Below are positions 1-32,272 of a DNA stretch of 32,272 bases, in pieces. The DNA comes from Nitrospinota bacterium (GTDB lineage Bacteria; Nitrospinota_A; UBA7883), in the NCBI GenBank assembly GCA_016207925.1, contig JACQZB010000072.1:1-32272 (forward strand), given 5' to 3'. How positions within the stretch are numbered: position 1 is the first letter of the stretch; each line of letters begins with the position of its first letter. The position numbers and the translations under genes were made by a program. The notes under the pieces were generated by a model. The model searched no databases, was not told the DNA's origin, and was given only the letters and a program-made list of their open reading frames with translations.

Positions 1-228
1 CAATGCGGGCGTCAGGGGGCGCGACCGGTGGCCGTTAAGGCTCAACCCGCGCGCGGCCATTTCCAGCGCCGCCTGCCCGGCGGGCGGGTTCCCTTCACCG
101 GCGATTGTTCCGGCGGAACCTGCGTCCACGTCATCCACCCCCAGCGCCGCCAGTTTGGCCTGCAGCAGCCGCTCCGCGATGGGCGAGCGGGCCAGGTTGC
201 CCGTGCATACAAACAGGACGCGCCGCAC
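1..228 (-). CDS. Low-molecular-weight protein-tyrosine-phosphatase-like protein (partial, runs off window start)
   Basis: Reverse-strand translation VRRVLFVCTGNLARSPIAERLLQAKLAALGVDD... contains the LMW-PTP P-loop C-x5-R-S (CTGNLARS); GTG start at 228 just after the M16 stop. Confidence 0.8.
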   Translation of the reverse strand, partial: MRRVLFVCTGNLARSPIAERLLQAKLAALGVDDVDAGSAGTIAGEGNPPAGQAALEMAARGLSLNGHRSRPLTPAL

Positions 229-230
229 GG

Positions 231-1508
231 CTATCCGTCCAGCGCGCGATCGAACGGCTCCACGCTTTCATACGGCCCCAGCGCCGCCAGCCGCGCCCTG
301 GCCGGATTCAGGTAGCGGCGCGCCACATCGTTCACCGCGTCCATGGTCACCGCGTCAATTTCGTTGACGATCTCCTCGGGTGTCTTGATTTTGCCGTACA
401 GCGTCTCGTACCCGGCGAAAAGGTTCGCCAGGCTCATGGAATCCTCGGTGGAAAGATCAATCTTCCCCTTGATGTTCTCCTTGCCGCGGTTCAATTCCTC
501 GTCCGTGACGCCCTCCGCCGCCATTTTTCGGATTTCGTCCATCACCCGCGCCAGCGCCTCGCCCAATTTCTCCACGTTGATTCCGGCGCTCACCGCAAGG
601 GCGCCCGTGTCGGTGTACGCCTGGCGCGACGCGCGGATGTAGTAGGCCAGGCCCCGCCGCTCGCGGATTTGGTAGAACAGCCGCGAGGACATCGTGCCGC
701 CCAGAATGTTGACCAGAACCTTGAGCGCCGGCTGGTCGGGATGCGTTTCGCCGGGGATGGGAAAGCCAAGCACAAAGTGGGATTGTTCGATCTCGCGCCG
801 GGTCAACCGGCTGCGGACGCCATCCTGGGGCCGGTACGGCGCCGCGGATTCCTTGGGGCGGCGCGCGGTGAAGGTGAAGTGTCGCTCCGCCAACTCCAGG
901 TTTTCCTCGTGGGTCACGCCCCCGGCGGCGATCACCACGCAGTTGTCGGCGGGGTAGTGCAGGTCGCGGTAGGTGATAAAGTCATCGCGCGTCACCGAGC
1001 GGATCACCTCCTCCGGCCCGGCGATGTCCCATCCCAGCGGCTGGTCGCCGAAAAAGTGGCTTTTGAAATCCATCTGCACCTTGCTCATCGGGTCGTCCTG
1101 GTACATCCGGATTTCCTCGACGATCACGCCGCGTTCGCGGTCTATCTCCGCCTGCTCGAACTTGCTGTTCAGCAGCATGTCGGAGAGCACGTCGTAGGCG
1201 GTTTGTTTGCGCGCGGCGGACAATTTGACGAAGTAGGCCACCTTCTCCTCGCCCGTGAAGGCGTTAAAGACGCCGCCCACCGAGTCAATGGCGGAGGCTA
1301 CCGCCATGGCGTCAGGATACCGCTTGGCGCCCTTGAAAAACATGTGCTCCATGAAGTGCGATATGCCGTTGATGCGCCGGTCCTCGTACCGGCTGCCCGT
1401 CCCCGCCATGATCATCACGGTCACCGAGCGCGCCGCGGGCATGGGCGCGGTCAACACGCGCAGGCCGTTGCCCAGCGCGCTTTTTACGCATTCGATGCGG
1501 TCGCTCAC
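231..1508 (-). CDS. M16 family (insulinase / processing-peptidase-like) zinc peptidase
   Basis: HFMEHMFFKG has the inverted zinc motif HxxEH; GTGSRYEDRRINGISHFMEHM and the downstream YIRASRQAYTDTGALAVSAG pattern fit M16. Confidence 0.93.
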   Translation of the reverse strand: MSDRIECVKSALGNGLRVLTAPMPAARSVTVMIMAGTGSRYEDRRINGISHFMEHMFFKGAKRYPDAMAVASAIDSVGGVFNAFTGEEKVAYFVKLSAARKQTAYDVLSDMLLNSKFEQAEIDRERGVIVEEIRMYQDDPMSKVQMDFKSHFFGDQPLGWDIAGPEEVIRSVTRDDFITYRDLHYPADNCVVIAAGGVTHEENLELAERHFTFTARRPKESAAPYRPQDGVRSRLTRREIEQSHFVLGFPIPGETHPDQPALKVLVNILGGTMSSRLFYQIRERRGLAYYIRASRQAYTDTGALAVSAGINVEKLGEALARVMDEIRKMAAEGVTDEELNRGKENIKGKIDLSTEDSMSLANLFAGYETLYGKIKTPEEIVNEIDAVTMDAVNDVARRYLNPARARLAALGPYESVEPFDRALDG

Positions 1509-1637
1509 AATCCGTTCTCCATGTGATTCGGCCAGCCCGGGGGGCGGCCCGCGTGAAAACCATATTCTAGCGGGTTTATGCGCTCCGCCGTGCGGGAAAA
1601 TGCGTTACAATGTGCGTTCGGCAAGCGAAAAGGGCAC

Positions 1638-2276
1638 GTGGAAAAAGCGACGGTTCTGGAGAACATACCCTTCACCATCGAACCCGTCCGCGTGCTTCGG
1701 GAGATGCGGATTCCCCGCGCCGCCAGCCTCGATGAGATAGAGGAGCGCCCCCTGGCCGAAGCGATCCGCCGCGCCATCGAACGCGGCTATACGCTCGTAC
1801 GCGGACGCGGCGTGTACCGCTCCTTCAAGCTCGAAGGGGTGGCGGGAAATACGGTGCGCGGCGCGGGGACGGATGACCTTTTCACCGGCGCGCACATGGT
1901 CAAACTGTTGGGCGGATGTGACAGGGCCACGTTGCTGGCCTGTACCATCGGCCCGGAGTTGGAGGCCGAGGTGGAGCGCCTGTCGCAAGCGGGCGAGCTT
2001 ACGGAAAGTTACGCGCTGGAGATGGTGGGCGGGCTGATGGCGGATTACATGGCCGAACGGGTGGACGAACGCATCGAGGCGGACATCCGCCGCGCCGGGT
2101 ACGGGCGCACCATGCGTTTTTCGCCCGGTTACGGCGATTGGGAACTCTCCCATCAACCGCGGGCGCTGCGTCTGGTGGAAGCGGAACGTATCGGCATACG
2201 GCTCACGGAGACCAACATCATGTTGCCGCGCAAATCGGTATCAGCCATCATCGGCTGGAAGCGGAGCCAGGAGTAA
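1638..2276 (+). CDS. Stand-alone vitamin B12-dependent methionine synthase activation-domain-like protein
   Basis: RFSPGYGDWELSHQ...IGIRLTETNIMLPRKSVSAIIGWK is the MetH activation-domain signature. GTG 1638 preferred over ATG 1578 because a TACAAT -10-like box lies at 1606-1611. Confidence 0.82.
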   Translation: MEKATVLENIPFTIEPVRVLREMRIPRAASLDEIEERPLAEAIRRAIERGYTLVRGRGVYRSFKLEGVAGNTVRGAGTDDLFTGAHMVKLLGGCDRATLLACTIGPELEAEVERLSQAGELTESYALEMVGGLMADYMAERVDERIEADIRRAGYGRTMRFSPGYGDWELSHQPRALRLVEAERIGIRLTETNIMLPRKSVSAIIGWKRSQE

Positions 2277-4105
2277 TGAACCTGCTCAAGACGTTGCGCG
2301 AGCGCGTGGTGATCGTGGACGGCTCCATGGGGGCCTTGTTGCAGGCCCGCGGGTTGCCCGCGGGACACGCGCCCGACCTGTGGAACCTTGAAAATCCGGA
2401 CGCCATTGTAGAGGCCCACCGCCAATACGCCCAGGCGGGCGCGGAGTTGATCCTCACCAATACCTTCGGCGCCTCCCGGTTGCGCCTGGCGGATTACGGC
2501 GCGCACGGGAAGTTGCGCGACATCAATAAGGCCGCCGTCGCTTTGGCGCGGCGCGCCGCCCCCGGCGCGTTTATCGGCGGCGACATCGGCCCGCTGGGCG
2601 GTATCATGGCCCCCACCGGCGAAATATCCTTCGACGAAGGGGTGGGCATATTCGCGGAACAAATACGCGCCCTGCTCGGCGCGGGCGTGGACGCCCTGGT
2701 CATCGAAACCATGTTCGACCTGATGGAGATCAAGGCCGCCGTGGTGGCCGCCAACGATCTGCGCGGCGCCGTTCCCCTCATCGCCTCGATGACCTTCAAC
2801 GCAGGCGGCGTCACCGATACAGGAACCGATCCTGTCACCGCCGCCGCCGTGCTCGAGGGCCTGGGCGTGGATGTGATCGGGGTGAACTGCTCCACCGGGC
2901 CGGAAGCGATGCTCCCCATCGTGGAGCGCATCGCCGCCGCCACCGCGCTGCCGGTCATGGTGGAGCCGAACGCCGGCCTGCCGGTGAACCGCGGCGGCGT
3001 CACCGTGTTCGAAATGCCCATGGAGAATGTGGCCTCCCACGCGCGCCCCTTTGTGGAAGCGGGCGCCGCCCTGGTGGGCGGCTGCTGCGGCACCACGCCG
3101 GACTACATACGCATGGTGGCCACCGCCCTGACCGGTGTGAAACCGAAAGTCCGTGACATCCCCCGCGCGCTGACCATCACCAGCCGGCAGCTTACCGTCC
3201 CCATCGGCGAGGGCAGCCCCTTCGTTAAAATCGGGGAAAAAATCAACCCGACCGGACGCAAAAAATTCGCCGAATCCATCCGCGACGGCCGGATGGACAT
3301 GATCCTGGCCGACGCCCGCGCCCAGTACGAAGCGGGCGCCGCCGCGCTGGACGTCAACGTGGGCGTGCCGCTGGTGGACGAGGCCGCGCGCATGAGGCAG
3401 GCCATCGTCGCCGTCCAAAATGTCACCCCCCTGCCGCTGGTGATTGACTCCTCCTACGCCACAGCCCTTGAAGCGGGGTTGCAACTGTACCCCGGCCGCG
3501 CGCTGGTCAACTCCATCAACGGCGAGCGCGAACGCCTCGAGCAGGTCACCCCGCTCATCAAGCGCTACGGCGCCTCCGTCATCGCGCTTCTGGCCGCGGA
3601 CGAAATCCCGGAGCGCGCCGCGGACCGGCTCCGCATCGCCGAGTCCATCCTGCGCTATCTGGAAGACCACGGCGTGCCGCGCGACCGGGTGATCTTCGAC
3701 TGTCTGGCGCTTGTGGTCTCCGCCATGCAGGACGGCGCGCGCCAGACCCTGGACACCATCCGCGAGGTCCGCCGCCAGTTCGGCTGCCCGGCCATGGCGG
3801 GCGTCTCCAACGTCTCCTTCGGCCTGCCCCGGCGCGAGGTGATCAACAGCTCGTTTTTAGCCATGGCCATGGGGGCGGGGCTGGACGCCGCCATCGTCAA
3901 TCCCCTAAGCGAGGAGATCAACCGGACGGTGGCCGCCGCCTCGCTGTTCAGCGGGCGCGATCCGGGCTGCCGGGTGTACATTGACATGATGGAAGAGGGC
4001 GCGAAGGAACGCGCCGCCCACAACGCGCCGCCCCCGCCGCCGCCCCTGCCACCACCACCGGCAAGATCGGCCATGCCATCACCGAGGGGGACAAGGACTC
4101 GATAG
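2276..4105 (+). CDS. metH: Cobalamin-dependent methionine synthase, N-terminal part (homocysteine methyltransferase + pterin-binding); reading frame breaks in Pro/Ala-rich linker
   Basis: VVIVDGSMGALLQARG, GGCCGTTPDYIR (Zn-binding Cys pair), FVKIGEKINPTGRKKF (pterin domain); ATG overlaps upstream stop; tail after about 4030 is low-complexity PPPPPPLPPPP and does not look like MetH. Confidence 0.88.
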   Translation: MNLLKTLRERVVIVDGSMGALLQARGLPAGHAPDLWNLENPDAIVEAHRQYAQAGAELILTNTFGASRLRLADYGAHGKLRDINKAAVALARRAAPGAFIGGDIGPLGGIMAPTGEISFDEGVGIFAEQIRALLGAGVDALVIETMFDLMEIKAAVVAANDLRGAVPLIASMTFNAGGVTDTGTDPVTAAAVLEGLGVDVIGVNCSTGPEAMLPIVERIAAATALPVMVEPNAGLPVNRGGVTVFEMPMENVASHARPFVEAGAALVGGCCGTTPDYIRMVATALTGVKPKVRDIPRALTITSRQLTVPIGEGSPFVKIGEKINPTGRKKFAESIRDGRMDMILADARAQYEAGAAALDVNVGVPLVDEAARMRQAIVAVQNVTPLPLVIDSSYATALEAGLQLYPGRALVNSINGERERLEQVTPLIKRYGASVIALLAADEIPERAADRLRIAESILRYLEDHGVPRDRVIFDCLALVVSAMQDGARQTLDTIREVRRQFGCPAMAGVSNVSFGLPRREVINSSFLAMAMGAGLDAAIVNPLSEEINRTVAAASLFSGRDPGCRVYIDMMEEGAKERAAHNAPPPPPPLPPPPARSAMPSPRGTRTR

Positions 4106-4698
4106 AGCCGCTTACCCGTCAGGCCCTCGCCGAAGGCCACGACCCCATGGCGCTGTTCATGGACGTGATGACCCCCGCCATCCGCCACCTGGGCGACCTG
4201 TTCGCCCAGCGCAAAAAATTCATTCCCCATCTGGTGGCCGCCGCCGACGCCATGAAGCGCGGCGTGGCCATCCTCGACCCCCTGCTGGCGGCCAGCGGCG
4301 CCCGGAAGGACAAGGGGACCATCGTGTTCGCCACCGTCAAGGGCGACATACACGACATTGGCAAGAACATTTGCGTTATCATGTTGTCCAACTTCGGCTA
4401 TAACGTTGTGGACTTGGGAAAGAACGTGCCCGTGGAGGACATTCTGGCGGCGGCCAAACAGAACAAGGCGCATATCATCGCCCTCTCCGCGCTGATGACC
4501 ACCACCATGACGCAGATGAAAGTGGTGGTGGACGAGGTGAAGGCGCGCGCGCTCCCCTATAAGGTGATGGTGGGCGGCGCGGTGGTGACCCACACCTTCG
4601 CGGAGGAAATCGGCGCCGACGGCTACGGGCGCGACGTGGGCGACATCGCCCAGGTCACCGCCAACGTCATGGCCATGGCCCAGGGAGCGGCGCGGTGA
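4030..4698 (+). CDS. metH: Methionine synthase, C-terminal part (B12-binding cap and B12-binding domain) in a different frame
   Basis: Frame 1 reads AAPAAAPATTTGKIGHAITEGDKDSIEPLTRQALAEGHDPMALFMDVMTPAI...KGDIHDIGKN (DxHxxG cobalamin motif). Confidence 0.85.
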   Translation, partial: APAAAPATTTGKIGHAITEGDKDSIEPLTRQALAEGHDPMALFMDVMTPAIRHLGDLFAQRKKFIPHLVAAADAMKRGVAILDPLLAASGARKDKGTIVFATVKGDIHDIGKNICVIMLSNFGYNVVDLGKNVPVEDILAAAKQNKAHIIALSALMTTTMTQMKVVVDEVKARALPYKVMVGGAVVTHTFAEEIGADGYGRDVGDIAQVTANVMAMAQGAAR

Positions 4699-5255
4699 AA
4701 ACCAGGCTCGCGGTTCTTGCCCTTGCCCTGCTGGCCCTGGGCGGCTGCATGTCGGGCGTGTCCCCCTACCGCTACTGGAACCAGTACGAATTGGTCAGCC
4801 CCGCCCCCGCCGCCGCCAAACGCTATACCGACGAAAACATTGACATCAATTTCTGGCTGGATGAAAAACGCATCCATTTCATGCTCAAGAACCTTTCCGG
4901 CCAACCGCTGACGCTCGACTGGAGCCGCGCCGAATACCTGCATACCGACGGAGGGCGGCATCAGGCGGCCAACATGGACTCGCTGTTTACGCCCGGCCGC
5001 GGCGCGCCCCCGCCCAAGACGCTGGCCCCGGGGCAGGAAATCCGCGACTTCGCGGCCCCCGCCCGCAACGTCGAGGAACTGGAAACCTGGACCTGGTATC
5101 TGTACCCCCTCTTTAATCTCTTTGACGACAGGGCTTACGACAACAAGGGTAAAACTTTCGGGCTGGACATTCCCGTGCAGGCGCGCGGTGAATGGAAAAC
5201 CTACCATTTCCGCTTCGTGATACAAAACGTCGCCCCCAGGCAGGAACTGCTATAA
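4695..5255 (+). CDS. Uncharacterised lipoprotein
   Basis: MKTRLAVLALALLALGGCMSG: signal peptide with lipobox (LGGC); GTG start overlapping metH stop. Confidence 0.7.
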   Translation: MKTRLAVLALALLALGGCMSGVSPYRYWNQYELVSPAPAAAKRYTDENIDINFWLDEKRIHFMLKNLSGQPLTLDWSRAEYLHTDGGRHQAANMDSLFTPGRGAPPPKTLAPGQEIRDFAAPARNVEELETWTWYLYPLFNLFDDRAYDNKGKTFGLDIPVQARGEWKTYHFRFVIQNVAPRQELL

Positions 5256-5262
5256 GCCGCGG

Positions 5263-5451
5263 TTAGACGGCGATATTCACCGACCCGCCAATCTCCTGCT
5301 CCACCACGGGATTGTTGCTTCCCTGCGGGGTGGGTTGCGGCGACTGCTGGACAGGAGGCGCTTCTTCCGGCGGCGGCTGGGCAGGCGCCCCCTCGACCGG
5401 CGCAATGGGCGGCGGCGGCGTATAAACCGAAACACCTTCAATAGTAGGCAT
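5263..5451 (-). CDS. Small proline-rich hypothetical protein
   Basis: MPTIEGVSVYTPPPPIAPVEGAPAQPPPEEAPPVQQSPQPTPQGSNNPVVEQEIGGSVNIAV; internal ATG at 5451 preferred over 5541 because upstream sequence is AT-rich and non-coding-like. Confidence 0.45.
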   Translation of the reverse strand: MPTIEGVSVYTPPPPIAPVEGAPAQPPPEEAPPVQQSPQPTPQGSNNPVVEQEIGGSVNIAV

Positions 5452-5828
5452 CACTAGCCTCAACCAATCTCTAATGTAATAATAATTCATCCTCTGGTGT
5501 AATGTCCACACACCATACCCCCAAAACCGATCTAGCCCCATTTAGCGGATGAATTATTTCGTAACTATTGAAAACAATAAGCAAACAATGAAATTGATAA
5601 TAAAAGAATACTGGTGTCGCATGAATAGCACGCTAGTTATTGAAATGCTACATGATGATTTGTTTGCAGTTAATTCGCTATCACGTTTTTAATGTTGCAA
5701 TAACAAGACACATCGTTTCGCGGGTGAAAAACCGTCACGATTTACTGTTTATTAACGCTCGTATTTTCAGGTAGATGCTATTCCATCGTCTCATGGCTCA
5801 TTTTGTGCTTTGATATAGTACGGCAATT

Positions 5829-5842
5829 TGTTTCAAGAAACA
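5829..5842. promoter_or_regulatory. Palindromic site TGTTTC-AA-GAAACA upstream of histidine kinase gene (possible operator)
   Basis: Perfect 6-bp inverted repeat with 2-nt spacer, read directly. Confidence 0.3.
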
Positions 5843-5984
5843 GTGATGGGTTACATTGAAGGACTGAAACAGGAATGCGTTGTTTATCAATAGGTTTTTG
5901 AGACGCTGATCGTGGCTATCCGTCGTGCTTGGTGAGGCGCGGGTGGGTAACGCGTTATTTTATCGGTTCGGGAGGAATGTAGGC

Positions 5985-7133
5985 ATGGCCACGAACTTGT
6001 CGCCGCAAGCGCGGGGAACAGGAGCCGGGGTGTTAAATATCAATGAGCTTGTCGAACGCGCGCCGGATATCATATTTCACTACCAGCACGCGCCAATACC
6101 GGTATTCAGTTATGTCAGCGCCGCGTCCGGCTGTGTCCTGGGTTACTCGCCCGAGGATCATTACCGCAATCCCTCGTTGTGGCTGGAGATCGTCGAAGCG
6201 CGCGACCGCGACTGGTTTTCCACATTTTGGATACAAGGCTGCTTGAAAGAACAGTGCGAGACTTTCCGGTTTGTCGCCCGCGACGGGAGGTATGTATGGC
6301 TGGAGATCGCGCTTTCGCTGGCGCATGACATCCATGGCGACGTTGTGGCGATGCAGGGGATCGCCCGCGACGTGACCGGGCGCGCGAAAATGATGGAATC
6401 GCTGATGGAGTCCGCGGCGCGGGCGGAGAAAAGCGTGGAGTTGAAGGACAAGTTCGTGGCCCTGCTCGCGCACGATCTGCGCTCGCCGATAGGCTCCACC
6501 CTGGGGCTGTTGCGCGCCCTGGAAAGCGGTTGGGGGGAAATGACCGCGGAACGCCGCGCCGAAGTGTTCAAAAACACCATAGGCGCCATGGAGCGCATGG
6601 GCAAGATGGTTGACCGGCTGCTGGATGTCAACCGGCTCAAGAACGGGCGGGTGGAGCTTGACCGGATGCCCGCCGCCATGCGCGCCCTGACCGAGGCGGG
6701 GATAGCGGCGCACCGCCATATCGCCGCACGCAAGCGCATTACGGTGGTCAACGAAATTCCGGACACAAAGTACTGGTATGTTGATTGCCAGTTGATCATG
6801 GAGGTGATAAGCAACCTTCTATGCAACGCGCTCAAATTCACGCCGGCCGGGGGCGAGGTGCGTATCCGCGGCGCCGCGCCGGATACCATCGAAGTGGTTG
6901 ATAACGGGATTGGAATGCCGCCGGAGTTGACGCCGTATCTGTTCCATTCCTCAAGCGTCGCCATCCGCCATGACACGGAAGGGGAACGGGGCCACGGCCT
7001 GGGGTTGGCGCTTTCCCGCGAGATCGTATCCGCGCACGGGGGCGAGATCGCCGTGGAGAGCAGCTTGGACAAAGGCTCCTGTTTCGCCATTGTCATCCCC
7101 GGCGCCGGGCTGGAGGACAAGGGATGCGCCTGA
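5985..7133 (+). CDS. Soluble PAS-domain sensor histidine kinase
   Basis: PAS-like N-terminus; H-box LLAHDLRSPIG; N-box NLLCNALKFTP; G-boxes VVDNGIGMP and GHGLGLALSREIV; GGAGGA RBS 8 nt before ATG 5985. Confidence 0.9.
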   Translation: MATNLSPQARGTGAGVLNINELVERAPDIIFHYQHAPIPVFSYVSAASGCVLGYSPEDHYRNPSLWLEIVEARDRDWFSTFWIQGCLKEQCETFRFVARDGRYVWLEIALSLAHDIHGDVVAMQGIARDVTGRAKMMESLMESAARAEKSVELKDKFVALLAHDLRSPIGSTLGLLRALESGWGEMTAERRAEVFKNTIGAMERMGKMVDRLLDVNRLKNGRVELDRMPAAMRALTEAGIAAHRHIAARKRITVVNEIPDTKYWYVDCQLIMEVISNLLCNALKFTPAGGEVRIRGAAPDTIEVVDNGIGMPPELTPYLFHSSSVAIRHDTEGERGHGLGLALSREIVSAHGGEIAVESSLDKGSCFAIVIPGAGLEDKGCA

Positions 7134-7915
7134 CTTCACGCAACGCTTCTCATGTATTGGTGAAATGCCCCTGGTGCCGCTCGGCATGCGGCCCCGCTCC
7201 GCGCCGCCATGCCAACGTCACCCTCTATCCGGAATTGAAGGAGCGGGTGCTGAGTCTGGATCTGTTCATCCGCCACTGCAAGGCGTGCGGGCGCGGATTC
7301 CAGATTGACGGCCCCTTTGTGTATCACGACATGAGGCAGCGGCTGTGGGTGGAAGTCGAACGCGCCGGAGCGGAGATGGCTCCGGACGCGCTGGCGGCGC
7401 TGGAGAGCCGTTGGCTGATGACCCCGCGCCCGGATTGCGGATACCGCATCCGCGTCGTGGACAGCGCCGAAACCTTGCGCGAGACGGTTCTGATCCTCGC
7501 GCGCGGGTTCAGCGATCTGGCGGTGCAGACCGTCAAACGGGCCGCGTTGGCCAGCCTGGATCCGGGCGCGATTCCCGGCGCGCGCTTCCAGAGCGCGCGG
7601 ATCAATGGGGCGCGGACGCTCATCATGTTCTCCCATCCGGGGCGCAAGGGGGAGCCGCTGGCGGTGGAAGTGGATACCGGATTCTTCGAACGATTCGCGT
7701 CCGTCGAAAAAGCCTATGCGGCGGCGCGGCCCAGAATTTACGTGGACAACCTTACCATCGGCGAGTTGGGGGCGCGTTTCCTGGACGCGATGGAAAAGGG
7801 CGGCCATGGCCATGCGCCCCGCTTCGCCGGTGGCGCCGGGTTATTCAGCCGGCTTAATCAGGCGGCGAAACCGGTTTGGGTCAACGGCGTACAACAGTCC
7901 GGAGCCGCCGCCTAA
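7124..7915 (+). CDS. CpXC-domain-like protein
   Basis: VKCPWCRSACGP...HCKACGRGFQIDGPFVYHDMRQRLWVEV: paired CPxC/CxxC zinc-ribbon-like motifs; overlaps histidine kinase end. Confidence 0.65.
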   Translation: MRLTSRNASHVLVKCPWCRSACGPAPRRHANVTLYPELKERVLSLDLFIRHCKACGRGFQIDGPFVYHDMRQRLWVEVERAGAEMAPDALAALESRWLMTPRPDCGYRIRVVDSAETLRETVLILARGFSDLAVQTVKRAALASLDPGAIPGARFQSARINGARTLIMFSHPGRKGEPLAVEVDTGFFERFASVEKAYAAARPRIYVDNLTIGELGARFLDAMEKGGHGHAPRFAGGAGLFSRLNQAAKPVWVNGVQQSGAAA

Positions 7916-8013
7916 CCGCGTCCCGCCCCGTCTCCCTATGCTGGTATTGGCGTTTGGCGCTCCGCGCCGTTCCATGTACAATAAATACCTTCGCAGTCAA
8001 CCAGTGGGGTCTC

Positions 8014-10674
8014 ATGGAGCGTAGCGCGGAAAAAGGTTTGACCGGGGCGGAAATCCGCCGCGGATTCATTGAATATTTTGTTTCCAAAGGGCACACAAGC
8101 GTCAAAAGCGCGCCCTTGGTCCCGGCGAACGACGCCACGCTGCTGTTCACCAACGCGGGCATGGTGCAGTTCAAGGACGTGTTCACCGGGCAGGAGAAGC
8201 GCTCCTACAGCCGCGCCGCCTCCAGCCAAAAGTGCCTGCGCGTATCCGGCAAGCACAACGACCTGGAAACCGTGGGCCGCACCGCGCTCCACCACACCTT
8301 TTTCGAAATGCTCGGCAACTTTTCCTTCGGCGACTATTTCAAGCGCGAGGCCATCGAGTACGCCTGGGAGTTCGTCACCGTCCGCATGGGCCTGCCGCCG
8401 GAGAAACTGTGGATCACCGTGTTCCGCGAGGACGACGAAGCGGCGGCCATGTGGGAGAAGAATATCGGCCTCCCCGCCGGACGGATCATGCGGCTCGGAG
8501 AGAAGGACAACTTCTGGTCCATGGGCGACACTGGCCCCTGCGGTCCCTGTTCGGAAATCCACATTGACCGCGGCGCGCATTACGCCTGCCCCAATCCCAA
8601 TTGCGGCCCGGACTGCGACTGCGACCGCTTCCTGGAAATCTGGAACCTGGTGTTCATGCAGTTCAACCGGGACGCTTCCGGCAAAATGACGCCGCTGCCC
8701 AACCCCAGCATAGACACCGGCATGGGGCTGGAGCGCCTGGCCTCCGTCGTCCAGGGCGTGGAAACCAATTTCGACACGGATTTGATCCTGCCCGTCATTC
8801 GCAACATGGAGCGCCTCACCGGCTCGGTGTATGGCAATGATCCCGAAACCGATGTCTCCTTCCGCGTCATCGGCGACCACATCCGCGCGCTGGCGTTTCT
8901 CATCGCCGACGGCGTGACGCCATCCAACATGGGCCGGGGCTATGTGCTTCGCCGCGTGCTGCGCCGCGCGCTGCGCCATGGGCGGATGCTGGGCGTCACG
9001 GAGCCGTTCGCCCACCGGCTGGTGGACACCGTGGCCGCCGTGATGAAGGACACTTACCCTGAAGTGACGGAGGCGTTGCCGGTGATCCGTGGCGTGACGC
9101 TGGCGGAGGAGCGCGGATTTTCCGCCACGCTGGAAAACGGCATGAAGCTGATCGGCGAGATGATCGAACAGGCCAAGGCCAAGGGCGAGTCCGTAATCAG
9201 CGGGGCGGAGGCGTTCCGCCTGTACGACACCTATGGCTTTCCGCTGGATTTGGCGAATGACATCGCAAGCGACGCGGGGATGCGCCTCGACATGGAAGGG
9301 TACAACACCCACATGGAGCAGCAGCGCCAGGAAGCGCGCAAGTCATGGAAGGGCGGCGCCAAACAGGTGGCCGCGGTGTACACCCAGGGCGCGCCCACGC
9401 GCTTTACCGGCTACGATGAGGAGGCGACGGACACCAACATCGCCGCCATCATCGTCAATGGCGCCCCGGTCACGGAGGCGGGCGAGGGGACCGAGGCGGA
9501 GATCATGCTGGAGGCCACTCCCTGCTACGCCGAATCCGGCGGGCAGGTGGGCGACACGGGCCGGATCGCAAGCGACCGCATGACCGCGAGAATTCTGGAC
9601 GTCACCAAGCCGGACGGAGAGCGATGGGTTCATAAAGTCAAAATCACCGGCGGAACGGCGCGGGTGGGGGACAAGGTCCGCGCCGGGGCGGATCACGCCC
9701 GGCGCGCCGCCATCCGCCGGAACCATTCCGCCACGCACCTGCTGCACGCCGCGTTGCGCGAGACGTTGGGGCTGCACGTCAAGCAGGCAGGATCGCTGGT
9801 GGCGCCGGACCGCTTGCGCTTCGATTACACCCACTTCGCCGCGCCCGATTCCGCCGATCTTGAAAAAATAGAGCGCATCGTCAACGAAAAGATCATGGCG
9901 AACCTCGCCGTCGCCACGCAAGTGCGGGGCATGGACGAGGCGGTGCAGTCCGGCGCCATGGCGCTGTTCGGCGAAAAGTACGGCGACAAGGTGCGCGTGG
10001 TGAGCATGGGGGACTTTTCCATGGAGTTGTGCGGCGGCACGCACGCGCGCGCCACGGGCGACATCGGCCTGTTCCTGATCGTCTCTGAAGGCGGTGTGGC
10101 GGCGGGTGTGCGGCGGATCGAGGCGGTCACCGGCGAGGGCGCGCTGGAGGCCGTCATGGCGCGCCGGGGCGAACTGCTGGCGGTGGCCGAGGCGCTAAAA
10201 AGCCCGCCGGTGGAACTGCCGGAGAAAACGCGCAAGCTGGCCGAACGCGCCCGCGACCTGGAAAAGGAAATAAAGAAGCTCAAGGAAAAGCTCGCCGGCG
10301 GCGGCGCCAGCGGCGCCGTGGAGCCGCGCGCGCGCGGCAAGGTGGGGGAGATCACCGTACTGGCCTACGACCTTGGCGAAGAGGACGCCGAATACGTCCG
10401 CACCTTCGTGGACAATGCCCGCAACCGCGAAAAGTCCACCGTCATCGTGGCCGGGTCGCGCGCGGAGGGCAAGGCGGTGCTGGCCGCCGGGGTGACGAAG
10501 GACATCACCAACGCCATCAAGGCGGGCGCCGTCATCAAGGAAACCGCCGCGATGGTGGGCGGCGGCGGCGGCGGGCGGCCCGACTTCGCCCAGGCCGGCG
10601 GCAAGGACCCCGGCAAGTTGGGCGAGGCGCTGGACGCGGTGGTGTCCATCGTCGAAAAGCTGGCGAAGGGATAG
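8014..10674 (+). CDS. alaS: Alanyl-tRNA synthetase
   Basis: RRGFIEYFVSKGHTSVKSAPLVPANDATLLFTNAGMVQFKD; NHSATHLLHAALRE; CGGTHARATGDIG; GGGGGGRPDFAQAGG DHHA1 end; TACAAT box at 7977-7982. Confidence 0.98.
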   Translation: MERSAEKGLTGAEIRRGFIEYFVSKGHTSVKSAPLVPANDATLLFTNAGMVQFKDVFTGQEKRSYSRAASSQKCLRVSGKHNDLETVGRTALHHTFFEMLGNFSFGDYFKREAIEYAWEFVTVRMGLPPEKLWITVFREDDEAAAMWEKNIGLPAGRIMRLGEKDNFWSMGDTGPCGPCSEIHIDRGAHYACPNPNCGPDCDCDRFLEIWNLVFMQFNRDASGKMTPLPNPSIDTGMGLERLASVVQGVETNFDTDLILPVIRNMERLTGSVYGNDPETDVSFRVIGDHIRALAFLIADGVTPSNMGRGYVLRRVLRRALRHGRMLGVTEPFAHRLVDTVAAVMKDTYPEVTEALPVIRGVTLAEERGFSATLENGMKLIGEMIEQAKAKGESVISGAEAFRLYDTYGFPLDLANDIASDAGMRLDMEGYNTHMEQQRQEARKSWKGGAKQVAAVYTQGAPTRFTGYDEEATDTNIAAIIVNGAPVTEAGEGTEAEIMLEATPCYAESGGQVGDTGRIASDRMTARILDVTKPDGERWVHKVKITGGTARVGDKVRAGADHARRAAIRRNHSATHLLHAALRETLGLHVKQAGSLVAPDRLRFDYTHFAAPDSADLEKIERIVNEKIMANLAVATQVRGMDEAVQSGAMALFGEKYGDKVRVVSMGDFSMELCGGTHARATGDIGLFLIVSEGGVAAGVRRIEAVTGEGALEAVMARRGELLAVAEALKSPPVELPEKTRKLAERARDLEKEIKKLKEKLAGGGASGAVEPRARGKVGEITVLAYDLGEEDAEYVRTFVDNARNREKSTVIVAGSRAEGKAVLAAGVTKDITNAIKAGAVIKETAAMVGGGGGGRPDFAQAGGKDPGKLGEALDAVVSIVEKLAKG

Positions 10675-10692
10675 CCGCGCGGGCGGCGCGCC

Positions 10693-11463
10693 ATGAACAC
10701 GCTGATCATTTTCGCCCGCGCCCCCATCCGGGGCCAGGTGAAAACGCGGCTCATGGCGGACACGCCGCTGGACGAATCGCAAATCCTGGCGCTGTACGGG
10801 GCGTTCCTCAAGGACACCTTGCTGCTCGCCGCTCGCACGGCGGCGCATTCCATCGCCGTCCACTTCACGCCGCCGGACGCCGAAGCGTTGATGCGCGAAA
10901 CCGCCGCCTCGCTTGGTATGGGCGCGCGCAACGAGCGGCGGTTCACCTACACCCCGCAACAGGGAGAAACCTTCACCGCGCGCGTGAGCGCCGCGTTCCG
11001 GCACGAGGCGCGCATGGGCGGCCAGTGGCTGGTGATGATCGGCTCCGACGCGCCCTTGATGCGTCCGGAAGTGATTGACGAGGCGTTCACCTTCGTCCAC
11101 GGCAATACCGGCATGGCGTTGGGGCCAAGCGGCGAGGGCGGGGTGTACCTGATTGGGCTGCCCGCCGGGGCGCCGATGGATTTTACGGGAGTCTTCACTC
11201 AAGGTTCGGAGTTGGAGAACCTGTATCAAATCGCCCGTTCGATGAACATGCCGCTGCGAATACTGCCCGAAACGCTGGATGTGGACGTGGGCGCCGATCT
11301 GGTTTGGCTCATCGGCTTGGCGCGCGCGCTGGAGTACGAGCGCAAGTTCACGGAAAACGCCTGCCCCGTTTACACCAGCAAGACGCTGGCGGAGTTGAAA
11401 CTGCGCGTGGGCCGCGCGGCGGACGCCACGCGCGGCAAGGTGGTGGAGATCGGCGATGAATAA
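10693..11463 (+). CDS. DUF2064 / TIGR04282-type glycosyltransferase-like protein
   Basis: [29 protein letters not shown]... and [29 protein letters not shown]. Confidence 0.8.
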
Positions 11464-12154
11464 ACAACGCGCCGTGGGGCTGCTCTCCGGCGGGCCGGAC
11501 TCCGCCGCCACGTTGGCCATCGCCCTGCGCGAAGGGTACGACGTTCACGCGCTTTCCTTCGACTATGGCCAGCGCCACCGCATCGAACTGAACCGCGCCG
11601 CGCAGATCGCCCGTTTGCTGGGCGTAGCGTCGCATAAGGTCATCGTATTCGATCTGCGCGCCATCGGCGGCTCCGCGCTGACTTCGGATATCGCCGTACC
11701 CAAGGCCGATCCCGCCGCGCCGGTAGGCGTGGGGATACCGGTCACCTACGTTCCCGCCCGCAACACCATTTTCCTCTCCCTCGCGCTGGCTTACGCCGAA
11801 ACGTTGGGCGCGGCGCATATCTTCATCGGCGTCAACGCGCTGGACTACTCCGGCTATCCCGACTGCCGCCCTGAATACATCGCCGCGTATGAGCGCATGG
11901 CGAACCTGGCCATCAAGGAGGCGGTGGAAGGAAGGCTCGCCATCCGCATCCACACGCCGCTGATCGGCATGACGAAAAAGGAGATCATCCAGTCCGGCGC
12001 GCGGCTGGGGGTGGACTTCTCCATGACCCTGTCCTGCTATGACCCCGCGCCCAATGGCGCTCCCTGCGGACAGTGCGACAGTTGCCGTCTGCGCGCCAGG
12101 GGATTCGAGGAAGCGGGTCTCAATGATCCCGCATCTCAAGGAGGATCACGATGA
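11456..12154 (+). CDS. queC: 7-cyano-7-deazaguanine synthase
   Basis: [18 protein letters not shown] (PP-loop), [32 protein letters not shown]-terminal CDSC zinc site ([18 protein letters not shown]). Confidence 0.96.
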
Positions 12155-12588
12155 ATCCATGGCCCCGGCAGTACGATGTCCGCAAGGTCCACATGGGCCG
12201 CGCCTCCGAGGGCGCGGACCTGCTCAACATGCTCAACGAAGTTTGCCGCGAGCGGGAAATCCGGGCTGGCGCGGTGTCGCTGGTGGGCGCCGTGTCCTGC
12301 GCCGTGTTGATGTACTACCGGCAGGAGACAAAACGCTACGAAACGCTGCCGGAAATTACGCAGGGGATGGAGATCATCGCGGGGACGGGCAACGTGTCGT
12401 TGAAGGACGGCGCGCCGTTTGTCCACCTGCACCTTTTGCTGGCCGATGAGCAGGGGCAAACGGTGGCGGGGCATCTGGCGGAAGGGACGATTGTATTCGC
12501 TTGCGAGTACACCATCACGGAGTTGGACGGCCCCGCGCTGGAACGCGCCCACGACGGGGATACCGGACTGTACCTGTGGCGCGGGTAA
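12151..12588 (+). CDS. PPC/DUF296-domain protein
   Basis: [35 protein letters not shown]...[37 protein letters not shown]. Confidence 0.75.
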
Positions 12589-12592
12589 CGTG

Positions 12593-12617
12593 CCGCCAGT
12601 CAGGCGGGAGAGTTTTG
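12593..12617 (+). terminator. Possible terminator hairpin CCGCC-AGTCA-GGCGG followed by GAGAGTTTT
   Basis: 5-bp perfect stem directly after the stop codon of the PPC gene, short T tract. Confidence 0.45.
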
Positions 12618-12647
12618 CATTTGTACGTGGACTGCGTGTCAAGGTTT

Positions 12648-12668
12648 CTCCCCTTGAGGGAGATGGTG
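12648..12668. repeat. Copy 1 of CTCCCCTYGMGGGRGATGGTG intergenic hairpin repeat
   Basis: 18/21 identical to 13025-13045; internal dyad CTCCC-CTTGA-GGGAG. Confidence 0.5.
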
Positions 12669-12703
12669 GCCGAAGGCAGGGTGAGGGGGATAGGGAAAAT
12701 TCG

Positions 12704-12997
12704 TCACTCCGCGGCGGCTTTGACTTCCTTTTTCGTTTCTTTTTTCGTTTCCGCCGGGGTTGACGCGCTTTCGGTGGAGGCGGGCGCTTTTTTCTCTTCC
12801 TTGCCGGTTTTGGGCTTGGCGTAGTCGGTTTTGTACCAGCCGGTGCCTTTTAAGTGGAAGGCGTTGTTCGACATCAGCTTCTTAACCTTGCCGCCGCACT
12901 TGCCCTCCGTATGGCGGGTCAAGGGCTTGTCGCTGATCTTCTGCGTCACCTCGAACTTCTGGCGGCACTTTTCGCAAACGTATTCGTAAATCGGCAT
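12704..12997 (-). CDS. FmdB-family zinc-ribbon protein
   Basis: MPIYEYVCEKCRQKFEVTQKISDKPLTRH...CGGKVKKLMSNNAFHLKGTGWYKTDY. Confidence 0.9.
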   Translation of the reverse strand: MPIYEYVCEKCRQKFEVTQKISDKPLTRHTEGKCGGKVKKLMSNNAFHLKGTGWYKTDYAKPKTGKEEKKAPASTESASTPAETKKETKKEVKAAAE

Positions 12998-13024
12998 ATC
13001 CAGTAACTCCAGTTACCCACACCA

Positions 13025-13045
13025 CTCCCCTCGCGGGGGATGGTG
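13025..13045. repeat. Copy 2 of CTCCCCTYGMGGGRGATGGTG intergenic hairpin repeat
   Basis: 18/21 identical to 12648-12668. Confidence 0.5.
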
Positions 13046-13082
13046 ATATATAGAACCGCCGCCGCGCCCTGTCAAGCCCGGC

Positions 13083-14006
13083 CTACACCACCGTAAGCCA
13101 GTGGGCGTATTTCGGGTCGCGCCCGTTGATGGCGTCGAAAAACGCCGTCTGCAACTTCTTCGTCACCGGCCCGATGCCGCCGGTCCCGATCTGACGGTCG
13201 TCCAGCGAGCGGATCGGCGTCAACTCCGCCGCCGTGCCGGTGAAAAACGCTTCGTCGGCGGTGTACAGCTCGTCCCGGCTGAAATACTGCTCCGTCACCA
13301 ACAAGCCCTGATCGTTGGCCAGGGTGATGATGGAGTCGCGCGTGATGCCTTCCAGCACCGAGGTCAACGGCGGCGTCTTGAGCCTGCCGCGGCGCACGAT
13401 GAAAATATTCTCGCCGGAGCCTTCGGCCACGTTGCCCTGCGGATCCAGCAGCAGCGCCTCGTCGTAGCCGGCCTTGACCGCCTCCACCTTGGCCAGGATC
13501 GAGTTCACATACGCCCCGCAGATCTTGGCCTTGGTCATGAAGATGTTCTGGTGATGCCGCGCGAAGCTGGAGGTCTTGATCCGGATGCCCTTGGACAGCG
13601 CCTCCTCGCCCAGGTACGCGCCCCACGGCCACACGGCGATGGCCACCCGCACCTTGGCGCCGATAGGGTTCACCCCCCGCCGGTTGTCGCCCAAAAACAC
13701 GAGGGGGCGGATGTAGCACTCCTTCATATTGTTGGCTCGGATCGTCTCCACCACGGCGGCGTTGATCCGCTCCTCGGTGAAGGGGATTTCGATCCCCACG
13801 ATCTTGGCGGAGTCGAACAGCCGCCGCGTATGCTCCCGCAGACGGAACACCGCGGATCCTTTGGCGGAGGTGTTGTAGCAGCGGACGCCCTCGAACACCC
13901 CCAGCCCGTAATGCAGCGTGTGGGTGAGCACATGGACGTTGGCCTGATCCCAATCCACCAGGTGGCCATCCATCCATATTTTTTCCGACCGGGGCGCTTC
14001 GCTCAT
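13083..14006 (-). CDS. ilvE: Branched-chain amino acid aminotransferase
   Basis: [82 protein letters not shown]. Confidence 0.96.
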
Positions 14007-14126
14007 ACTGCCTTCCTTATTGTAAACGTTTGAACCGGAAGGCCCATTTTCGTGGATAGCCGAGGGAGTTGTCAAGGAAGTGAAAATCCTTATCAAGAAA
14101 ATTCTGAAAACACAACGTTAGTTTCA

Positions 14127-14132
14127 TATAAT
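14127..14132 (+). promoter_or_regulatory. Candidate -10 box TATAAT for the AT-rich four-gene operon
   Basis: Exact TATAAT 40 nt upstream of ATG 14172; no strong -35 recognised. Confidence 0.4.
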
Positions 14133-14171
14133 GTGGTATCCAAATTTCACGTCGCATAGTTATAGGTTTTC

Positions 14172-15092
14172 ATGGGTGATTTTCTAAAAGCGGCATACAG
14201 AGTTCTATCAGAAGCTGCCACATCGATGCATCCTCAAGATATCGTACTTGTCGCTAAAAGAGAGGGGATACTAGTTTCGAAAGGTAAAACCCCCGGACAA
14301 ACAATGAAATCTAAACTCTCAACAGATATTTTAAGAAAAAGAGATAAATCACTTTTTATTCGAACGGAAGCAGGCCATTTTGGTTTAAGAGCATGGCTCG
14401 ATACAAAACATAGCAGAGAATATCCTCATCCCGCAATTGATTCAAGTGTTAAGGAGTATCATGCTCCGCGATATAAAAAATCGCTGCTCTCCGAAGATAT
14501 ACTTGCATTTGATCGTAACTTGCTAAAGAATCACATTGATTATGCGGGTAGCATTGCACATGGCAGGAATTTGAGAAATTTATTTAACATTTGCCAACCC
14601 GTGGAACGGGCAGAAGCTGAACGAAATAAAAGTATTATTCAGTTGGTGTCATTATTTGTGGTCAGATATCGACACCACTACATCACCTATAAAAGGAGCA
14701 AGCGACTTCCAGAAAACAGGCTTCACGGAACATATTCTATCGGTTTTGGCGGCCATCTAAATCCCGGAGATATTCCCGTTCTACTCCAAATAGAAAATGA
14801 TAGTGATGCTGTAACGTACTTGCGTAGAGAATTGAGTGAAGAATTGATATTAGAGGATCCGCTAAGGTTTCAGTATATTGGGTTGCTGTATGATGACAGC
14901 AGAGATGTTAGCACTCAGCATTTAGGAATCCTGTATTTGGTCGATATTGCCAATCATAATTTTGAGATTGGCGAACGAGGGTTCCTCATTGACGCCAAGC
15001 TGGAAAATTTGCAGACAATCCAGGCAAGGCATCTTGATTTCGAGAATTGGTCACAGATTATTATTCGCTATCTAGTTGACTCGCATGACTGA
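14172..15092 (+). CDS. HARE-HTH-like domain fused to NUDIX-like hydrolase domain
   Basis: N-terminus FLKAAYRVLSEAATSMHPQDIVLVAKREGIL...TPGQTMKSKLSTDILRKRDKSLFIRTEAGHFGLRAW (HARE-HTH pattern); C-terminus YSIGFGGHLNPGD...AVTYLRRELSEELILEDP (Nudix box with REUxEE core). Confidence 0.75.
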   Translation: MGDFLKAAYRVLSEAATSMHPQDIVLVAKREGILVSKGKTPGQTMKSKLSTDILRKRDKSLFIRTEAGHFGLRAWLDTKHSREYPHPAIDSSVKEYHAPRYKKSLLSEDILAFDRNLLKNHIDYAGSIAHGRNLRNLFNICQPVERAEAERNKSIIQLVSLFVVRYRHHYITYKRSKRLPENRLHGTYSIGFGGHLNPGDIPVLLQIENDSDAVTYLRRELSEELILEDPLRFQYIGLLYDDSRDVSTQHLGILYLVDIANHNFEIGERGFLIDAKLENLQTIQARHLDFENWSQIIIRYLVDSHD

Positions 15093-15933
15093 AAAATTAT
15101 TCCACTGGCTTGCCAATTTTCTTTGGGCTAGAGCCGCAAAGTGTGTGAACTCTGTGTTAAGAGAAAACCGTTATAACACGAATATGGTGTGGTCTGAAAA
15201 ACGAATTATCATTTTCCAAATGCTTTTGCTAATTCTAATTGTCCCTGCGTTCATGTCATATTTCCGTTTTGGCGGTGAATATCAATACGTTACGACATTT
15301 GTCATGGCTAGTATCTTATGCTGGTTATGGTATGTTTCGCTGCGTAAATTCTGGAGAGTCGGCTTGGCAGTTGCGGATGTAAACATCAAGTCAGGGCTAG
15401 ATTATGGTAAATCGCTATCTTTGTGCAAGAACTCGCTATGTTTTCTTGGACTTGGCGCATCAAAACTAACGGACTTGCCAGAATTTGCTGAAGCGCTGAA
15501 GCGATGCAACAGAGATGATGAGGTTCGAATTAAATTTCTAATAGTGCGTCCCAATAATCAGCAACTCGCTACCGCCGCCCGCAAATATAAAATTAGTGAG
15601 AAGATGTATGAGGGAAAAGTTGAAGGATCAATAAAAAAATTGGCAGAACAAAAAAAGAGGCATGGAATTAACCTTCAAGTAAAGTATTATTCCAGTGAAA
15701 AATCCAAAGATTACCCTATTTTCAGAATGATGTTTATCGATGATCAGCTATGCTTGCTGAGCTATAACGTTTTTGGTGAGGGTGATGGGTCGCAGTTACC
15801 GCAATTATGCATAAATAAGGGAGCCAGCGATAGGGATACGGATTCATTTTATTACCCCATGAAGCTTTATTTTGACAAGCTTTGGAGTGATCCAAGTAGC
15901 GAAGAAATTGACTATGAAAAATGCTCTGAGTGA
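15085..15933 (+). CDS. Two-TM membrane-anchored protein with unassigned cytosolic domain (possibly PLD-superfamily-like without HKD)
   Basis: Two hydrophobic segments (IIIFQMLLLILIVPAFMSYF and YVTTFVMASILCWLWYVSL); domain SLCKNSLCFLGLGASKLTDLPEFAEALKRC...RIKFLIVRPNN...FRMMFIDDQLCLLSYNVFGEGDGSQLPQL. ATG 15085 overlaps upstream stop. Confidence 0.6.
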   Translation: MTEKLFHWLANFLWARAAKCVNSVLRENRYNTNMVWSEKRIIIFQMLLLILIVPAFMSYFRFGGEYQYVTTFVMASILCWLWYVSLRKFWRVGLAVADVNIKSGLDYGKSLSLCKNSLCFLGLGASKLTDLPEFAEALKRCNRDDEVRIKFLIVRPNNQQLATAARKYKISEKMYEGKVEGSIKKLAEQKKRHGINLQVKYYSSEKSKDYPIFRMMFIDDQLCLLSYNVFGEGDGSQLPQLCINKGASDRDTDSFYYPMKLYFDKLWSDPSSEEIDYEKCSE

Positions 15934-16510
15934 TCGACACAGCTTACACCCCAACGGTGCAGTTCATGGCCGATTTCAGCCACTACATAACGAACACACT
16001 AAATATATCATGGGGGCCCTTGAGCGGTGTCGCACACTATGGATTGGTTTAGCGCGGCATAACATAAGAGATAGTATTTCATGTGCTTCAGCTAAACACA
16101 GAGAGGAAAAGATTTCAAATCCTTTGAGCTTCATTGAAAGGTATTTGATAATTGAAGCTGTGCTGTTAAGCGAGGGCATTCACCACGATAGATTCAGAAT
16201 CGTTCCTTTCCCCATAGATGAACCAGATCTAATGATTGACTATATCCCTGTGGATACGGTCTGTTTTACAACAATAGTTGATGACTGGAATCGTCTGAAA
16301 ATTGACTCTTTACGTAAGCATGGTTTTAATGTGGAAAGTCTATGGGAAAATCTTTCTCATGTCTGTTCAGGGAAAAGAATCAGAGAATATATTTTAAAAG
16401 ATGATCTCATTTGGCAGACACTCGTGCATCCTGAGGCTGCAAAAATGATAGTTCAGTATAACCTCCGTCAACGGCTCATTGATCTCAGCAAAGATGGAAA
16501 TGTTTTGTGA
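15914..16510 (+). CDS. NMNAT/NadM-like adenylyltransferase (cytidylyltransferase-like superfamily)
   Basis: GAVHGRFQPLHNEHTKYIMGALERC (GRFQPxHxxH nucleotidyltransferase motif); RIVPFPIDEPDLMIDYIP; SGKRIREYI matches the C-terminal S-x-x-x-I-R type motif; overlaps upstream gene by 20 nt. Confidence 0.75.
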   Translation: MKNALSDRHSLHPNGAVHGRFQPLHNEHTKYIMGALERCRTLWIGLARHNIRDSISCASAKHREEKISNPLSFIERYLIIEAVLLSEGIHHDRFRIVPFPIDEPDLMIDYIPVDTVCFTTIVDDWNRLKIDSLRKHGFNVESLWENLSHVCSGKRIREYILKDDLIWQTLVHPEAAKMIVQYNLRQRLIDLSKDGNVL

Positions 16511-17291
16511 TCCCGTATTGCGCTGGGCCGGTGGCAAACGATGGCTAATTCCCATTATTTCCCCTTTGTTGCCGCGTAGATATAGCATGTATTATGAACC
16601 ATTTTTAGGCGGCGGCGCGGTGTTTTTCTCCCTGATTAGGGGTAGTGCATGTTTGTCTGATCTCAACCACGAACTAATTAATTTTTACCAGATATTAAGG
16701 TCCAAGCCGTTGCGGCTATTTAATAGTCTATATCAAAGGCACCCTTCGAAGGATGAATATTATTACATTCGATCGCGTCAAGTCCAGCATGACTATCAAA
16801 GGGCCGCAAAATTGTATTATCTCAATAGAATGAGCTTCAATGGCTTGTATCGGGTTAACAAATATGGAGAATTCAATGTCCCTTTTGGTCGGAAACCCAG
16901 CGCGAATGTCGTTGAACGGGAAGGCATGTTGCAAGCTAGTGAAAAGTTGCGGAGGGCAATTATAATACAAGCGGATTTTGAAGACGCAGTTAAAAATGCT
17001 GGGCGTGGCACTATAGTATATTTTGATCCTCCTTATACTGCGATGCACAGTAACAATGGATTTGTTAAATATAATGAAAACATTTTCAGGTGGGAGGATC
17101 AAGTTAGGCTTTCAAAGATAGCGCGCTGGCTTGCGCGGAGAGGTGTCAATGTATTTGTGAGTAACGCTGGCCATAATAGCATTAGGAAATTATATAAAGG
17201 CTTCTCATGCAAAATTGTTACGCGAAAAAGTATGATTGCGGCGTCTAGTTGTTGCCGCGACACAATAAATGAGTATTTATTTTTTACATAG
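16494..17291 (+). CDS. Dam-like DNA adenine-N6 methyltransferase (D12 class)
   Basis: PVLRWAGGKRWLIPII, YYEPFLGGGAVFFSL, DLNHELINFY, YYLNRMSFNGLYRVNKYGEFNVPFG, IVYFDPPY catalytic motif. Confidence 0.92.
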   Translation: MEMFCDPVLRWAGGKRWLIPIISPLLPRRYSMYYEPFLGGGAVFFSLIRGSACLSDLNHELINFYQILRSKPLRLFNSLYQRHPSKDEYYYIRSRQVQHDYQRAAKLYYLNRMSFNGLYRVNKYGEFNVPFGRKPSANVVEREGMLQASEKLRRAIIIQADFEDAVKNAGRGTIVYFDPPYTAMHSNNGFVKYNENIFRWEDQVRLSKIARWLARRGVNVFVSNAGHNSIRKLYKGFSCKIVTRKSMIAASSCCRDTINEYLFFT

Positions 17292-17294
17292 TAC

Positions 17295-17332
17295 TACGCC
17301 GTCTGGCTGACGGGGACGCCGGAGCGGCGGGT
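17295..17332. repeat. Direct-repeat copy upstream of hicAB (dnaJ-like gene 3'-end-like fragment)
   Basis: 28 bp (17295-17322) identical to 18087-18114 and 21 bp (17312-17332) identical to 18137-18157. Confidence 0.8.
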
Positions 17333-17417
17333 GAAGGCCTTGTGGCGGCGCAACTCGCGCTCCCATGGAGAAGATTCGCGGCGGCCGCCACGCCGCCTCC
17401 GGCAGCGGTCAAACCGT

Positions 17418-17446
17418 TTGACATATGATACCACTATTGATACTAT
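17418..17446 (+). promoter_or_regulatory. Candidate hicAB promoter TTGACA-17 nt-TACTAT with GATAC direct repeats
   Basis: TTGACA 17418-17423, TACTAT 17441-17446; two GATAC copies in the spacer/-10 area. Confidence 0.6.
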
Positions 17447-17452
17447 AAGGAC

Positions 17453-17710
17453 ATGGCCGATATAAAAGCCATGGTTGACCTGATGCGGAATAACCCCGCC
17501 GGGGTTCGCTTCGCGGATTTATGCAAGGTGTGTTTGCGTTATTTCGGCCCGGCGCGGCAAAAGGGGAGCCATTGGGTATTTAAAATTCCGTGGAGTGGCG
17601 ATCCGAGGGTTAATATTCAAAATGACAGAGGCCGCGCAAAAGTCTATCAGGTAAGGCAGGTGTTAAAAGCCATCGAGCGGCTGGAGGCGGAACAAAATGA
17701 AAACCAATGA
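17453..17710 (+). CDS. hicA: HicA-like toxin
   Basis: 85 aa; KGSHWVFKIPWSGDPRVNIQNDRGRAKVYQVRQVLKAIERLE contains GSH catalytic-His pattern of the HicA family. Confidence 0.72.
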   Translation: MADIKAMVDLMRNNPAGVRFADLCKVCLRYFGPARQKGSHWVFKIPWSGDPRVNIQNDRGRAKVYQVRQVLKAIERLEAEQNENQ

Positions 17711-18026
17711 TGTTTATACGTACCGGGTATCCTGGTCGCGGGAAGACGGTGAATATGTTGGTGTGTGTCTTGAGTTTCCATCCTTAAGCTGGTTGGCCAA
17801 ATCGCCGGAAGGGGCGTTGCGGGGCATCCGTAAAGTTGCCGGTGGCGCGGTGGAGGATATGCGGAAAACTGGCGAGGCGATTCCGCAACCGTTATCCGCC
17901 AAAAAGTTCAGCGGCAAGTTCATGGTTCGTGTTCCGCCGGAAATACACCGCCAACTCACTATCCAGGCCACCGAAGCGGGGGTGAGCCTGAACCGGCTCG
18001 TCAGCGCAAAGCTTTCAAAGCGATAA
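17697..18026 (+). CDS. hicB: HicB-like antitoxin
   Basis: YVGVCLEFPSLSWLAKSPEGALRGIRKVA HicB core and C-terminal RHH-like FMVRVPPEIHRQLTIQATEAGVSLNRLVSAKL; overlaps hicA. Confidence 0.85.
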   Translation: MKTNDVYTYRVSWSREDGEYVGVCLEFPSLSWLAKSPEGALRGIRKVAGGAVEDMRKTGEAIPQPLSAKKFSGKFMVRVPPEIHRQLTIQATEAGVSLNRLVSAKLSKR

Positions 18027-18839
18027 CCTCCTTCTTTTAGTTCTCGAGGACAGCGCCCCGAACAGGGATGCTGGCGGTTGATCGCTTACGCCGTCTGGCT
18101 GACGGGGACGCCGGCCAATTCCAGCAAATGGCGCAAGGGGACGCCGGAGCGGCGGGTATTGGCCCGCCTCGCCCGCGCCATCCAGCGCCAGGTACGCCGC
18201 AAGGCACACATGACGGCTGGGGGACAGCAGATGACCCGCCGCCGCCTCCAGCGCCGCGCGCGAGCCTAGCTCGCCGAGGATTTTGATTAACTCCGCCCGT
18301 GTCCGCTCGTTCACTTTGGCCAGGCGGTCAATCGCCATGCGTTCGAACATCGGCGGATTTTTAATGAAAATCTCCCGCGCCAGCAGCGCCTGATCGGCCA
18401 CGGAACCGGCGGCGTCGAACCGCCGGATCAACTCGCTCACCGGCGACCAGCGCCGGTCCGCCTCCCGCGAAGCGTTGCGCGCCCGCGAGCCGGTTGACCC
18501 ATGGCGCCGTTCGCGTCCATTGGACGATCCCTTAATCAGACGCAAAAAACGCTCCGTGGAACGTTTCAAAAACGCGCGGATGGCGAACCACCCGCCCCAT
18601 TGCGACCGTTCCTCCACGGTGGGCGCCGCGCCGGAGCCGAATTTGCCCCGCCGTTTGCGCTCCGCCTTTATGGTATTGTAGGCTTGGACGATTTGATGGA
18701 ACCGGCCCGCGTCGGACAAGCCGGTCTTGGTGTCTGGATGGTACAAACGCGCCGCGCGCCGGTACGCCTGCTTGACCTCCTCGAGGGAGGATGCAGGATG
18801 CACGTTAAGCAAGGCATACGCCCGCGCCGGGGAGATCAT
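18015..18839 (-). CDS. J-domain (DnaJ-like) protein with HEAT-like region
   Basis: ARAYALLNVHPASSLEEVKQAYRRAARLYHPDTKTG (HPD motif); GGAG RBS upstream of ATG 18839; C-terminal tail after about 18160 looks atypical. Confidence 0.75.
   Translation of the reverse strand: MISPARAYALLNVHPASSLEEVKQAYRRAARLYHPDTKTGLSDAGRFHQIVQAYNTIKAERKRRGKFGSGAAPTVEERSQWGGWFAIRAFLKRSTERFLRLIKGSSNGRERRHGSTGSRARNASREADRRWSPVSELIRRFDAAGSVADQALLAREIFIKNPPMFERMAIDRLAKVNERTRAELIKILGELGSRAALEAAAGHLLSPSRHVCLAAYLALDGAGEAGQYPPLRRPLAPFAGIGRRPRQPDGVSDQPPASLFGALSSRTKRRRLSL
18087..18157. repeat. Direct-repeat copy downstream of hicAB, contains an internal 33-bp insertion relative to 17295-17332
   Basis: GGGGACGCCGG occurs at 18104-18114 and 18137-18147; matching flanks identical to 17295-17332. 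Confidence 0.75.
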
Positions 18840-18994
18840 TTTATCTCCATTATATGCCATAGATGTAAATATTAACGAATATACTAAAATTACCTATAAC
18901 TGTATGCTAATTACCATCAATTTGTCAACGCCAAAATGATGACACACCACTTTCCCCTAAAATACACCTTGTCCAAGCTAATTTCCACTACATC

Positions 18995-19666
18995 ATGAAA
19001 TCGGAAAAAGTGGCCGTAAACTCAATGCTTTTCTCGCTTCAGGATGTGGGTTTTTCATATCCCAAAAGCGAAGGCCACGATGAAGTAGCTGTATTCAAAA
19101 ACATAAGCATTGCCATTGGTCAAGGCGAACTTGTCCTCGTCGCCGGGCCGTCGGGCGGGGGCAAGACGACTTTTCTGCGGCTTTTGTGCATGATGGAAGA
19201 GCCGGCGAGGGGAAAATTATTTTTCGACGGCCAGCCATACGAAGCAATATACCCGCCCGATCTGCGCCGTCAGGCCGTGATGGTTCCGCAGACTCCCATC
19301 ATGTTTCCGGGCAATGTCCGCGACAACCTGACCCTCTGCGCTAATCACGCCGAAGAAAGTACGATGGCGGACTGGATGCAGCGCCTGGGACTCGATCCCG
19401 CATTGCTTGAGCGTCCCGCCGCCGCGTTGTCGGTGGGTCAGCAACAGAGGGTGGCGGTGATCCGCGCTATCATGGCGGAGCCGCGCGCGCTGCTTTTGGA
19501 CGAGCCGACGGCGGCGCTGGATCCCGATTCCGCCGCCCGGTTCGTGGAAGCCATCGCCCGGCTGAACCGCGAACGGGGCGTGACGGTGGTATGGAACAGC
19601 CACCGCTCCGGCGAACTGGAATCCATCGCCACCCGGACGCTGCGCGCGGGGAGGGAGCTTGCATGA
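18995..19666 (+). CDS. fetA: ABC transporter ATP-binding protein, FetA/YbbL-like
   Basis: AGPSGGGKTTFLRLL Walker A; VPQTPIMFPGNVRDNL; LSVGQQQRVAVIRA signature; ALLLDEPTAALD Walker B; partner gene is FetB-like. Confidence 0.85.
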   Translation: MKSEKVAVNSMLFSLQDVGFSYPKSEGHDEVAVFKNISIAIGQGELVLVAGPSGGGKTTFLRLLCMMEEPARGKLFFDGQPYEAIYPPDLRRQAVMVPQTPIMFPGNVRDNLTLCANHAEESTMADWMQRLGLDPALLERPAAALSVGQQQRVAVIRAIMAEPRALLLDEPTAALDPDSAARFVEAIARLNRERGVTVVWNSHRSGELESIATRTLRAGRELA

Positions 19667-20445
19667 TTATTGATCCCGGTTTTTCGGACATGGCGATGAC
19701 GCTGCTGTTGTTCGCCGCGGTGATGTGGCTGTCCGTGCGCGAGGGGCTGCAATTGGAAAAAAGCCTGGCGGTGGCCACGGCGCGCACGGTGGCGCAGCTT
19801 GCGCTGATGGGTTTCGTGATCGAGGCGATTTTCCGGATCAACCGATGGTGGGTGATCGTGGCGGCGCTGTTTTTAATGCTGGCCTACGCCGCCCATGCGG
19901 CCCTTGCGCGGATGAAAAATCCGGTGGCCGGCCTTTACCTGCCGATGTGGTGGGGCGTGTTCACCGGGACGATATTCACCACCGCCGTGGTCACCGGCGC
20001 GGTGCTTAAGGCCGACCCCTGGTGGCGGCCCGACGTGCTGCTGCCCTTGGGCGGGATGGTATTGGGCAACGCCATGACCGGCGGGGCGCTGGCCGCCGAC
20101 CGGCTGCGGGCCGAGATTGTCGCGCGCAAAGCGGAGATCGAGACGTTGTTGATGCTCGGCTGGGACTATAAACGCGCCGCCGCCGAAGCGCGGCGCGAGG
20201 CCGTGCGCGCGGCGCTGATCCCCACGCTCAACTCCATGATGACGGTGGGGTTGGTGCATCTGCCGGGGATCATGGTGGGCCAGATGTTGGCCGGGGCAAG
20301 CCCCGCCACCGCCGCCAAGTACCAGATGGTCATTATGCTGATGATCGCCTCGGCGGTGACGATGACCTCCGTGGTGTTCACGTCGTTCGCGTTGACCCGG
20401 TTTTTCAACCCTCGCCACACTTTGCGCCGCGAGGCGATTTTGTAG
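19663..20445 (+). CDS. fetB: UPF0014/FetB-like iron export permease
   Basis: Multi-TM; ARTVAQLALMGFVIEAIF; LPLGGMVLGNAMTGGALAADRL; LIPTLNSMMTVGLVHLPGIMVGQMLAGASP; ATGA overlap with fetA. Confidence 0.93.
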   Translation: MIIDPGFSDMAMTLLLFAAVMWLSVREGLQLEKSLAVATARTVAQLALMGFVIEAIFRINRWWVIVAALFLMLAYAAHAALARMKNPVAGLYLPMWWGVFTGTIFTTAVVTGAVLKADPWWRPDVLLPLGGMVLGNAMTGGALAADRLRAEIVARKAEIETLLMLGWDYKRAAAEARREAVRAALIPTLNSMMTVGLVHLPGIMVGQMLAGASPATAAKYQMVIMLMIASAVTMTSVVFTSFALTRFFNPRHTLRREAIL

Positions 20446-20491
20446 CGGCCGGTTCCGGCAGGCCATGGGCCGCCGGGATGGCGGCGCTACA
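20441..20491. repeat. Multi-stem inverted repeat between convergent genes (possible bidirectional terminator)
   Basis: Outer arms TGTAGCG (20441-20447)/CGCTACA (20485-20491); inner stems GCCGG-TT-CCGGC (20448-20459) and CCGCC-GGGAT-GGCGG (20470-20484). Confidence 0.8.
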
Positions 20492-20933
20492 GCGCTTTTG
20501 CGTGGCGCGTCAGGTTAAGGCTGGAAAATCCAAACCGGCGGTAAAAATCCAGCGCGGACGCGTTAGACGGATCAACATTGACCGTGATCCTTCCGGCGCC
20601 AAGCTCCTTCGCCGTCACCTGCGCGGCTTCCATCAACGCGGCGCCCGCTCCTTGCCCGCGCGCGGCGGCGTCCACAACCAGATCATCAATATGTACCGAC
20701 AAGGTCCCGTGGGCGGTGGAAACGGTGAATTGGAGGTTGACCATGCCGATGACCCGGCCATCGAGTTCAGCGACGATGATCCGGCCCATTTCAGGACGTG
20801 AGAGGATCAACACGATTCCGGCGCGGTGGCGTTCCGGGTCGAAGGCGAATTGCGTCTCGATCTCAAAAAGCTGGCGCAGCAACGCCACAAGCGAAGGGAT
20901 GTCGGACTGGCGGGCGGGACGCAACGTGACCAT
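20487..20933 (-). CDS. GNAT-family N-acetyltransferase
   Basis: TLRPARQSDIPSLVALLRQLF; VHIDDLVVDAAARGQGAGAALMEAA acetyl-CoA loop (RGQGAG). Confidence 0.9.
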   Translation of the reverse strand: MVTLRPARQSDIPSLVALLRQLFEIETQFAFDPERHRAGIVLILSRPEMGRIIVAELDGRVIGMVNLQFTVSTAHGTLSVHIDDLVVDAAARGQGAGAALMEAAQVTAKELGAGRITVNVDPSNASALDFYRRFGFSSLNLTRHAKAL

Positions 20934-20957
20934 GGGCGTGGTCAGGCGCCGGGGCTT

Positions 20958-21152
20958 CTAAGCGCGTTTTTTGACCTTGCCGGAGGTAAGGCAACTGGCG
21001 CACACCGTCATGCGCACCGCGCCGCCCTTCGGCCCCACCGCGCGCACCTTGCGCAGGTTGGGGTTCCAGCGCCGCTTGGTGACGTTGTGGGCGTGGCTGA
21101 TGTTGTTGCCGAACATCGGCTTTTTGCCGCAGGCTTCGCAGACTCGCGCCAT
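20958..21152 (-). CDS. rpmB: 50S ribosomal protein L28
   Basis: [39 protein letters not shown]...[16 protein letters not shown] (two CxxC, zinc-type L28). Confidence 0.97.
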
Positions 21153-21256
21153 GACGTTATTCCAAAACCGTAAGTTCGCGGTTGTTTTAGGAAAAACGTA
21201 ATGATAGCATGACTTAAGGAATTGGCAACAACTTTTTTCCGCGTCTTGGCGCGGCG

Positions 21257-21490
21257 ATGGATATGAAAAAAATAACAAAAGAAACGAACCTTCACCAGGC
21301 GCTCAAGGAAAGCCCCAACGCCGCCTTGGTGTTCGCCTCGTACCACATGGGCTGCGCGTCTTGCTCCGGCGGCCAGCAGGAAACGGTTGAATGGGGCGCC
21401 ACGATGCACGGTGTGGCCGTGGATGAGCTATTATCCCGCCTTAACGATGGCGAGGCGCCAAGTAAGAAGAAAAAGGCATCCAAAGACTGA
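21257..21490 (+). CDS. DUF1858-like redox-disulfide domain protein
   Basis: [58 protein letters not shown]; CxxC after MG motif. Confidence 0.8.
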
Positions 21491-21727
21491 TCCTCTGGTT
21501 TTTCAAATGCTTGTCGCTTGATCCAACCCCGGTTATCCTTTTATTAAATATTTTCCAGTCCGCCCCTAAAGTTCAAGCCACCCCCGCCGATACGTCAATT
21601 AGGATAGCCCCGGCCCCAGGGAGTGGCCGGTGGTGGGAGTGGAGTGGCAATTTCTCCCGATGGCGAGTAAACATATTGAAAAGATAGGGAACCAGCGCAA
21701 TAAACCAGCGCTCCCGAAGGGGTGGCT

Positions 21728-22291
21728 ATGAGAATTACGGAAGCTGCATCAGCGGTGGCAAGGACGGCCCAGCCGGTAACCAGCGAGCCACGGCAGGTCG
21801 AAAAGCGCCCGGCTCCGCAGGAGGAGCCGCGCGCCGCCCAGTCCGCGCCAAAGCCCAAGGGTGAGGAAGTGACCCTGTCGCCGGAAAGCCGCGAATTCGC
21901 CGCGAAAAAAACGGACACCGCCCCGGCGGAGGCCAAACCGCGGGAAGAAGCCGCGCCCAAAAACGGTGACTCCGCGCGGGGGCCTATGCCCGAGTTGAGC
22001 CGGGAAATCACCCGCAATTATTCGGTCGAGGACAGCGGCCAGGTGGTGGTCAAGGTGATTGACAAGGCCGAAGATAAAGTTATCCGGGAGATTCCGCCGG
22101 AGGAGCAGCGGCGCATCCATCAGGCCATCGCCAAGCTCAATCAGGAAAGCGTGGTAAACGCCCACCGGCCGGAACCGCGCGCAGCCGCCGAGGCGGGCGC
22201 CGAAGTCGCCGCCGAAGGGACCGCCACCGCCTCCACGGCCAAGGCCGCCAGCGAAGCGCCCGCCGAAGGGGTGAACGTCACCGTGGAATAA
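21728..22291 (+). CDS. FlaG-family-like protein with long N-terminal linker and extended C-terminal tail
   Basis: REITRNYSVEDSGQVVVKVIDKAEDKVIREIPPEEQRRIHQAIAKL matches the FlaG core. Confidence 0.75.
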   Translation: MRITEAASAVARTAQPVTSEPRQVEKRPAPQEEPRAAQSAPKPKGEEVTLSPESREFAAKKTDTAPAEAKPREEAAPKNGDSARGPMPELSREITRNYSVEDSGQVVVKVIDKAEDKVIREIPPEEQRRIHQAIAKLNQESVVNAHRPEPRAAAEAGAEVAAEGTATASTAKAASEAPAEGVNVTVE

Positions 22292-22296
22292 TCGTC

Positions 22297-22334
22297 CTGG
22301 CGCCTGTTGGCCCTTAAAGGGGGCCGGGCGCCAG
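22297..22334. terminator. Strong hairpin after flaG-like gene
   Basis: CTGGCGCC (22297-22304)/GGCGCCAG (22327-22334) with inner GGCCC (22309-22313)/GGGCC (22321-22325); no clear U tract. Confidence 0.5.
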
Positions 22335-22356
22335 CGCTTCGCGCTAAAATACCGGT

Positions 22357-23061
22357 ATGGATGGCGCGAAGCGGCTCACCTTGTCCCAGCACGACCGGGG
22401 CTACCGGTACAACCGCGACTCGTTTATCCTCGCCTCTTTTTTCGAACCCCATGGCGCCGCTGCCGTAGCCGACTTTTGCGCGGGTTCAGGCGTGGTGACG
22501 GCGCTTTTAGCCGTGAGCGGCAAAGGGCGCCGCTTTGTGGCGCTGGAGTTGTCGCCCCGGCTGGCGGCGCTGGCGCGGCGCAATGTTTCGCAAAGCGGCG
22601 GGGCGAGCGTTGAAGTGGTCGTGGGCGACGTGATGGCCGCGTCTTCGCTGTTCCGCGGCAGGCCGTTCGACGCGGTCATCAGCAATCCTCCGTACCGCAA
22701 GGCGGGGAGCGGCCGCGTTAATCCCGATCCTGAAAAGGCGCTCGCCCGGCATGAGATCGCCATGACCCTGGAAGGTTTGGTTCGCGCGGCGGCGGCCACC
22801 TTAAAACCCGGCGGAACGCTGACGGTGGTCATGCTCCATGCGCGGCTGAACGAATATCTTGCGTTGCTGACGCAAAACGGCTTTAAACCCGCGCGTATGC
22901 GCGAGGTCCGCTCGTTCGCCGCAAGTCCGCCGATCCTGTTTTTGCTCGAAGCCCGGCTCGGCGAGTCCGCGTTGGATACCTTGCCGCCGTTGATCCTTAA
23001 ATCCGATGAAGGCGGGGATTCGGATGAATTCAAATCCCTCATGGCCGCCTATGGTCTCTGA
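22357..23061 (+). CDS. trmN6: tRNA1(Val) (adenine-N6)-methyltransferase-like protein
   Basis: LSQHDRGYRYNRDSFILASFF; VADFCAGSGVVTALLA; AVISNPPYRKAGSGRVNPDPEKALARHE. Confidence 0.88.
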   Translation: MDGAKRLTLSQHDRGYRYNRDSFILASFFEPHGAAAVADFCAGSGVVTALLAVSGKGRRFVALELSPRLAALARRNVSQSGGASVEVVVGDVMAASSLFRGRPFDAVISNPPYRKAGSGRVNPDPEKALARHEIAMTLEGLVRAAAATLKPGGTLTVVMLHARLNEYLALLTQNGFKPARMREVRSFAASPPILFLLEARLGESALDTLPPLILKSDEGGDSDEFKSLMAAYGL

Positions 23062-24019
23062 CCTGCCGCCATTGTTGGCGCTCACCGGCCCCACCGCCAG
23101 CGGCAAAACGGAGGTTGGCGTGGAACTGGCCCTGCGGCTGGGGACGGAGATCATCTCCGCCGACTCCGTGCAGGTGTACCGGCATTTCGACATCGGCTCG
23201 GCCAAGCCGGGGAAGGAGACACTTGCGCGCGTCCGCCATCACCTGATTGACGTGGCGGATCCGGATGCGGAGTTCAACGTCGCCATGTACCGCGATCTGG
23301 CGGGCGAAACGGCGCGGCGGCTGTGGAGCGCGGGGAAACTGCCGCTGGTGGCGGGCGGTTCCGGCCTGTACCTGCGCGGGCTGACCCAGACCCTGCATGG
23401 CGGCGCCCGGTTGGGGCCTGATGTGGAAGCGGAACTCGACCTTATCATCGAGTCCGAGGGGCAACTGGGGCTGTACGCCCGGCTGCAAAAGGCCGATTCG
23501 GAGCGCGCCGCGCGAATCCACCCCAACGACGCCTTCCGGACGCGCCGCGCGCTGGGGGTGTACCTCTCTACCGGGCAAACCATGACGAGCCTGTTCAGGG
23601 AGAATCCGCAGAAACCCGCGTTCGACGCCTTGATCGTGGCGCTGGAGCTTCCCCGTGAACTTCTGTACCGCCGCATTGAGGAGCGGGTGGGGCGGATGCT
23701 GGCCGCCGGATGGCGCGAGGAAACGGCGCGGCTGGCCGCCATGGGGTATAATGATACCAAGCCGATGGCAAGCATCGGCTACCGAACGCTACGCCAACAG
23801 CTTGCCGGGGCCTTGGGGCCGGACGAAGCCCGGCAGGCCATCATCAAGGAAACGAAAGCGTTCGCGCGCCGCCAATTGACATGGTTGCGTTCGGCGAAGG
23901 CGGCGGTTACGGTCACGGTGAAAGAAGATGACATACCGGATGAAATCGCAAGGCGCATACTTGCCGGCGATCAGGTTGGCCGTTTTCTCGCTCGCCACGG
24001 CGTTCGCGTTCGCCCTTAG
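23051..24019 (+). CDS. miaA: tRNA dimethylallyltransferase
   Basis: ALTGPTASGKTEVGVELALRLGTEIISADSVQVYRHFDIGSAKPG; PLVAGGSGLYLRGL; start codon uncertain (23006/23024/23051). Confidence 0.96.
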   Translation: MVSDLPPLLALTGPTASGKTEVGVELALRLGTEIISADSVQVYRHFDIGSAKPGKETLARVRHHLIDVADPDAEFNVAMYRDLAGETARRLWSAGKLPLVAGGSGLYLRGLTQTLHGGARLGPDVEAELDLIIESEGQLGLYARLQKADSERAARIHPNDAFRTRRALGVYLSTGQTMTSLFRENPQKPAFDALIVALELPRELLYRRIEERVGRMLAAGWREETARLAAMGYNDTKPMASIGYRTLRQQLAGALGPDEARQAIIKETKAFARRQLTWLRSAKAAVTVTVKEDDIPDEIARRILAGDQVGRFLARHGVRVRP

Positions 24020-26069
24020 CGCTCCGCCGTCGCTTGCCCAGGATCAGCCGCTGGAGTTGTATCGTTCGGCGTTGTCGTCCTTCGAAGCGGGTGATACGCA
24101 AGGGGCGCGCGCCGCGCTGGAGGCCATAGACCACGCCGCGTTCCTGCTGGGCGACTGGTCGGCGTACGACCTGGCGCGGCTCAACGCGGCCTCCGGCGAC
24201 CGGGAAGTGGCGCGGGCGCTGCTGGAGGAGACGCTGCTGCGCCGCCCCGCCTCTCCCGCGCGCGGCGAAACGTTTGATCTGTTGCTCACCGTGGCCTGCG
24301 TGGAACCTGCGGACGCAGCCTGTGGCCGCGCGCTTGACCTTTCCCCCTCCGGCGGATTGTCCGCGGAAACCCGCGCGCGCCGCGCGCTGATCGAGGCCCA
24401 GCGGCTGGAAGCGGCCGGCGAGGCAGCGCGCGCGTATCGCGGCTACCAGGAGGTGTACTACCACCACCCGTTGTCGCAAAGCGCGGAGCAGGCCCGCCGC
24501 GCCACGCAACGGTTATTGCGTGAGGCGCCCGCCGCCCAGCGCGCGCAATTCCCCAACGCCACTTTTGACATGCGGATGAACCGCGCCCGCGCGCTCGCCG
24601 CGGCGGGCGCGTATGACCGCGCGGTGGAGGAATTTCGCCGGATCCTCGGCATCGGCTACCGTGGCGCCCGTCTGGCGGAAGCGCGCTTTGCGCTGGGCGA
24701 AACGCTCAACCGCGCCCGGCGGCGGCCCGAGGCGCGCGCGGTGTTCGCCGAACTGGCCGCGCGCCACGCCGCCAGCCCTCTGGCTCTCGCCTCGCGGTAT
24801 GAAATGGCGGTGATTGACTGGAACCTTGGCGCCGCCGCCAAGGCCAGCGCGCAATTGGCGCCGCTCGCCGCCGATGGTGTCCCCGATCCTTTGCGCCGCC
24901 GGGCGCTGTTCACACTGGGCAAAATCGCCGAACGCGAGGATGGCGCGGCCGCGGCGATGGAATATTACCGCGGCGCCTTGGCGCTTGCCCCGGAGGGCGG
25001 CGCGGCGCGGACCCTGCGGTGGCGGCTGGCGTGGGCGGTGTACCGGGGAGGTCAGTACGAACAAGCCGCCGCCCTGTTCGCGGAGTCCTACTCCAAAACT
25101 GATCCTGTGAACGACGACGGCGGCGCGCTGTATTGGCAGGCCCGCGCGCTGGAAAAGACGGGGCGCGAAGCCCAAGCGGCGGAGTTGTTCCGGACGCTCG
25201 CCATCCGCCATCCGGACGGATACTATGCGCTACGCGGAGATATGCGGGGGCTGTCGCTTATCCTGAACCTGACGGAACCCACGCTTGCGTCAACGTACCA
25301 GTTCTCCATCGGGGAGGTTCCGGCGGAAGCCGGCGAGAATCTGGCGCGGTTCGAAGCCCTGCTGGAACTTGGCCAAACGGCGCGCGCGGAGTTTGAGGCC
25401 GATGCGATGCGGCGGACGAAAGACGCGGCGGACTCCCCGCTGTGGCTTGGCCAGCTTTACCTGCGCGCGGGCGCCAGCGCCAAGGCCATGCGCTTGGCGG
25501 GCCAGGCGCTTGCGGCGCGGCCGGTACGGGACGATTTTGGCGATCCAATCTGGCGCCTGCTGTATCCCGCGGACCTGGCTTCGCTGGTGGCTGCTCCCTG
25601 TGTCGAGCGCGGCCTGGATCCGTTTCTGGCGCTGGCGATTATCCGGCAGGAATCGGGTTTTGACCGGTTGGCCGTTTCCTCCGCCAATGCCCGAGGGCTG
25701 ATGCAGATCATCCCCGCCACCGGCCGGCGCGTGTACGAGCAGATCGGGTTGGAATCGCGCCGGGGCGCGCCGTTCCACCATGACGCGCTGTTCGAGCCGG
25801 AGGTGAACGTCACCTTGGGCGTGACGCATTTCGCCGGGCTGCTGGCGCGCTACCAAGGGTCCGTGGCGCTGGCTTTGGCGGCGTACAACGCGGGCGAGAC
25901 CGCGGTGGAGGCGTGGCTGCGCGAGGGGCCGGCGGAGCCGGAGGACGAGTTCATCGAGCGCATCCCCTACGCCGAAACGCGCGAGTACGTAAAGAAGGTC
26001 ATCCGCAACTGGGCGCTGTACCGCAAAATTTACCCCCAACATTCCGGCGCGCCGGATGGCGCGGCGTAG
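23940..26069 (+). CDS. Soluble lytic transglycosylase (Slt-type) with TPR-like repeats
   Basis: Signal peptide AIRLAVFSLATAFAFALSAPPSLAQ; helical repeats; catalytic domain LALAIIRQESGFDRLAVSSANARGLMQIIPATG and ALAAYNAGETAVEAWL. Confidence 0.94.
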   Translation: MKSQGAYLPAIRLAVFSLATAFAFALSAPPSLAQDQPLELYRSALSSFEAGDTQGARAALEAIDHAAFLLGDWSAYDLARLNAASGDREVARALLEETLLRRPASPARGETFDLLLTVACVEPADAACGRALDLSPSGGLSAETRARRALIEAQRLEAAGEAARAYRGYQEVYYHHPLSQSAEQARRATQRLLREAPAAQRAQFPNATFDMRMNRARALAAAGAYDRAVEEFRRILGIGYRGARLAEARFALGETLNRARRRPEARAVFAELAARHAASPLALASRYEMAVIDWNLGAAAKASAQLAPLAADGVPDPLRRRALFTLGKIAEREDGAAAAMEYYRGALALAPEGGAARTLRWRLAWAVYRGGQYEQAAALFAESYSKTDPVNDDGGALYWQARALEKTGREAQAAELFRTLAIRHPDGYYALRGDMRGLSLILNLTEPTLASTYQFSIGEVPAEAGENLARFEALLELGQTARAEFEADAMRRTKDAADSPLWLGQLYLRAGASAKAMRLAGQALAARPVRDDFGDPIWRLLYPADLASLVAAPCVERGLDPFLALAIIRQESGFDRLAVSSANARGLMQIIPATGRRVYEQIGLESRRGAPFHHDALFEPEVNVTLGVTHFAGLLARYQGSVALALAAYNAGETAVEAWLREGPAEPEDEFIERIPYAETREYVKKVIRNWALYRKIYPQHSGAPDGAA

Positions 26070-26108
26070 TACAATGCCCCCGAACGCTAACCGAGCGAAA
26101 CGCGCCTG

Positions 26109-27692
26109 ATGTTCGACCTTGTCATCGCCAACGGCCTGCTGGCCGACGGCGTTTCCCCCACGCTTGCGCGCAAGGACGTGGCCATTGACGGCGGAGCCAT
26201 CGCCGCCGTGGAGGACCATATCAGCCCCGGCCGCGCCCGGCGCGTGATTGACGCGGGCGGGGATGTGGTGGCGCCAGGTTTTGTGGACGTCCATTCCCAT
26301 TCCGACTATTACCTGATCGTGGATCCCCGCGCGCTTTCCAAAACCATGCAGGGCGTCACCACGGAAGTGGGGGGCAACTGCGGCTACGCCGCCGCCCCCA
26401 TGGACGGCGCCGTGCGCGCGCGCCGCGCCCGCGACTACCGCGCGCAATTCGGTATAGACGTGCCGTGGCGTTCGCTGGCGGGATACTTCGAGGCGCTTTC
26501 TAAAAATGGATCGGGGGTCAACTTCGCCGCGCTGCTTGGTTACAACACCATCCGCGGCTCCGCGTTGGGCGAGGGCGCCGTCCAGCCGGACGCCGGAGGG
26601 ATGAAGGCGGTCAGGAAATTGATCACCGAGGGGCTGGACCACGGCGCTTTGGGCATGTCGGTTGGCGTGGTGTATCCCCCCGCCTGTTTCGCCGGGGTGG
26701 ATGAGTTCGCCGAGGCGTTCCGCGTAGTGGCCGAAAGGGGCCGGATATTCACCACCCATATCCGTAGCGAGGGCGCGCGGCTCCTTGAGGCGCTGGAGGA
26801 GGCGGTGGCCGTGGCGAAACGTTCCGGCGCGCGGCTGCAGGTGTCGCACCTGAAAACGGCGGGCAAGGCCAACTGGGGCAAGCTGGACCGCGCGTTTGAA
26901 ATTCTCGAGGGCGCCATGGCGGACGGCGTGCCGTTGATGGCTGACCGTTATCCGTACCTGGCCTCCAACACCGGGTTGCAGGTGGCGTTGCCGGATTGGG
27001 CGTTTGACGGCGGACGCGACGCTTTGGTAGCGCGGCTCTCGACTTCTGGAGACCGGGAGCGGTTCAAGCGCGAGATACTGTTGTCGCATCCGGAGCCGGA
27101 GTATTGGGGGACGGTGATGATCTCGCAGGTGGTCACGGAGAAAAACCGCGATCTCGAGGGGCTGACCGTCGTCCAGGGGGCGGAAAAACGCGGCAAGGAC
27201 GTGTTCGAATTCTATTTCGACACGTTGCTGGAAGAAAACACGGACGTGGAGGCCATTTTCTTCTGCATGAACGCAGAGAACCTGGAACGCATCCTCAAAA
27301 AACCGTGGGTCGTGCCCGGTTCCGACGCGGGCGCGCGCGCCGCCGAAGGCCCCCTGTCCATCGGCAAGCCGCATCCCCGCACCTTCGGCACGTATCCGCG
27401 CTACTTCGGCGAATTCGTGCGCGAGCGGGGGATAATGCCGCTGGCGGAGGCGGTGCGCCGGGCCACCTCGCTGCCCTGCGAGTTTTTCGGCATCCCGCGC
27501 CGGGGCCGGATCGCGCCGGGCTATAACGCCGACGTGGTGGTGTTCGACCCCGCCACCATCGCCGACAACGCTACCTACGAGGCGCCCCACGCATATCCCA
27601 CGGGGATCAGCCATGTGCTGGTCAACGGCGTGGCCGCCGTGGAGCGGGGCCGGCCCACCGGGCGGCTCGGCGGCGCGGTGGTGACCCCATGA
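26109..27692 (+). CDS. N-acyl-D-amino-acid deacylase / D-aminoacylase-like amidohydrolase
   Basis: DLVIANGLLADG; VVAPGFVDVHSHSD metal site; TEVGGNCGYAAAPM; TTHIRSEGARLLEALEEAV; SHLKTAGKANWGK. Confidence 0.92.
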   Translation: MFDLVIANGLLADGVSPTLARKDVAIDGGAIAAVEDHISPGRARRVIDAGGDVVAPGFVDVHSHSDYYLIVDPRALSKTMQGVTTEVGGNCGYAAAPMDGAVRARRARDYRAQFGIDVPWRSLAGYFEALSKNGSGVNFAALLGYNTIRGSALGEGAVQPDAGGMKAVRKLITEGLDHGALGMSVGVVYPPACFAGVDEFAEAFRVVAERGRIFTTHIRSEGARLLEALEEAVAVAKRSGARLQVSHLKTAGKANWGKLDRAFEILEGAMADGVPLMADRYPYLASNTGLQVALPDWAFDGGRDALVARLSTSGDRERFKREILLSHPEPEYWGTVMISQVVTEKNRDLEGLTVVQGAEKRGKDVFEFYFDTLLEENTDVEAIFFCMNAENLERILKKPWVVPGSDAGARAAEGPLSIGKPHPRTFGTYPRYFGEFVRERGIMPLAEAVRRATSLPCEFFGIPRRGRIAPGYNADVVVFDPATIADNATYEAPHAYPTGISHVLVNGVAAVERGRPTGRLGGAVVTP

Positions 27693-29068
27693 GCGAGTTA
27701 CTCAAGAAGTACAAGGCCAAGTCCGAATACCTTGAGAACCTCACCGAAGCCTATCGCGACCTCATCGCGCTTGCCCTGGAGCAGCTTAAGGCCTACATCA
27801 AGGGCGACGGAGAACTGGAGGAGGCGCTGGAGACGCTTCGCAAGCGGGTCAAGATCGCCAAGAACATATTCCAGGTCGAGCAGCTCAAGAAGGATTACGC
27901 GGAACTGGGCAAGCGCGTAGCCCAGCGCCTGCGCGAAAAACCGCCGGACAAGGAGGCCGCCGGCTTGGGCCTGGGCGGGTTCATGGCGGGCTTGGGCGCG
28001 CTGTTCACAGGCGGGGATAAGCCTGAAGCCGCGCCCAAGAGCGGCGCAGCCCCCGGGCAGACGCCCCCCGCGGGTGACGCGCTGGTCCCGTACGTTACGT
28101 TGCTCGACGGTTTCGCCAAGGGATCGCTTTTGATCTCCGATGAAAGCTATTCCTTCTACCAGCCGCTGCGCGCCCACCGGCAGAACGCCTTCGCCAATCT
28201 TTCCGCGGATGAGGCGGCGCGCCTGGCGCTGCTGTTGTACAACTTCTTCATCGGCAAAAGCAACGAAGCCGCCACCATCGAGTCTGAACGCGCCGAGCTT
28301 AAAAACATCATCGGCTCGCTCACCGGCTACATCCGGTCCCTGGCCGTTTCCAGCGAGGAGTTCGGCGGCAAGCTGGACCAGTACGCCGCGCGCGTCCGCG
28401 CCGCCACCGATTTGGCCGAGATCAGGAAAATCCAGCACGCCATCCTCGCCGAGACGCTGGAGATACAAAAGGTCAACAACACCGTGCGCGCGCAACTGAC
28501 CGACCACGAGCGCCGTCTGGACGAGGCTTCCCGCAAGATCGCGCGGCTGGAACAGGATCTGGAGCTGGCAAGGCAGGAAAAGTCGGTGGACGCGCTCACC
28601 CAGGTGTTCAACCGCGGCTACTTCGACGAGGCGCTGCGCCAGGCGGTGGCCGAGTTTACCCGCGACGGACGGCCCGGCGCCTTGATCATGTTCGACATTG
28701 ACCATTTCAAGTCGTTCAACGACTCCTATGGGCACCAGGCGGGCGACCAGGTGCTGCAAGTGGTGGCGGAGATCACCCAGGAGTCGGTGCGGGTGAGCGA
28801 CATCGTGGCGCGCTATGGCGGCGAGGAGTTCGCCATCATCCTCAAAAACACCCCGCTGGACGGCGCGTTGACCGTGGCGGAAGCGGCGCGCAACGCCATC
28901 CGCGGGCACGAGTTTGTCGCGCGCGGCAAGACGCTGCGCATCACCGTGTCCCTGGGCGTGAGCGCGTTCGAGCAAGGCGACGCGCCCGAAGCGGTGATCG
29001 CCCGCGCCGACCGGCGCCTCTACACCGCCAAGAAGGAGGGGCGCGACCGGGTCAACCACACGGCCTGA
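27689..29068 (+). CDS. Diguanylate cyclase (GGEEF) with uncharacterised N-terminal coiled-coil region
   Basis: DALTQVFNRGYFDEAL; FDIDHFKSFNDSYGHQAGD; RVSD I-site five residues before GGEEF (RVSDIVARYGGEEFAIIL). Confidence 0.95.
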   Translation: MSELLKKYKAKSEYLENLTEAYRDLIALALEQLKAYIKGDGELEEALETLRKRVKIAKNIFQVEQLKKDYAELGKRVAQRLREKPPDKEAAGLGLGGFMAGLGALFTGGDKPEAAPKSGAAPGQTPPAGDALVPYVTLLDGFAKGSLLISDESYSFYQPLRAHRQNAFANLSADEAARLALLLYNFFIGKSNEAATIESERAELKNIIGSLTGYIRSLAVSSEEFGGKLDQYAARVRAATDLAEIRKIQHAILAETLEIQKVNNTVRAQLTDHERRLDEASRKIARLEQDLELARQEKSVDALTQVFNRGYFDEALRQAVAEFTRDGRPGALIMFDIDHFKSFNDSYGHQAGDQVLQVVAEITQESVRVSDIVARYGGEEFAIILKNTPLDGALTVAEAARNAIRGHEFVARGKTLRITVSLGVSAFEQGDAPEAVIARADRRLYTAKKEGRDRVNHTA

Positions 29069-29083
29069 TCGCGCGCGGCGCGC

Positions 29084-30004
29084 ATGGTGGACGACAAGAC
29101 GCTTTACGAGGTCAAATCACGGACGCAGGCCAACTTCGGCGCCCTGTGGCTGCGCAATTTCGCCGCCATTAAGGGCGAGGTCAGCCGCCGCCCGCGGATC
29201 AGCGCGCTGTTCGATACGCTGGAGGGTGTCCCCGCCATCGTGGTGGGCGCGGGGCCGTCGCTGGACAAGAACCTGCGCCTGCTGAAGCTGGCGGAGGGCA
29301 GGGCGCTGATCATCTGCGTGGATACGATCCTGTCGGCGTTGCAGACGGCGGACATCGCCCCCTCGGTGGTGGTTACGCTTGACCCGCAGCCGGAGACCGC
29401 CCTGATGTTCTCCCGCGCGCGGACGGAGAGCCTGACGCTGGCCGCCCCCACCATCATCAGCCCCCGGGCGCTGGCGGCATGGAAGGGCGAGGTGGTGTTC
29501 TACCACAAGTACGCGCCCGACATTCCCCCGCTGGTACAGGTGGCGCGCGCGGCGCCGCAGGTGGGCTACCTGATCCCCGGCGGCTCGGTGCTTTCCGTGG
29601 GGCTGGACCTGGCGTTCCGCATGGGGTGTGACCCTATCGCCTTCGCGGGGCAGGACCTTTCCTATCCCCCCGGCGCCGCGTACTCCCGCCATACCGTGTA
29701 CGGCGACGCTGGTTTTGGCGAAATGTTCCGCGAAAAGATGGGCGACATGGTCACCAGCGCCGATATTTTTGGCCGCGTTCTGCCCACGCAAAAAAGCCTG
29801 TTCGTCACCAAGCAGTGGATGGAGTGGGCTTTTGGCGCGCTCAAACGGGAGAAGCCCGCCGCGTTTTACAATTGCACCGAAGGCGGCATCGTCACCCAAG
29901 GCTGCCGCATCGTCACGTTGCGCGAATGGCTGGCGCGGTTCGCGCGCGAACGGCGCAATATCGCCTGGGCGATGAAAAAGGCCCTTTCGCGCGGCAAACG
30001 CTAA
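29084..30004 (+). CDS. DUF115 / motility-associated-factor-like protein
   Basis: PAIVVGAGPSLDKNLRLLKLAEGRALIICVDTILSALQTADIAPSVVVTLDPQ; GQDLSYPPGAAYSRHT. Confidence 0.85.
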   Translation: MVDDKTLYEVKSRTQANFGALWLRNFAAIKGEVSRRPRISALFDTLEGVPAIVVGAGPSLDKNLRLLKLAEGRALIICVDTILSALQTADIAPSVVVTLDPQPETALMFSRARTESLTLAAPTIISPRALAAWKGEVVFYHKYAPDIPPLVQVARAAPQVGYLIPGGSVLSVGLDLAFRMGCDPIAFAGQDLSYPPGAAYSRHTVYGDAGFGEMFREKMGDMVTSADIFGRVLPTQKSLFVTKQWMEWAFGALKREKPAAFYNCTEGGIVTQGCRIVTLREWLARFARERRNIAWAMKKALSRGKR

Positions 30005-31026
30005 ACCGGCTTGCGGCCGAGGTAGATGCGCGAACGGTTGTCGGTGGGGCGCGCGTCCTCCACGGTCAGACCCGCGTCCGCCAACAGCGCGCGCAGCTCT
30101 GCGTCCGTGAACACGCAGCCTTCCGCCGTGCCCAGCATCATCTGCACGGCGAAGATTCCGGCGGCGCCGGGATGTTCGTCCGGCCCCAGGGCCATCTCAT
30201 GCACGGCCACCACTCCGCCGGGCCGCGTGGCCGCCGCGGCGCGCTTGAGCAACTCGCGCGCGCCGTCCGCGCCAAGGATATGCAGCACCTGCGAGACCAG
30301 GGTCACATCGAATGGTCCGCCGTGTTTAAAAGTATCGAGGGTAAAGTCGCCGCCCATAAATTCCACCCGGTCACCCACCCCAGCCGTTCGCGCCAGCCGC
30401 AGCACCGTATCGCCCGAAGCGGGCCGGTCGAAGGCCACGGCGCGCCCATCGGGGACCCGGCGCAGCCACTCGATAAGGTAGGTGGCCGGCCCGCAGCCGA
30501 TGTCCAGCAGGCGCATTCCGCCGGCTTGCGGCAACGCGCCCACCACCTCTTCCACGTGGAGGCGGGCCAAGGCGTCCATGGCCCTGATGAAGGTTTCCTG
30601 CCAGGCGCGTTTTTCCTCCTCCGTCTGCTCTGGCTTGGGTATGGGCCTGCCGGACGCGAGGACTTCGCCGATGTGGCCCCAGTTGTTCACGGCGCGCCGG
30701 TCCAGGTCCAGGATCGCGCCGCGGTACTCCGGGCTTGCGCGCACGAAGTGGCGTTCAATGGCGTCCGTGTTGCGGTAGCGCGCCCCCGATTTTTTCATCA
30801 AGCCCGCGCCGGCAAGGCCAAACAGCAACAGCTCCACGGCGCGCGGGTTGGCGCCAAGCGCGGCGGCGATTTCATCGCCGGTACGCCAGCCGCCCGCCGC
30901 CGCGTCGAACACTCCCGCGCGGCTTGCCTCAAGCAGCAGCAGGGAAGGGCGCCAGCCCCAGGAGAGCGCCAGCAACTCCTCGTAGCCCAACTCGCCGCTT
31001 TCCACGCGCCAGCGTTTTTGGCTCAT
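30001..31026 (-). CDS. SAM-dependent methyltransferase, O-methyltransferase-like with winged-helix dimerisation domain
   Basis: LLLEASRAGVFDAAAGGWRTGDEIAAALGANPRAVELLLFGLAGAGLMKKSG...MRLLDIGCGPATYLIEWLRRVP; VSQVLHILGADGARELLKRAAAATRPGG. Confidence 0.88.
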   Translation of the reverse strand: MSQKRWRVESGELGYEELLALSWGWRPSLLLLEASRAGVFDAAAGGWRTGDEIAAALGANPRAVELLLFGLAGAGLMKKSGARYRNTDAIERHFVRASPEYRGAILDLDRRAVNNWGHIGEVLASGRPIPKPEQTEEEKRAWQETFIRAMDALARLHVEEVVGALPQAGGMRLLDIGCGPATYLIEWLRRVPDGRAVAFDRPASGDTVLRLARTAGVGDRVEFMGGDFTLDTFKHGGPFDVTLVSQVLHILGADGARELLKRAAAATRPGGVVAVHEMALGPDEHPGAAGIFAVQMMLGTAEGCVFTDAELRALLADAGLTVEDARPTDNRSRIYLGRKPV

Positions 31027-31292
31027 GGCCGGATGAGATAAAAAAGCCCGAAGGTGATGAACATAGCGCCCGCCAGCCGGTTCAGATACGCGGCGGGAAC
31101 CGTCTGCGCGATGGCGGCGCCCACCAGCGTGGCCAGGGCCGACGCGGTGACCAGCGCCAGCGCGGAGCCGAGGAACACGCTCATCTTGGACTGCTCGCAC
31201 CCCGCGCAGGCCATGGTGGCAAGCTGGGTTTTGTCGCCCAGTTCGGCGAAAAACACCATCATGAACACCGAGCCGATGATTTTCCATTCCAT
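31023..31292 (-). CDS. Half-size TMEM165/GDT1 (UPF0016) family membrane protein
   Basis: MVFFAELGDKTQLATMA carries the E-x-G-D-K-T motif once; about 89 aa; ATG 31292. Confidence 0.88.
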   Translation of the reverse strand: MEWKIIGSVFMMVFFAELGDKTQLATMACAGCEQSKMSVFLGSALALVTASALATLVGAAIAQTVPAAYLNRLAGAMFITFGLFYLIRP

Positions 31293-31309
31293 GCCGGACG
31301 CTCCCGTGA

Positions 31310-32245
31310 TTACGCGATGAAAATCCACACCAGCGCCAGCGCGCCGGTGACGTGGAATACGCCGTCAATCGCAAGGTCAAAGGCCACGCCGCGGCTGATT
31401 ACCCGCCAATGGTACAGCGCCAGGTACAGCGCCGTGTAGGCCACCGCGCCCAGCGCCACATAGCCGAAAGCGCCCACCCATCCGGCCGCCGCCGCCGCGA
31501 TCAGCCCGCCCGCAAGCCCGGCGCACAAGGCCCCCAGGAAAAACTTCGTGGCCGTTTTGCCGATGAGGATGGGGATCGTTTCGCGGCCCACCAGCCGGTC
31601 GCCGTGGATGTCGCGGATGTCGGAAAGCACGCTGCGGATGTACACCAGCGTGAAGGTGAACACCGCCGCCACGCCCACGCCCGCCTCCAAAAGGCCGCCG
31701 CCGGACGCCAGCGCGGGGACGACCACCGTCACCATCACCCACGCCACGCCCACGAATACGTCCTTGGACGCGGGGATGTCCTTAAGCCGGTGCACCCTCA
31801 AGGTTTCATTGCGGGGCAGCCACTTGACGGTGTAGGCCAGGCCCATGAGCAGCGCCAGGACATACAACAGCGCGGCAGACGGCCCCAGCGCCGCCGCCGC
31901 CGCCAGCGCCGCCGCCACGGCCGCGCCCGCCGCTGCGGTGATGGCGCGCTGGTGGCGCAGGTAGAAGCGCAGTTTCTCCGGCTCGTTGTGTTTGAGCGTT
32001 TGCGCGTCGGAAAGCTGGTTGAGCGCGTACATGCCGAAGATGTAGCATGCGGCGATGAAAGCGGCGGCCCATGAAAAGGCGTAGCCGCCCAATGTGGCGT
32101 TGGCGAATACCATCAGCGCCGCGCCCAGCGCCGCGGAAACCTTGCTGATCACCACCGCGTCGAGCGCGCCGCGCAGTTTCTCCGCCGGGGACGCCGGGCG
32201 CGGCCGCATCTGCTGGCGAAGGCGGTCGAGCACGCGCTGGATCAT
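31310..32245 (-). CDS. UbiA-family prenyltransferase-like membrane protein
   Basis: FGMYALNQLSDAQ (NxxxD) and RSVLSDIRDIHGDRLVGRETIPILIGK (DxxxD) with multiple TM segments. Confidence 0.85.
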   Translation of the reverse strand: MIQRVLDRLRQQMRPRPASPAEKLRGALDAVVISKVSAALGAALMVFANATLGGYAFSWAAAFIAACYIFGMYALNQLSDAQTLKHNEPEKLRFYLRHQRAITAAAGAAVAAALAAAAALGPSAALLYVLALLMGLAYTVKWLPRNETLRVHRLKDIPASKDVFVGVAWVMVTVVVPALASGGGLLEAGVGVAAVFTFTLVYIRSVLSDIRDIHGDRLVGRETIPILIGKTATKFFLGALCAGLAGGLIAAAAAGWVGAFGYVALGAVAYTALYLALYHWRVISRGVAFDLAIDGVFHVTGALALVWIFIA

Positions 32246-32272
32246 CCACGCGGGGGTAGAGGCCCCCGCGGT

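Follow-up and report, generated by a model that had tools for sequence, protein, structure and literature searches.

The four overlapping genes of an AT-rich island in a Nitrospinota bacterium contig (JACQZB010000072.1) are a real, rare and mobile cassette that was acquired horizontally. We conclude this because the set recurs intact in a second bacterium, is foreign in composition in both hosts, is absent from relatives and has unrelated flanks at its two locations. Our tentative interpretation, held with somewhat less than even confidence, is that the cassette serves in conflict with phages or plasmids, and that its HARE-HTH/NUDIX protein (g1), membrane protein (g2), nucleotidyltransferase (g3) and Dam methyltransferase (g4) act together through a signal molecule. 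We infer both this defence function and its mechanism from the comparisons described below.

A mobile four-gene cassette

In the window, by which we mean the whole stretch of 32,272 nucleotides that was analysed, the four open reading frames lie on the + strand and span 14172-17291, with successive overlaps of 8 nt (g1/g2), 20 nt (g2/g3) and 17 nt (g3/g4). Consistent with the sharp AT-rich shift and the four same-strand genes noticed in an earlier sequence-only reading, the island genes have a GC content of 0.396-0.415 and a GC3 of 0.35-0.41, compared with 0.634 and 0.893 for ilvE and 0.637 and 0.720 for the dnaJ-like gene. The flanks are therefore GC-rich as that reading had stated, but the island does not directly adjoin the dnaJ-like gene, since about 160 bp and a HicA-like/HicB pair (17453..18026, + strand, GC 51-55%; HicB PF05534 1.3e-15, HicA E 0.05 and below cut-off) lie in between. 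The pair is probably outside the cassette because it has no counterpart in the ORF list of the second locus (L016, see below). A TATAAT box is indeed present at the front of the operon, as part of a putative sigma-70-like promoter (CTGAAA-17-TATAAT, 14104..14132, + strand), but it is weak evidence, near chance level, because promoter-like matches are only mildly above those in shuffles (14 versus 9.1, sd 2.9). A boundary search of the island ends found no direct repeats, att repeat, tRNA or integrase.

Six genomes of the same family conserve the flanking blocks but lack the island. The queC-FmdB-ilvE block is found without the island in L166 and L167 and, in part, in L161, L168 and L170, while the dnaJ-ABC-permease-GNAT block is found without it in L169; the two blocks lie apart from each other in the same-family genomes. 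None of g1-g4 has a match in the corresponding regions of these relatives, and g1, g2 and g3 were found nowhere in the six genomes. To look for the gene set elsewhere, a profile of g3 homologues (A2) was run against 85,462 species genomes, yielding 80 loci whose flanks were checked by tblastn for g1, g2 and g4. A single locus has all three, L016 in Deltaproteobacteria bacterium RIFOXYD12_FULL_50_9, where order and strand are as in the window and the proteins are 45.5% (g1), 44% (g2), 40% (g3) and 44% (g4) identical. There too the block is AT-rich, at about 36% GC within about 51%, the g1/g2 overlap is likewise 8 nt, and the flanking genes are wholly unlike those of the window. The same genes in the same order, with unrelated flanks and foreign composition, are what defines a mobile gene cassette. 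The L016 g1 starts 71 bp downstream of hsdM in an hsdR-hsdS-hsdM operon (type I R-M), which is how a mobile cassette among defence genes would look. Horizontal acquisition, as proposed in the sequence-only reading, is thus supported, and the neighbourhood search suggested there recovered the four-gene order once more, next to known defence genes.

Searches with g2 in about 840 additional genomes found no further full cassette. Single-protein scans gave no match in viral contigs for g1, g2 and g3, or in genome contigs for g1; profile scans of viral contigs gave nothing for g1 and g2 and only six weak partial matches for g3, and a phage collection held no g2 relatives. With only two intact cassettes known (window and L016), the argument that the genes function together draws on a small sample. 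The source genome is a fragmented assembly of 170 contigs, as would suit chance neighbours or a misassembled contig, but the independent L016 assembly has the same genes, order and identical g1/g2 overlap, and we regard such an artefact as extremely improbable.

The HARE-HTH/NUDIX protein and the Dam methyltransferase

The first gene (g1, 14172..15092, + strand) encodes a HARE-HTH domain, a linker and a TM1382-type NUDIX-fold domain, supporting both domain names given to it in the sequence-only reading. The HARE-HTH domain covers residues 3-75 (Pfam PF05066, 6.7e-13, 49.3 bits versus a cut-off of 25.9), and g1 is the only HARE-HTH protein in the source genome. Residues about 105-306 match Tm1382 (PDB 3e57, E 9e-11), which we take to be a NUDIX-fold protein. 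The GGH and RExxEE (R219, E220, E223, E224) motifs are retained in g1 of the window and L016. Stand-alone TM1382-like relatives have both motifs as well, with the RExxEE residues as family invariants. Judged by these residues, g1 is a member of the TM1382-type NUDIX family with its predicted metal-binding motif intact, and the NUDIX domain is active-looking. The AlphaFold model of g1 was unusable (pLDDT 34). Stand-alone TM1382-like proteins occur commonly, in about 30 of 385 genomes (about 10%), and their contexts are mixed, often housekeeping-like, and point to no substrate. One such protein, in the L016 genome, adjoins an adenosine-deaminase-domain protein and a Cas_NE0113 protein.

Among TM1382-like matches, fusion to HARE-HTH is restricted to the two cassettes. 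However, g1 aligns over its full length with HARE-HTH proteins of alphaproteobacterial plasmids (hhalign 98.3%, E 1.6e-14, 275 columns), in which RExxEE is lost and the NUDIX domain degraded. In Agrobacterium and Leisingera, the HARE/pseudo-NUDIX gene is followed by a CHAT-protease gene, and TIR, caspase and further CHAT genes lie nearby in Agrobacterium. These CHAT-linked proteins share the architecture of g1, so conflict-type modules repeatedly start with a gene of this HARE plus NUDIX-fold kind, and g1 itself may be a sensor or switch. That HARE-HTH domains read modified bases is an unproven proposal, and cytosine was argued to be a likelier mark than adenine (PMC11037411); both points weigh against a signal model that couples g1 to Dam.

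The last gene (g4, 16494..17291, + strand) was correctly labelled Dam from the outset. It matches TIGR00571 (4.6e-69, 233 bits versus a cut-off of 114.85) and the structures PDB 2dpm (9.5e-65) and 2g1p (1e-44), and its catalytic motif is an intact DPPY in the window and DPIY in L016. By sequence, g4 is certainly a Dam/DpnM-type D12 adenine-N6 methyltransferase, and its specificity is probably GATC because EcoDam and DpnM are GATC-specific. A link of the cassette to DNA methylation status is plausible. The host carries two further D12 methyltransferases besides g4, a point against the signal model.

The shared operon of HARE-HTH and Dam is also what would be expected of an R-M-like or epigenetic module, in which Dam marks the host, g1 is mainly a DNA-binding regulator that switches a toxin (g2) on or off, and g3 and the NUDIX domain only tune a nucleotide pool or cofactor. 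HARE-HTH is fused to restriction endonucleases elsewhere (PMC10853773, PMC12839542), and the L016 cassette adjoins a type I R-M operon. We consider this explanation unlikely: the cassette has no nuclease, g3 and its catalytic motif have been preserved, and in L029, L015 and L008 g2 and g3 stay paired although HARE and Dam are missing.

The membrane protein and its nucleotidyltransferase partner

The second gene (g2, 15085..15933, + strand) encodes a protein that hydropathy predicts to be membrane-anchored through its N-terminus, where the window protein shows one clear hydrophobic segment and its L016 and L029 relatives show two. A C-terminal domain of the same type occurs in L029, L015, L008 and L100. 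The best family for these relatives is DUF5919, at sub-threshold scores (L029: 8e-4, below the Pfam cut-off); g2 itself has no DUF5919 match in a Pfam scan and matches no SLATT or SAVED model. Foldseek gave NucT, PLD, MITD1 and Zucchini as top PDB matches (prob 0.89-0.98) for an AlphaFold model of low confidence (pLDDT 54), suggesting that the C-terminal domain is probably PLD-like in fold. The structure and profile comparison called for in the sequence-only reading thus supported the NUDIX domain of g1 and pointed to a PLD-like g2, but with pLDDT values of 34 and 54 we claim neither fold from AlphaFold alone. That the g2 fold comes from a low-confidence model and its membrane segments from hydropathy weakens the signal model. 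The PLD superfamily motif HxKx4D is degenerate in g2 (F213-x-M215-x4-D220; F/L/D in L016 and L029). With H changed to F and K to M, the domain is probably catalytically dead and phospholipase activity appears unlikely. An effector role for g2 is plausible.

A gene for a g2-type domain lies immediately before one for a g3 homologue in L016, L029, L015 and L008, with this order of DUF5919-type and g3-type genes extending to Lachnospiraceae and Rhodococcus. Since independent loci beyond the cassette show this arrangement, g2 and g3 are a recurrent pair. The association also holds from the side of g2. With the L029 g2 as query, only 2 of 72,556 plasmid records match, both immediately upstream of g3, and g2 profiles gave a single unlinked match (G533) in about 840 sampled genomes; a further unlinked g2-like protein lies among phage-type genes on an Azospirillum plasmid. 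This reciprocal, cross-phylum pairing is our strongest argument for a synthase-receptor unit, in which the signal itself would be made by g3 and bound by g2.

The third gene (g3, 15914..16510, + strand) encodes a PF01467-type nucleotidyltransferase of the NadM-like/PhpF-like family with an intact GRFQPLHNEH (HxxH) motif. It had been called NMNAT-like, but the resemblance is remote. NadM-type NMNATs are its best database matches, and yet it falls below every curated NMNAT cut-off (NF002243, 48.9 versus 127 bits; TIGR01527, 33.2 versus 181). Its homologues occur in three contexts. In L079, L071 and L049, nucleotidyltransferases about 30-40% identical to g3 lie with apgM/PhpG-like genes, several of which pass the PhpG equivalog model, and with enolase-like and DHH genes. 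L029 and L015 have PEP-synthase-like, DHH and cysteine desulfurase genes. In Treponema, the neighbours are a PEP-synthase-like gene, cysteine desulfurase and viperin, and the homologue in Treponema saccharophilum (40% identical) is part of a four-gene row ending in viperin. In L071 (Petralouisia), a SLATT 2TM gene precedes the g3 homologue and another membrane protein follows it. PhpF is a PF01467 phosphonoformate cytidylyltransferase (PMC6697681), and g3 has both the homology to the PhpF-like family and the HxxH motif, while no PhpG or PhpH gene is linked to it in the cassette. In a 67-row tree, g3 of the window and of L016 group together (100/94), and their long branches fall outside the other groups, including the PhpG-linked clades. 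Overall, these results indicate a wider PhpF-like nucleotidyltransferase family, apparently undescribed, whose partners in several phyla are viperin and membrane or receptor-like proteins (DUF5919-type, SLATT).

These contexts bear on the NAD metabolism proposed in the sequence-only reading. In such a system g3 would be a true NMNAT and g1 an ADP-ribose or NAD pyrophosphatase, leading to NAD depletion or repair. Fused NMNAT-NUDIX proteins are known in phages, and NadM-type enzymes do head the g3 match list. However, because its NMNAT scores are far below cut-off and its homologues lie in PhpG-, PEP-synthase-like and viperin operons, NMN is not favoured as the g3 substrate; no NAD-pathway gene was found beside the g3 homologues, and the g1 NUDIX domain is of TM1382 type. 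We therefore think an NAD-based system quite improbable. A different alternative is mobile-element cargo or accessory metabolism without a role in defence, such as a remnant of phosphonate-like biosynthesis joined to a methyltransferase. Members of the g3 family often occur in PhpG-like and other metabolic-looking operons, many of them without any g2, which also counts against the signal model, and the island is without integrase, att repeat or tRNA. Yet there is one biosynthetic enzyme only, the membrane protein, the HARE protein and Dam do not add up to a pathway, and defence genes are associated with the cassette (type I R-M in L016) and with g3 (viperin in Treponema), so that cargo seems a rather doubtful explanation.

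Proposed function and relation to known systems

In the conflict cassette that we tentatively favour, Dam (g4) would methylate host GATC sites and the HARE-HTH domain of g1 would read DNA, perhaps its modification state. The g3 enzyme would transfer a nucleotide (AMP or CMP) to a phosphorylated small molecule, producing a signal that the NUDIX domain of g1 may destroy or bind and so hold in check. Anchored by its N-terminal helices, g2 would bind the signal at the membrane through its dead PLD-like domain. Infection or invading DNA would then free g3 from control by g1, and the signal would activate g2, causing cell damage or arrest. The direction in which each control acts is a guess. A bolder version, to which we give only limited credence, would make this a new class of nucleotide-signalling immunity. 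The signal, a small phosphate or phosphonate compound activated with NMP, would come from a PhpF/NadM-type nucleotidyltransferase instead of a CD-NTase and be sensed by a membrane-anchored, dead PLD-like/DUF5919 domain; HARE-NUDIX and Dam would couple its turnover to DNA modification, and the synthase and receptor would work with other partners in Lachnospiraceae and Rhodococcus.

The sequence-only reading knew of no named system with this gene set, and consistent with this, g1, g2 and g3 match 0 PADLOC families at E<=1. We found no description of the gene set, DUF5919 or a HARE-HTH plus NUDIX protein in the literature searched, with subscription papers mostly outside it. The closest parallel in design is CBASS and related nucleotide-signal abortive infection with 2TM effectors such as SLATT, which likewise combine a nucleotide-making enzyme, as proposed for g3, with a small membrane sensor; the SLATT gene upstream of the L071 g3 homologue adds to the likeness. 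In contrast to CBASS, the cassette has no CD-NTase/SMODS cyclase or Cap effector by PADLOC or Pfam, g3 is an unrelated HxxH-type nucleotidyltransferase, and g2 lacks SLATT and SAVED similarity. Phosphinothricin-type PhpF-PhpG-PhpH operons contain PhpG-adjacent nucleotidyltransferases homologous to g3, whereas the cassette has neither PhpG and PhpH nor phosphonate genes and its g3 branches outside their clades. Prokaryotic viperin (pVip) operons share a g3 homologue through the Treponema saccharophilum row, but there is no radical SAM enzyme in the cassette. As in NadM-NUDIX bifunctional NMNAT/ADP-ribose pyrophosphatases, a nucleotidyltransferase is combined with a NUDIX domain, here in one operon but as separate polypeptides, with a different NUDIX family and sub-threshold NMNAT scores. 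Among HARE-HTH modules, the endonuclease fusions and the CHAT-linked HARE/pseudo-NUDIX proteins have an N-terminal HARE-HTH as does g1, and the latter share its full-length architecture, but the NUDIX motif intact in g1 is lost in the CHAT-linked proteins and the cassette encodes no endonuclease or protease. Finally, g4 is a clear member of the Dam/DpnM GATC methyltransferases, while its partner set is without a nuclease. Overall, mobile conflict cassettes of several genes, possibly nucleotide-based as here, are a known kind of system, whereas we know of no counterpart to this gene set or to the chemistry proposed for it. If the cassette is a defence system, it would represent an unlisted gene set, possibly with signal chemistry outside known systems, and would make the coupling of DNA modification to small-molecule turnover through HARE-HTH testable.

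Other features of the window

Directly after the island, the four-gene AT-rich cassette g1-g4, lies a HicA-like/HicB pair of intermediate GC (17453-18026), the HicA part of which scores under the Pfam cut-off. A second dip in GC, to about 0.50, is seen at 5000-6500 and adjoins a PAS/histidine-kinase-like gene and a mostly non-coding stretch.

Relatives of the HARE-HTH/NUDIX gene g1

The pairing of a CHAT protease with a HARE-HTH/pseudo-NUDIX gene, in which the RExxEE motif is gone, is conserved: on alphaproteobacterial plasmids (L005, 6001-8618; L185, 3992-6600) the protease follows this gene. An Agrobacterium pair sits inside a TIR/caspase/CHAT island. A stand-alone TM1382-like NUDIX gene is found in a type III CRISPR-like locus (L101, G385:C61, 1331-5011), directly after an adenosine-deaminase-domain gene and a Cas_NE0113 gene; the deaminase-domain protein is possibly Cad1-like, and the NUDIX protein may clear deaminated nucleotides.

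Settings of g2-type domains and g3-like nucleotidyltransferases

On an Azospirillum plasmid (L172, 4503-5468), a C-terminal domain like that of the membrane protein g2 is carried by another membrane protein, a possible prophage moron, with phage-type genes around it. In Lachnospiraceae (L029, 4388-11767), a DUF5919-type membrane protein precedes g3-like, PEP-synthase-like, DHH phosphoesterase, cysteine desulfurase and 625-aa protein genes, possibly a sister system of the window cassette. On Rhodococcus plasmids (L008, 829-5737; L015, 3514-8328), the g2-type C-terminal domain belongs to a larger protein whose N-terminus differs; its gene precedes g3-like and PEP-synthase-like genes, followed by a radical SAM gene in L008 and a DHH gene in L015.

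In Treponema saccharophilum (L002, 5989-10352; likewise L018), g3-like, PEP-synthase-like, cysteine desulfurase and viperin genes form a single row, the viperin matching pVip at 223 bits. In Petralouisia muris (L071, 3720-9128), the order is SLATT, g3-like, PEP-synthase-like, membrane protein, PhpG (641 bits against a cut-off of 545) and enolase-like; L076 holds an operon of this kind too. These operons look like an undescribed SLATT-linked system, kin to PhpF-G-H.
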